Part shown: one piece after another, positions 1 to 64,000 of the stretch
Layout: the number at the start of each line of letters is the position of its first letter
Position numbering within the stretch: the first letter of the stretch is position 1
Assembly (NCBI GenBank): GCA_006384855.1
Contig: VCJN01002339.1
Coordinates: 32,034-96,033, forward strand
Length of the DNA: 64,000 bases
Source of the DNA: Tetraselmis striata
Taxonomy: Eukaryota; Chlorophyta; Chlorodendrophyceae; Chlorodendrales; Chlorodendraceae
Reading direction: 5' to 3'
Notes under the pieces: model-generated
Told to the model about the DNA's origin: nothing
Seen by the model: only the letters and a program-made list of their open reading frames with translations
Databases searched by the model: none
Made by a program: the position numbers and the translations under genes

Positions 1-464
1 CCCCAGAAGGCAGGGGATAGGGGGCCAACGGATTGACCGAGTGCGGGCCACTGGTCGGAGGATCCGCATGCGCCTGGCGGCGACGGGGGCGGACTGTCGG
101 ACATACAAACGCTCACGGAAAAACCGGGCGACATGGCCAAGAGGGCGCGCCGTGCAGGCGGGCGCGGCGCGACGAGACGGAGCACACATCGGGAAGCGAC
201 GCTGTGAGGCTAGGAGGGCATCATAACCTCTTATAGCCCTGGTGCATGGCACGGGCGTGGGCCCCTGACGAGGGGCAGCCGAGTGGGAGGAGCAAGAGGA
301 TGCGGTGAGGTTAAAGGAAGTGTGTGGCGCCCGCAGCGCCCGCGCCGCCATGTAGCGGCACGCGCACCTGGCGGGCGCCCAGGATACTGCTGTCGCTGTG
401 GACATTCGCACACTGCACACTGCACACTGCTGGCACACTGCGCTAGTACTGATGTACCATAATA
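1..464. other. No supported gene
   Basis: GC-rich sequence with only short overlapping open frames on both strands. I see no recognisable domain, splice pattern or repeat end. It ends where the repeat called Q1 begins. Confidence 0.4.
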
Positions 465-626
465 GCTACACCTATCATGAGGCACGTACTCATGTAGGCG
501 GCGAATATTTTTGTAAAGAGCATGCGCACCTTTTGGCAGCCGCTTCATATGGTAGCGCGCTACTAGCTCTACACGGTGGGGCAAGCACGTTTCCAACCCT
601 TACGGCGCGCGCCTGCGTAAGAGCAT
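465..626 (+). repeat. Repeat Q1, left arm (interrupted by P1)
   Basis: This stretch is closely similar to 16049-16215. There the sequence runs straight on into 16216-16437, which matches 5590-5812. Q1 is therefore one repeat of about 390 bp split by the element P1, and the copy at 16.0-16.4 kb (Q2) shows its uninterrupted state. Its nature is unknown; no coding capacity is apparent. Confidence 0.75.
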
Positions 627-661
627 ATTTAACCATTGTGCGGCTGTGTTTGCCAAAGATG
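627..661 (-). repeat. P1 split repeat B2 (outer 3' end)
   Basis: About 35 bp matching 991-1024 with a few mismatches; both begin ATTTAACCATTGTG. It forms the outer 3' border of P1 and abuts the target CAT at 624-626. Confidence 0.8.
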
Positions 662-743
662 TGAATCTATTACATTTTTGGGTGTGAGTAGGCCCACGGG
701 CGTACTGTCCGCATTAAAAAGGGTAGCATAGCGGGTTGGGTGG

Positions 744-992
744 GTTGCGCTAGCCGGTAAGCTGGCGCAAAGGCAGAAGGTGGACTCCCCTCGTGGTGCG
801 GGTGCGTCATGTAGCAGGGCTGTCGCATGCTGTCGCTAGCGCCGCTAGACATCGGGAAGTCCAAGCGGTACGCGTACTGCAAGTACAAGTACTGGTCGCT
901 AGCATTCAAACTATTGTAGAATCTTAACGTTACCAGTACCGGTGACAGAATAGCCCGGTTTAATCAAACCTCTATATTACCAATATGACCAT
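744..992 (-). repeat. P1 split repeat A2
   Basis: A 249-bp direct copy of 5341-5589 with scattered substitutions. It lies between B1 and B2, the internal position expected in PAT-type elements. Its inner end overlaps the last codons of the recombinase frame. Confidence 0.85.
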
Positions 993-2391
993 TTAACCAT
1001 TGTGGGGCCGCGTTTGCCATCATGCCGCCCATGGGCGGGCAGCTTGTCATTGGCGGCCCACCCCAAGGGGTAAGCCATCCGAAGAGCTGCCACGATGCCG
1101 CACACGGTAGCGCCGTGGGATTGATGTAGTCGAGTACAACGCTGGACAACTGCGCCCAGCCGCCAAAGTGCTTGATCTTCTGCAGCACCACGCCGATGGC
1201 GTACGCCGCAGTGGCCGCGCCCTTGCGGAGAGAGTGTGACGTCCACACAAACCCGGGAGGCGGGTGCTCCTCCAAAATATGCGCCACTAGCTGCAGCCAG
1301 TCTGTAACGGTGGCCGATGTCCACGATGCCGCCGGCTGGTCGTGGGTCACTGCCCACCGGGCTGCTGGCAGTCCGCGCTGACCGCAGTAAGCTGCGCGTG
1401 CGGCATCAAAATAGAGCAGCAAGGCCGCAATCCGGGGCTGCGCGCGCGGCGGAATCTGGCGCTGTAACTTACGGTCACGGTGCTGCGCGCGTCTGCCTTT
1501 TCGGTCCCGATGGTACAATATGATTGTACCATCTGCAGTAACCGTCAAATCGCCCGTCTGGCAGGCTACGCCGGCCTTGCCACGCGCGTAGAACATATAC
1601 ATGGCAACGTCTGCCATCGCGGCGCGGAACAAGAGGATACGAGGAAGCTGGTTGCGGGTCCATGTGGGTCCAAACTCCTCACGCAGGGTCTCCGCCAGCC
1701 GCAGCGTCCGTGTGATCAACCGGGCGGGCACGTCGGTGCGGGCACGTCGGCGCTCAAGTTGAGATGCCGCGAGGCCCTTTCTCACCGTGCTGATGAGGTC
1801 GCCTTGCGCCACCGGCTCCGCGCCGTGGTCGCGGTAGAAACCGTTGATCGCGGAAAGGTATGGTTGTAGACTGGCTGCCTTGACCGTCCCCCGCACACCC
1901 TGCCACGCGATGTAGCGCGCGACGGTTGCCGCCGTGCCACCCAGGGGCGGCACACCCTGCTCAGCGCAGAACTGTAGGAATGGGCGGATGGCACTGCCGT
2001 ACGTACTGGCGGTAGTCTCTGCGCACGCCGACGCGTACAAATGAAGCGCCGTTTCGCCGAGTTGGTCGTTACCTAGTACTGAACGCATGTACGGACGCAT
2101 AGTAGCTGCCCACGGGTTCGTGCCGCTGGTCTGGATGTCCTGCGGCACGCGTGGCGCGCGCGCGGGCCTGACGATAGGCGTAGCACCTCGTACCGGGAAC
2201 AGCGCCAAGGTTGCGCTCACTGATCCGCGGCGCAGGTGCAGCCATGACGGTATGGCACACGGAAGACACTCACTGCCCAGCGCGGCGCTCCGGGCATATC
2301 GCGCCCTGCCCTTCGCCCCGGCCGAAAAAGATCGCGGCGAGGCAGTACCACGCGCTCCGCTACTGCCATCTCGGTAAGTGCATGGTGCCAC
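964..2391 (-). CDS. P1 tyrosine recombinase
   Basis: Integrase of the DIRS/PAT retrotransposon, expected to recombine a circular DNA intermediate into a target in the nucleus. The frame is open for up to 475 codons. The first ATG is at 2100 and gives 378 residues; upstream residues overlap the methyltransferase-like frame, so the true start is uncertain. The N-terminal half has a core-binding-like helical region including ASLQPYLSAINGFY. A first catalytic arginine is plausible in the MFYARGKAG segment. The C-terminal catalytic block is clear: SHSLRKGAATAA supplies H-x-x-R, FGGWAQ the W/H position, and SSVVLDYI the nucleophilic tyrosine. Three key positions of the family are therefore visible and the frame is uninterrupted, unlike the pol region upstream. 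The protein ends inside repeat B1/A2. Confidence 0.85.
   Translation of the reverse strand: MAPCTYRDGSSGARGTASPRSFSAGAKGRARYARSAALGSECLPCAIPSWLHLRRGSVSATLALFPVRGATPIVRPARAPRVPQDIQTSGTNPWAATMRPYMRSVLGNDQLGETALHLYASACAETTASTYGSAIRPFLQFCAEQGVPPLGGTAATVARYIAWQGVRGTVKAASLQPYLSAINGFYRDHGAEPVAQGDLISTVRKGLAASQLERRRARTDVPARLITRTLRLAETLREEFGPTWTRNQLPRILLFRAAMADVAMYMFYARGKAGVACQTGDLTVTADGTIILYHRDRKGRRAQHRDRKLQRQIPPRAQPRIAALLLYFDAARAAYCGQRGLPAARWAVTHDQPAASWTSATVTDWLQLVAHILEEHPPPGFVWTSHSLRKGAATAAYAIGVVLQKIKHFGGWAQLSSVVLDYINPTALPCAASWQLFGWLTPWGGPPMTSCPPMGGMMANAAPQWLNGHIGNIEV
991..1024 (-). repeat. P1 split repeat B1
   Basis: Internal copy of the outer repeat B2, directly joined to A2. The A2-B1 junction reads gaccat/ttaacc on the plus strand and is the presumed circle-junction template. 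It lies inside the 3' end of the recombinase frame. Confidence 0.8.
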
Positions 2392-2691
2392 ACCTTGCCC
2401 TCCCAGCGAGGGGCCACGACACTAGCGGCCGCGCCGCTCTGGCGCAGCTTCTGCACAAGGTCCGGCAGAAGCGGCCAAGGGGGGTTGCAGTAGTTGTTCT
2501 CGCGACGCCACTCCGCATCGGACAGGTGCAGGGAGTCCACCGCCTCGCAGCCGGGGTCCAACCACGCATCGTTGTAGCGTTTTTTTTAGGGTTTCGCGTA
2601 GCATCGCGTTCAGGGCTGATGCGAACCGATCGATGGAGTGCGCACCCCAAATTGCTTCCAGCTCTGCGAACAAGACGGGGTCCAGTTGCTA
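2217..2691 (-). pseudogene. P1 methyltransferase-like (MT/Dam-like) domain, frameshifted
   Basis: This follows the RNase H domain without a gap. The first part reads ELEAIWGAHSIDRFASALNA, the typical opening of the DIRS MT domain; after the T-run at 2580-2587 the reading frame changes and continues with DSLHLSDAEWRRENNYCNPP and then a segment containing VVAPRWEGKVW. The NPPW motif is the hallmark of N6-adenine methyltransferase-like folds. DIRS and PAT elements commonly carry this domain; its role in the retrotransposon cycle is not established. A TAG at 2689-2691 separates it from RNase H. The frame overlaps the 5' part of the recombinase frame. It is non-functional as it stands because of the frameshift. 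Confidence 0.7.
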
Positions 2692-4231
2692 GTCGTCGCT
2701 GTCGAGGTGTCGGCTGAGTCGATCCGCCCACACGTTCGCGGCGGACCGGATGTAGCGGGTTCTGATGTGTACGCCGTTGCTGTCCAGCAGGTACCATAGC
2801 TTGCGTAGTTCCGCCATCATCGCCGGAGAGTGGGAGCTGAGGCCATCAAGGACGCTGCACACCGCCTCGTTGTCCTCGTGCAGCAACACGCGGCGACCAG
2901 CGAGGTGCAGCAGGAAAGACTCCACTGCCAGCCGGACGGCCTTCATTTCTTTCTAGATGATGTGCTGGCGCTCGTCGGCTGCCTCCCAGAACCCCCGCGC
3001 CTCCAGCCTGCCATTCAGCACTGCACCCCAACCGTAGCCGGAGCTGTCGCAGTGCATGTAGGCCGTCTCCACATGGCGGTGGATAGGGCGGCCGTTGGCC
3101 TGAGTCGGCACGGCAGTCCGCCACTGCAGGTCGCGCCGCAGCTGGTGTGTCATGCGCACTCGGCCGCCCCACTTGGAGCCCACCACGTCGTGGAGCTCCC
3201 GCAGGTAGAAGCGCGCGGCCGGGATTGCCAAGAAAAGGCATTGAGCCCGCCCAGCGAGCGACTGCAGCTCCCGCACGGGTAGCCAACGGGCGTCGTGGGC
3301 CGCGCGCTGCAGCAATGGCTTGGCTTGGCGCGCGAGCCGCTGCAGTTTGTCCACCGGGGCATAAAAATATCCCGTGGCTGTGTCGATGTCCACCCCCAGG
3401 TGCTGGCCGTACTGGACCGGCTCCCACAGCCCTTTGGCGGGTTGCGCAGCAGGCCCAGGCTGTCCAGCAAGTCGGAGCTCCAGCGCCTCCGGCTCCGACG
3501 AGGCGAACAACAAGAAATCGTCGACGTATGGTAAGATGCGCGCTCCCCTCCACCGCCCGCGGCGCAGGCAGCGGCGTGACCGCGGGACATTGCTAGGCGC
3601 AGCGGGGGTAGTCGGAGAGCGTAGGTGCTTGACGAACGTCATCGTGAACGTCGTGAAGTAGTAAGGGCTGAGCGACCAGCCCATGGGAAGGCCGCACAGC
3701 CGGTAGAGGGTCCCGCGGATGTTGACTGTGAAGTAGTCGCGATCGGAGGGCGCGATGCCCAGGGCATAGAAGACGTCTTGCAGGTCGAACGAAAACATGT
3801 AATCCCCTTTCGCGGTCAGGTGTCGGACGCCCATGAGTGTCTCCATCCGTAGTCGCTTGCGCGCCCAGAAGGTGTTGAGCACGCGGAGGTCGATGATGAA
3901 ACGCCACTAGTTGCCGCCGGGCTTCGGAACGAATAACGCCCGGGACACCCACCATGCGCACGACGACTTCTCCCACGCGCCGGCCGCCGTAAAGCGTCTT
4001 AGTTCGGCGGTGAGGAACTTGAGTTGGGCAGGGGTTGCGTCGTTGAATGAGACGCCTTGGTTGAACCTTGGGGCGGGCCGGTTGTAGCGGAAAGGCACGC
4101 GTACGCCATCCCGTATCCAGCTCGTCACTTGCGCGCTCGCGCCGATGTCTCGCCAGTGCCGCCAACTCCGCCTTACGGGGTGACGCATATAGTCAGAGTC
4201 GGGGCAACAGCTGTCGGCGCGGCGCGCCACA
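2692..4231 (-). pseudogene. P1 reverse transcriptase - RNase H, with in-frame TAG codons
   Basis: The polymerase of P1. Visible reverse transcriptase motifs, in order: WVSRALFVPKPGGN (fingers), FIIDLRVLN, FSFDLQDVFYALGI with the first catalytic aspartate, YRLCGLPMGWSLSPYYF, and PYVDDFLLFA, the YxDD catalytic box. The RNase H domain follows with MHCDSSGYGWGAVL (first Asp), AVRLAVESFLLHLAGRRV (Glu), LLHEDNEAVCSVL (Asp) and ANVWADRLSR (final Asp). One frame runs through all of this but is broken by TAG at 3907-3909 and 2953-2955, and ends at TAG 2689-2691. The domain order and the following MT and YR genes identify a DIRS/PAT-like element rather than an LTR or LINE element. The start is uncertain; I place it just after the gag stop at 4235. 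Confidence 0.85.
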
Positions 4232-4234
4232 CCG

Positions 4235-5243
4235 TCAGTCGCGTGTCTTGTCGCCGGTCCTGCCGCCGTTTTTGCCGCGGTTCTTGGCGTCCGCCTCGCG
4301 GCGTTGCTGCTCCCGCCTCTCGTGCGCCGCCTTGTCCTTTTCCTTTCGCTCCTTGACGCGGTCGGTGTCGCGCTCCGCTGCTTGCCTCTTGAAGGTCGTT
4401 GATGCCTGTGCCTTGGCCGCAGCCGCGAGGCCGACCTCGAGGCGCTTGTCCTCAAGCGCTGCCAGGAGGCCGTCGACGACGTTGGCGGAGCGTTCATGCT
4501 CGGCGGTGTCGAAGACTCGGGAGTAGATGAGTCGCTCGGCGACTTGTTCCTCGGGGGTGAGGGCCTTCTTGGCCTTGAAGCGTCGAAGGTAGGTGAGCCT
4601 GGCCTCATCCGCGTCGCCCACTGCTTCAAGCGTGCGATGCGCGGCGTCGAGTAGGTCGAGGGCGTCGACGCGGTCTTGGGTGGGGGTATAGGGCGCGCGA
4701 AGCGTAGCCAGAGCTGTCTTAGCCGCCGGGTTAGCGGCGGCGCGGTAGACGCCATAGCACAGCAGGTGGCGGTACTCGTCGCGCGACGCAGTCTTGTTGG
4801 CCTCAGTGAGATAGCGGTCGGCCTCGTCGTTACGGGGCCGCCAGAGGCTCGGGCGTGTGGCGCCCGACGGGGGGGGGGGGGGGGGGGGGGCAGTCTTGGT
4901 ACGCCCGGGGCAAGAGGTCTTCCCAATCCCGAGGGTGGATGAACACGGCCGCGGCGTCGCGCGCGCCCCCCGTAGCAGCGGTTGTCCGGGCGTCGTGCTC
5001 CGGCTCCTTGCCACCCTCGCCGACTTCGTCGTCGTCCGAGGGAATGTCGCGCTGCTCCGTGTGCTTGTGGTTGTCCTGTTCGTCCAAGCGGGTCGATAAA
5101 GCGTCCACCTTCAACGCCAGCGCTTGCAGTAACGCAAGCGTTGTCGTGTCCCGTGTCGTCTCTGTCGGCTCCGCGGGCGTTTCGGCCAAACTGTCGGCTG
5201 GCGTTGCCTTCGTAGGGTCTGCCGCCTTCTTGCCGCCTGCCAT
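4235..5243 (-). pseudogene. P1 gag-like protein (frameshift at a G22 run)
   Basis: The first gene of P1, starting at the ATG at 5243 about 100 bp downstream of repeat A1. The N-terminal part is acidic with a helical stretch (LALLQALALKVDALSTRLDE). A 22-base G run at 4869-4890 (proline codons in the sense strand) separates it from the rest, which lies in another frame. The second part has NDEADRYLTEANKTASRDEY followed by HLLCYGVYRAA, and a Lys/Arg/Glu-rich coiled tail ending in GGRTGDKTRD. The Y-L-x(10)-EY...C-(Y/F)-G pattern also occurs in the gag of P2 and P3, so I infer a shared gag domain. No zinc knuckle is visible. The homopolymer could be a real mutation or a sequence-length error. Confidence 0.65.
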
Positions 5244-5340
5244 CGTAGCGTGCGCAAGTGTCGTGGTGGAAGACTAGTCGTCGAGACCGTCCACTCGTAG
5301 AGATATTCACACCTTGCACACCTACGAGAGGTGCGACGCC

Positions 5341-5589
5341 GTTGCGCTAGCTGGTAAGCTGGCGCAAATGCAGAGGGTGGACTCCCCTCGTCGTGCGGGT
5401 GCGTCATGTAGCAGGGTTGTCGCATGCTGTCGCTAGCGCCGTTGGACATCGGGAAGTCCAAGCGGTACGCGTACTGCGAGTACATGTACTGGTCGCTAGC
5501 ATTCAAACTACTGTGGAATCTTAACGTTACCAGTACCGGTGACAGAATAGCCCGGTGTAATCAAACCTCTATATTACCAATCTGACCAT
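5341..5589 (-). repeat. P1 split repeat A1 (5' end)
   Basis: 249-bp direct copy of 744-992 at the 5' end of P1. It ends in gaccat directly against the A-rich start of the right arm of Q1. It presumably contains the promoter of the element, although no TATA box stands out. Confidence 0.85.
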
Positions 5590-5812
5590 AAAAACCCCGT
5601 TAGTCCGAATTCGGCATATATCGGTTATCTTAATGTCAGAATTCTACGATTTGAGCAGTAGTTTTTGCACCCCAAACTAATTCTAAACACCGGCATGTCA
5701 CCCCGCGCCCCTAGCTCGGAGGGTTTTCGTAATGCGTTGATGCTCGAAAAATGCTCCCCAACTACCCCTGGAGGACAATTCGCTTACCATTAATTTTGAA
5801 GCGTAGTGAGCA
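5590..5812 (+). repeat. Repeat Q1, right arm
   Basis: Closely matches 16216-16437, including the terminal motif ttTGAAGCGTAGTG. In this copy that motif also begins a 21-bp inverted repeat shared with 15660-15680 (see the Tc1 entries), so Q may derive from the end of a Tc1-like family. The sequences diverge immediately after the motif. Confidence 0.7.
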
Positions 5813-5813
5813 A
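5793..5813 (+). repeat. Left inverted repeat flanking the Tc1/mariner copy
   Basis: 21 bp exactly complementary to 15660-15680 (core TTTGAAGCGTAGTGAGCA). The pair encloses the Tc1/mariner transposase gene and everything inserted in it. I infer these are its terminal or subterminal inverted repeats; a clean TA duplication is visible on the right side only. Confidence 0.55.
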
Positions 5814-6358
5814 CCCAAATACGAAGTCTTAGTGCTCCCAGCGATCGCAGTGCCACGTAATGCGTCCATGCTAGCTACACATTTTTGTACAATATCACGC
5901 CCTAGTTTTGTTTCCCTTGCAAGATATGCGCGCATATTGGTTTTGGAACTTGGTTTCGGAGATCGACAGTAAACACTTAACATAAAATAGACGTGATTCT
6001 ATATAATGCATGGCATCGGCTAGTGTTCAGTACTTTAGACGATGGTCGCATGTGCATCATGCGTCGTCACGTGTGCGCGTACCACGCGCCCCCTTAGCTT
6101 TGTTCCCTAGCCTATGCATGGCGTGCATCGTTTGAAGATTTGTTTGGACAACCGGCATGTGTTTGTGGACAGTAACCGCAGTTAGGTAGCATTGTGTTGG
6201 ATTTGCCGCCTATTTCCTATATAGCCAGCTATGTCCTTGTAGGTATACCACTACAAGCCTTCGGGCGACCGCCCCAGCAAAGTATCCCTATCTCACGCTG
6301 CGCTACGCGCCGCTCAGCGTTAGCGCCGTATCTGACTATTGAATACATATATAGTAAG
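5814..6358. other. 5' region of the Tc1/mariner copy
   Basis: AT-richer sequence between the left inverted repeat and the transposase start. No other gene is supported. It contains TATATAT-like stretches just upstream of the ATG that could serve as a core promoter; this is only a guess. Confidence 0.35.
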
Positions 6359-7233
6359 ATGGTGCGGAGGCCGCGGAGCAGTAAAGCTGATCGGGAAGCG
6401 GTGCCGGTACTATTGCAAGCATGCAATGGAGACGTGGCAGCGGTGGCTAGGCAATTGCATCGTGATGTGCGCTTCGTGAAACGTTGGGCGGAACGGCATG
6501 CAGCCGGAGAAGGCCCGGATAACAAGCAAGGGCAAGGGCGCAAGCGATTGCTAGATGGCGCGGCGGTGACCGCCGCAAAGCGTATCGCATCTGGTCGCAC
6601 CAAAGTTGGATCGAAGATAATCGCTAGACGTTTGCACAACTGTAGCAAGACACAGAAATAGGCATCTACAAGCACCGTTCAGCGTGCTTTACGGATTGGG
6701 AGAGCCCCTATCGTGTGGATGAGCCTTATACGGCGTCAGCACCTAATAATCCGCAATATGGCTACAAGGTTGCAGTGGTGCCATCGACACCTACATGTGG
6801 AATGGAAGCGTGTTATGGTTACCGATTCCCATTACACAGTGTTGCACAAGTCCACGGGCAAGAAGCGATATCAAAATCCGCGCCACCGCGTCACTTTGGA
6901 CACGGAACACCATGGCCCAACAGTGCACCTATATCTTGGTGCTAGTGTCCATGGCATAAGCAAGGCACACCTTGTCAGCGGTACGGCAGGGCTGCGGACA
7001 GGGTGGAAAGGCGTTGGGAGTCAAGAATACCAGCAAGTCATTGAGAAAACACTTGTCCCTGAAGGTCGACGCATGTTTGGTGGGCAGCCCTTCACAATTT
7101 ATCAAGATGGGGCCTCAGCTCACACTGCGAGGGGCACCACCCTAAAGTGGCAGACGTATCAACCCGCACTGTCGATGCTTCAAGCTCCGCCTAAATCTCC
7201 GGATCTGAACGGGATAGAGAACATATGGAACGA
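6359..7233 (+). pseudogene. Tc1/mariner transposase, 5' part (split by Y1)
   Basis: Cut-and-paste DNA transposase, N-terminal 292 codons or so. It starts at the ATG at 6359 with a basic leader (MVRRPRSSK) and two helix-turn-helix-like segments (GDVAAVARQLHRDVRFVKRW; then a GRTKVGSKIIARRL region). One in-frame TAG interrupts it at 6659-6661. The catalytic core shows VTDSHYTVL (first Asp), FTIYQDGASAHTA (second Asp) and SPDLNGIENIWNE (Glu about 36 residues later). The gene stops at the 11-bp target duplication at 7223-7233, where the retroposon Y1 enters. The missing C-terminus lies at 15390-15555 in the matching frame: the two parts add to 1041 bp, 347 codons with the stop, a usual length for this family. 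Confidence 0.88.
7223..7233. repeat. Target-site duplication of Y1, left copy
   Basis: ATATGGAACGA, repeated exactly at 15379-15389. In an uninterrupted transposase it would occur once, in the codons following IENIW. An 11-bp duplication fits target-primed retroposition. Confidence 0.85.
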
Positions 7234-7811
7234 AATTGAAATTGAAAATGAAATTGGTTACAACGTCTAGTCTGTTGCATCCGCTCGCTCAGACTGAGTT
7301 GTTCTCAGGACATGCTATCTGTAACCACAATGGGGAACACAAAGAAAGTGTTATCACAGTATAAGCTACCGGCCATCCTCCATTGTTTCCTAGCCCCTCC
7401 TCCATCCAGTGGGCTATAGCTAAGACAGCAGCGCCCGCCTGTTGTCCCTACCTAAGTCAGGACTATCCCATCCAGAGCTCAGCAGGCAAGCTTAGGCAGC
7501 CGAAGCATCCCGCATGCAGCTACCAAGGTGTGATGGGGGAAGGGGGCTGACCGGAATAGCTATGTGGTGCTCAGTATTTATCCACCGCTGAGCCGGCTAG
7601 TATGATTGGTGGGGGCTGCGATTCCCTCCAACATGGAATTGAGTGGGTGTTGCTAGTGGTGGTGGTGGGAATCAGACTGTGTGCTTGGGGTGTGTGATGA
7701 GGTCCGGGTGTGTGTTGGTGTGTGAGCTGCAGCACCAGGCACATGGTTAGTGGTGGGCGGTGTTCTTGAGTCAACTGGCTTGGTTGTTGCTGCATTGGCT
7801 CGCTCCGCAGC
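7234..7811 (-). other. Y1 3' untranslated region and tail
   Basis: Closely matches 38031-38571 in Y2. It contains no open frame conserved between the two copies. The outermost bases are the short AATTTC-type repeats that form the retroposon tail. Confidence 0.6.
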
Positions 7812-8415
7812 TTACTGATGTGATTTGCTGGACGGTTGGTCTGCATCATCGTCTGTTTCCCACTCGATGTATGAGCCGCGTGTGCCAGAGAGGCGTGGCT
7901 TGCTCTTGCTGCGGTTGCGGGTGGCGCCGTCTGAGCGGCTGCGGCCCCTGGGCTGCTTCTTCTTAAGTTTGACTGTTGTGGCTGTCTAGTCCTCGCCTGC
8001 TGGGGTGGGCTGGCTGGGGTGGCGCTCCAATTGGATGGAGAGGCGTTGTGGGTGGAGCAGCGGGTGTGTCTCCGCTGCGTAGCTGGCCAGTTCTGCTGCT
8101 ATTGCGGGTTGGTTGGCTGGGGAGGACTGTGCGAGCAACTCCTTGGTTGCGGTGGTGAGGTGATGAAGTTCAGCCAGTCTTTCTGTGGTGCCGCTGGGTG
8201 TGCCCTCTCTGAACGTGCGGGGTGTTGTTGAGCGTTGGGGGGAATCAAGGGATGTGATAGCCGCGACCGGTGTCTCCGCTGCGTCACCCTGGGTGGTGTC
8301 CACCTCCATGGCGCTGTCCATCTCCTCGTAGTTGAGGTCAAGCTCCTCCTCCTCGTCTGCATGTGCATAAGTCGTGGCAGTGGCCGCTGGGGCTGTGGCT
8401 GAACGCGCAGGGGCT

Positions 8416-8440
8416 GGGGGGGGGGGGGGGGGGGGGGGGC
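8416..8440. repeat. G25 homopolymer in Y1
   Basis: Twenty-five consecutive G. The same site in Y2 (about 39180-39205) has only short broken G runs, so the tract expanded after the copies separated, or its length is a sequence artefact. Confidence 0.85.
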
Positions 8441-8536
8441 TGCTCCGGGGGCTCGCTCCGTTGCAGCTCCTCGCTGGTCGATGGCTGCCACTGCGCCCGC
8501 AACCGTTCCGCGCCTCGGCGGGACGTGCTCAAACCC

Positions 8537-8556
8537 GGGGGGGGGGGGGGGGGGGG
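8537..8556. repeat. G20 homopolymer in Y1
   Basis: Twenty consecutive G. The matching Y2 position (around 39294) has a six-base G run. It encodes a proline run in the sense strand. Confidence 0.85.
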
Positions 8557-9010
8557 AGCGTCGCGGACCATGGGTGCGGTCTGGGCTGCTGGGGTCGCTG
8601 GAAGAGGTAGTGCGGTTGGGCCTGCCGGTAGTGGCGGGGCTGGTGATGTGTCGGCAGGGCGCCTCTCGGCTAATGCCGGTGATGGCGCGGCCTTGATCTT
8701 CCCGCACGCTGTCGACAATGTCTTGCGCCACTGCTCAGTTCTGTCGGTGCTGCGGGTGCCACCAATGATGATGTGGTGGTGGGCGGTCAGCTGCAGAGTG
8801 AGGGTGTAGATTGGGCGTCCGGTGGCTCGTAGGGCGAGGGACGCTTGGGCGGTCTTCCGGGCCTTCTTACGCAAGCCTATCGCATCGCGTCGGATCTGGT
8901 TGTGGCCAGTGTTGCCACCCAGTTCTCCCGCCTCGCGGATCGCCTGGCTGAAGGGGTGGATGAGCAGCTCCGAGGGATCGAACTCGGACTCCGTGAGGTA
9001 GATGACGATG

Positions 9011-9040
9011 CACTAGCCTCCCAGCCTGTCTCGTAATTAC
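9011..9040 (+). repeat. X1 left terminal inverted repeat
   Basis: Starts CACTAGCCTCCCAGCC and is followed by subterminal TGTAAT and TAATCGC motifs. It pairs with 14782-14811. Confidence 0.82.
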
Positions 9041-10122
9041 ACTGTAATGGCCCTTAATCGCGATTTTCCCACGGAATAGGCTTGTAATCGCTGTATATAC
9101 CGTGTAATCGCCACTTTTCTGCTAGGCTCGGTAGTCGCAAAGAAGTCCCCGGCGGCCTGCATTCCGTAATATTGCTACCAGTAGCATGTTGTCTATTTCC
9201 ATAGTATATTGGGCCCACATCGCCCCTCGCGTGGTTACCCGCCATGCCGTACTTTAACACTTCACAATAGGCTTTGTGACGACTCGCAACGGCCAACGCC
9301 CAACGCATCGTAAGGCTCAAACCGATGTTTTACAAGTGCGGGCGAGCAGTAAACCATCGCAGCATCGCCAGTGAGTAGCTCCTACCCACCCCCACACGCT
9401 GCGAGCCGCCGGCGCCAAGTACTGGTGTGCCATGGGGCGTCGCAACTCCAAGCGCCGTATTCCTGAGGGGAAGGAGGGCTGGACGTTTGGCCACGGCTAA
9501 CTGTAGGGTACCGGTATCGGCACATTAGCAGCCCTCGCCGCGGCCCCCATAACGGTATGCTTGCGCGACGCGCCGCGAACAGTCAGTTGGCCATCACCAC
9601 CCAGCCCACGCCCGCCGCTCGTGGGGCGACCATACACGGTTCGGTCACTCAAGGCCCGGCACAACGTCTCGAGGACACTAAAGCCTGCCGCCACGGTGGT
9701 TTTCGCCATCATCCAGGCGGAGCACGGCCGAAGCTTGTCAGGTGAGCGCGGGCGAGTCACAGTGCGCACTCGACTTTCTTGCCTAGCCACGATCTTCCTC
9801 CCCTCGCTGTCAAAGTGATCCCTAGACCAGATCCGGCACCCGCCCTAGTCAAGCTTCAGAATCCGGCAGTATAGAACCATATCAAAGTTTCTGCCGGTCT
9901 GAATATGTGTCGACCCTTCTATGTGATCTGTGGTGTGTGATATATGGTTGCTGTGTGCTGGTGCATTATGATTGTCTTGGCGATGCGTGCGCTGCGCCGC
10001 TGAGCGACTCAACGACCTACCCCCCGTGCACGGCCGATGCACGCCCTGCGACACCCCCCTAAGTGTCCGGACCGTCCTGAGCGACGAGCGGGCGTGCAGA
10101 GCGGAGCTTGCCTACGTGTTTC
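9041..10122. other. X1 left subterminal region
   Basis: Repeats of TAATCGC/GTAATCG occur close to the end, as expected of transposase-binding subterminal repeats in CACTA elements. Short open frames on both strands show no recognisable domain. Confidence 0.4.
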
Positions 10123-12582
10123 ACCGTTCTGTAGACATGGCTTGTGCCGCAGCACATGACCTGACTGGCATGTAATTCATTTGCTTTACTTATGATCGCT
10201 CGGCCTCTGGGACTGCATCGCTGCAATGCTGTGTGCGGCACCATGCATGGGCCAGTATGGAATAGGATCATGTTTGAATTACATGGATGTGCTGCAAATT
10301 TGTATTGACTAAATATCTAGCTGTCTGGTTGCTTACGCCGGTGCGCCCTGTGCTCTGCGGCCTAATCTGTGCCAACCCCAAAAACATTAACATGCGCGAA
10401 TGCGATAGATAACCATTTCATGCACCAAGTGCAGCAAAGGATCAGGAATGTGAGAGAGATTGACGGTCAACTAGTTTTTGACCGTTCTGTAGACTTGGCT
10501 TGTGCCGCGGCACATGACTGGACTGGCATGTAGTTCATTTGCTTTACTTATGATCGCTGGGCCTCCAAGATTGCATCGCTGCAATGCTGTGTGCGGCACC
10601 ATGCATGGGCCAGTATGGAATATGATCATGTTTGAATTACATGGATGTGCTGCAAGTTTGTATTGACTAAATATCTAGCTGTCTGGTTGCTTACGCCGGT
10701 GCGCCCTGTGCTCTGCGGCCTAATCTGTGCCAGCCCCAAAAACATTAACTTGCGCGAATGCGATAGATAACCATTTCATGCACCAAGTGCAGCAAAGGAT
10801 CAGGAATGTGAGAGAGATTGACGGCCAACTAGTCTTTGACCGTTCTGTAGACTTGGCTTGTGCCGCGGCACATGACTGGACTGGCATGTAGTTCATTTGC
10901 TTTACTTATGATCGCTGGGCCTCCAAGATTGCATCGCTGCAATGCTGTGTGCGGCACCATGCATGGGCCAGTATGGAATAGGATCATGTTTGAATTACAT
11001 GGATGTGCTGCAAGTTTGTATTGACTAAATATCTAGCTGTCTGGTTGCTTACGCCGGCGGTGCGCCCTGTGCTCTGCGGCCTAATCTGTGCCAGCCCCAA
11101 AAACATTAACTTGCGCGAATGCGATAGATAACCATTTCATGCACCAAGTGCAGCAAAGGATCAGGAATGTGAGAGAGATTGACGGCCAACTAGTCTTTGA
11201 CCGTTCTGTAGACTTGGCTTGTGCCGCGGCACATGACTGGACTGGCATGTAGTTCATTTGCTTTACTTATGATCGCTGGGCCTCCAAGATTGCATCGCTG
11301 CAATGCTGTGTGCGGCACCATGCATGGGCCAGTATGGAATAGGATCATGTTTGAATTACATGGATGTGCTGCAAATTTGTATTGACTAAATATCTAGCTG
11401 TCTGGTTGCTTACGCCGGTGCGCCCTGTGCTCTGCGGCCTAATCTGTGCCAGCCCCAAAAACATTAACATGCGCGAATGCGATAGATAACCATTTCATGC
11501 ACCAAGTGCAGCAAAGGATCAGGAATGTGAGAGAGATTGACGGTCAACTAGTTTTTGACCGTTCTGTAGACTTGGCTTGTGCCGCGGCACATGACTGGAC
11601 TGGCATGTAGTTCATTGGCTTTACTTATGATCGCTGGGCCTCCAAGACTGCATCGCTGCAATGCTGTGTGCATCACCATGCATGGGCCAGTATGGGATAG
11701 GATCATGTTTGAATTACATGGATGTGCTGCAAGTTTGTATTGACTAAATATCTAGCTGTCTGGTTGCTTACGCCGGTGCGCCCTGTGCTCTGCGGCCTAA
11801 TCTGTGCCAGCCCCAAAAACATTAACTTGCGCGAATGCGATAGATAACCATTTCATGCACCAAGTGCAGCAAAGGATCAGGAATGTGAGAGAGATTGACG
11901 GTCAACTAGTCTTTGACCGTTCTGTAGACTTGGCTTGTGCCGCGGCACATGACTGGACTGGCATGTAGTTCATTTGCTTTACTTATGATCGCTGGGCCTC
12001 CAAGATTGCATCGCTGCAATGCTGTGTGCGGCACCATGCATGGGCCAGTATGGAATAGGATCATGTTTGAATTACATGGATGTGCTGCAAGTTTGTATTG
12101 ACTAAATATCTAGCTGTCTGGTTGCTTACGCCGGTGCGCCCTGTGCTCTGCGGCCTAATCTGTGCCAACCCCAAAAACATTAACATGCGCGAATGCGATA
12201 GATAACCATTTCATGCACCAAGTGCAGCAAAGGATCAGGAATGTGAGAGAGATTGACGGTCAACTAGTTTTTGACCGTTCTGTAGACTTGGCTTGTGCCG
12301 CGGCACATGACTGGACTGGCATGTAGTTCATTTGCTTTACTTATGATCGCTGGGCCTCCAAGACTGCATCGCTGCAATGCTGTGTGCGGCACCATGCATG
12401 GGCCAGTATGGAATAGGATCATGTTTGAATTACATGGATGTGCTGCAAACTTGTATTGACTAAATATCTAGCTGTCTGGTTGCTTACGCCGGTGCGCCTT
12501 GCGCTATGTTGCCGAATCTGTGCCAGCCCCCAAAACACCAACATGCGCGAATGGGATAGATAACTATTTCATGCACCATGTA
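10123..12582 (+). repeat. 358-bp tandem array inside X1 (about 6.9 units)
   Basis: The anchor ACCGTTCTGTAGAC recurs at 10123, 10481, 10839, 11200, 11558, 11916 and 12274, giving spacings of 358, 358, 361, 358, 358 and 358 bp. Units are about 98% alike in the centre; the first and last are more diverged, as is usual for array edges. A few sites (for example caaattt versus caagttt) alternate between units. No frame is open through a unit. The array is a satellite-like block carried as cargo of a transposon. Confidence 0.95.
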
Positions 12583-13033
12583 GTCGCTGATGCAGCCATG
12601 CTCCTGGATCCAAGCCACAGCAGCACGGAGAACTGCTTGCCGCGCAGCTGAATGCCATCCCTCTACAGTTTTCAGACTTGCTAGATCACGCCTCCGTCCT
12701 TGGCAATAAAGTCCGTGTAGCTGTCACCACCTTCACGCATGCCAGACATAGATAGCAGCAGGAATGCAATTGTAAGTGATGTTGAATTGATGCCTTTAAA
12801 ATTTCAAACCGCAATCTGCATTACATGCATTTATCGCACCTTTATATAAGCACACTTTATTGCAATTATAGTTGGGGCTATTGATGGACCAGCCATCCAT
12901 CCCTTGCCCATGTGCATTCCTGCGCTCTATGATTGCCTTGATCACGACCACGATGATCTTCACCTGCCCCTTCTTGTATTCCGGGCTTTGCATATCACGA
13001 CATCAAAGATAAACATCATATCAGAGCATGCTA

Positions 13034-13073
<40 letters not shown>

Positions 13074-13491
13074 TATAATTGCATAGATGCATGTGAATGG
13101 CACAGCAGCGGGACACACCTTCTATTTACCTTATTGTACGAAGTAGCCCGCTTGATTCTTGATATGTGAGACTGCCTGCTAGCGCAGCCTGTGGCTCCGG
13201 AGTAAGTCGCCTTGCGCCTTGGTGCACCGTGTGCCAACCGGCCTCTTGCGCGGCACTACAAGCCGGTTGGCAGCCCCGTCGTATTGGGATAGTCAATCGC
13301 TTGTCTCATTACTGTTTATTGGGCTTGTGCATACGCGTATATTAATTTGTTATAATATGTGTATATATTTATTATATATTTACATTGGATCATTATAATA
13401 TACAATTTATATATAACATAATGATATAATATGTATGATATTAAGACGGAGCGCGAGTCGTCCAGGCGCGGCGCCTGACTTGTTTATTTTA
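12583..13491. other. X1 interior, AT-rich
   Basis: Contains an (AT)18 run and AT-rich stretches around 13330-13440. I see no coding region that can be supported; upstream exons of the gene at 13492-14548 could lie here. Confidence 0.4.
13036..13071. repeat. (AT)18 microsatellite
   Basis: Perfect alternating AT over about 36 bp. Confidence 0.95.
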
Positions 13492-14548
13492 GAAAGCGGC
13501 TGCGCCTACCTGACGCACACTCGCCAGACAGTACAGGTACCGTAGCTGCTCGTCCCCCAGCACCCTCCATCATGGTTTCCAAGTGTCCAATGGGGGTGTC
13601 GTCTCGCTGTATTTTACCTCGTTTGTACCCGACTCGACACGTGCGCAGATATTGAACCCAGTACCAAAGTCCCCCCCCCCCCCCCCCCCCACCACACACA
13701 CGGGATCTGACATGGGCACTGGCGTTCAGAACGCCTCCGTCGACGGTCCATGCCATACTCCCACGAGCCGGGGGCTGAAGTCCACCCTGCAAGGTACAGT
13801 GAGTCGGCCAGTGGGTGACTTGACTGCGTAGAGGATTAGAATTTCACAGGCGTTGACCGCCCCGTGCTGCATTACTTTTTGATGTTGCTCCTGCAGCTGA
13901 GGACAAGGCAGTGATGCCAGCGTTGTCTTTGACGAATGCTGGCCGCGCAACACTCAGATTTCTTAGGCTAGCTCGAGGTCTGCGAGGTGACGCCGCACTG
14001 GGAAGCCGCAGGTGAGTCGCGTTTGTTTTCCCACTTGTTTGATTACACGGCCACCGCCGCCACGACAAGCAATCAACACGTATACTGACTTTTGCAGTTG
14101 CTGTGTTAGACCCCGTCCAGTCCCTACGTTCGGCGGTAAGCCAATCTCATCGGGTGTTCAGCGCAACAAGATCGTGTCGCTGCCGCTGGCGGGCACCGTT
14201 GCGTCGCCAAAGCTCCACGGCTTGGTGGGCGTGCTGGCGCAACAGCAGAAGAGGGCGGGCGACATCATCAAGCACAACCCCAACGCGGTCAAGAACCTGA
14301 CCGCCACGCAAGCCGTCCCCGGCGACAACGTCGACGAGGGCAGTAGCCCGGAGCCCCCGGCCAGGAAGGCCAAGCAGCCCGCCAAGCCGGCGGCTGGAGG
14401 GCTGGTCGGGGGCCGGGGTGGTGCGGGGGCCAGGGCGGGCGGTGGGGCGCTCGGGTCGCGGGCCGGCCGCCGGGCCGCCGTAGCCGCTGCCGCCACCCGC
14501 GAGCAGCATGCCCGCCGCCGAGGCGGTCCCGGTCAAAACCGGATGTAA
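13492..14548 (+). CDS. X1-borne spliced gene of unknown function
   Basis: A set of exons with matching phases. Likely exons: 13492-13535 (after ttattttag, before GTACCG; tentative), one covering 13583-13793, 13897-14011 and 14098-14548. The last junctions fit exactly: exon end CTG CAA G plus CT GAG, then CGC AG plus T TGC, with donors GTACAG and GTGAGT and acceptors ctgcag and tttgcag. The product has a Pro run (from a C homopolymer near 13672), the segment MPALSLTNAGRATLRFLRLA, a central part with VQRNKIVSLPLAG and LAQQQKRAGDIIKHNPNAVK, and a basic Pro/Ala/Gly/Arg-rich tail ending at TAA 14546-14548. I do not recognise it. CACTA elements often encode a second small DNA-binding protein (TNPA-like), which is one possibility. 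The start is not identified. Confidence 0.45.
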
Positions 14549-14781
14549 ATAATGTATTCCGCCCGTCCACTGCCGCGCGCGCGCTATCGCGGATTAGGCC
14601 AGAGCGTATCGAGATTGTCGGGCTTCAAGGGGCAGATGTAAAAATAGTCCGCATTGGATGCAGCGTCGCGAGGAAGTGTAATATGCGCATGATGCAGTTT
14701 ATTACGAGTACGTCACGGAATGACTACATACGAGTGTCATACTACTCGTAAGATTACAAGATAAATACATGGTATTACATC

Positions 14782-14811
14782 ATAATTACGAGACGGGCTG
14801 GGAGCCTAGTG
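14782..14811 (-). repeat. X1 right terminal inverted repeat
   Basis: Read inwards it begins CACTAGGCTCCCAGCC. The adjacent 14690-14780 carries TTACGA-type subterminal motifs and is similar, in inverse orientation, to 22480-22657 (X2). Confidence 0.82.
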
Positions 14812-14813
14812 TG

Positions 14814-15378
14814 GTGCGGAGGCGTATCGCCCGCAGTAGTGCGATAGGGGAGGTGAGGGCCACTGCTAGGCGCAGGGTGTCCGCGAACTCCTCGTCTTCT
14901 TTGCCGGGGGAGATGGCGCAGAGGTTGTCGTCCCCCACGCGCAGCATGGTCGGCTCGGTGTGGTAGTGGTGCATCTCGACGCCAGCAGCTGTCATGGTGT
15001 CTGTCAGCCATTGTGCGTGGTGCAGCTCCGGGGGTGTGGTGGTGCGCTGGCTGATGGTGGCTGCGATGGCCTCCGCTAGTTGCTCCACCGTCGGCAGCTC
15101 CAGGTTGGCCAGGGGGCCGGTGCAGATCGCCTTGGCCGTCAACGCGCATCGGAAGAATTGTTTGGACAGCGCCGGGGGCAGTACTCCTGGGAGCGGGGTG
15201 GTGGGCTGGTCCTCGCGGTCCTCGCTGTGTTCGACTGCGACTTGGATCACTGCTCGGCCCTGTGACTGGTCGCCAAACGGCAACGGCAGTACTGCGTCGC
15301 GGCACACATCCTGTAGTAGGCGCGCCGCTTCGGAATCGAGGAGTTCGGGGCGAACCGAGTCTACCGAGCGGCGGGCTT
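14814..15378 (-). pseudogene. Y1 ORF, 5' part (unrecognised protein)
   Basis: An uninterrupted reading frame of about 188 codons that joins 7812-9010 once X1 is removed. Conserved blocks shared with Y2 include LLQDVCRDAVLPLPFGDQSQ, PGVLPPALSKQFFRCALTA, GPLANLELPT and RVGDDNLCAIS. In Y2 the glutamine codon of LLQD is TAG, so this copy preserves the older state (CAG). The 5' end of the copy is cut off at 15378 by retroposon truncation. Function unknown. Confidence 0.6.
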
Positions 15379-15389
15379 ATATGGAACGA
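15379..15389. repeat. Target-site duplication of Y1, right copy
   Basis: Exact repeat of 7223-7233; it is followed at once by the remaining transposase codons. Confidence 0.85.
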
Positions 15390-15555
15390 GCTTGACGATA
15401 AACTCATGGGCAAGAGGTACAAGACGATGACGAGCTTCAAGTCTTCAATCCAACTGGCGCTAGCTGAAATTCCGCCCGATTATTTTAAAAAGACAGTCGA
15501 GTCAATGCCTAGACACTTGCGCAAGGTGATCGAGCTGCATGGCGGTCACATATAG
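15390..15555 (+). pseudogene. Tc1/mariner transposase, 3' part
   Basis: C-terminal 54 codons and stop (TAG 15553-15555) of the gene begun at 6359. It reads ELDDKLMGKRYKTMTSFKSS and ends with ESMPRHLRKVIELHGG, the usual terminal signature of Tc1/mariner transposases (SMPxR...GG). The frame matches that of the 5' part when the Y1 insertion and one target duplication are removed. Confidence 0.88.
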
Positions 15556-15659
15556 AGCGCGACATATTTACATGATAAATGTTGGCCATCGTTAGCAAAA
15601 GCGCAGCTTGTAATTATTGTGCAAAGTACTGCCATCCCAAATCATGTTACATTTTTGCC

Positions 15660-15680
15660 TTGCTCACTACGCTTCAAAAT
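15660..15680 (-). repeat. Right inverted repeat flanking the Tc1/mariner copy
   Basis: Exact complement of 5793-5813. Similarity continues a few more bases (ATGG-AA) with mismatches. The distance from the transposase stop is about 105 bp. Confidence 0.55.
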
Positions 15681-16048
15681 ACATGGCAAACCCTACTTCG
15701 GGTAGGGTCTGTGCTCACGCGCAATCGAAGCGCGTGGCGCCAATCCTAATATAGGGGTATGTTGGGTAGGAGTGCTGGCTACAACCCCCATATTTTCGAT
15801 TGAATTGATTCGGCCGTGTACATTGCGGTGTATGTAGATGTAAAAACGAGGCACGAATTTCGCACATCTCGTGTTTAGATTAGCCCAAATATTCAGAAAA
15901 ATATTCCTACGCGCAGCACATGAGGAGTCTTTGGCATCGCTCTATAGCAACAGACTGCCCATAGATGTGCTCGCATGGTATCGCGAGTGATCCCGCATCG
16001 CGCCTTCCAACCGCTCATAATGCCAAAGTACATTAGCGTTACACAAGT
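15681..16048. other. No supported gene
   Basis: Sequence between the Tc1 right end and Q2. It contains a small palindrome (aaccctacttcgggtagggt, 15690-15709) and a clustered run of short inverted motifs, but no coding region. Confidence 0.4.
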
Positions 16049-16437
16049 GCTACACCTATCACGAGGCACGTACTCGTGTTGGCGGCGATTTTTTTGTAAT
16101 GAGCATGCGCAACTTTTGGCAGCCGCTTCATATGGTAGCGCGCTACTACCGGTAGCTCTACACGGTTGGGCAAGCACGTATCCAACTCTTACGGCGCGCG
16201 CGTGCGTAAGAGCATCTAAAAAACCCCGTTAATCCGAATTCGGCATAGATCGATTACCTTAATGTCAGAATTCTACGATTTGAGCAGTAGTTTTCGCACC
16301 CCGAACTAATTCTAAACACGGGCAGGTCACCCCGCGTCCCCAGCTCGGAGGGTTTTCGTAATGCGTGGATGCTCGAAAAATGCTCGCCAACTACCCCTGG
16401 AGGACAGTTCGCTTACCATTAAGTTTGAAGCGTAGTG
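16049..16437 (+). repeat. Repeat Q2: unoccupied relative of the P1 target site
   Basis: Continuous sequence matching 465-626 and then 5590-5812. The junction reads gagcat/ctaaaaaacccc, whereas the filled copy has gagcat at the left border of P1 and ataaaaacccc at the right. It therefore shows the target before insertion. Confidence 0.8.
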
Positions 16438-16784
16438 TACCTGGCGCTCTAGCGAGTAGCGACCAATACAATAATAGTTCGCTATAACTACGGTATTGAT
16501 CTTGCCTTAGACAGGGATCCAACAGTGGGTGTTAGGAATATTCTATCACTGGCCTTTAAACCCCTTGTCGGGGAAAGACTACCCAGATTGCACGCCGGCA
16601 GGCTCATTTCGCAGTTGTCAGCCGGCGACTTTTAGTACATGGCGCAGAACATCGATACTGTGTAAAGTACGGCGCGCGGTCAACGAGTAGTCGCGTTCTG
16701 ACGGCAATTCCTATAATAACACTCTTGTCGTATGAGTTCCCCGGTCGATCCCACCATCAGACCCGGGAACTTATGCTGACTAGG

Positions 16785-16855
16785 GCGCTCAGTGGTAGAG
16801 CGAGTGGCTACAAGTATGTAAGTCGGCGGCTCGAGACCGGCCGGGCCGTGAGAGC
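16785..16855 (+). ncRNA. tRNA-like fragment (possible SINE head)
   Basis: Contains GCGCTCAGTGGTAGAGCG, a good D-arm/A-box, and downstream GGCTCGAGACCGGCC, a T-arm/B-box-like sequence. Acceptor pairing is poor and the anticodon arm does not fold well, so I do not call a functional tRNA. Confidence 0.3.
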
Positions 16856-17065
16856 TTAGTCGTCACTGCATATTCGTACCGGTACTGTCTCATCTCGTAA
16901 CAAAGACACAGTGATTCCGTACCGAGATACGTCGCGAATTGAATGAGGACCTGAAAAATGGGCCAACGTGCGGATAGGCGGGCTGGTCCCAGCTCGCCTA
17001 GGCCGTCTGTCAGGATTACGAGTACATGTACCCGTAATACCGGCAAAACCTTTACAAGGTACATC

Positions 17066-17133
17066 CCTTGTCCGCTCGGTAGAGCGGTCGTCTCGTATGC
17101 GAGAGACCCGGGTTCGATTCCTGGCCGATGGAT
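17066..17133 (+). ncRNA. tRNA-Thr(CGT)-like fragment
   Basis: Reads CGCTCGGTAGAGCGG (D-arm), GTCGTCTCGTATGCGAG (anticodon arm, CGT in the loop) and CCGGGTTCGATTCCTGG (well-paired T-arm). The 5' acceptor strand does not pair with CCGATGG at the 3' side, and the anticodon stem is broken. It is a pseudo-tRNA or SINE head rather than a working gene. Confidence 0.35.
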
Positions 17134-17579
17134 TTCGGCAATTTCGGCCCGGCGTGTCCCGGGTTTACTCGGTTGATGCATTAGCCCTTCGGGGCTCGAA
17201 TGAGGCAATGGTCTACTGGCTATGCCAGACCTACGACTGCAGTTGGCGCACGAGGTCAAGTGGGGCGGCTTCGGCCGATGTCCCGGGGCGAACTTTACTT
17301 TTAACACTCGTGTCGGCGCTCTAGCTGAGCCACCGGCCTGCCCGCCTTGCTTTGACCCGGTTTGGGTGGCCCGCCTCGTTCCGTCAACATGATGGAGGCG
17401 ATTGCGACTGTTGCGGGCGGTAGATAGAGCAGGGCGCGGGCGCGGGCGCAGTCGTGGGCGCGGTCGTGGTCGTGATGGCCATGGGCGTGGCGATCCGGAC
17501 AAGCCAGCGCCAGCAGAGACAGTGCCGGATAAGGCCCGGCGCATGGTCCCTGCTGAGTTCGACATGATGCGCGACTTCC

Positions 17580-18014
17580 TCAAATACCACGCTGTCTCAA
17601 ATACCCGCCACGGATGGCTCGCACGGGCGGTGCGAGCCATCTGTGGTGGGTCCAGCCGTGTCTCCGAACCGCAGTCACGGCGGGGCGTGGCTGCGGGCTG
17701 TGTTGGGGGAGGAGGTTGGTCTTGGGTGATGAGAACCTCGGCGCTTGCTGACTAGCCGCAGCGGGCGATCTGCTACCGCCAGCGGTGCGACCACCGCTTG
17801 CTGGAGGGCCGGACGCAGATGCAAGGGAAAACAGAGAGCCGACCTCCGCAGGTGTCTGCAGGAGGGGTGCCGCAAGAACGGGGCTGGTCCGGAGCCGTTC
17901 GGCTCCGGCAGGGATGGCAGTGTCGGGCGAACTGAGGGCGGCCAAATACGAGAACGGCGCTGCGCCGGCGGCGGACGGGTCAGCAGACGACTCAGTCGGC
18001 GATCCGACCTCCAT
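17580..18014 (-). CDS. Hypothetical protein, 144 codons
   Basis: Open frame from ATG 18014, starting MEVGSPTESSADPSAAG and containing FSYLAALSSPD and LGS/ASASG-rich low-complexity sequence, ending with a region rich in Arg and Pro. The composition is that of a disordered N-terminus, as in a LINE ORF1 or a gag protein, but no domain is recognised and no continuation was found. The high GC content makes chance open frames likely here. Low confidence. Confidence 0.22.
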   Translation of the reverse strand: MEVGSPTESSADPSAAGAAPFSYLAALSSPDTAIPAGAERLRTSPVLAAPLLQTPAEVGSLFSLASASGPPASGGRTAGGSRSPAAASQQAPRFSSPKTNLLPQHSPQPRPAVTAVRRHGWTHHRWLAPPVRAIRGGYLRQRGI

Positions 18015-19151
18015 TGCACCGATCCTCGCTCCAGAGGACCTCAGCTAAGCGTACGTCGGAACAGTGGGGCCGAACCTTTCGCCCGGGACTGCGTGCGGGA
18101 TAGGAGTGGGTGCGCGGGGCGGCGTGAAAGTGAGTTGTCTGTTGCCGCCGCGCGATGATGTCGTCGGCCGGCCCGTTCTCCGCCGTCCGGCGGCCGCTGG
18201 GTGCAATACGTATATTGACGTAAAGCCCTCACCGAGCCCGACCTCTGCGACGAGGATTCAAGGACAATATACAAGAGCTGTGTCTTGTCAGGCATACTCT
18301 CTCGATATGTGCGTTAACCGGCTGCCTTAGTATCGGGCATACAACTACAACGATTGTGGGCAGCCCACCACATGTGACAAAACCGGGTTTATTTTGTTCT
18401 ACGACAAGCGGGTTTAATTGGTCTTGCAGAATGCATCGGCAATTTCCTTGACTATAACGGAGCATCGCCTACCCAGGGCTTGATTCCGTAGCTGGATAAC
18501 AGCTTAAACGGCCGTCGTAGGGTAGAGACGCTGCAAGGGTTTCAGTCGTGCCAGTCCTGTCCCGGCGGGGGGAAGGGAGGGGGGGGGGACGAGTACGGCG
18601 TCACCGCCTCGGCCCACTAAAATACAACACGGATGACACGTTAATACAAGGCCTTTTCTTGTACCCGACCGCAGCGCAGTATAGTCGTATTAATGTATAC
18701 GGCAGCGAGAAATCCGTACGAATCGCAAATTTGGTTGTTTACGGCTGCGGACGGCCGCAACGCATGCGGTATGGAACCCGGGAGCAACCGTTAGTCGCTT
18801 AACATGTGCATGATATGTAAACGGCTTAACACAGCGGGCTACCCCGCCCTACCATCGACTTTAGGCGATTCCCTTCATTGTTATGACCTTGTGCTCACGG
18901 CAACCCTGCCCGTCCAGGCGCCCACAGCATGGCGGGTGGCCCAGCGCGGCCTCCGAGCTCCGCCGGGTTACGCGCATTGGGCCTCAGAAGGCCCTAGAAA
19001 GCATGCATGATGTCGCGAGGTGGGTGGCGGTGTGCGGCATTGCCGCGGTGCGGCGGTCATCCGCACGTAAACGACCATTGCCGCCCGCATCACAACTCCA
19101 CACGACCCAATCAACGACCCGACTCCCACCCTACCACATCAGTGCCTACCC
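18015..19151. other. No supported gene
   Basis: Mixed sequence with a short G9 run near 18579 and no convincing coding region or repeat end. Confidence 0.4.
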
Positions 19152-19565
19152 ATGGAAGGGGTGAACCTTGACGGTGCCGACGGCAGCGGCGTGGCGGGGT
19201 GGTCTCGGCAGGTTTTCGGTGGCGGCGAGTCGGAGACGGGGCAAGAGGGGTTCCCAATGGCGGCGACTGGCGGGCAGCCACCGAATAATGGCGACACGCC
19301 TCCGAGCGGCATGCGAAAACGCGGCCGCGGAGCCACACGGCCCGCGGCCGACAAAGCGTGCAACACTATGCGCATTTCCAAACCCCATGCCGAGTGGGTG
19401 AGCCAGTTCGCGAAAGACAATCAGCTGCACCAACACGTTGTGGTGGACGAGGCGGTGGAGCTCCTAACACATCATGAGGGCAGCGGGGCTAATGCCCAAC
19501 CCAATGGCCCCAAAGAGCCCTCCAACGAGGAGCACTGCCCGGCGGCGGAGCAGCAATTAACCTAG
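19152..19565 (+). CDS. Hypothetical protein, probably N-terminal region of the following transposase
   Basis: 138-codon frame starting at ATG 19152 with an acidic, Gly-rich leader, then MRKRGRGATRPAAD (basic, possible nuclear localisation) and a helical segment (SKPHAEWVSQFAKDNQLHQH, then VVVDEAVELL). It ends 64 bp before the transposase-like frame on the same strand. I infer it belongs to the same element, either as an upstream exon or as a separate small protein. No database-level identification can be made from the sequence alone. Confidence 0.35.
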   Translation: MEGVNLDGADGSGVAGWSRQVFGGGESETGQEGFPMAATGGQPPNNGDTPPSGMRKRGRGATRPAADKACNTMRISKPHAEWVSQFAKDNQLHQHVVVDEAVELLTHHEGSGANAQPNGPKEPSNEEHCPAAEQQLT

Positions 19566-19628
19566 AAGAAGCCACGCAAAGGGACCGGGCACCCACGAAA
19601 GTATGTTGCGCGTGGCTCGGATGAGGCG

Positions 19629-21256
19629 GTGTCTTCGGCTGTTCTTTGTGTCTCTGCCCACATACAAGTGCTGATTTCTCTCCCCATTTACATGACACCC
19701 GCCGGTTTCCTCTATCCACGATGCAAACACCCAGTGAGCACCCAGAACATTGGAGTGAGCCAGCACAATCTGAGCATTAACTTACGCCTTCATTGCAACA
19801 ACCCGACCTGCCCTTGGAAGAGCCACTTGGGGAGCAATCCGGGGGATCATAGAGATCACCTTGGTAGGAAGGATCTTATCACGAAGCGAGCTATTCATTC
19901 AGCGCTGTCCTGCGGGATGGGCTTTACGCAGTTTCGAGAGTTTTGCCAAAACGCTCGACTCCGTGAGCTGTCATATTGGCGCTTGTGCACGAACGTATTT
20001 TAAAGACGGCACGATATGTATCTTGAGTTTATGGGCAAAAGTTGTGCAGCTTGTCGCCGCGAGGAGCAGCGCGAGGAGGTTGCTGCGAGACAAAAGGCCG
20101 CAGGCAAGCCATTGGTTGTGGTTGTGGGTGCCAGGTTTCATTTCAGCCGGCGGAATGGCTATCATGGCACTGCCGTGTTCATGGACCACGCGACCAAAAA
20201 CATCATCCACCGGGAAACCATAACGCGTAAGGAGACAAGATCATTGTGTGGCTCATTGAAGATGTAGCGATTGAGAACGGTCTAGATCACCTCCAGAACA
20301 AATCAGTTGTTAATATTGCTGATGGCATTCATGACGACACAAAGTGCGTAGATGATAATTTAGCATGCCAAACGGATTGCAACAAAGACATGTGGCATGT
20401 TGTTAGAAATATTACTTCCAAATTTGACGAGATTTTATATAACCAAATGCAGCGGCGTCGATGATGCTCTCTGCAAGGCAAATTTGGCATATTTTACGAT
20501 GCCGGTTCTCACCTACTTGGCAAAGGAGCACAATATATCCGTATCTCCGGCGGCATGAAGAAGGACGGCGTCATTGGCCTCGCGTGGGACAAGCATTTGC
20601 ACATGCAGAAGATTCATGCCCAGAACACCTATCGAGAACTCATTGCTACAGCATACCCGGAGCTGATGAGCAACCGTGTCGGCGACTGCATTCGTTGTTG
20701 GCTTTACAACTGCACTCGTCAAGCGCGCGCCCATCTGACAGACAATAGAGCAGGAGACTCAGTAAGCGGCAGCACCCCTGCGGTTGCTTTTGCCCTGGAC
20801 ATCACTGTGCGGCGTATTGTCAATGCAACGGATCATTTTGCTGCCAAGCATGACACGTGCCATGCTTTGCATGGCGCATCGGAGTGTCGTTGCATGCCAG
20901 GATACGACAGGGCGCCTCGGTATCCTGTCGATGGACCCACATACAAGGCGGTACGATCATTCATCATCAAGTTCTGCTCCCCCATAGTGATCCCGCATCT
21001 GCCGCTGGCAAGAGAGAACTACTGGATCAAGACTGTCAACTCAGTTATCAGCAAGTATGCCAGCAAGCTGATTCTCTACCATGCCACCACCAATGCACGC
21101 ATGAATGCAATAGCAGTGGATTGGCACAGTAACATTCACAGGGAACCTCTTCGGAGTATCGCGCGCAAGACCAGCGTTTCCAACACCACTTGCAAGCGAC
21201 CAGGGCAGGTGAACGTTCTGCCGCTGAAGGATCACACCTGGAAGCGGCGCGTATGA
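19629..21256 (+). pseudogene. DDE-type transposase, broken (Kolobok-like layout)
   Basis: A degenerate transposase gene. From 19629 one frame runs through a Cys-containing region (RLHCNNPTCPWKSHLGS), is stopped by TAA near 19999, and continues in the same frame with MGKSCAACRREEQREE and then VVVVGARFHFSRRNGYHGTA followed by VFMDHATKNII. After a frameshift near 20230 the next frame carries VVNIADGIHDDTK and CNKDMWHVVRNI, a TGA at 20462-20464, then GIFYDAGSHLLGKGAQYIRI and a long C-terminal part with ATTNARMNAIAVDW, ending at 21256. The order G-x(6)-S-x(2)-N-x-(Y)HGT...MD, a D-rich strand, then D-x-WHV is like the animal transposase class with GDGRxDSPG and DxWH motifs (Kolobok and relatives); assignment to a superfamily is an inference. 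Confidence 0.55.
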
Positions 21257-21744
21257 AATTACATGATCCATGGCAAGACAGAGCTGCGCACCGGACATAA
21301 AGCGCATGTGGGCGCTGCAAATGAATTGCACAGCATGCAAATGTAAATCAAAGTAAGTGAATTTGATTTAAATGTACTGTGCTTTCAGTTTTTCCCTTTA
21401 CACACAGATGCATCCTCATGCGCATGTTGGGCCGTCAGCATCTCAGGATCATCATCAACTATAATATATACAATTTCATCTTGCCTCGCTGCGCCACTGT
21501 CGTCATGATCGTCCAACGGAACAGTCACCATCGCTTGCTCAATCTCCATTGCTATTTCATCCTAGCAAACAAGTTCTGCATCATCACTATATTCTACATC
21601 GTCAATGTCCTCCTCTAAGATGTGCGCGTCCTCATGCGGCGCGAGCTCATTAGGCGGGGGCATCAGGGGAAAGGAATTTGCTTCTTCCCGGGGGTTGAGC
21701 AGAATGTCGCATTCTCGGGTAGCCACCATGTTCAAAACAACGTG
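21257..21744. other. 3' flank of the transposase, no supported gene
   Basis: AT-rich sequence with short frames on the plus strand. No feature identified. Confidence 0.35.
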
Positions 21745-21781
21745 ATTTAGGGTTTTAGGGCTTAGGGTTCTAGGGTTTTAA
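21745..21781 (+). repeat. Short interstitial telomere-like repeat
   Basis: Reads as degenerate TTTAGGG / TTTTAGGG units: gatTTAGGGTTTTAGGG, then CTTAGGG, TTCTAGGG and TTTTaaa. About four to five units. Such units are telomeric in plants and many green algae. An isolated short tract is usually a repaired break or a fossil end. Confidence 0.7.
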
Positions 21782-22428
21782 AATAAAACGCGATTATTTT
21801 GCTGTCCAAAACAATATGCTATGCAGTCGACAAATACTTTGAGCATCATCATCCGGAACAAAGCTGGCGTAGTGGCTCTCATTCTGCTCTGGCCACCTGC
21901 ATTTGATTACCGCCTCGGCTGCTGCCGTCAGCGGCGTCCTTGAGCCCCGTGAATATGTGCGTGTATTTGTTCATGCCGGATGTTGTTGTCGGCCTCCTTA
22001 TCGTCGTGATGAATGAGGAGATCAACAATGTCATCATCATCCACCTTGCGCAAACAAACACGGCCTTGAGAGCTGCGTTCTCAGGAGGCCATCCGTGGCC
22101 CTCCCTAATTGCTCGGCACTTTTCCTCCTTTGACGGCACATGGGACCTGCAACACTGTGCGTAGATCTTACTTCCGTGGCTAGACCAGATGAGGTAGTGG
22201 GCTAGCCTGGGGTGGCACCACACGGCGCACCCGCACGGTGTTTAAAATCGGCGATATATAGCGCGCGTACATACGGTGTCTCATGTACCCGTACAAGGAC
22301 CACCCCCATCCCACCCCCGAATCGGTCACTAGGAGTGCACACGACGTGAACGCGAGCCTCTAGACCACCACCCATGGGCCCTTATGGGCTAGGGGTGAGA
22401 TATGGGCCGAGTCGACTTCGTAATTAAT
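21782..22428. other. No supported gene
   Basis: Contains a possible degenerate end of X2: CACTAGGAGTGC at 22328 recalls the X1 terminus, but the match does not continue. Confidence 0.3.
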
Positions 22429-22657
22429 GCTCCCGCACCACTTCGTAAGGCTCCCGCACCGCTTCGTAAGTATACTATAAATAATACCCTGTATTTTTTC
22501 ATCGGTAATCTTACCACACTCGTCCATAGTCATTCCGTGACATACTCGTAATAAACTGCATCAGGCGCATATCACTGCTCATCATCACGACGCATCATCA
22601 ACAGTGGAGTATTTCGGGAGTGCATGTCTAGAAGCCCGACAATCTCGCTGCGTTCTG
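22429..22657 (-). mobile_element. X2: terminal segment of a second CACTA-like copy (left of P2)
   Basis: Inversely oriented and homologous to the right end of X1 (14605-14760): shared stretches include the complement of gcagtttattacgagta and of gagattgtcgggcttc. A 21-bp motif (CTCCCGCACC-CTTCGTAAG) is duplicated at 22429-22470. X2 is cut at 22657 by P2 and resumes at 25858. Confidence 0.65.
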
Positions 22658-22838
22658 ATCTAAACTAGTTTATGGGGTTTCCATCCTTGACCTAACCGCT
22701 TTTTAGCTACAAGTGCTGCTCAGTGGTACGGGAACTAGTAACTGTTGTTGCGCCCTTGTTGGGTGCAGCAAGAGTTGACATAAAAGCAGCCAGAACAGTT
22801 GAGCCTGTCATCTTCCAGTTTTCGCTGCGTTCCACGCA
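22658..22838 (+). repeat. P2 split repeat A1
   Basis: Direct copy of 25554-25734 with few differences. It begins ATCTAAACTAGTTTATGGGG at the 5' border of P2. Confidence 0.88.
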
Positions 22839-22954
22839 TCGATGTAAAAACTGTCTCGTAACCAGTTGCGAGCAAGGTCACCCCAGGTTGTTCAAGAACA
22901 CACCCGGCTCGCCATCCGAGTGTGATATTCTCGTCCGTACGTCCGTGCGTTACT

Positions 22955-23808
22955 ATGTCAGATGGAGAAGAACCCGTCGTTGAGCCGACGCTCAAGTCAC
23001 TGCAAGCAGATGTACGTGCGTTGGCTACGGCTGTAGCTCAATTGACGGCTCGTGAGCGTGTTGTTGATGGAGAAGGGGCACATGGCTCTCGCTCCGGGCA
23101 GCGCATCGCGGGACAGCCGACAGGCAGCGGGGGAGCCGCAGAGCGCCCCGACTTGCTAGAGCTAGCCCATAGCGGCCGTGTCGGAGCAAAATCCGTGAGT
23201 GCCGAGGATGACTACCTCGCGGTGCCAGAATTACTGCAGAGAGCAGAGTCTGGTTATGAGGCCGTCGACCGGTCAGCCGAGTGCCTGGACTCTTTCCCTT
23301 GAGCACCGACCTAACGAACGAGTACCTCAAGCAGGATGACCGGCGTCTGCCGGCCCAGGAGGAGTATTTGTGGATGTCGTGTTTCGGGGCCCACATGGCC
23401 GCGCTTTTCGTGGCTCTCGACGAGCTACTGCCCTACGTCCCTGCCACCAACCATGACTTCACCCCCTACCTCGCGAGAGCTCGGAACCATGCCGAGGCCA
23501 TCGACAAGGCGTTTCGGTTTCGTCTGGCCTTCCTGCGGAGGCTAAATGAGATCAAGCGTGTGCACGGTGACCAAGGTGTTCTGGATGTGCTGCGAGCCCA
23601 GCATTTTCAGCCGGCTTCGGAGCATCTGGGCTCCGCGATCTTTGGGGACCTCATGCGGGACTACGAGCGCCGTGTCTTCGAGGCGACCGTTGCCAGCAGC
23701 GCGAAAGCAACCGCCACTGCACGAGTGGTGGCTGCATGTGCCGGCCGCGGGCGTGGGCGAGGACGTGGTGGTGGGCGTGGGCGTGGCCGCGAAGGTGAGC
23801 ACGATTGA
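22955..23808 (+). pseudogene. P2 gag-like protein (1-bp frameshift)
   Basis: Starts at ATG 22955 (MSDGEEPVVEPTLKSLQADV) with a short coiled segment (LATAVAQLTARE). A central region with DYLAVPELLQRAESGYEAV is followed by a frame change: P2 reads GTCGAC at 23264-23269 where P3 reads GTTCGAC, and P3 stays in one frame through this point, so P2 has lost one base. The second part has DLTNEYLKQDDRRLPAQEEY, SCFGAHMAALFVALDELLPY and FRFRLAFLRRLNE, similar in pattern to the gag of P1. It ends with an RG-rich tail (GRGRGRGGGRGRGRE), probably nucleic-acid binding. It would form the particle or RNP of the element. Confidence 0.7.
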
Positions 23809-23965
23809 CGGTGTGGGGCGCCTTCCGTCGGAGCTGCTGGAGCTTTGCGAGGCCACCTTTCGGTGACCGCCGCAAAACGCACCCTTGCAGCTCAACGGCG
23901 AGATGAGCGCGCCGTGTTAGGGCCTGACCCCCCCCACCTTACAGACTTCCTTTAGACCTTCCTCG

Positions 23966-25472
23966 GTGCGGCGCTTCTCACAGCTACAGCCGAGTGCGAC
24001 TCAACCATCCGCACACCTGCACATGGCGGCTCAACTAACCGCCTCCCGTACCATTCCACCAATGCGTCCGTCGGTTGTTACACTACGTGTTACAACTGGT
24101 TCGCAACGACCAAGTTTCGCGCGGGTACGTTACGCGCGAGACAGGCGCAACGAGCGCGAAGGGCGCGCAGGGCGGCCCTCTTACCTGAACCTAGCCCCGC
24201 AAACCCGTACCGATGCTATTCCAAACCCGTCCAGCAGCTACCGGCCAACCGCCGGGAACCTAACTGCTGCTGCCGAGTACTTTGCGAACAGTAGTCGTAC
24301 CGGTGGAACTCTGTCAGTAAAACGACGCACTTACGTAATTGACGAGCCCGAAGCTGTCGCTCCCTGGGCTGCTTCATTGCGAGCTCGGCTGCAGGACGCG
24401 TTCGGCTCAGACGAGCTGGGACAGCGGACGCTCGACCTACTCTCCAGCTCCCTCAGCGCTCAGACACTCAAGAGCTATGCCGGCCGGCTGTCTCAGTTCG
24501 CGGAGTTCTGTCACGACTCCGAGAACATCAGCCCGCTGGAGGCGACTACTGCGACTGTCGTTCGGTACGTTGCCTGGATCGGCGAGCGGGGGCACATCGC
24601 CGCTAAGTAACTGCAACCTTACCTGTCTGCGATCAACACGTTCTTCGAGCTGCACAACCTCGACCCAATCGCCAAGGACAGCCTGCACTTAACTTCAGCA
24701 AGGCGTGGGCTGATGCTGCGTCAGCGCCGACTGGACGCTGCCCCTTTGCGTGTCCCTCTGCCTGCGGATGTGGCTTACCGCTTCGTCACAAAGGCCGAGC
24801 GGAATTGTGTCTGCTCCCTACCCAGAGTACCACCACAACTTCCGGGCCCTCCTGGCCTCGGTTGTCAACTTTATGTTCTTTGCCAGGGGCCTTACTGGCG
24901 TGTCCTGTCGAGTGCGAGACGTGCATGTCGACGACTACAACATCACCCTGCAAGTGTACCGCGAGAAAGGTCGCGCTGGTCGACGGGGACCCAACGACCT
25001 TCGCGTACTTCTCCTTCCGGTGTCCGAGCACCCTCGAGTGGCACGTCTCCTGCACCACTGCATCGACAACGTCCAATCTGTTCCCTGGGCTACTGTTGAC
25101 TTGGCTACATCAAACTTCTGGGCTGTCACTGCGGCCGAGCAGTCAAAACCTTGGACTGCGGCTACAATGTCAGACTGGCTGTCTGCAGCCATCAGTCTAG
25201 TCAACGCTGCCTCCCCTGCTGGCACTTCCTGGGCTTCACACAGTCTTCGCAAGGGCGCAGCTTCTGCAGCTAACGCCATCGGAGTGCCACTGTCCCACAT
25301 CCGCTACCAAGGCGGTTGGGCCACTAACTCTGATGTCGTTCTGGACTACATCGACCCCAACGTTCTTCCTTCTCCTGGCGCGTGGTTCTTCTTTGGACAC
25401 ATCGCCCCCCTCCGCCACTTCCAAGTCCAACATGACTCCGCAGCGGTGGCCTTCCCAGTGCCTCCTTCATGA
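23966..25472 (+). pseudogene. P2 tyrosine recombinase (TAA and frameshift)
   Basis: Starts at ATG 23966 with a basic, disordered leader. A core-binding domain (LGQRTLDLLSSSLSAQTLKS, then ATTATVVRYVAWIGERGHIA) is interrupted by TAA at 24608-24610, where P1 and P3 have a serine codon. A second frame change lies between about 24780 and 24830. The catalytic domain is complete: MFFARGLTGVSCRVRDVHVD holds a candidate first Arg, SHSLRKGAASAANAIG supplies H-x-x-R, YQGGWATNSDVVLDYID gives the W and the nucleophilic Tyr. It ends at TGA 25470-25472, just before B1. The protein is closely related to the P1 recombinase. The breaks mean this copy cannot make the enzyme. Confidence 0.82.
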
Positions 25473-25525
25473 CTTGGCGCTACCCCTTCTCCGTCAATCC
25501 ACCGCTCTCTACGTTCAGTCAAGAC

Positions 25526-25734
25526 TGGCAAAACCAGACTCAACTTTGAAATGATCTAAACTAGTTTATGGGGTTTCCATCCTTGACCTAACCGCTTTTT
25601 AGCTACAAGTGCTGCTCAGTGGTACGGGAACTAGTAATTGTTGTTGCGCCCTTGTTGGGTGCAGCACGAGTAGACATAAAAGCAGCCAGAACAGCTGAGC
25701 CTGCCATCTTCCAGTTTTCGCTGCGTTCCACGCA
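25526..25734 (+). repeat. P2 internal B1-A2 junction
   Basis: B1 (28 bp, tggcaaaaccagactcaact...) joined directly to A2 (181 bp). The junction gaaatg/atctaaac copies the sequence formed when both ends of the element are joined in a circle. Confidence 0.88.
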
Positions 25735-25829
25735 GCGCCCCCCCTGACTCCGTTTTCCTTCCACGCTTTCGCTAAACCATTTTGCCAATTTCGGCTCTTG
25801 ACCGTGTAAAACAGCCTGCGCGACCTTTT

Positions 25830-25857
25830 TGGCAAAACCAGACTCAACTTTGAAATG
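25830..25857 (+). repeat. P2 split repeat B2 (outer 3' end)
   Basis: 28 bp identical to B1. Immediately followed by gcctaatccgcg of the target X2. Confidence 0.88.
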
Positions 25858-25895
25858 GCCTAATCCGCGATAGCGCGCGCGGCAGTGCCAGTGAG
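25858..25895 (-). mobile_element. X2: continuation right of P2
   Basis: gcctaatccgcgatagcgcg and the next bases match the complement of 14565-14595 in X1. Similarity to X1 ends near 25890, so most of X2 is diverged or missing. Confidence 0.6.
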
Positions 25896-27102
25896 CGGGC
25901 GCGCATCAGTGGGCGGCGAGGTTGAGGGTTTTAGGCCGAGCATCCACACCGTTGGGGCAGAGGCTCTCCGGGGCTGGAAGTTCTTCATCTAAGACGCGCC
26001 GGACGATACCTGGGTTAGTTTCTGATGGAGACCAATGTTATAGCGAAGTCGACGGGACATGTCTTGCTGCGTGTCGCGGGATCAGTTGTACCGCGCCATG
26101 TACGTGTGCATCGAGAAGGACCCACTAGGGAAACAAAAGCTGCGGAATGCCTTCGTTCAAGTTGTTCACGGCAATGTTGCTCGCGGCTACGGCCCCTTAT
26201 TTTTCCTGCTACTTGTACATTAACCATCCCCATGAGGACACGGCGACCAACGTGCGCGGACTGAGAGAGACTTCCAAGTACAGGTTTTTTAGGGTTTTTA
26301 ATCGTACGAGAGTTTTAAAGCCGGTGCGAAAAATATGGGTGCCGGCCCGCGCACTGCGCACACCACATCTGCCCATCACCCGCCCCCCGGAACCCACCTA
26401 GCCACCCGCCCCACAGGCCAAACCCCACTACGACCGCCCCCCAGAGGTCACCCTTGGTCCCTTTCCGCACGCTGACCGGGCGCCGGCCAGCCGTAAGCCT
26501 CCGGCGGAGGTGAGCTGCCCGCCTTAACGTCGCGGTTGGCCGTTGGTGCTGCGGCATTGCGCACTCGCCACTCTCACGGGCACCGCGCACGAGAGAGTTA
26601 GCCAGCCTCGCAATACCCGCTCTACCTGTGTAAATGGCCCAGGGGGGTAGGTATGGGTGTTGCCTATGGACCTTTAGGCGCGTGGGTTGTATCTGTCTTG
26701 CGTGTGCGGAGCCTCTTTGAGCGGCGCATGGTGCGCTCTGCCCCCCGTTTTCGGCGTGTACGCCGCAGCCCATGCGGCCGCACTCAAAACCGCTGCACAT
26801 TTCGCTGCCGCATGCAAGAACCGGCCCGGCGCACTGGGCATCAGCCGCCATGACCGCCCCGAAAGGCACTCCCCAGGAGCGCCGCGGACAGCCGACCGGG
26901 CGCTGGCCTGCCACAAGCGCCCGACGAAAGTGAGCTGGCCGCCCGCCCTTGGGTTGCTGAGGAGGAGGGGGGGGGGGGGGAGTGGTTACAATTACATTAC
27001 GCATTCGCGGTTCAATGCGAACGCCTCCCTGGCACCAATTAGTCTATAACTGCTCAGGAGGGTAGGTATGGGTGTTGGATATGAGCGTGTTGGGCGTTGG
27101 TG
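25896..27102. other. Unassigned, with an imperfect direct repeat
   Basis: Two related blocks, around 26460-26670 and 26880-27080, share gaccgggcgc-ggcc, gtgagctg-ccgcccgcc and gggtaggtatgggtgttg. They are about 420 bp apart. No gene is supported. A G13 run lies at 26968-26980. Confidence 0.4.
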
Positions 27103-27103
27103 C

Positions 27104-27197
<94 letters not shown>

Positions 27198-27213
27198 GTG
27201 TGTTTGCGTGTGT
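27103..27213. repeat. (GT)n microsatellite
   Basis: About 90 bp of nearly pure GT, then interrupted GT/GCGT. It produces spurious open frames on both strands. Confidence 0.95.
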
Positions 27214-27419
27214 GTGCGGACTCAGGTTGAAGATTGCATGGGGTGCTAAATCGCGTGTGCGGTGATGTGCACATGCAGCGGCATGCCTGGCTATAATGCG
27301 TGCTGCATCGAATGTTTGTTCGCTCAGCTCATGAAGGACGAGCCCCGGGACTCCGAGGCGCCGGAGCAGATGGCGCGCCGCTGGGGCACAAGGCTGGGGC
27401 ACAAGGTTGGGAATGGGAG

Positions 27420-27592
27420 AGGGGGGGTGGGGGCTGGTGGGGGGGGGATGGGGGGGGGGGGGGGGGGGGGGGGGGGGGAGGGGGGCTGGGGGAGGGGCAT
27501 ATTGTGACATGATGCCACCCGAGGCAGTGCCAACCATGCAAGTGTGTGTGTGTGGGGGTGGGGGGGGGGGGCGGGGGGGGGGGGGGGGGGGC
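27420..27592. repeat. G-rich region with several long G runs
   Basis: Clustered G runs, including about 28 consecutive G around 27451-27478 and further runs at 27559-27592. Strong G-quadruplex potential on the plus strand. Confidence 0.9.
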
Positions 27593-29179
27593 ATTTGGTT
27601 ACAGGATGCTTGGCAATGCTGCCGCCGATCCAAACTAGCGACTGCACTTGTGTAAGGGGGGCTCGGGATGTTGAGAGCAGCTAAAGGGCACCCGGGGGCG
27701 GGAAAGAGGGAGCGGGGCCCGTGATTGGGGAAGAGCGGGGACCCGCCTGCCTGCCATCATATCATTTACTTCGCAATCTCTCTGCATTCATATCACAACA
27801 TCACTAGCTCAGCTATAGTGATACCCCCCCCTCCCCGCACGTCGTGCGCTCAAGCCTGGGTATACGCGGCAAATGCCCGCCGGGATAAGAAAGTGATATT
27901 GGTCGTGTGCATGTGTGTGTGGGGGGGGGGGAGCAAAGAGCTGCCAATTGCTGCCAAGCTAGTGCGTTTCATTGGGGAAGGCATTGGGCAGACAATTGAG
28001 GAGATTTGTCCAGAGGATTGCCCAGCTGCGCCACCGCCTTCATTGTCCAACTGCGCCGCCTCCTCCGCATGCAGCTTCTCCGGGCTCACCAGCACTGCCT
28101 CCGCAATCCTGCGGCCGTGCCTCCCGTGGCCCGCAGCCGCAGGCCATGAGGCGCGTGAGCATTAACGCTGCCACGCTGGGTATCTTGGCGGTCAACGCCT
28201 CGTGCTCCGACGCAGCGCGAGATGCTCGCCCGTCCGCTTGTGCCGCCGCAGTGACCGTGGGCATGCGCGCTGCCGCCCCGCCGCCCCCATCTGCACCCGC
28301 CGCGCCCGCCGCCATCACCCGTGCCACCTCCGCCCGTTCCACCCGCGCCGCTGCCGTTGCCCGCGTCGTCTTCATATGCTGCGGGATGGTTGTGCGGCCG
28401 GTAGCGGTGGTGTCGCGGCTGGTAGGTGCGTTTTAGTGGCATTGCCGTGTGCTGTAAGCCGGCAGGTCGTATCGGCGCGCGGTGGTGCGCATAAACAAAT
28501 GCGTGTCTATACAAAATCCGTGCGATGTGTCATGTGCGAGCACGGGCAAACCGCGCCCGCTGAGGCACGTCACACGATGGCTACCAACGCCGACCTCAAC
28601 AATACCGAAGCCGCTCGCGTTGAAGCCGAGGTTCGAGCTCAAGTGCTTCAATATGGCAGCGCCTTCCAAGGAGTTCACGCCGGTGCCAAAGAGAGGCTTC
28701 AGCATGAGAACACGTCGCTCTGCGATGCAAAGGGCACGAACCTCGTTGTCATCGACGTCTCCGATGCGAGTCCCATTGTTCGTCCTTTTTGTCAATTTGG
28801 TGCATCTACCTTGCTTGCTTTTTCTCCCACCTAGGACAAAAATGATCTGGCGTCTCGCTCGGGACTGGCATAGCTCGCGGCTTTGGTCATCATTAGGCGC
28901 ATGAGGAGGACATATGTCCTGAAACTCTTTGTGATTGGGAGCCGAGATTAGTCATTGGGCTTGTGAAGTCGCGCGAGACTACCGAAGATACGTTGACCGT
29001 GGCTGTATACTAGTCCTTCCATCCCGATGCAAAGGGCACACCTCTCATGCCCCTATGGTTGTACCCGCAGACAAAAAGGGGGGAAGAAGCTGGTTGCCAC
29101 AAGCTCGGAAGTGCTTGACGCTTCCTTGGTAGCTTGTTGAAGCCGTCTCCCTATCGTACACGAAGGCCATCCACAACCC
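27593..29179. other. Unassigned; possible exon on the minus strand
   Basis: A minus-strand frame around 28150-27925 reads coherently (RRIAEAVLVSPEKLHAEEAA, then an acidic and polar stretch) and could be a host or element exon. I could not connect it to anything. No other gene is supported. Confidence 0.25.
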
Positions 29180-29712
29180 GTCGGGAAGTCGCGAGGTGTT
29201 CAACGAGGACGGCACCATGGTCTCAAAGAAGTGGTATACGGTAAAAACGTCCAAGTCGTGAAGACATACGCGCAAACTGGGTGGCAAATCAGCCAGCCGC
29301 GAAATGACTGCGTCCACGTCATGTCAACCACTCCAGCGCAACGCAAACCCGGCGGAGTCGTCAAGTTTAATGCAGCCTCGAAGAAGGACTTGCTTGAACT
29401 GGGGATGCTCAATAACGAGTTATAAACTATTAGCAACTTCTTGTGGCTAGGCGATGGATTTAGTCATCATAATAAACTTTGACTTGCCTCCACTTTGTCC
29501 CACTTTGTACAAAATGCTCAAAAACAATCATTGGATATGCGTCGCGACTGGTGTGCACGTTGATGAATGTCGCCATGTACCCTAGGTCCACAAACCCAAG
29601 CTACACCACCCGTGAGTCTTAGATACTGATAGTAGCCCCGGGAACTAGGGTATAATAACCATACCCTACGGTGCAAAATAAAATCCGCGGTGCAAAAAAA
29701 GTTAAATTGCTG
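29180..29712 (+). repeat. Dispersed repeat R1 with a conserved reading frame
   Basis: About 530 bp matching 37490-38030 (R2). The plus strand encodes REVFNEDGTMV-KKWYGK, VQVVKTYAQTGWQISQPRND and AQRKPGGVVKFNAASKKDLL ending at a stop near 29423. R1 has two extra bases (tggtaTAcgg) that shift the frame; R2 lacks them but has a TAG where R1 reads AAG. The frame, taken over both copies, looks like the C-terminus of a transposable-element or host protein that I do not recognise. The repeat's downstream part is non-coding and ends with gggaactagggtata and gttaaatt-ctgtta. Confidence 0.6.
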
Positions 29713-29755
29713 TTACTATCACTCATCTAGTACGCACATCAGCATGTAGTTCATG

Positions 29756-30440
29756 CTAAGTGCCCATCGATGACACGTCTTGACACGGAGTTTCGGCGCG
29801 CAGCTCGTCCAGCTCCGGAAGGTGCCTCAAGATGGCTGGTGCTGTAATGTGCTCCACGTCATGCTCCATCTCGTCGCTGAGAGCGAAGCACTTCTCGAAC
29901 GCCTTGCAAGGAAGTTGCACGGGCCACCGATGATGCATCCACTCGAGCAATTGCCGCAGGCGGCGTTGATGATTTGCGCTCCGGAGCATATGATCCACGA
30001 TATGTATCAAGTCGTAGTGGTATCCGTCGACGAAGTTGTTGAACCGACGGCATGCCAGCAAATAATAAGAGCCCTTGCTTGGCACGCCCCTTCTTGCCTC
30101 CGGTCCCGTCGAGGTCGATGATGTCGGTCAGCTCCGGCGTCGTATGCGGCATGGCTTGCACGGGCGCCAAACGCTCCCGTGTGTGGCCAATCAAGTGCAG
30201 GAGTCCGGCAGATTGACGCTGCCTCCGGAGCTCCTTCCAGTCCGGTATCTCGTCCTCATGTTCCCTCAATGGCATGGCAGTGCAGTGCTCTAGCTCCTCA
30301 CTATCTAATGGGCAGTCCGGTTTCTGCAGATTGTCGGCTTTGGGGCCCTCCGCGCGCATGGCGTAACATGCGCCCGCAACAAGCGATTCGCCATGAAGCG
30401 ATGCCCCGACCTCCGGCTCCGTCTGTGTGCTCCTCATCAC
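29756..30440 (-). pseudogene. Hypothetical protein, frameshifted
   Basis: A minus-strand frame of 193 codons starts at 30440 (acidic, with DIIDLDGTGGKKGRAKQG) and after a one-base shift near 30055 continues as CRRFNNFVDGYHYDLIHIVD, then a hydrophobic and charged stretch (LLEWMHHRWPVQLPCKAFEK) to a stop at 29756. The amino-acid pattern after the shift looks like real coding sequence. I do not recognise the family. A transposase C-terminus is possible. Confidence 0.35.
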
Positions 30441-30878
30441 TGTGAGATTCAGATGTGACGCAAGTGTGCCCTACTGGTGACGAACGACGACATACGGGGA
30501 CGATACGGGACGGACGAGGGACGTGGATTTCATACCGAGTAGCGACGACTATCGCGCGCGATCTGTAAAGTACTATATGAATTTCTCGTTTCCATAATTT
30601 CATCAAATCGATATGCGCACGCGGGCTCGCGTGTCGCCCGCCGACGCGGAGCACCCGGGCTAAGTACAGGCGGCTGCACGTACTCACTGCACATCGCCGC
30701 ACATCGCTGCACATCACTGCACATCCCTGCATATACAACGATGCACATCCCTGCACGCGCATGAAGTACGGGGTAGCCTGGCGGTCACCGCCGCTCACCG
30801 CTGAACCAAGCGCGGACAGCCGCGCACTAGCATTTGTGCTCTTTGCCGGTGGTGGGCTAAATCCACCCCAACTCTCAA

Positions 30879-30901
30879 CCCCCCCCCCCCCCCCCCCCCC
30901 C
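30879..30901. repeat. C23 homopolymer
   Basis: Twenty-three consecutive C just upstream of the zinc-finger-like frame. Confidence 0.9.
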
Positions 30902-30919
30902 GCGCGCGCGGCAGCAGGC

Positions 30920-31165
30920 ATGCCGGGAGAGGGATGGATATCGAGTGTGTCGAAGAATGGCGTGCACACATGCAAGCACTGCCACGGCATCGTGACGGGC
31001 AGTAGTGAAAGGACGGCGCGAGAGCGGCACTTCCGGAAATACCCGAACTGTAGCCACTCGTTGCAGCGTGCGGCTAAGTTGCATCGCAAGGCCGCATTAT
31101 TGCAAGCAGCACCAGGGCGGCAGCAGCAGCAGCAGCAGCAGCGGCAGGGGCGGCAGCAGGAGTAG
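30920..31165 (+). CDS. BED-type zinc-finger-like protein (N-terminal part)
   Basis: From ATG 30920 the frame reads a single zinc-finger-like motif, HTCKHCHGIV followed by RERHFRKYPNC, i.e. C-x2-C...H-x6-C, as in BED fingers. Basic residues and a Gln-rich stretch (QQQQQQQRQGRQQ, from CAG repeats) follow, with TAG at 31163-31165. BED fingers are common at the N-terminus of hAT-type transposases and of domesticated DNA-binding proteins. The next frame downstream (31252) encodes a Tudor-like segment and could be part of the same gene through an unseen intron or a frameshift. Moderate to low confidence. Confidence 0.4.
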   Translation: MPGEGWISSVSKNGVHTCKHCHGIVTGSSERTARERHFRKYPNCSHSLQRAAKLHRKAALLQAAPGRQQQQQQQRQGRQQE

Positions 31166-31251
31166 CTGCAGCCGTCGGAAACGGCCCGCCGGCGCCGGTC
31201 TCGGAGGACGATGTGATGGGTGTGGGGTAGGACCCCGTTGGCGAAGACGGT

Positions 31252-31493
31252 ATGGACATCGACGTGCTTGCGTGGCCGCCGGCGGACGTGGAAGCTGCCG
31301 ATGAGGGCGTGATACGGAAAGGCGATCCCGGTGACTTCTACATGAAGGTCATCGCCAAGAAGTTCCGGGGAGTATGGCACTACGGCGTGATAACCGGCGT
31401 CGTTACCGAGTGGGTGTTGGAGGACTACGGCGGGGCGACCCAGTGGCGCGCTGTTTTCGAGGACGGTGACATTGTGGACCTTCTGCGTTCAGA
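31252..31493 (+). CDS. Exon with a Tudor-like domain
   Basis: The frame contains DFYMKVIAKKFRGVWHYGVI followed by WRAVFEDGDIVDLLRSEV. The pattern of a hydrophobic strand, G-x-W-x-x-G-x-I and then W-x-V-x-(Y/F)-E-D-G-D-x-x-D-L matches the small Tudor-like domains of plant and algal chromatin proteins (PTM/DIR17 type). It ends at a good splice donor, GAG/GTGAGT at 31493-31499. Upstream and downstream exons are not identified; the BED-like frame at 30920 is a candidate partner. Confidence 0.4.
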
Positions 31494-32084
31494 GGTGAGT
31501 GGGCCCGGCCTGCGTGCTGGTGGCACCACTCAACTGCGGTTGTATGGAATCACACGCACCCGCCCGGTCGGCGTGGCAGGTTGTGGAGGCTATGGCGGCT
31601 GCCCAGGAGCACCCCCCTGTGGATGCGGACGGGGATGCTCGCTTGGTAACCGTCCATGAAGGCGATGACTTGTCCAGTGAATCACGCACCTTGCCCGGCG
31701 TGCGTTCAACACAACCCGGCTGGCGGAGGCCAAGCAGAACACTGGCTGCCATGGCGTGTGCCATGTGCCTGTGGTCCTGGGCTATGTCAGCATGGTCAAC
31801 CTCTTCCCCCTCGCGCCGTTCCACCTGTTTTTTTTTGGCTTGGGAAGGGACTTCTGGAGGAAATTTGTCACTGGCGACTGCGTTTCAAGCGTTTCAAGCC
31901 TGGAAATCGAGCCTCACTCGCGCAGAGAAGACGCCCCGGGCCTACGAGTCTATCGCCGACCTCAGAGATTGTGTTCGTCGCAACGAGATGCTACCTCTGA
32001 ACCCTGCTGACAGCGACGCGGCGTTGGGGCGAGATGTCGGCGCAGGCGGCGGTGCGGGCTTCGCGTCCCGAGATGAGGGCTCCT
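31494..32084. other. Intron or intergenic, no supported gene
   Basis: Follows the splice donor at 31494. Open frames on both strands are not convincing. Confidence 0.3.
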
Positions 32085-33065
32085 TCGGCGGAGATGCGGG
32101 TCGAGGAGGCGGATATGCGGCACCGCCACGTGAAGATGTGGCCTTGCGACTCCCACCAGCGGCACCCGAAGGCGCCTGACGGCTTGACGGGGCTTCGCGT
32201 TTCGGCTTAGGCGCCTCGAAGGGGTCGTCGTCGTCCAACTCTTTCGCCATCTTAAAGGAGGAGTCGGCCCACGCTTCTTGGAATGCTTCTTGCGCAGCTT
32301 AATGTGCGACAAGCTGCTGCTCTTGCCTCCATAGGCGGAGATGCGGGTCGGGGAGGCGGAGATGCGGCACCGCCACGTGAAGATGTGGCCCTGCGACTCC
32401 CACCAGCGGCACCCGAAGGCGCCTGACGGCTTGACGGGGCTTCGCGTTTCGGCTTAGGCGCCTGGAAGGGGTCGTCGTCCTCCAACTCTTTCGCCATCTT
32501 AAAGGAGGAGTCGGCCCACGCTTCTTGGAATGCTTCTTGCGCAGCTTAATGGGCTACAAGCTGCTGCTCTTGCCTCCATAGGTGGAAATGCGGGTCGGGG
32601 AGGCGGAGATGCGGCACCGCCACGTGAAGATGTGGCCCTGCGACTCCCACCAGCGGCACCCGAAGGCGCCTGACGGCTTGACGTGGCTTCGCGTTTCGGC
32701 TTAGGCGCCTGGAAGGGGTCGTCGTCCTCCAACTCTTTCGCCATCTTGAAGGAGGAGTCGGCCCACGCTTCTTGGAATGCTTCTTGCGCAGCTTATTGGG
32801 CTACAAGCTGCTGCTCTTGCCCCCATAGGTGGAAATGCGGGTCGGGGAGGCGGAGATGCGGCACCGCCACGGGAAGATGTGGCCCTGCGACTCCCACCAG
32901 CGGCACCCGAAGGCGGCTGACGGCTTGACGTGGCTTCGCGTTTCGGCTTAGGCGTCTGGAAGGGGTCGTCGTCCTTCAACTCTATCGCCATCTTGAAGGA
33001 GGACTCGGCCCGCGCTTCTTGGAATGCTTTTTGCGCAGCTTATTGGGCGACAAGCTGGTCTTGCC
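32085..33065. repeat. 247-bp tandem array (about 4 units)
   Basis: The anchor TTCGCGTTTCGGCTTAGGCG recurs at about 32194, 32441, 32688 and 32935, exactly 247 bp apart. On the minus strand each unit opens a frame beginning MAKELEDDDPFQAPKPKREA. Since 247 is not a multiple of three, the frames of neighbouring units cannot join, so the array is not one coding repeat unless each unit were a separate exon. Confidence 0.92.
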
Positions 33066-33397
33066 TCCCGTGCTCAACGCACCGTGCGGGCGCTTCGTCG
33101 CACTCGAAGGCTGAGGCTCACTCGGCGGCTTGGCAGTCTCCGAGGGACCAAGCATGCTCGGGGGAGGGACGGAGCTGCTCGAAGCTCTATCAAGAGACCT
33201 GCTGCAGCGCCGTTTTGGGAGTCATCTCCGCCGGACCCCGGTGGCGGTGGTAGAGATGCGGGCTTAGAGGACCCGCCAGCCTGACGCGGCGCCGCTACGA
33301 CCTGGTAGTAGCGGTCGTCGACCAAGTCGGTGGGGGGTAAAGAGCCGGCTCGGCAACCTTCCAGTATGAGGATTTTTATGACAAAAAGGGGATTTAA

Positions 33398-34330
33398 TTG
33401 CCCAATCATATGCTTTACAATACTATACAGATTGCAAGGCAGTAGGGCTAATGCCTGATATCTGCTCGCGGCACGCCGCAGATTGCTGCAGCGCTGCACC
33501 GCAGATGCTGCCTTTAGGCATGCTTCTATTGCCTAGATGGCTGCAAACCATTTATTAGTATGCGGGGCTGCATGGCATGAAAGGGATGTGAACACGCACC
33601 GGCTTGACGATACTATACGGACTGCAAGGCAGTAGGGCTAATGCCTGATATTTGCTGGCGGCACGCCGCAGATTGCTGCAGCGCTGCACCGCAGATGCTG
33701 CCTTAAGGCATGTTTTAATTGACTGGATGGCTGCAAACCATTTATTAGTATGCGGGGCTGCATGGCATGAAAGGGATATGAACACGCACCGGCTTGACGA
33801 TACTACACAGATTGCAAGGCAGTAGGGCTAATGCCTGATATTTGCTGGCGGCACGCCGCAGATTGCTGAAGCGCTGCACCGCAGGTGCTGCCTTAAGGCA
33901 TGTTTTAATTGCCTGGATGGCTGCAAACCATTTATTAGTATGCGGGGCTGTATGGCATAGAAGGGATATGAACACGCACCTACTTGATGATACTATACGG
34001 ACTGCAAGGCAGTAGGGCTAATACGTTATATTTGCTGGCGGCACGCCGCAGATTGCTGAAGCGCTGCACCGCAGATGCTGCCTTAAGGCATGCTTCAATT
34101 GCCTAGATGGCTGCAAACCATTTATTAGTATGCGGGGCTGCATGGCATAGAAGGGATATGAATACGCACCTGCTTGTCGATACCATACAGATTGCAGGGC
34201 AGTAGGGATAATATGTTATATTCGCTGGCGGCACGCCGCAGATTGCTGCAGCGCTGCACCGCAGATGCTGCCTTTAAGCATGCTTTGATTGCCTAGATGG
34301 CTGCAAACCATTTAGTATGCGGGGCTGCAT
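33398..34330. repeat. 190-bp tandem array (about 5 units)
   Basis: Anchors with actgcaaggcagtaggg or attgcaaggcagtaggg recur near 33431, 33617, 33813, 34003 and 34193, spacing about 190 bp. Each unit has the inverted motif tgctgcagcgctgcaccgca. Divergence is low. Confidence 0.92.
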
Positions 34331-34351
34331 TAATCACCAACATGCCTCGGT

Positions 34352-34768
34352 CGCCGCGCGTTGGCGCGTTGGCGTCCCGCTGCGCCGGCCGCGGCGCGTT
34401 GGCGCCCCGCTGCGCCGGCCGCGGCGCGTTGGCGCCCCTCTGCCGCGGCGCGTTGGCGCCCCGCTGCGCCGGCCGCGGCGCGTTGGCGCCCCGCTGCCCC
34501 GGCCGCGGCGCGTTGGCGCCCCGCTGCCCCGGCCGCTGCGCGTTGGCGCCCCGCTGCCCCGGCCGCGGCCGCGTTGGCGCCCCGCTGCCCCGGCCGCGGC
34601 GCGTTGGCGCCCCGCTGCCCCGGCCGCGGCGCGTTGGCGCCCCGCTGCGCCGGCCGCGGCGCGTTGGCGCTCCGCTGCCCCGCCCGCGGCGCGTTGGCGC
34701 CCCGCTGCCCCGCCCGCGGCGCGTTGGCGCACCTCTGCCCCGGCGCCCCGCTGCCCCGCCCGCGCTAG
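34352..34768. repeat. 30-bp GC-rich minisatellite (about 13-14 units)
   Basis: Unit close to GCGCGTTGGCGCCCCGCTGC plus 10 more bases (GCCGGCCGCG). Because 30 is a multiple of three, all frames stay open and give Arg/Ala/Pro decapeptide repeats on both strands; I treat these as artefacts. Confidence 0.95.
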
Positions 34769-34874
34769 CAAAGGAAGTGCGGTTTGTGAAATCGACGGAC
34801 AGGAGTCGATTAAACTCTTATCTGCGGTTGAGAATGATTTGTTGTGATAGTTGATTATGATTAATGAGGTATTG

Positions 34875-36225
34875 TCCAGGGAGCTATGGCAGCGAATTTC
34901 AAGCTGCATGAATCCCTTGTCACGGACCAGACACGAACCCACGTTGCTTGCCGAGGTGCTCCGAGAGATGCGCCCTTAAAGTCGCCGAATCTCTTCCGAC
35001 GACCAACCACAAGGCGCGTCCGTTGGTGTCGGGGTTTCTTGGGTGCTTTGACGCGATGAGAAGTACACGACCCGCTGTCAACAGGCTGTCGAGGTAGTCC
35101 ATTCGCGGCAGGGGCCTTTGCGTCAAGTAGGTGCTCGGAATCTGCAAGCGATAGATTACCGCCTTGGAGGCCGCCAGCAGCTATAGGAGCAAATTCAGGT
35201 GAGTGAACCAAGGCGACATGGCAACGACAAAGGGCTCCTTGCCTAGGGCAGCGCTACAAGAGCTAGGGGCGAAAGTACACGGGTTTGTACACGAGAGATG
35301 CGGGCGTTCACCTGCCCCCACTGCGGAGATGCGGGTAATCCCACCCTTTACGGCGGTCAATTCGATCCCTCCACCCTCCGCATCTCTTGCTCGTCAGTCG
35401 TGCCAGCGGTGGTTTCAGCCACCGCTGCTTTGACGTCCGTGAGGACGTACCCGTCGTCTTCAATGTGGGCCTCCGGGTTCCAGTGCCGCGTCTCTTTCGC
35501 CGGCGTCATGGTTCTCGCCATCTCGCATACACGAGCCCACGTTGGTTGCCGAGGTGCTCCGAGAGATGCGCCCTTAAAGTCGCCGAATCTCTTCCGACGA
35601 CCAACCACAAGGCGCGTCTGTTGGTGTCGGGATTTCTTGGGTGCTTTGACGCGATGAGAAGTGCACGACCCGCTTTCAACAGACTGTGGAGGTAGTTCAT
35701 TTGCGGGCGGGGCCCTTGCGTCAAGTAGGTGCTCGGAATCTGCACGCAACAGATTTCCGCCGTGTAGGCCGCCAGTAGCGGTAGGAGCAAATTCAGGTGA
35801 GTGAACCAAGGCGACGTGACAAGGACAAAGGGATCCTTGCACAGGGCAGCGGTACAAGAGCTAGGAGCGATAGTTCACGGGTTTGTACGCGAGAGATGCG
35901 AGCGCTCATATGCCCCCACTGCGGAGATGCGGGTAATCCCACCCTCTACCTTTAAGTTCTCTCCACCCTCCGCAGCTCTTGCTCGTCAGTCGTGCCAGCG
36001 GTGGCTTCAGCCACCGCTTCTTTGACGTCCAGGAGGACGTACCCGTCGTCCCCAATGTAAGCCTCCGGGTTCCAGTGCCGCATCTCTCGCCGCCGCCATG
36101 GTTCTCGCTGTCTCGCATACACGAGCCCACGTTGGTTGCCGAGGTGCTCCGAGAGATGCGCCCTTAAAGTCGCAGAATCTCGTCCGACGACCAACTTCAA
36201 GGCGTCGACAATTGTCACATCTCGC
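34875..36225. repeat. About 595-bp tandem repeat (2.3 units)
   Basis: The anchor CCGAGGTGCTCCGAGAGATG occurs at 34951, 35549 and 36139 (598 and 590 bp apart). The units share ccgacgaccaaccacaaggc and ctttgacgtccg-gaggacg. The last unit is partial. Confidence 0.88.
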
Positions 36226-36284
36226 CCCCTCCTGGCGGCAGTGAGTGGCGCGCAGCAATTGAGAAAGATGATGAGGAGCAACCT

Positions 36285-36310
36285 CCCCCCCCCCCCCCCC
36301 CCCCCCCCCC
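36285..36310. repeat. C26 homopolymer
   Basis: Twenty-six consecutive C just after the last 595-bp unit. Confidence 0.9.
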
Positions 36311-37489
36311 TCCCCCGCCACGCTGTCGACATTGGCAGGACCCGAGCCGTAGTCCGGGTCTGCCATGACGAGGGCTTTTGCCGGGCCATTTTACCAGGGG
36401 ACGAGATTCGCATCTGCCGGTGAGCTTCTTGGACATACTCGTTGCAAATCCCCCGCAACTCGTTGTACACAAGCCGGTGGTCTTCAGAGGCCAAGAAGGC
36501 CCGCATGTTCACCGTGCTGCCTCTCGCCTCTGCCCCTCTCTTGCAGTCTGAGGTCATCGGGTACTGCGGATCGTGCATGATGTGTTAGAGGTCGTTGGCA
36601 GACAAGGACGAAAACACAAAGCGGGTGGGAAACGGGGCGGGTGTCGCCACTCATGTCGAGATGCGCGACGGCGAGGTGCGCTTAACGCAGCACACGGCGC
36701 CCTGATGAGAGATGCAAGCGAAGATGCGAGTCCGCGTACCGTTGGAGTCGCTCCTGGGAGAGGGACCAAAGGTGGCACACCTTGAGGCTTGGGGGGTCAG
36801 GCTGAGGCTCGCCGTGAGGCGAAGGCTGCGAATCTCCGGCCCCGGGCCATAGCGGTCCGCTTCCATGTTGCCCACCGCCCGGCTGCATGGGCCTCATGGG
36901 CTGAGTCGTGGGTATTGGCGCATGAGACGCCCTTCTGCCGGAACGCAAGTGCATCTGCGGAGAATCTTGCGCCATGGGGGTCACTAGCAGTGTGTCGAGA
37001 GCCCTGCTCGTTGGGTCAAAGCCAAGTGCAGCCGCAGATGTCCCCGCCACGCACAGAACTCTGCAAGCGGGCAGATGTGCGTTTTGCTCTGCGAGGACGG
37101 TCTGCCATGCTTTTGTGCACCGAGAAGCGTTAAGATGCCTCAAAGAATACAAGCGCGAGGGAGCTTGCGAGGGGTAGATGAGTGGGAAGCACAGTGGCGG
37201 CGTAGCATTCGAGGCCAGAAAAAACGGTTGGCGTGGAAGGGTAGCGACGCATCTCGTCAAAGGGCGGTGGACAGGCGTGTAGTACATAGTGAAGGTTCAT
37301 TTCACTGAACAATACCTCGTACAGTGTTGGCAAGAAAAGGAAGCCAGTTTCACAGTACATTCGTACAGTGTTAGGCTGGACTCAAATTTGCACCCCCCAA
37401 AAGGAATACAATATTGAGTTAAGGGGGGTGCAATTTTCTGTCCAGATATGTGCCCATTTTGACTCAATAATCGCCCTTTTTCCCATCCA
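36311..37489. other. No supported gene
   Basis: Several overlapping open frames on both strands, none with a recognisable domain or consistent splicing. The octamer GAGATGCG, frequent in the arrays to the left, also occurs here. Confidence 0.35.
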
Positions 37490-38030
37490 CGACGCGTCGG
37501 GAAGTCGAGAGGTGTTCAACGAGGACGGCACCATGGTCAGAAAGAAGTGGTACGGTAAAAGCGTCCAAGTCGTGTAGACATACGCGCAAACTGGGTGGCA
37601 ATTCAGCCAGCCACGAAACATTTGTGTCCACGTCATGTCAACCACCCCAGCGCAACGCAAACCCGGCGGAGTCGTCAAGTTTAACGCAGCCACGAAGAAG
37701 GACTTGCTTAAGTTGGGGATGCTCAACGAATAAACTATCAGCAACGTCTTGTGGCTAGCTAGCCGCTGGATGTAATAATCATAATAAATATCGATTTCAT
37801 TGCCTCATCTGCTTGTCCCATTTTGGACAAAATGCTCCAAAACCAACATTGGATATGCGTCGCGGTTGGCCTCCATGCTGTTGAATGCTGCACTGCACCC
37901 AAGGTCTACAAACCCAAGCTACATCACCAGTGAGTCTTAAGTACTGATAGTAAACCCGGGAACTAGGGTATAAACAAACCCTACGGTGCAAAATGAATTC
38001 CTCGGTGCAAAATAGGTTAAATTACTGTTA
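37490..38030 (+). repeat. Dispersed repeat R2
   Basis: Second copy of R1. It carries the same reading frame (SGSREVFNEDGTMVRKKWYG) with TAG at about 37576 after VQVV, then TYAQTGW. Its end abuts the 3' tail of Y2 at 38031: R1 continues after ctgtta with ctatcactc, R2 with the AATTG tail, so Y2 was probably inserted in or beside R2. Confidence 0.6.
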
Positions 38031-41000
38031 AATTGAAATTGATTACAACTGCTAGTTTGCTGCGTCCACTGGCCCAGACTGAGTTGTTCTTAGGACCTGC
38101 TATCTCTGACCATGATAGGGAACACTAGGTGTAATTACATCTCAAGCTAACGGCCTTCCTCCATTGTGCCCAAGCCCCATCTCCTTCCTGCGGGCTGAAG
38201 CTAGGACAGCAACGCCCCCCTGCTGTCATGCCTATCCCATAATCCAGAGCTCAGCATGCAAGCTAAGGCAGCCGAAGCGTCCCGCCTGCAGCTACCAAGG
38301 TGTGATGGGGAAAGGGGGCTGACCGGAATAGCTATGTGGTGCTCAGTATTAATCCACCGCTGAGCCGGCTAGTATGATTGGTGGGGGCTGCGGCGCCCTC
38401 CGACATGTAATTGGGTAGGTGTTGTTTGTGGTGGCTGTGGAAATCGGCGGTGTGTTCTGTGTGTGTGGTGGGTTTCCGGGTGTGTGGTGGTGTATGAACT
38501 GCACCGGCACATGGTTAGTGGTGGGCGGTGGTCTTGAGTCAGCTAGCTTGGTTGTTGCTGCAGCGGCTCGCTCAGCAGCTTACTTGTGCGAGTTGTTGGA
38601 CGGGTGGGCTAGCTGCATCATCGTCTGTCATCCATTCGTTGTCTGAGCTGCGGGTGCCAGAGTGGCGTGGCTTGCTCATGCTGCGGTTGCGGGGGGCGCC
38701 GTCCGAGCGGCTGCGGGCCATGGGTTGCTTCTTCTTGATCTGAGTTGTTGTGGCTGCCTTGCCCTTGCCTGCTGGGGTGGGCTGGCTGGGGTGACGCTCT
38801 AGCTGGATGGAGATGCGCTGTGGTTTGCGCAGTTGGAGGGACTCCGCTGTGAGGCTGGCCAGGTTGACTGCTATTGCGGGTTTGTTGGATGGAGAGGACT
38901 GGGCGAGCAGCTCTGTGGCTGCGGTGGTGAGCTGGTGGTGTTCAATCAGTCTTTCTGTGGTGCCGTTGGGTGTGCCCTCTCTGAATGTGCGGGGTATTGT
39001 TGTGCGCTGGGGGGAATCAAGGGATGTGTCAGCCGTGCATGGTGTCTCCGCTGCCTCGCCATGGGTGGTGTCCACCTCCATGGCGTTGTCGTTCTCCTCG
39101 TAGTTGAGTTCCAGCTCCTCCTCGTCATCCGCATGTGCCGCCGGCATGGCAGTTGCCGCTAGGGCTGTGGCTATAGGTGCAAGGGCTGGGTGGGTTGCTC
39201 CGGGGGCGCGGTCTGTTGCGGCTTCGCGCTGGTCGATGGCTGCCACTGCGTCTGCGACCGCTCCGCGCCTCGTTGGTACGTGCTCGAACCCAGTGGGGGG
39301 AGCGTCTCCGACCTGGGTTGTGGTCTGGACTGCTGGGGTCGCTGGAAGTGGCTGTTGGATTCGGTCTGCTAGTGGTTAGGCTGGCGATGTGTCGGCAAGG
39401 CGCCTCTCGGTTGGTGCCGGGTTGGCGCGGCCTCGATCTTCCCGCACGCTGTCGACACGGTCTTGCGCCACTGGTCTGTTCTGTCGGTGCCGCATGTGCC
39501 ACCGATGATGCTGTGGTGGTGGGCGGTCAACTGCAGGGTGAGGGTGTAGATTGGGCGTCCGGTGGCTCGCAGGGCGAGGGATGGTGGGCCGGTCGTCCGG
39601 GCCTTCTTTCGCAGGCCTATCGCTGCGCGTCGGATCTGGTTGTGACCAATGGTGTCTCCCAATCCCCCCGACTCGCGGATCGTCTGGCTGAAGGGGTGGA
39701 TGAGCAGCTCCGAGGGGTCGAACTCGGACTTTGTGAGGTAGATGACGATGGCGCGGAGGTGTATCACCCGCAGTAGCGCGATAGGGGAGCTGAGGGCTAC
39801 TGCCAAGCGCAGGGTGTCCGCGAACGCCTCGTCTTCTTTGCCGAGGGAGATGGCGCAAAGGTTGTCGTCTCCCACGCGCATCAGTGTCGGTTCGGAGTGA
39901 TGGAGTTACATCTCGACGCCGGCAGCTGTCATGGTGTCCGTAGTCAGCCACTGCGCGTGTTGCAGCTCCGGGGGTGTGTTGGTGCGCTGGCTGATGGTAG
40001 TTGCGATGGCCTCCGCCAGCTCCTCCACCGCCGTCGGCAGCTCCAGGTTGGCCAAGGGGCCGGTGCAGATCGCTCTGGCCGTCAGTGCGCATCGGAAGAA
40101 CTGCTTGGATAGCGCCGGGGGCAGTACTCCGGGGAGTGGGGTGGTTGGTTGGCCCTCTCGGTCCTCGTTGTGTTCTACTGTGACTTGGATCACTACTCGG
40201 CCCTGCGACTGGTCGCCAAACGGCAGCGGCAGTACAGCGTCGCGGCACACGTCCTAGAGTAAGCGCGCCGCTTCATGATCGAGGAGTTCGAGGCGTACCG
40301 AGTCGGCTGAGCGGCGGGCTTTCCATACCTCGCGGACCTCCAAGAGGGCCAGTAGTGTGCGGGTCGGGGGGCAGATGACGGCGTCGTCCGCGTCTGTGTT
40401 GGCCTCGTACTCGGCCCAGGCTCGCACTCCAACGAGTTCCAGGACGTCTGCTGGTGTCGCCGCCGGTTGGTCTGTCGCCGCTTCGCTCGGCTGGGGTTGG
40501 TCGTACGCTGGGAGGAGGCCCTCTGCCAGGCGCAACCACATGTCGGCCTCCGTGATGCCTCTGAACGCGGGGGAGCGAAACCACACCTTGTGTACCGGCC
40601 GCTCGATGTCGTCGAGGTGTGGAGCTCCGAGCAGGCGGGTGGAGCAGCGGCGGCCATGGCGGTCGAGGATCGTTGTGCCCTCTCCTGTCCATTGGGTATG
40701 TAGAACGCTCACGGCCGTTTCTATGCGGGCCAGTCGTAGGATGACGGACCCGGTGGTGGTGGGGAGCCTAATGCCGCTCGGTGCAGCGGGGTCGGCGGCG
40801 ATGGGTTTGGGGGGGCGGCGAGTAACCACTTTGGCGTCTGGTGGAGGTTCTGCTGGATTTTGCTGGACGTCTGCTGGATTTTGGGGCTGAGGGTGCGGAT
40901 CGGGTTCGTCACAGTTAGGCCGCGCGACTCCTCGTCCATAGCTTGGTACTGAGCCACCAGATCGCCGAACAGTAGGGCCACATGAGGGGCATCGTCCGTA

Positions 41001-41200
41001 CCGGCGGGGAGGCCGGTGAGAAGTAGGTGGGATGGGCGTTGTAGCTCACGTATGTGGCGGCGGGCTGCTGGCGGGAGTTGGGTACCTGCGAAATGTTTTG
41101 CAGTTACGACCGTGCGGATCGCTGGCTGTTGCACTCTGCCGCCTCGTAGCGCGGCCTGAAAGGTGCCGGCCCCGCCGCGTTCTGTTGCTCCTCAGATCTG
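38031..41200 (-). mobile_element. Y2: second copy of the LINE-like retroposon
   Basis: Homologous to Y1 over 38031-39755 and 39756-40310, and extends further 5' (to about 41200). The left end has the same AATTG/AAATTG tail as Y1. It includes the undisturbed version of the site into which X1 jumped in Y1. Its 5' end is not defined; no matching target duplication was found. As in Y1 there is no reverse transcriptase or endonuclease on the sense strand. Confidence 0.7.
38572..41134 (-). pseudogene. Y2 ORF: unrecognised protein of about 850 codons, broken
   Basis: Read from 41134: HIRELQRPSHLLLTGLPAG, LFGDLVAQYQAMDEESRG; a frame change near 40835; then RLPTTTGSVILRLARIETA, WTGEGTTILDRHGRRCSTRL, WLRLAEGLLPAYD; a TAG at 40254-40256 (CAG in Y1); FGDQSQGRVVIQVTVEHNED, PALSKQFFRCALTARAI; a TAA near 39909; RVGDDNLCAISLGKEDEAFA, HPFSQTIRESGGLG; frame changes in the Pro-rich linker; and an intact C-terminal frame (39246-38572) with ELELNYEENDNAMEVDT, a Ser/Thr-rich region, and a basic tail RSRSDGAPRNRSMSKPRHSG before NEWMTDDDAASPPV. 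No known catalytic motif is visible. A nucleic-acid-binding ORF1-like role is a guess based on the basic tail and the retroposon context. Confidence 0.6.
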
Positions 41201-41968
41201 CCTGTGTCCATGCTGGCTATGGTGGTGTCCTCCTGGAGGTAGGGCCCGCTCTCCACGCCACTGTGGGCGCAGGCCGGCAGTTGGCCGGGTGGTGGGTCGT
41301 CCGGTCGCTCGTCGGACGATCCGCCGTTTCACGGGAGGACCACGCTATCAGTACCAATAGCCGCGCCGGCTTGCCCTAATTTAGTACATACGCAGTACTT
41401 CGCCCGGTGTTAAGGGCCGGCTGGAAAGTGAGAAGTCACCGCATCTCACCACCGTTGCATGCTGCGCTATGTCACTCGCAGCTCGACAGCATGTTGAACT
41501 GCCCCTAAAGAACAACAACGGACGAGGCAAGTGCAGGTGTGATGTGCACGGAGCCGAGGTGTTTGCGGTGGAGTAGCGTGGTTTCTTTATAAGGTGGTTG
41601 AGATTGCGGGGTGGTAGGTACGTGGGGTGGGGCATTTGGAAAGCCAAGAGTGGGCGGGCAGCGAGCCGACATGATGATGCTAAAGGCATCCCACGGGCGC
41701 GCTCGCCAACTAAGCCCCTAGGCCTTCCCACCGGCTATTCACCGTTGCGGCCACCGTAGCTGGGCTGCCGTTAGATGTTGGTACGGGCTTTATATTCGCC
41801 ATTGGTCTAAATTTACCTATATGTGCCCATACGCACGCACGAGCGAGCGAGTGCCCGTAACATACATGCAACTAACATCGTGCGCGCCAACCTGTTCGAA
41901 TACGCTGTGTCAATATCGATATGACCAGCTGCAGAACTTCTGGGAGGGGGGCGACGGGGAGCTGTGGG

Positions 41969-41999
<31 letters not shown>

Positions 42000-42493
42000 C
42001 TAAACCTGCCGATCATCTTTTCTTACTAAATACTGCAGCCTGAGGATTTTAAGGTTAAACATGCTCGTACCAGTCGTAGGCGGTAATTCGAATTGAAATT
42101 CGAATTTGAAATAGTCATCTGTGCGGCGGCCTCGGAGACGAAATCAGATGAGAGGCAGTATACTAGAGTAGTACCCGTAGTCGCTACCTGCAGCGACTAC
42201 CCACCGAGTTCGATCTTGCGGGACACCTGCAAGTGCGGCCTCGCGGGCCAGTGCATATCTGCTAGCGACTATATCAGAGCAGCGCGCACCTTCCTGCTGG
42301 TACTTACCCCGCGTCCAGGCTGTTGGCCTAGCACCTGTAGATTACACCGACCCGCCGAGGCACAGTCAGGCGCACGTCGCGGGTCAAAGAACGGCCTGTG
42401 CCGAGGAGATAGCGACCGACTAATCCACGCGTGGAGGTGGTGCCGAGAAACCTCGGCCGGAGCAGCCGTTGCCGTTTTTGCCCCGTCGCTGCG
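41201..42493. other. Upstream region of the CTF4-like gene; G29 run
   Basis: No gene supported. 41971-41999 is 29 consecutive G, about 495 bp upstream of the proposed start codon of the CTF4-like gene. The promoter of that gene should lie in this stretch, but no TATA-like box can be singled out. Confidence 0.45.
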
Positions 42494-44805
42494 ATGCCCG
42501 GACCGCAGGTAGACGTGTCGCACACACACGGCCCGGGGGTGGCTGACCTCGTGCCCCTCGCGCAGCATCCGGGTACAGTCCTGACCGTCGGGAACGACGG
42601 CTTCGCTGTCACAAGGCCTGAGGACGCTGGGCCGAGGATCGAAAACGAGAAGACCGCGCCATTTACTTGCGCAGCGCGTAACCCCGCAACTGGCGACATC
42701 GCGCTCGGCGACAAAGAAGCATTCGTCAAGGTCCGGTAAAATACCATAGCCGATGCGAGCCTGTGCCTAACACGGCACTATCATTAGAAAGATTCCGTCG
42801 TCCAGGTCACGCTTACCCGTTGCAACATTGTGCAGGTGTATGACGCCTCAACCGGCGATTTTAAGTCTATTGCCACGAGACTGACCCTGCCAGTCCGCAG
42901 CCTATCATACAGCAAGGATGGCAACACCCTGGCCGCAGCAGGCGATGGCGAAGGAATCAAGCTGCTCAACACCGAGGATGGACGGGTAGGGTGCTTTGTT
43001 CGTGCCATGTAAATGCTGCACACAGAGGTAGACACTGTGCTGTGCTTTCCTGAGAAGCTGCCTGCACAGGTGCTGCGCGTGCTGCAGACGGGACCTCAGG
43101 TGCGCGATGTGGCCTTCGATCCAGAGTCTCAGTTTGTCGCGTCGGTGACATGTGGTGGGACCATCCAGGTAATTGCCGTTGCTTTCGGCACTGCCCCACT
43201 GTCCAGTCGTCACCCGGACGCATTAGAGCTGCACTGCTGTCATGTTGACAACATGCTCACGCCATGTGTTGGATAACATCCAGGTTTGGGATGTGACTAA
43301 TGGAAAGGCAGTTTTCACTGTGAAACGTGGCGCTCCAGTCACTGATCATTTTTCCTCGGAGCGGGCACGCTTAGCATGGCACCCCGACGGCAGCCTTCTT
43401 GCCGTCCCAGGCGTAGAAGTGAGTGTTGCCGGTCCCTCATCAGTATTAATATGCTGTTCGCATCTGCAACCGTAGGCTGACCCTGACTTGTTGCTTGCAG
43501 AACGATGTTGTGCTCTATGAAAGATTGAGCTGGCAGGCAACTGGGCATCTCTCGAATGGCCATTCAAAGCCAATAAATTGTGTGAGCATTTCTCCAAATG
43601 GGCTGTATGCCGTGACTGCTGGCCGAGACAAGGCCGTGATTCTGTGGGATACTGCGAAGTGTGAGGAGGTTGAAAGGCATGAACTCCAGAGTGCAGTCAC
43701 AGCAGTGGTCTGGCGTGCTGATGCAAATGTGGTTGAGGTAGGTGCCCATGGATATTAACTACGCTGCATGCTCTTCTCAGCTGACGGATGTAATGTGTCT
43801 CAAGTCATGCCATTGAATGGTGTAGATGATTGACGGCGAAGGTCAGTACATGTGCTGGAAGGATGCCGTACCCGATGGCCACTGCTCTCCATTCATCTCT
43901 TTGGATGAAATTGACAAAATCGCTGATAGGGAAATGGACAATATCAGTCCTGTTGTGGCAGCCTCGGATGCTGAGGAGGAAGGCCTCGAGGTGTGGCCCC
44001 GTCAATGCACACAGGGGTGTTGCGTCTTCACTATAGCCACGCTGAGAATTGCCTTGGTGGCGTATGCAGAATTTCATCGAGGAGGACCCGGAAGATTCTG
44101 TTCTGGACTCTAAGCGTATGCGTCAAAGCATCAAGTCCGAGGTGAAGAAAGCCATTCAAGTAATGAAATCCGGTGGTCATATTCAGGTATGGCAATGCAG
44201 TGCATGCGCCGTCTGACTCCTCAATTTACACGTCACACATGTATGTGCTACCGGATATGATATTGTGCTATCCCCGCACAGGATCCAATCCAGCAAGGCT
44301 GTACTACCTTTCAGGAGGGCAAGGGGTCAAAGCGCTTTTTGACCTACACAATGGATGGGTTCATTACTAGTCGCCAGGATGAGTATGGATCAACAGTTGA
44401 GGTAGGATGATCCCTGCGTCAATCAGATGAGACACGCCGGATCGGTTTACCTGAGTATGAGAGCAGCTGCGTCACTGCCATTCATCTTTATTTTCGCGGT
44501 GTCTCAGGTGGGATTCCATGACGTCAACAACAGCCGGCGGCGCCTGCCCGTGTATGCTGATTTCTTCGGGTTCCACCTTGCATCACTTGGGGAGCGTGGA
44601 ACAGCATATGCCAGCCACTCCAACTCTGAGTTCCCTTCCACGATCATGTATCGGCCATTTGATTTCTGGGCGCCAAAGGTGCCGCGCTATCCGCTGCAGT
44701 ATGCACTCTAAATTATGTTCTGTTGTGCATGGTGCCATGACACACATAGCAATGCGGGGGGGGGGGGGGGGGGGGGGGGGTTTCGAGATAACCCCCCCCT
44801 CGAGA

Positions 44806-44838
<33 letters not shown>

Positions 44839-46778
44839 TTACCCCTCGCCCTTGCTCGTGTCCTTCATGCCGTCCTCCAACGGCATGTTAGTCGGACTGG
44901 ACCATTTCTCTGCCGCAAGACGAGGAGGCAGAGTGCATTGTGGCCGGCCTGCAGTTTGTTGCTGTTGCAACATCCCAGCGCATGCTCCGCGTCATGTCCT
45001 TGGCTGGGCTGCATCTGGCAATAATCGCACTGCAAGGTCCACCAATTGCGCTTGCTGCTCACGGCAACGAGCTTGCCGTGGTGTGGCATGCAGGCAATGC
45101 GGTCGATGGGGAGCAGATGCTTGCCTACATGGTAAGTTCATATGCATACATGCCGCTCCTGCTATCGTGCGACAAGTATACTGCAACTTTCCGATTTTGA
45201 GGACCTCCATCAATGTGCTCCTTTCCAGATACTGGATGTATCGCAACGGTGTGAGCTGGCATCGGGTTGTGTTCCTCTTGCCGGGGCGGACCTTGTGTGG
45301 TTTGGATACTCAAAGGATGGCCGGCTAGGGGCATTTGACTCCTCTGAGATTCTTCGGATCAGGTTCTACAGCCCTCCAATGCGCTGACACCGGCATGGCC
45401 TGCAACCTGCTCAGGCCATCACCCCTTAGCATATATGACCTCCGGCATCTGCAGGACACCTGATTTTGGCGGATCATGGACGCCTGTCTTCACGTCAGCT
45501 ACTGAGCGCAAGGGCAATGAGGCTTACTTCATGGTTGGGTTGTCGCACAAGGAAATATACTGCATAGTTTGCAATGCTGGCAGTGCTCCTCAGGTGATGA
45601 TGGCGCGTTCTCACATTATTGGAATGGCAAGAAGATCCTGCTAATGTGAACCTGAGTGTTGCTTTCGTGATTGTGCTGCTCTCTCCTGCCTTGTGGCAGG
45701 TTGCGCCCAAGCCAGTCCTCAGTATGTTGCCTTATGACATTCCTATTGCCAGCGTTGATGTCTCTGCCAACCAAATGGAACGCGAGCTCCTGGCATCAAA
45801 CCTGCAGCTCAGCTGCGTACGTAGGAATGTGACAGACAGTCACACCGAGACATTGGCTTCAGAGACCGCGCTTGCAGCTGATCGCTGCGCGCTCAAGCTT
45901 TTTCAGCATGCTTTGAAGGTCTGGATCCCTCTATCATGTGTATTACCTACGGGCTGAAAATGTACAGCCGGCGCTCAACTTCCATGTTGTTGACTCACAG
46001 GCCGAGCTTCTGGGCAAGGCGCTCGAGCTCGCGTGTCAAATGCATCTTCAACCAAGTATTGAAGGAGCTTTGCGATTGGCTTCACACCACCACCAAGGAG
46101 CTTTGGCCGAGAGGTTGGCAGTCTTTACAAATGTGTCATAATGGATCAGTTTTTGTGCTTTTGGGCTGGATGGATGAGTACTTCGCGCTCACACGCTTTC
46201 CTATTGATCCGCCTGCCACTCAGGATCTCTGTCTATCTCGAGAGCCGGCAGGCACTTGAGCTGCAGGATGCAGATGACGACTTTGAGGTAACATCTTCAT
46301 TTGCATAGCTGACTGCAGTCTACCAGTAAACACAGACACTCATGGAATGACGCATAGTACATAAACCCCGCTTAAGTTGGATGCTCTACACAGGAGGATG
46401 TGGAGGATCGTGGCCCTCTCAACTACGCACACACACAAAACCAGGATGGAACTCCGCCCCTCGCAACCACTGCAATTGACGAGAACCACATGCCACCTTT
46501 CTCGGTCTCAAGATGGGGCTGGAGTGTTGAGGGATGCTGGCAACAATCTGCGCTCAGCTGATGCGGTATGCAATGCCACGATGCACCCGTTCAAAACCTG
46601 TACATGCTAGCTGCTGCCAACAATGCTGCTCTTGCTCAGTTTCCGCGGCGGCTGGTTTTTGCAGGAGAAGCGCAAACTGCCTTCCTACCCAGGTGGCAAT
46701 CGCACTGGTAAGAAAAGCAAGAGAGGGGTTATAGGCTCCACTGCCGGAAATCCCTTTATAAGGTCCAAGACAACATGA
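42494..46778 (+). CDS. CTF4/WDHD1 (AND-1) homologue, replisome adaptor; 17 exons
   Basis: Ctf4/AND-1 trimers link the CMG helicase to DNA polymerase alpha at replication forks. Exons: 42494-42730, 42806-42985, 43070-43168, 43284-43418, 43501-43737, 43826-43990, 44070-44186, 44282-44401, 44508-44678, 44892-45131, 45229-45362, 45455-45593, 45700-45918, 46001-46113, 46224-46287, 46394-46504, 46665-46778; together 2,595 bp, 864 residues, TGA stop. All junctions are GT-AG and keep phase. Residues 1-350 are WD40 repeats (LPVRSLSYSKDGNTLAAAGD; INCVSISPNGLYAVTAGRDK). Residues 390-740 match the central SepB/Ctf4 domain (VGFHDVNNSRRRLPVYADFF; SDWTISLPQDEEAECIVAGL; GSWTPVF). Helical AERISVYLESRQALELQ follows, then an acidic linker and a basic end with NPFIRS. 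There is no C-terminal HMG box, as in yeast and unlike vertebrates. The first donor (GTCCGG) and exon 16 end (GTCTCA) are the least certain. Confidence 0.9.
44756..44838. repeat. G25/C30 fold-back inside an intron of the CTF4-like gene
   Basis: G25 (44756-44780), a 28-base loop with two tcgagataac motifs, then C30 (44809-44838), all within intron 9 (44679-44891). The two tracts can pair into a 25-bp G:C hairpin in DNA or pre-mRNA. Confidence 0.92.
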
Positions 46779-47955
46779 TAATTTACCCTGCGATCTCCAA
46801 AAGACTTGGAGCGCCGTCCTTTTCTTTTCTTAAATCAGCAGGCGTGTGGTTCCATGATACCACGCTTGTTGTCAAACACAATGCCCAATTCATGTAGCAT
46901 CAGAGATATGATACAGAGTCCTTGCCTGTCTGGATAGCAGTGACAACGCAGCTGTGAATTGATTGGCTGCCTGCCAGGCCGCGTTCTATCTGCCTGCTTG
47001 TGGACCAGATTATTATGTACATGGTGGCAGGGGATGGTTTAGTTTAATCCCGTGTATGGGGATGTTCTCTACACAGCGGTATTTGCCACGTGTACGAACA
47101 TTGGCAACTAACGCTCTTTTCAGTCAAGCTGTGACTACTGCGGCCACCGTATCATGTTGATGGGGAGATCACGGACTCAGAAAATTTTCATACCCTCTGC
47201 AGCATACACGTATTGCTCGCTGCCACCCGCCGATTAGAGCATACATTGGCGCCCTGATCTGCCATCCATGGGAAATGACAGGTTCTGAGCCTGATGCACA
47301 TGGCTCACTAAAGTCATATACACATCACCCTACCGGTGAGAGAATTGTAGGTTACGCTTAGGTTACGAGGCAGTTTTAAAGCAACTGCTGCTGCATGGCT
47401 GTGAGGCACCAGTCAGTAAACATCTCGGCGCATGAAATGTTGACCTTGTCCATCACGTCGAGGGCCCTGGCAATTATGTTGCTGCGCAGTGTGCTGGGTA
47501 ACCAACACCTCATTGCCAGTACATTGCATAAAAATAAAGCGCGCCGAACGCACATACCGCAACCTTTTAGCGCTACATGCTGCTGTGTGGTGATTGCTCA
47601 TCGCCGCCATAGTAATGCACTTACTTCTCAACCAGCTACACTTCGCTACCCTTCTTTAGCACTTGTACTCATGATAAAGGAGAGGGCACAGCTGCAGCAG
47701 TATGCTGATTGACTGCGCACTTACTTTTGTACTCGAGGGATACGTCATCTGCCATATTGAGGCATATTCCAATGCCTTGCGCAGGGTGAGCACAGTGTGA
47801 TGTTGAAGTGTTACATATTACTCGTGTTCCGTGACAGTTGGCAGCAGGGCCCCATGTGCAAACATAGGCTAAATCAGCTGCAATGTGCCGTAGACACACT
47901 GCCACACACCCTGGGGGAGTGTTCTGTACGCTACCAGTGGTAGGCATGAGCTGAG
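46779..47955. other. Convergent intergenic region
   Basis: 1.2 kb between the ends of two tail-to-tail genes. No coding region is supported. A TGTAA motif, the usual green-algal poly(A) signal, occurs on the minus strand about 145 bp after the stop of the Myb gene (complement of ttaca near 47811). Confidence 0.45.
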
Positions 47956-48412
47956 CTACTCGATACTTGGAATTGGGCCCATGAGGCCATCGTTGGCTAG
48001 CACATCCTCCATGCAATCAAAGAAAACATCGCTGCACGACTGCCCCGTGGCGTGGTTGTTTGTGTAGCTGCTGGCGAACTCGGACATTTGTAGGTCCATC
48101 CCCCAGCCACTGTGGTCTCCCGCACCAGTCTTGCCAGGAATCGTGTTCATCCCACCGTGCTGAGATGCCGTAGTTGAGACACTGCCGAGCATGTCTCGAT
48201 ATAATCCAGATCCCATGTCTCCCCCACCTGCGGCATCAGCACAGCATGAGTGCACTTGCTTGCTGAAGCACCTACCCACACATCCATATGTTTGCACAGT
48301 AGACTTACCAAACGCCTGCTGGTTCATGCCGCCTGCGTGCATGGTCGGATTCATGCCTGCAACACGCCACGAGATGGTTTTTTAGCCAGAAATGCCGCAA
48401 GGTGGGGAGTGC

Positions 48413-48454
<42 letters not shown>

Positions 48455-50358
48455 CACCAGGTCGGCTCTTCTACAGTACCCAACATATATGTGTATGTGT
48501 GTATGGTCACCTGATCGACTAGAAATCCCAGAGAACCCGGCAGACAAGAAAGCACTCGTCCCAGGATCTGCTGTGCCGCGGCCTGCCCCCATGTAGGCGG
48601 ATTGTGTATCAATCCCATAGTACATTGGGTTGCTATCATCAGTACTGTGCGCCATGTGCGTTGCTGAGCCTGCTGAGCTATCTCCTGCTCCGCCAGAGTC
48701 CGCCATGTGGCTTGCTGAAGGTCCAATCTCATAGCGCGAACAGCTGCCCATGCCATTCGTGAATTCCTGGCCATGCATGAAGTCCTGCCCAAGCTGAACA
48801 TCAAATTGGTTTGAGAGCTGAGTCATTGGCGAGCTGGGCAGCTGCTCACATGAACCATACAAGCCTGCTGGCCGTGCCAGAGGAGAGTTCCGGCCATGGC
48901 CCTGCCTCTGCATTCGCCCCAGCGGAGATCCTGGCTGCGTAGAACCGGCGCTTCTTCTCGGCGATCTGGTTTTGGCAGGAGAGGTACGGATCATGGGGAT
49001 TGTTGGTCCAGCGCCAAAGGCAGCAGGAAACCCGCTGCCCACGCCATCGTCACTGAAACTTGAATACGACCCATTCTCTACGTGGACGGCTGGTCCGGCA
49101 CGGTCGTCAGAGTCCAGCAAGCGGGAGAAAGAGCTTGGGTCGTAGCTCTGTGATCTGCCGTAGAGCAGAGCCATGTTTGGGCGCATCTTCTGGACAGTAA
49201 AAAAAACAGCGGGTCACCAGGAAGGTCAGGGGTTGCATAGGCGAAAGTGTTGTATGCCGACATTCTGTCTGACTGCTATTACGTTTCGAATCCCCGCAAA
49301 CCAGTGTGGCCTACTTGAAAGGCAGGAGTGAGCAGAAGGGTATGCTTGCAGAAAGCTGGGGGCAAGGACTTGCCTGCTGCCCGCTAAGCTGCATCCGGCC
49401 ACCCACTGGGGATGATGGCATTGACTGGCAATCCAGGGGGGCGGTATGCCCTGGCTCTAGATGCAGCGACTTCATGACATTCGCCTCAAGGTCTCTGGCA
49501 GCTTGAGCTCGCTGTTTGCATAGCATGAAGCACCGCATTGCTTCATTGGCACTGGCGAGCAAGCCCTAGATCCACAAAGTGCGACAGTGCAATTCAGCCG
49601 ATAAGCTCAATGAAAGCAACATATGACGGGTCAGGACTCAGAGTGCGTGCACCCACCTCCATATGCGCGGAATCTCCGTCCCAGGATGACTGCTTTGCCA
49701 TTACCACACTCTCTTCCAGAATGGCTGATGCTTGCTCGCAGGCCGACTGTGCATTGGAGAGCTCTGCCTCTGCCTTCATCCGTTCATCCCGAGCACGCGA
49801 ATAGGCGCTGAATCCCTGGTAGCGGCCAGTTTGACCATACTGCGGCGTACCGGCCGCTGCCCCGGCATCCTGTGACCCTGGGCGCGCCTGCCCTGAAGAC
49901 GTTGCATTTGGGCCAAATGTGAAGCTGTTGGAGCGACCAGCTGAGCGCCGGTTCAGCTTGTTTGCCCTCAACGCGATGGCTTGCTTTTCTTCCTCTGTCA
50001 GGTGGCGGAACTTCACTAGGTTTCGCCATTTGTCTTTTATCTGGACACCTGTGCGCTGCTGCAGGAGCTTGAAGTCAGGGTCCTGTCGAATTGCTTCCCA
50101 GTTTCCGACTCCATGACGTTGCACACCCCGCCTGAGTAGCATCATCTCATCCTTGTCCCACGCCTTGTACTTCTTCGGGGCCTTTGCATCGAATTTCTTT
50201 TCATCATCTTCGGTTGCAGGGTCTGGTGTTTTCATGTCCTTTACTGTCGCCTTCGATGGCCGCGATTTCATCTCGATCTGCTCATCGTTGACACCGGCCT
50301 CTACTTTGATGTCCACTGTGGGAGCTGCCGCTTCAACCATTGCCTGCATTGGCTGCAT
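47956..50358 (-). CDS. Telobox-type Myb/SANT protein, 5 exons
   Basis: Exons on the minus strand: 50358-49657, 49565-49374, 49189-48511, 48356-48309, 48227-47956; 1,893 bp, 630 residues, stop TAG. ATG 50358 is the first after an in-frame TGA. Residues about 64-117 are one Myb/SANT domain: KYKAWDKDEMMLLRRGVQRH, GNWEAIRQDPDFKLLQQRTG, VQIKDKWRNLVKF. The last piece is the telobox signature (V-D/K-x-K-D-K-W-R-N) of telomere- and telomere-motif-binding proteins (TRB/TRF class). A nuclear DNA-binding role at telomeric repeats or promoters with related motifs is inferred. A Ser/Gly/Gln/Met-rich, probably disordered C-terminal half follows, ending SCSDVFFDCMEDVLANDGLM. Introns 1, 3 and 4 are GT-AG; intron 2 starts GCAAGT and ends CAG, a GC-AG intron that keeps phase. 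A CA microsatellite lies in intron 3. Confidence 0.85.
48414..48452. repeat. (CA)n microsatellite in intron 3 of the Myb gene
   Basis: About 38 bp of perfect alternating CA on the plus strand. Confidence 0.95.
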
Positions 50359-51586
50359 AACACACAAAAGCAGGACAATTCAGCGGAGAAGAGTCGCTGT
50401 AAGTAACACGAGCGGCGAGTCGCTAGCAAAGGGTATATCCCAAGAGAAGGGGGTCGGAGGAGGCCCGGGGGGGGGGGGGCGGGGGGGGGGGTAACACGGG
50501 CAAAGAAGCCCGTAAGAAGAATACTGGCCACAGTGCTTTTATATGCTTGCGCCGTATGCACTTGCAAAGAGAGACGACTAGGCACTGCAGCGAGAGGTGT
50601 GTGGGCAGCACGCTAGGGTAAATACACCGGGACGTCCCATGCGCTCGAAGAGCCGCGACCGTGGGCATCAGTGTTGCACACTCAGCAGCGTGGTCTGGAG
50701 GCGAGTCGGCGAGTCCACCGCTTCACACTCTGCACGTAGAAATACCGCTAACGGCGACTGTTGCAGGTGCCGCTCGCGGCTGTCGAGCACCCGCACCCCT
50801 ATACCGCCAGCGTCGCGACGAACACATTGTCCGTACGAACGGCACCGTCCTGTGCGAATCCGTGAAGTGCGAATCCTCTCAGATACGGCCAGCCAGGGCC
50901 AGGTCACCCGCCAAACGCGCATTCACCCGCTTCCCCGCAAGCAATCATCCAAGCCGCGGATAAGGCTGCCATTACTGGTGCAACCTCCCTCTCACTTAAT
51001 GTTAATGCTGAGAAGTAAACCCAACGGCATGCAGGGGATGTCCCTCCGCGAGTTTCTCGAACTAGTAGTGGGTTTGCACACTGCACGCTTCCGCACCGCC
51101 CACATAGCTACGCGATATAAACCGCTCGGAGGCTGTCAGCGCACACGCACTACCTTAGCCCCGAACACCAAGGATGCGATCAGCTAGCCGCGGCTGCATG
51201 GGAAGCACGCAATGAGCCGTGAGTGTACAGCTCCAGCCGTGGGTCCCCAACTACCACATCCGCCCGAGGTAGGGAGGGCAGAAACCTTAATCCGAATGAA
51301 GTGGTCCAGAAACTGCCCTGCGATATACTCGCCTTGCGGCACTAGTTGTCAGTACTCTTAGTCGTAGCAAGCGCTTTGATTTACGTTGCGAGCAGGCCCG
51401 GAGAACCACGAGAAAATAGTAATAGCATTGCTGGACGTCAACTGCGCAGCGCAATGGTGGAAGAGCGCACGCTTTCTCTTGGACGACAGGGCCAGGTAGC
51501 TCGCCATCACGCGAGTCGGACAAACCTGAACTACTGGTAGCGACTACCAGCATCGAGCAGTACAAAGCGCAGGTTTCGTTTGATAA
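50359..51586. other. Upstream region of the Myb gene and unassigned sequence
   Basis: Holds the 5' flank of the Myb gene, with broken G runs at 50468-50491 about 110 bp upstream of its ATG. Open frames around 50597-51187 show no recognisable domain. Confidence 0.4.
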
Positions 51587-51588
51587 TA

Positions 51589-52216
51589 CAGTGACTATAC
51601 CGATATAATAAACATTGCGTCCCCCCCCCCCCCGTTCACTATGTCGGTATGTTCACTATATCGGTGTTCATTATAAGCAGGCCCACCCGACCGCTATAGT
51701 AAACGGTTTACTAAATCGGTACTATTGTTTATTGTAACGGTGACCCCGTTCACTGTAGCAGTCTCCAGGCCTTATCCTGCAGTTGTCTAGATAGGAACAG
51801 CGCTGCTCGGTGGGCGTCGCCATGGCGCGATGGCGACAGACGCGGTGGGGCAGTTGAGTGGCGGTGGGCGCAATGTGCCGCAGTGTGCCGCCGCCGCCGC
51901 CGCCGCCGAGTGGCTGTAGAGGCCTCTGCGCCCGTACTGGAACGGTACCGGCTATCGGAACACGCCAACGGCCGGGTTCGGCGTCGGCAACACTGCCGTT
52001 ATGTAGAGAAGTTTACTATATCGGTATAGTTTGGGGCATTGTGTCCCCCCCCCCCCCCCCCCGTTCACTATAGCGGTAAGTTTATTATATTGGTAAGTTT
52101 ATTATAGGGGTATACATAGGGATTTTTCCCGGTGTTAAGAATCCGTCCCCCCCCCCCCCGTTCACTATATCGGTATGTTCACTATATCGGTATTCATTAT
52201 ATCGGTATAGTCACTG
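51589..52216. mobile_element. 628-bp MITE with Tc1-like ends
   Basis: Flanked by TA (51587-51588 and 52217-52218). The inverted ends are identical for 21 bp, beginning CAGTGACTATACCGATATAA. TA duplication and CAGT termini are typical of Tc1/mariner. Inside are many degenerate copies of GTTCACTATATCGGTA and C runs of 13-17 bases, plus a unique GC-rich centre. No transposase, so non-autonomous. Another copy starts at 63945. Confidence 0.85.
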
Positions 52217-52323
52217 TACTGTAATATATTATTTTCCTGTCATGTCATCGATCTTAATAGTACGCGGGTACCTGTACTGGTGTGAAATACAAGAAGGCCA
52301 GTAGTGGTACTACAGTGGTAGTA
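52217..52323. other. Spacer between MITE and P3
   Basis: Short sequence with several GTAGTAC/GTACTA motifs; nothing coding. Confidence 0.4.
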
Positions 52324-52482
52324 CATTTCAAACAAGCAGTAAAAATCATGCATTACAAATAAGTTGAGTCTGGTTTTGCCAGTGTTGACTGAACACAGGG
52401 AGCGGTGGATTGACGGAGAAGGGGTAGGGCCAGGTCATGAAGGGGGCACCGGGAAGCCCACCGCTGCGGAGTCTTGTTGGAC

Positions 52483-53975
52483 TTAGAAGTGGCGGAGGTG
52501 CGCGATGCGGCCGAAGAAGAACCCCACGCCAAGCGAAGGAAGCAAGGATGTTGGGATCGATTTGTATTCCAGAACGACGTCGGAGTTAGTGGCCGAGCCG
52601 TTGTGGTAGCGAATGTGGGACAGTGGAGTTCCGATGGCGTTAGCGGCAGACGGTGCTCCCTTGCGAAGGCTGTGTAAGCTCCGGGAAGTGCCGGTGGGAG
52701 GGGCTTCACCGACATTAAGACGAACAGCCGTAGAGAACCACGCACTCCGACATTGTGGCGGCGGTCCAAGAATTGGACTGCTCGCTCCGGGTGATCGCCC
52801 AGAAGTTAGTTTCGGCCAAGGCAATAGGAACCAGGGGGGCAGACTGTACGTGGTCGATGAAGTGGTGCAGGAGACGCGAGATGCGGGGGTACTCTGACAC
52901 TGGAAGGAGCAGTACGCGCAGATCGTCGGTACCCATCGACCAGCGTGCGTGGCCTTTCTCGCAGTACACGACCTGCAGAATAATGTTGTAATCGTCGACA
53001 TGCATATCCCGCACTCGGCAGGACACGCCAGTAAGTCCGCCCCTGGCAAAGAACACGAAGTTGACAACCGAGGCCACGATGGCTCGGATAGTTGTAGTAG
53101 TACTCGGGGATGGGAACAGACACAATCAACTATGCATGCTTGACGAAGCTATAAGCGACAATACCAGCAGGCAGAGGGATGACTCGCAAAGAGGCAGCCT
53201 CTAGGCGGCGTTGCCTTCGCATCATGCCATGACGAGCTGCAGTAAGGTGCAGGCCGTCCTTGTTTGGCGATTGGATCGAGGCGGTTGTGTTGCTTGAAGA
53301 ACGTGTTGATTGCTGACGGGCTGCAACGACTTAGCCCCAATGTGCCCACGCTCACCAACCCAAGCAACGTACCGGACGAAAGTAGCAGTAGTCGCCTCCT
53401 GCGGGTTAATGTTCTCGTAGTCGTGGCAAAACTCCGCGAACTGAGACAAATTTTCCGGCGTAGCTCTTGAGTGTCCGAGCGGTGAGTCAGCTGGAGAGTA
53501 TATCAAGGGTTCGCTCCCCCAACTCGTCTGAGCTGAACGCGTCCTGCATCCGAGACCGGAGTGAAGCAGCCTAAGGGGCAACAGCTTCGGGCTCGTCAGT
53601 TGCATTAGTGCGGCGCTTGGCCGACAGAGAAACAGAAGGTCGGTTCATGTTAGCAAAGTACAGGGCGGTAGCAGTTAGGTTTTTGGTGGTTGGCCGGTAG
53701 TTGTTGGAGGGATTCGCAACATCACTAGTACTACGGGTTTGCGGGGCTAGGTTCAGGTTGGAGGGCCGCCCCGCGCGCCCTTCGCGCTCGTAGCGCATGT
53801 AACGCGCGTAACGTACACGCGCGAAGCTTGGTCGTTGCGAACCGGTTGTAACACGCAGTGTGACAACCGACTGACGCAGCGATAAGATGGTATGGGAGGC
53901 GGTTTGTTGAGCCGCCATGCGCAGGTGTGCGGATGGTTGAGCCGCACTTGGCTGTAGCTGTAAGAAGCGCCGCAC
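52483..53975 (-). pseudogene. P3 tyrosine recombinase, decayed
   Basis: Starts at 53975 (MRRFLQLQPSAAQPSAHLRM), close to the P2 protein. It keeps EATTATFVRYVAWVGERGHI and AKSLQPV (serine where P2 has TAA), FVFFARGGLTGVSCRVRDMH, HSLRKGAPSAANAIGTPLSH and SDVVLEYKS, but the W/H position is changed (HNGSATN for QGGWATN), there is a TAG after EPEAVAP, and the frame changes at least three times. Ends at about 52483. Not functional. Confidence 0.75.
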
Positions 53976-54008
53976 CGAGGAAGGTCTAAATTAAGTTTGT
54001 AAGAAGAA

Positions 54009-54025
54009 GGGGGGGGGGGGGGGGG
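54009..54025. repeat. G17 homopolymer
   Basis: Seventeen consecutive G between the gag and YR frames of P3; P2 has a shorter C-run (sense) at the equivalent place. Confidence 0.85.
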
Positions 54026-54093
54026 TATTGGGTATGGTCCCGACACATGGCGCTCGTCCCGTTGTTGAGCTGCTAAGGTTCGCCTCGCGGCGG

Positions 54094-54912
54094 TCAACGA
54101 AAGGTGACCTCGCAAAGCGCCAGTAGCGGTTGCTTTGCGATGCTGGCAACTGTCGCCTCGACGACGCGACGCTCGTAGTCGTTCATGAGGTCCCCATCAA
54201 TCGCAGAACCTGGATGCTCAGAAGCAGGCTGAAAATGCTGGGCTCGCAGCACGTCCAGAACGCCTTGATCACCGTGCTCACGCTTGACCTCGTTAAGCCT
54301 CCGTAGGAAGGCCAAGCGAAAACGAAACGCCTTGTCGATGGCTTCGGCGTGATTCCGAGCACGCGCGAGGTAGGGGGTGAAGTCTCGATTTGCAGCAGGG
54401 ACGTAGGGTAGCAGCTCGTCGAGAGCTACGAAAAGTGCGGCCATGTGGTCGCCGAAACACGACATCAAAAGATACTCCTCCCGGGCCGGCAGACGCCGGT
54501 CATCCTGCTTGAGGTAATCGTTCGTTAGGTCGGTGCCCCGGGGGGAGAGTCTAGGCACTCGGCTGACCGGTCGAACGGCCTCGTAACCAAACTTTGCTCG
54601 TTGTAGTAGCTCAGGCACCCGCCAGGTAGTTGTCCTCGCCACTCACGGATTTTGCTCCGACACGGCTGCTCTGGGCGGGCATGCTCTAGCAAGTCGGGGC
54701 GCACAACGGTTCCCCCGATGCATGTCGGTTGTCCCGCGACGCGCTGCCCGGAGACGGAGACGTGTGCCCCACCTCCACCAACTACAACGGTCACGAGCCG
54801 TCAACTGCGCCAACGTTGTTGCAAGCTCGCGCATCAATGTAGACTGGGCCTCCACGTTTGCTTGCAGCGATTCGAGCGTCGGCTCGACGACGGGTTCTTC
54901 TCCATTTGACAT
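54094..54912 (-). pseudogene. P3 gag-like protein, decayed
   Basis: Starts at the ATG 54912 (MSNGEEPVVEPTLESLQANV). After a frameshift in the GGGGA region it continues to PELLQRAKFGYEAV, and stays in one frame across the position where P2 has lost a base, through DLTNDYLKQDDRRLPAREEY, HMAALFVALDELLPYVPAAN and FRFRLAFLRRLNE. It lacks the RG-rich tail seen in P2. Confidence 0.65.
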
Positions 54913-55206
54913 GGTAACGCACGGACGTATGGATGAGAATTTCACACACGTGGTGAGCTGGGTGTGGTCTTGAACAACCTGGGGTGACCTTGCTCGCAAC
55001 AAGTTACGAGACAGTTTTTCATAGCTGCGTGTAACGCAGCGAAACTGGAAGATGACATGCTCAGCTGTTATGGCTGCTTTTATGTCTTCTCGTGATGCAC
55101 CCCAAAAAGGGCGCGACGACGGGTGCCTAGTTCCCGTAACACTAAGCATCACTTGTAGCCGAAAAGCGGTTAGGGAAAGGTAGGAAACCCCATAAACAAG
55201 TTTAGA

Positions 55207-55389
55207 ACATTTTTATACATGGCAAGCGTTCCTATCGTACCAGTTCGTACGGGACGCGAAAACTACCCGGCCGCTGACCACGACGTTTATATTCGTCCCG
55301 CCCGGTCAACATTTCAGTACATGAAATCCTTTTGCAGCTAGCTCTTGTAACTATTAGCTTTTTGGCAAAAAAAGGAAAAAATCCGTACC
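55207..55389. other. P3 flank, duplicated at 56480-56633
   Basis: About 160 bp of non-element DNA next to the P3 5' end that recurs, almost unchanged, next to P5. The duplication therefore happened after insertion of the element. Confidence 0.65.
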
Positions 55390-56000
55390 ACGAGAGGACT
55401 CTTGCTAGGAATCGAGGGTTTTGATCTAAACTGGTTTGTGGAGTTTCCTCCTTTCTTAAGCTCTTTTCCGGCTACATGTGCTGCTAAATGGTACGGGTTA
55501 CTAATACACCCGTCGTTGCGCCCGTTTGTGTGCAACACGAGTACACATAAAGCAGCCGTAACAGTTGAGCCTGCCATCTTTCTAGTCTCGTTGTGTTACA
55601 CGCGGCGGTTATCTGTCCCCGAACCTGTACGTTGCGGTCAAGGTTACACGTTTTCTCAAGACCACACCCGGCTTACCATATGTGTGTGTAATTCTCATCC
55701 GTACGTCCGTGGGTCACCATGCGAGATGGAGAAGACCGCGTCGACGCTCATATCGCTTCAAGCATACATGCTGACCAAGTCTACATTGCTGCTCGAGCTC
55801 ACATCGTCGTTTGAAATCACTTCAAAAGATCCCAGCATGTAACATACATGTTGGGAGCCGCATATATAGCCATGTAGCCGGTACACGGGCAGCCAAGTAC
55901 CGGTATATCGCGATGTACGAGTATCGTCGGCAACGGGCAGCCGAGAATCGGTACGAGGATAGCTAACATCGTTGGCCCAATTGACGGCTCGTGAACGTGG
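55390..56000 (+). mobile_element. P4: 5' fragment of a gag-YR element, plus strand
   Basis: Diverged copy of the A repeat and gag start: GATCTAAACTGGTTTGTGG, MRDGEDRV-like start near 55720, and AATTGACGGCTCGTGAACG at 55979-55998, matching the gag coding region of P2. It runs into P5, which has the opposite orientation. Confidence 0.6.
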
Positions 56001-56479
56001 GCTGTCCCGCGATGCGCTGCCCGGAGACGGAGCCATGTGCCCCACCTCCACCAACTACAACGGTCACGAGCCGTCAACTGAGCCAACGTTGTTGCAAGCT
56101 CGCGCAGCAATGTAGACTGGGCCTCCACGTTTGCTTGTAGCGATTCGAGCGTCGGCTCAACGAGGGTTCTTCTCCATTTGACATGGTAACGCACGGACGT
56201 ATGGATGAGAATTTCACATAGGTGGTGAGCCGGGTGTGGTCTTGAACAACCTGGGGTGACCTTGCTCGCAACAAGTTACGAGACAGTTTTTCATAGCTGC
56301 GTGTAACGCAGCGAAACTGGAAGATGACATGCTCAGCTGTTATGGCTGCTTTTATGTCTTCTCGTGATGCACCCAAAAAAGGGCGCGACGACATGTGCCT
56401 AGTTCCCGTAACCCTAAGCATCACTTGTAGCCGAAAAGCGGTTAGGGAAAGGGAGGAAACCCCATACACAAGTTTAGAA
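56001..56479 (-). mobile_element. P5: 5' fragment of a P3-type element, minus strand
   Basis: Nearly identical to the 5' end of P3 (54722-55206), including MSNGEEP and the A1 repeat. Together with 56480-56633 it is a duplicate of the P3 end and its flank. Confidence 0.7.
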
Positions 56480-57927
56480 CATTTTTATTCATGGCAAGCG
56501 TTCCTATCGTACCAGTTTGTACGGGATGCGAAAACTACCCGCTGACCACGACGTTTATATTCGTCCCGCCCGGTCAACATTTCAGTATATGAAATCCTTA
56601 GGCAACTAGCTCTTGTAACTATTAGCTTTTTGACCACACGCAGGTGAAGATAGCGGCGGGTGGCAAGGCTCGCCATCACAGCAGCCCCCGTGTGGTGTTC
56701 AACAAAGCAGCGAGCATGGCAGTGCACCTCCGGTGCTGCACGATGCCTTGGTCATGGCAGACGCCCCGCTCGGCTGCGCGCCAATACATAGGGAGGATTG
56801 CGGAAGGCGCGACAGTTGCCGGGAGCAGCAGCGTGTCGGTTTGCCACTGGCGCAGCCGGATCATGTACGCGCTGAGCTTCTTCCTGGGTGATTTGACACA
56901 TGCAAGGCGCTGATTCGCTGAGCTTAACCCCATACGGCACAGCCGACGGCTCCAAAGAACCGTGGCAGGGATGCAGAGCGAGGTGGCAGGTTTTAGGGTT
57001 TGCTGACTGACCGCATGCTGACGATGAGTGTGCATGGCTCTGGGTGGGTGGCGATGAATGGGGTCAGCCAAAGTGGGGGGGGGGGGGGGGGGGGGGGGAG
57101 TAGCATGCAGCGCTGACACATAGTGGGGGCTGAGCACGTGCGTGGGCCATGCGACCCGCAGGTGCGAGGCTGGAAGGCTGTCTCCATGGGGGCGACAGTG
57201 GCGCTAGTGAAAACAGTCCCGAAACATGATCCGTCAGGCCTCGTCCAGCATGAGGCGGCGCCGAGGCCGGTAGAGAAGGTTCGCATGAAGGGATGCACGG
57301 GCATCCTCCATGCTCCAGATGGTGCACTCGTCGAAACGGGGTCCGCCTAACCGCGTTTAACGACTACCACGCGCGATTAGTCGCCTGTATATATCGCGCC
57401 TAACGTTAGGCGTCACAGTACTTTAAACTTGGCGGTAAGGATGAGTACGGCAGCGGAGCCCTGCATCAAAGTACTATAGCGAGTAGCGGGTACTCGGTAG
57501 TCACGAGTGCACAAAGTACGACACGAGTACACGAGTCACTGTACTTTACGGGAATCGCCGCCCTTCATATCTGCTATTAGGCGCGCGCCTCCTCACGAGT
57601 ACGCGCGGAAGATACCCGCGTGATGACGAGTGATGATGACGAGCAGGCGGGGCAGTAGGGTACTGGTCGATACACAACAACGGCTCCAAAAATGCATTAC
57701 ACGGTAGTCACGGTTGGTTTTGTGATTTAATAAAGGTGAGGTGCCAGGCTGGATCAGCGGCCAATGAGCGTCGAGCTTCGGGGTGTGGTTAAGCGGACTT
57801 GGGCGCGCCTACTCCTAGCTGGCAAATTTAACGTCAAGGCACCGGATATTTTCGGATTTATGGCGGAGGGGTCGGCAACTGCATAAAGTATTAGAGAAAT
57901 ACTAGAAATTTAATTACAATCGGTCTA
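56480..57927. other. Unassigned; G34 run
   Basis: First part duplicates 55207-55365. 57075-57108 is 34 consecutive G. The minus strand between about 57330 and 56640 reads like possible coding sequence (for example VHPFMRTFSTGLGAASCWTR) but I cannot assign exons or a family. Confidence 0.3.
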
Positions 57928-58213
57928 CTACCGCCCCCGGCCCGTGCCCGCCCCCCCTGGCCTGCGGCCGGCTGGCTCCGCTGCCGCCGGCCTCTTCCTG
58001 GCGCCGGCACGTGGTGTTATGCCCGCTGTCGGCTCGGGTGCTGACTGCCCCTTGTTTCCCGCAGATACTTCTGCGGGCATGCTATTCATGGCAGCTGCTG
58101 CCATCTGCTGCGCCCCGCGGCTAGGGAGCTTGTTTGACGGGGCTGGCATGATGCCGCCGCGCGCTCCCGTTGCGCTTGCTTCCTCTGGCGTCCAGCCTGC
58201 ATCCTCGCAGTAG
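57928..58213 (-). CDS. Possible terminal exon, unrecognised protein
   Basis: A minus-strand frame reads GWTPEEASATGARGGIMPAP, PSRGAQQMAAAAMNSMPAEV and a basic, Ala/Pro/Arg-rich end to TAG near 57928. It could be the last exon of a gene whose earlier exon lies at 58723-58523 (MASVSTFHAAAGTDDASWED, PRGPPLRYYLTTVSADDRSS). I cannot confirm splice sites or a family. Confidence 0.28.
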
Positions 58214-60196
58214 CGTCCTGTAGCGCCGGGGATCTAGCCGCACGGGGAACATGAGCTCGTCCAGCGAGCGGGCGAGGGGGGCTGTAGCCGGTAGACAGGT
58301 CTTGCACCGGAGCGCCGTTCTGGTCGATTCCGGACTGCGGTAGTGATGAAAGAAAAAACACTAAGTCGCCGACACTCGGGCAGCGACAACATCAGCAGCT
58401 ACACGATGAGCAGGCAAACCGGCCGGCAAGCGCACCTTTGCACTGGGGACGCAAAGAACCCTTGCTGCGTGCGTCGGCTTCATCGATTTAAGCAAGGCAG
58501 CTTGCTCCTCCTCCACGGTCAATTAGGGTGGGCAGACGGGCCGTTCAGCTTGACCAGTCAAAACGCTCGACCTGTCATCGGCGCTGACTGTCGTGAGGTA
58601 GTAGCGCAGGGGCGGGCCGCGCGGGACAGGCGGGGGCTCGCGTGCTCCTCTCGGCAGCATGATATCTTCCCACGACGCGTCATCCGTCCCGGCAGCGGCA
58701 TGGAAGGTGCTGACGGAGGCCATGGTGGCACGGGGGCGAGCAGGGCGATATACTCTTCATGAGAAGCGGTCAGCATAAATAGATAATCCTTAGGCGAAGC
58801 AGCGAGCGAGGAAGTGCCGAAGAGTGAAAGTGCGCGCGCGGCTGGTGGCTAATCACGTACTTTATATCATTGCATCAGTCTCGAGTGGTAATGGTACCTC
58901 GGTACCCGGGGCGTCACAACAACATTATCAATGACACTACGATGCTTCTGCTGTTGTATGTAATGCACAACGTGTTTCACATTAATCTTATTGCTGAACA
59001 GATTACATGCATATCAACATACATACCACAAATGACATGAAATCCACAAAAGTACAGATGTGTATAACGGCAAAGACAAATGCAAGCTTTTGTGTCAACA
59101 TCGGTTGACAATACCTGCTCGCGACGATACCGCAGCACACCGCGGCATCCATGCGTAACATTGACCCATGTTGTCAGTATCAGAAAAAATATGTTGTGAG
59201 TGTGTCAGGAAAATTAGTGAAGCAGGCATGTTCAAGCATAATGCAGATTGGCCATGTTTCGTAACATAGTATTGCTTAACATTACATTTGGGAACCCCAG
59301 ACCCAACCGACGCCTATATGTATCATGCGCCTGCCATACTACGCAACTGCTCCCGCAACATATGGATATGCTCAATTCACACACGCCACGGTTGCTGCGT
59401 ATATGCTACTACTGCATGGCATCAACACCGCCATCATCCTCATCGAGGGCGGCGATGTCGTAGGCATGGGAGTGCTTGAAGTAGGAGCATTACCCGTGCC
59501 GGGCTGTACTATCAGCATCAGCGCAAAGTGCAGGAAAGCAACAACATGTAAGACGCTTCAGCAATAATACATAACACAGGTGGCCCATCACCTGATCATC
59601 TGCCTCGGCACAGCGTCACCAGCGGCCCTTTGCCGCCGCCTCCTGCCGGCAATGCTGATGGCCTCTGTCCATGTATATGAGACAAGTCTGCCATGCACAA
59701 TCCTGGGCGGGAAGACAAGGTCCTGCTATAAGACAGTGTTGATCGGGCCCTCCCACACTCCCGTGCTCATAGGCGTTGATAGCACGCATCTCCAACTGCA
59801 AACACAATGGGACGTGAGGTCATCGCGCTGTTTTTGAGGTGGCGCTCAGCGACAACCAAATAAGTTACCTTGACCTACAAGCTACGGGCAGCTACGGAGG
59901 TATTCTTCGCAGCCTTCATGGACATCGCGGCAGCAAAGGACATCACTCCGTGCATGAAGTTGCATGACGGCAATTTCCCGATGGATAAAGTGCATGGCAA
60001 CCTTGACACACTTAGTGCTCAGTGCATGGAGCACTGCAAACATGGAGATCAAGGAGGGCTCTGCAACGGCAGCAACCAACAGCCCCAGCACCTGCTCAAG
60101 TCCGGCAAGGTGATGCTCTCCAGGACTGGCCAAGTCACGCTCATAAATAAATTAAAAAACTCGCTCACCCACCTGTTCAGCCACCCACCCGCCGCT
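58214..60196. other. Unassigned region upstream of the piggyBac-like gene
   Basis: No gene is supported. Around 58900-59400 the sequence is AT-richer with mitochondrial-like composition for a short distance, but without recognisable genes. The in-frame extension 59870-60196 upstream of the piggyBac-like start shows no domain and is taken as 5' flank. Confidence 0.35.
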
Positions 60197-62632
60197 ATGA
60201 GGACCTCCGTCACCGAAGGCGCTCGTGTATCAGCCCGCCGAGGGCCCATGCTACCCCTGAGTGGCGACCAGCGTCGGTGCCAGCGTGCTCGGCTGTTCGG
60301 CAACGTTACTGAGTCCGTCAGCGAGGGCAAATGGATGGTCCGCTGGGACAACGCCCCGGCCGACGTCCAAGAGTCCGGCCAGGCACTCGACTGCGAGCAA
60401 GCTACTGCTGGTCGCACCCCTCCCTCGGCTGCCTCTACGCCACGAGGTCAAGGGTCTGCCGTCGGCCCTTTCGTGCCGCCCCGCCCTGCCGCTGCTGCTG
60501 ATGCGAGTGCGAAGGCGCTGGGTGGCAGTCGTGGAACGATCGTTACAGGCAGTGTCGTTTCCGACACCGGCACCCCCACCGAGATCCCATCCATCCCTGC
60601 GACCTCTTCCCCAGCCTCTATCCTAGCGACCCAGCCCCTGCCTGCCGACAACCTTGACATGCCTGCCGAGTCACAAGACAGCCAGCCAGGCGTCGAACTC
60701 GCCAAGGAGCTGGGCGATAGCTCCGGGGACGAGGAGGCGCCAGAGCAATATGTCGGCGGCGCCTCACCCGACGACGGCCACAAGGATGCCGCCTGGATCT
60801 CCCCCGCTCCTGGCACCACCGTCGTCCTGAAGCAAGGCAGCAAGATTGCAACTTGGCCAGTGTTTAACTTAGACAGCGCTGAGGAGATGGCCAAGATGCG
60901 AGACACTACTGCCCAGCGAGAGGCAGCTCGTACCTTGCCAGTTGGGTTGCGAGATGGGCTGCCCATTGGCGTTGGCAGCGTCGACTTGGTTCAGCTCTGG
61001 GTTATGATGTACCATGCGACCTGTCTGCCGACCTGGAGAAGGTCAATGCTGCTGGCCTGCGCCGTTCATCAACACAAAAGCTGATCAGCATGCATGAGTA
61101 TGTGAGGTTCTGGGAGCTGGTCATCGACGGCGCGCTGTACTCTCAGCAAGGCAGAAATCTGTGGGCTACCAACATCACGTTTGATGGCCTTCGTGACCAG
61201 CCTAACTTCCAGCGCTACATGCCCCTTCACCGTTTCAAGTATATCCGGTCGCTAATCAAGTATGCTAAGGCTGACCTCGACTCTACTGTGAGGGATCCTT
61301 GGGCGTGGTTCGCCGTGCTGCAACCGAGTTCAACGCCAACAGCGCGACTATCCTGAACGCCGGGATCCTTGCTACTATGGATGAGAGCATGTCCGCCTAC
61401 CAGCCCAGGGCAACCAAGCTGGGCGGCCTCCCCAACCTGAGCTTCATCTACCGGAAGCCCAAGCCGCTGGGCACTGAGATGAAGACAGTATGTGACTGCA
61501 ACACCGGTGTGATGACCTACATCGAGATCCCGGAGGGGAGGGACCCTATGCGTGTGAAGCCGCATGCTGCTGAGCACGGTGTGACTACCGCTTGTGTGAT
61601 GCGCATGGCTGAGACCTGCACCAGCGCCGACTCTACCCTGCTGGGCGATGCGTGGTTCGGGTCTGTGAAGGTATGAACCTCGTCCTTTTACCTCGTGCGT
61701 TTATCATGCTGTGATGGGCAAATGCAATTACTAATGTTTCTTACCTGCTATGCCGTCCCCCAAGCCGCTGTCCAGGTGGGCAAGATGGGCCGCCACTTCA
61801 TCGGCGTCGTCAAGACTGGCCATGGTCTGTTCCCAAAGGCCTTCCTGAAGAGCCACCTGACATCAGCACCGGCAGGCAGCAGGGTTGCTCTCTCAGCGAT
61901 AGTGGATGGTGTGGATCTCATGGCAGTGGGCTACAAGTACAACATGAGGAAGGTGTTGTTCTTAGTGGCCACAGCTGGTGCCAGCCCCCTGGAGGATGGC
62001 AACCCCTACATGCAGCGCTGGGCGGACGACTTCGGCAACACCGTCACTCGGAGCATCCCCCGCCCATATGTGCTGTCCAGCTACTTTGAGCGCAGCCCCC
62101 GCGTCGACAACCACAACCAGTCGCGCCAGCATGATCTCGCGCTGGAGGAGACCTGGAATACCCAGGACTGCTGGTTCCGACTCGCGACTACCCTCTGTGG
62201 CATCGTCACCACCGACTGCTGGAAGATCACCAAGTTCCACGTCCCGTATGCCCACCCCTACGCAAGCATGACTATCAAGGACTTCTCGGAGCTGATGGCG
62301 AAGGCCCTCATTTACAACGGGCTGGAAGGCGACCTGGCGCCATCCCGTCCCCCCGGCCACCGCCTCGCCATCGCGCCCAAGCGCTACCTGGACACCACCG
62401 ACCAGCACACCCCTGGCAACCACGGGCGATACGCGAACGGCCGCTGCAAGCAGTCGAGGTGCTGCCGTTGCTACCGTGACGAGGGCGAGGAGCACTGGAG
62501 CTCGTTCTAATGCGTGCATTGCGGCATCACCTTGTGCGTGCCCAGCTCGGTGCACAGCCGGGACTGCTGGGAGCACCACCTCCACTGCGACGAGACCGCC
62601 ATCCGCCGCATGAAGCACGCCCGCGCCGGCTA
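60197..62632 (+). pseudogene. PiggyBac-type transposase, broken; one intron
   Basis: Starts at ATG 60197. A small barrel-like domain comes first (GARVSARRG...RLFGNVTESVSEGKWMVRWD), then an acidic disordered region. After a frame change near 60995 follow MHEYVRFWELVIDGALYS and MPLHRFKYIRSLIKYAKADL. After a second change near 61310 comes the DDE core: LATMDESMSAYQPRATKLGG (first Asp), STLLGDAWFGSVK (second Asp), an intron at 61671-61775 (GTATGA...CAG, phase 0), VGKMGRHFIGVVKTGHGLFP, and RSPRVDNHNQSRQHDLALEE (third Asp). A TAA at 62508-62510 interrupts the C-terminal zinc-binding domain, which continues in frame as CCRCYRDEGEEHW, CVHCGITLCVPSSVH and ends at TAG 62630-62632. Three defects make it a pseudogene. 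No flanking TTAA with matching termini was found. Confidence 0.82.
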
Positions 62633-63103
62633 GGGCGGCACACCCCAAGTCCGCCGCCCCGGCTACCGCCTGTAGACTCCCATCCCCGTAGTTGACCCGG
62701 GCCACTGGCCGCGGGATGGTGTATGAGCTTATATCCCGCCAGTTGAGCTGGCTGATGTGGTGGGCGGGTATGCTCTGTAGGTCCCGCCCGCAGCGCCCTC
62801 TTAGCGGGTACCGAGCGCCCTCGCGCGCCCGTGTAGCGGGTACTCGAGGGGCGAAAAGTGCGCATAGGGACTCATACCACGTACCGTTAGCGTACGGGTA
62901 CTGCCATGGCAGTCATGGCTCGGCGCGGCGGGTACTCGCGACCACCGCCGGATAGGCGGAGATAAGAGGATATAGGCGCGGTAAGGCGCGGGGTGATACA
63001 GAATACAGTAATCGTACAGTAAAATTGAGTACGGATACAGTACAAGTACCGTGTTAGTCGCGGTTAGGCGGACCCCGTTTCGACGAGTGTGTGTTCTTTG
63101 CAG
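62633..63103. other. No supported gene
   Basis: 3' flank of the piggyBac-like gene. Enriched in GTAC/CGTA-type motifs; no coding region. Confidence 0.35.
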
Positions 63104-63434
63104 CGGCCGCGTTCTATACCGCCAACGGCAAGCGGCGTATACCGCGAAGTGCAAACGGTTCGTGGCGGCTGAAACTGAACAGCGGCGCAAGTCTGCCAAG
63201 AGGCTGAAAGGAGCGGAAGGTTCTTCGAGCGTGCCACCCGCCGTGCATGAAGGCGGCACCCCGGCTGACGTCTCCCAACCAATGGAGCTGATATCTCCCA
63301 GCCAAGCCATGCGGGCGCGTTTCATCGGCAACAAGCAGCTGCAATCGGGCCATCCCACGCCGTTTAAGTTGGACTTGATTGACGCCCATCAGACCTTGCT
63401 TGATATGGTGCTAGATAGATTGCGAGCCTGCTAA
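63104..63434 (+). CDS. Possible terminal exon, unrecognised protein
   Basis: Preceded by a good acceptor (gtgttctttgcag). The frame reads GRVLYRQRQAAYTAKCKRFV, EQRRKSAKRLKGAEGSS, and ends PFKLDLIDAHQTLLDMVLDR plus LRAC and TAA at 63432-63434. A basic helix followed by a Ser/Pro-rich linker and a C-terminal amphipathic helix suggests a DNA-binding or regulatory protein, perhaps element-encoded. No upstream exon is identified. Confidence 0.33.
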
Positions 63435-63944
63435 CTCGGCGAACTGCGACGCAAGAGCCTATGGTATATGATCTTAGACCACGACTACGCGAGTGTGCGT
63501 TCCGATGGCGGGAGCGATGGCGCACACGCTACGAGTCAATGGGGACTTGCGACAGTTCGACGCGACGAGGCTGAGCTCGAAGAATGCTGCATTTCTGTGG
63601 CTACCCACCGAACGACACCTATCGGTGCCATTGGTGGCGACTTGCTGCGACTTGTGGCACCACAAGATGATGCTCGACTATGAGGATTTTTTTTTCGAAG
63701 GGACTGCCTCTATGACGAGTGTCACCACTGTACATATCTGTACATATTATGGCTACGCGACTCTACAACGACGACCGAGTTCTGCTAAACGTACTGGCGA
63801 ACAGCGCGGCCGCTGTTCATTAACAGGGTGAGAGTGTTATGTACTCTACACTGCTGTACTTTGTACTGCGGGAGCCGACGAAGGAGCGAAGAACTGGCGA
63901 CTGAGGCGGACGAGAGCGAGTACAAGCCAAGCGAAGTACGAGTA
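63435..63944. other. No supported gene
   Basis: Short frames only; runs up to the TA at 63943-63944 that precedes the MITE copy. Confidence 0.4.
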
Positions 63945-64000
63945 CAGTGACTATACCGATATAATAAACATTGCGTCCCCCCCCCCCCCCCCCCCCCCCG
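63945..64000 (+). mobile_element. Second MITE copy, cut by the window edge
   Basis: CAGTGACTATACCGATATAA and the next 12 bases equal the left end at 51589, preceded by TA, and lead into a C23 run. The rest lies outside the window. Confidence 0.8.

What the first reader, a model, noticed from the sequence alone, without database searches (positions are those of the whole stretch)
22658..25857. A gag-plus-recombinase element with split direct repeats but no reverse transcriptase, seen twice
P2 has the complete A1...B1-A2-B2 repeat architecture of PAT retrotransposons and carries gag and a DIRS-type tyrosine recombinase, yet only 157 bp lie between them. P3 (52324-55206, opposite strand, clearly diverged) has the same compact order. 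Two diverged copies with the same missing polymerase imply a lineage that spread without its own RT, either using the RT of relatives such as P1 in trans or moving as DNA circles. Cryptons have YR without RT but lack gag and split repeats, so this layout does not fit the standard classes. To my knowledge it is not a described class, but I cannot search.
Basis: partly seen in the sequence, partly recalled or inferred. Interest (0 to 1): 0.85.

Follow-up and report, generated by a model that had tools for sequence, protein, structure and literature searches.

The report
Mobile element lacking its reverse transcriptase
A genome that is probably a green alga's carries well over a hundred copies of a small mobile element that keeps a capsid-like gene and a DNA-recombining enzyme but has no gene for copying RNA into DNA, yet its repeats look as if they are renewed by that kind of copying, so it probably borrows the copying enzyme from related elements.

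Summary
P2 (22656-25855) has the full A1...B1-A2-B2 layout, broken gag and tyrosine-recombinase (YR) genes, and no RT. It is one of a large family in a 224-Mb genome, probably a green alga's. None of 37 copies read gives an RT match. In a subfamily about 20% diverged (P3 type), 40 of 41 listed gag pieces are followed by YR within 100-336 bp; P3 itself is truncated at B1. RT-bearing PAT elements with related YR and the same end motifs (P1, L051) share the genome. Both frames are open in 16 of 37 copies. Variants shared among copies are mostly synonymous, private ones only about half, so selection kept gag and YR. A1 and A2 carry the same allele in 390 of 403 cells, as PAT reverse transcription predicts and plain circle excision and reinsertion does not. 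Three insertion sites tested are exact, without duplication. Best reading: an old RT-less branch of PAT elements that makes its own Gag and YR and uses RT in trans. The trans step is inferred; gene conversion and DNA circles are not excluded. No description was seen in ten literature searches.

The parts
22656..25855 (+). P2, complete RT-less gag-YR element with split direct repeats
   Evidence: uninserted relative at window 14568-14807
22656..22841 (+). A1 repeat
   Evidence: 97% identical to A2
22955..23805 (+). gag-like ORF1, broken by a frame change (frames 22922-23299 and 23281-23805); uninterrupted relatives 284-291 aa
   Evidence: tblastn with P0002: 22955-23299 and 23266-23805
23867..25469 (+). 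tyrosine recombinase ORF2, broken by an in-frame stop and a frame change; uninterrupted relatives 482-522 aa from the first ATG
   Evidence: tblastn with P0001: 23867-24799 and 24804-25469; Pfam; frames
25526..25551 (+). B1 repeat, begins TGGCAAA
25552..25737 (+). A2 repeat; B1|A2 is a circle-type junction, AAA|TGATC
25738..25829 (+). tail between A2 and B2
25830..25855 (+). B2 repeat, right end
52361..55209 (-). P3, diverged RT-less gag-YR copy, truncated inside B1 (no A2, tail, B2)
55997..56484 (-). A1 plus gag-start fragment sharing P3's left flank (local duplication)
55422..55764 (+). fragment related to the element's first 353 bases
   Evidence: 73% identity
627..5589 (-). P1, RT-bearing PAT element: A 5341-5589 and 744-992, B 991-1019 and 627-655, gag 4238-5014, RT 2956-3882, YR 967-2391
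14568..14807 (-). uninserted relative (74% identity) of the P2 insertion site
   Evidence: junction columns intact, no duplication

Best explanation
P2 belongs to an old, recently active branch of PAT (split-repeat DIRS-order) elements that has no RT or RNase H between gag and YR. Proposed cycle: the element is transcribed; its own Gag packages its RNA, mostly in cis; RT-RNase H from an RT-bearing PAT relative in the same genome (P1- or L051-type) makes the cDNA and rebuilds the ends by annealing over the A and B repeats; a circle with a B|A junction forms; the element's own YR inserts it precisely, without target duplication, at sites resembling nTA|(T/C). Shown: architecture, copy number, absence of RT in the copies examined, exact insertion at three sites, joint change of A1 and A2, selection on gag and YR, presence of RT-bearing relatives with the same end motifs. 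Inferred: loss of RT from an RT-bearing ancestor, RNA intermediate, RT in trans, cis-preference of Gag and YR, circle intermediate.
For: Family and compactness. No RT: 0 of 37 elements; 0 of 81 YR match rows with RT upstream; 28 of 30 gag-YR pairs 61-120 bp apart, the other two adjacent copies. Repeat renewal: A1 equals A2 at 390 of 403 cells of 13 informative sites, 249.5 expected; mean A1-A2 difference inside a copy 0.019 against 0.056 for A1-A1 and 0.042 for A2-A2 between copies; 0 of 10,000 re-pairings as low (31 of 37 copies). A passage of PMC6681497 says the proposed PAT/Ngaro reverse-transcription model implies near-identical A1/A2 and B1/B2 at insertion. Selection: dN/dS 0.157 for gag (21 copies) and 0.302 for YR (25 copies); 0.138 and 0.207 for pairs with dS 0.2-0.5. 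Shared variants 56 synonymous to 15 nonsynonymous for gag and 118 to 38 for YR, private ones 71 to 79 and 162 to 165; Fisher p 1e-5 and 5e-8. Exact insertion. Possible RT donors: P1 and the L051 family, with common motifs TGGCAAA at the start of B and AAATG(A/G)TC at the B1|A2 junction.
Against: No RNA, cDNA, particle or circle was seen. Joint change of A1 and A2 could also come from gene conversion or unequal exchange, and head-to-tail arrays exist. The own A2 is the nearest or tied nearest A2 in only 21 of 31 copies. Age fit is moderate: A1-A2 difference against terminal branch length gives Spearman 0.33, p 0.07; Pearson 0.59 leans on one diverged copy, L045. Gag may do something other than packaging: in Cafeteria Ngaro, ORF1 is linked to integration-site choice (PMC8547959 passages). 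The RT donor is not identified; YR identity to RT-bearing relatives is about 39%, and P2-family gag does not match L051 gag directly. Genome searches score only the best candidates, so an RT-bearing member could have been missed.
Confidence: 0.72

Rival explanations
1. The element has become a DNA transposon: YR excises it as a circle, circles are copied as DNA and reinserted by YR; no RT is used.
For: No RT gene in the copies examined; exact insertion without duplication; head-to-tail arrays, one with period 2916 and identical units that share A and lack the tail (C2249), one with period 3203 in which B2 is joined to an A1 lacking about its first 16 nt (C764), as circles or concatemers could give.
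Against: Plain circle excision and reinsertion would leave A1 and A2 to change independently, yet they agree at 390 of 403 cells; B1 and B2, readable together in 27 of 32 copies printed, are identical in 14 and differ by 1-2 nt in 13; gag is under purifying selection.
Confidence: 0.12
2. RT is supplied in trans but by an unrelated retroelement (LINE or LTR type) and not by a PAT element.
For: The genome holds many other RT genes: the RVT_1 search scored 150 of 3001 candidates, many in open frames of about 1540 aa.
Against: P1 and L051 share the B-start and junction motifs with P2; renewal over split repeats is a PAT-type process (inference from the model cited).
Confidence: 0.08
3. Repeated independent deletions of RT from RT-bearing parents, not a lineage.
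For: Non-autonomous deletion derivatives are common among retroelements in general (recalled).
Against: Near-constant gag-YR spacing across subfamilies; no RT-bearing parent with P2-type YR found; YR is about as far from P1 and L051 as these are from each other (39%, 38.5%, 41%).
Confidence: 0.03
4. A1/A2 agreement is due to gene conversion between repeats, so it says nothing about RT.
For: Arrays with 99.8-100% identical units show that exchange or amplification between copies happens.
Against: Agreement holds at dispersed copies (0 pairs of 37 share a flank by the criterion) and extends to the 26-nt B repeats, which differ between families but match inside each.
Confidence: 0.1

Closest known systems
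PAT-like elements of the DIRS order (Pat1, Toc3, Kangaroo)
   Same: A1...B1-A2-B2 split direct repeats, gag-like ORF, YR, insertion without duplication; homologous YR in P1 and L051, homologous gag in P1
   Different: P2 family has no RT or RNase H; PMC4157794 passages describe PAT elements as YRE retrotransposons of the DIRS group, which encode a putative methyltransferase
Cryptons
   Same: YR without RT
   Different: PMC3212892 passages: Cryptons have short 4- or 6-bp direct repeats and no long direct repeats; P2 has split repeats and gag, and its YR aligns with PAT YRs
SIRE, non-autonomous derivative of VIPER
   Same: Derived from a YR retroelement with split repeats; corresponds to the A2-B2 region (PMC6681497 passages), like the solo A2-tail-B2 copy at C2750
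   Different: About 0.4 kb by the segments described; P2 family keeps two reading frames under selection
Gag-only LTR elements (TR-GAG; Copia-N1 and Copia-11 of Ectocarpus)
   Same: A gag ORF without RT (Copia case: PMC12477816 passages; TR-GAG: search listing only); RT in trans presumed
   Different: LTR elements that keep only gag, whereas the P2 family also keeps its own recombinase

Membership tests
PAT-like retrotransposon | Split direct repeats A1...B1-A2-B2 | tested here: met
PAT-like retrotransposon | DIRS-type tyrosine recombinase | tested here: met
   39% identity over 358 aa to the P1 YR, E 2e-66; HSLRKG and the final Tyr region invariant in three YRs
PAT-like retrotransposon | Gag-like ORF1 | tested here: met
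   P0002 vs P1 gag 27% over 128 aa, E 1e-6; direct BLAST to L051 gag not significant; P1 to L051 33%, E 4e-17; no Pfam hit
PAT-like retrotransposon | RT-RNase H | tested here: not met
PAT-like retrotransposon | Insertion without target duplication | tested here: met
   uninserted relatives for P2, L010 and L020
PAT-like retrotransposon | RNA intermediate | not testable with these tools
   only the A1/A2 agreement speaks to it
Crypton | YR as only mobility enzyme, no RT | tested here: met
Crypton | No long direct repeats (passage) and no gag (recalled) | tested here: not met
Non-autonomous retroelement using RT in trans | Autonomous partner with matching ends in the genome | tested here: inconclusive
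   P1 and L051 share short motifs, but no partner with P2-type A and B repeats was found

The most novel reading that the evidence does not exclude
A retrotransposon lineage has lost reverse transcription and turned into a self-sufficient gag-plus-YR DNA element: circles are replicated as DNA, Gag packages or targets DNA or guides integration, and repeats are renewed during circle replication or exchange.
Probability: 0.12. Interest if true: 0.88.

Novelty: new variant of a known kind. Interest (0 to 1): 0.62.

Why it matters
Non-autonomous retroelements often lose most of their genes (recalled). Here a lineage appears to have dropped only the polymerase part, kept packaging and integration genes under selection, and still reached high copy number. 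That makes two questions about YR retrotransposons testable in one genome: how far RT can work in trans, and how far Gag and YR work in cis. It also offers a natural halfway form between PAT retrotransposons and RT-less YR transposons, which bears on the debated origin of Cryptons.

Tried and rejected
Rejected: chance repeats (against 36 near-full genomic copies); assembly duplicates or alleles (0 pairs of 37 copies share a left or right 300-bp flank; criterion at least 100 bp, over 85% identity, same offset); independent deletions; RT-bearing members suggested by two long gag-YR gaps (adjacent copies).

Led nowhere: SSU rRNA search for host identity (no usable answer); viral-contig scans for relatives of the YR (none, 28 pattern matches, none a relative); structure prediction (switched off); a literature query with a two-letter term (error). 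Host: an rbcL on C1177 best matches a Rubisco large chain, 1gk8, which I recall as Chlamydomonas; a green alga is likely, species not identified. A guess at a Tetraselmis genome gave nothing usable. L001-L008 (RVT_1 loci) were fetched and not analysed.
Full report
What is in the window. P2 spans 22656-25855 on the plus strand. A 186-nt repeat (A) lies at 22656-22841 and 25552-25737 with 97% identity. A 26-nt repeat (B) lies at 25526-25551 and 25830-25855, identical in both places. The order is A1-gag-YR-B1-A2-tail-B2, the split-direct-repeat layout. Both genes of P2 are broken: gag by a frame change, YR by an in-frame stop and a frame change. P3 (52361-55209, minus) is 78.6% and 83.2% identical to P2 in two aligned pieces, has gag and YR in the same order, and stops inside B1, so it has no A2, tail or B2. 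A nearby A1-gag fragment shares P3's left flank and is a local duplication. P1 (627-5589, minus) is a PAT element with its own A and B repeats, gag, RT and YR.

It is a family. The window lies in a 224-Mb genome of 2903 contigs. DNA search with P2 gave 43 matches from 35 scored candidates; 36 copies are near full length, P2 included and two of them in two pieces, the others 82-97% identical to P2. I read these and one partial copy, 37 in all, with their flanks. By the criterion, no two of the 37 share a left or right flank, so they are separate insertions. Protein searches gave 81 YR and 134 gag matches, both lists cut by the tool's candidate limit; 76 of 81 and 125 of 134 have no stop inside, but these are the best-scoring matches and not a random sample. 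Among the 37 copies, gag is open (280-295 aa) in 21, the YR frame is at least 480 aa in 25, and both hold in 16; some of the long YR frames run past the usual end.

No RT. RT proteins of P1 and L051 find nothing in the 37 copies (tblastn, E 0.1). From coordinates, 30 of 134 gag matches have a listed YR match downstream: 28 at 61-120 bp and two at 3.3-3.4 kb. Both long gaps were read and are adjacent RT-less copies. The other 104 gag matches have no listed YR; the two lists are capped and cut at different scores, so they say nothing either way. A 601-bp gag-YR junction from the young subfamily is contiguous in 40 of 40 listed matches, but that list is the best 40 of 2020 candidates and so favours contiguous ones. 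With P3 as query the gag and YR pieces align separately, so this is a fairer test: 40 of 41 gag pieces are followed by a YR piece, 39 at 100-157 bp and one at 336 bp, with pairing allowed up to 8 kb; in one (C1839) no YR piece was listed (a second piece of the C505 gag and second pieces of two YRs were left out of the pairing). As a control, 41 of 96 P1-type YR match rows have a listed RT within 4 kb upstream, against 0 of 81 P2-type rows (some loci give two rows). The RT list was made with P1's RT, so a very different RT could escape that comparison, but not the spacing tests.

Relatives with RT. L051 has A1 650-832, gag, a frame with RVT_1 (over the cut-off) and RNase H matches below the cut-off, YR, B1, A2 5260-5442 and B2. 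Its A1 and A2 differ at one of 183 positions. One search lists 21 RT matches in 849-aa open frames with nearly equal scores, L051's among them; their mutual identity was not measured. YR identities are 39% (P2 family to P1), 38.5% (P2 family to L051) and 41% (P1 to L051): three about equally deep branches. Gag of the P2 family matches P1 gag at 27% over 128 aa, E 1e-6. It does not match L051 gag directly, but P1 gag does (33%, E 4e-17). B starts with TGGCAAA and the internal B1|A2 junction reads AAATG(A/G)TC in P1, P2 and L051; P3-type A repeats start TGTTC. Pfam finds no RT or RNase H in the P2-family YR frame at E 0.01.

Insertion. In 24 copies with both ends complete, the base left of the element is A in 15, the one before it T in 15, and the base right of it T in 14 and C in 10 (not tested against background). 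Uninserted relatives were found for P2 (window 14568-14807, 74% identity), L010 (in L051's flank) and L020 (in L017, and with a nearby indel in L016). For P2, L010 and L020 against L017 the site is joined exactly, with no duplication. This is what a tyrosine recombinase gives.

Renewal of repeats. In 31 of 37 copies (32 had both A repeats; L042 was dropped because its A2 call was spurious), A1 and A2 of the same copy differ by 0.019 on average, A1 to A1 of other copies by 0.056, A2 to A2 by 0.042. At 13 informative sites the two repeats agree in 390 of 403 cells (249.5 expected); 0 of 10,000 re-pairings gave as low a within-copy difference. The copy's own A2 is the nearest or tied nearest A2 in 21 of 31. 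Among the 32 copies printed, B1 and B2 could both be read in 27; they are identical in 14 and differ by 1-2 nt in 13. PMC6681497 (passages read) says that the proposed reverse-transcription model for Ngaro and PAT implies near-identity of A1/A2 and B1/B2 at insertion. The fit with copy age is moderate (Spearman 0.33, p 0.07; Pearson 0.59, p 0.0005, leaning on L045). Gene conversion is not excluded.

Selection. Pairwise dN/dS is 0.157 for gag and 0.302 for YR overall, and 0.138 and 0.207 for pairs with dS 0.2-0.5 (the script stopped on an empty block after printing these figures). YR frames that run on past the usual end probably raise the overall YR figure. Variants carried by three or more copies are mostly synonymous (gag 56 to 15, YR 118 to 38); private variants are about half synonymous (71 to 79, 162 to 165), so they are less constrained but not clearly neutral. 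Only copies with open frames entered, which removes stops and frame changes but not missense changes. So both proteins were needed while the family spread. Because altered copies left fewer descendants, Gag and YR probably act mainly on the copy that encodes them. This last step is inference.

Arrays. C2249 has head-to-tail units of 2916 bp, identical in the stretch read, sharing A and lacking the tail; gag coordinates suggest four units, with similar periods on C2200 and C1388. C764 has units of 3203 bp, 99.8% identical, in which B2 is joined to an A1 lacking about its first 16 nt, with a third junction listed further on. These could reflect circles, concatemers or unequal exchange. An A2-tail-B2 solo copy lies at C2750.

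Mechanism. I think the element makes its own Gag and YR and uses RT-RNase H of a PAT relative in trans. Gag under selection, renewal of A1 and A2, and RT-bearing relatives with the same junction motif point that way. The DNA-circle route remains possible but needs another cause for the A1/A2 agreement and for keeping gag. Gag could also serve target choice, as suggested for ORF1 of Cafeteria Ngaro (PMC8547959 passages).

Known kinds. It works like a non-autonomous PAT element but fails one defining feature of PAT retrotransposons, RT, so I file it as an RT-less PAT-related lineage and not as a PAT retrotransposon. Cryptons lack long repeats (PMC3212892 passages). SIRE is a short VIPER derivative (PMC6681497 passages). 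Gag-only Copia elements of Ectocarpus are the nearest analogue in another order (PMC12477816 passages). In ten literature searches and in passages of nine papers I saw no description of a gag-plus-YR element without RT. The library is open-access only and I did not see the main reviews of this group (Goodwin and Poulter 2004; Poulter and Butler 2015; known here from reference lists). Repbase was not searched. Toc1 of Chlamydomonas may be a related non-autonomous element (recalled, not checked).

Host. An rbcL best matches 1gk8 in the PDB, which I recall as Chlamydomonas; a green alga is likely.

Noticed in passing
L049 (G000:C2249:55300-62900): Head-to-tail array of identical 2916-bp units (A-gag-YR-B1) without tails; similar periods by coordinates on C2200 and C1388.
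   Followed up: partly
L050 (G000:C764:24900-31900): Array of full elements, period 3203, each B2 joined to an A1 lacking about its first 16 nt, units 99.8% identical.
   Followed up: partly
G000:C1981:4671-5543 and C817:21837-22709: Gag matches lie in open frames of 842 and 541 aa, longer than the usual 322: possible gag fusions.
   Followed up: no
window 61695-62507 (+): Weak match to DDE_Tnp_1_7 (E 0.0057, below cut-off), possibly a transposase remnant.
   Followed up: no
window 49597-50367 (-): Frame with a Myb DNA-binding domain (E 1.3e-09), possibly a host gene.
   Followed up: no
window 52000-52224: Short tandem motifs around TTCACTATATCGGTA with long runs of C next to P3.
   Followed up: no
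G000, RVT_1 search: Very many RT matches in long frames of about 1540 aa, a separate high-copy retroelement.
   Followed up: no
G000:C890:111421-111999 and C2473:86456-87034: Two weak Rubisco-large-like matches outside the rbcL contig.
   Followed up: no
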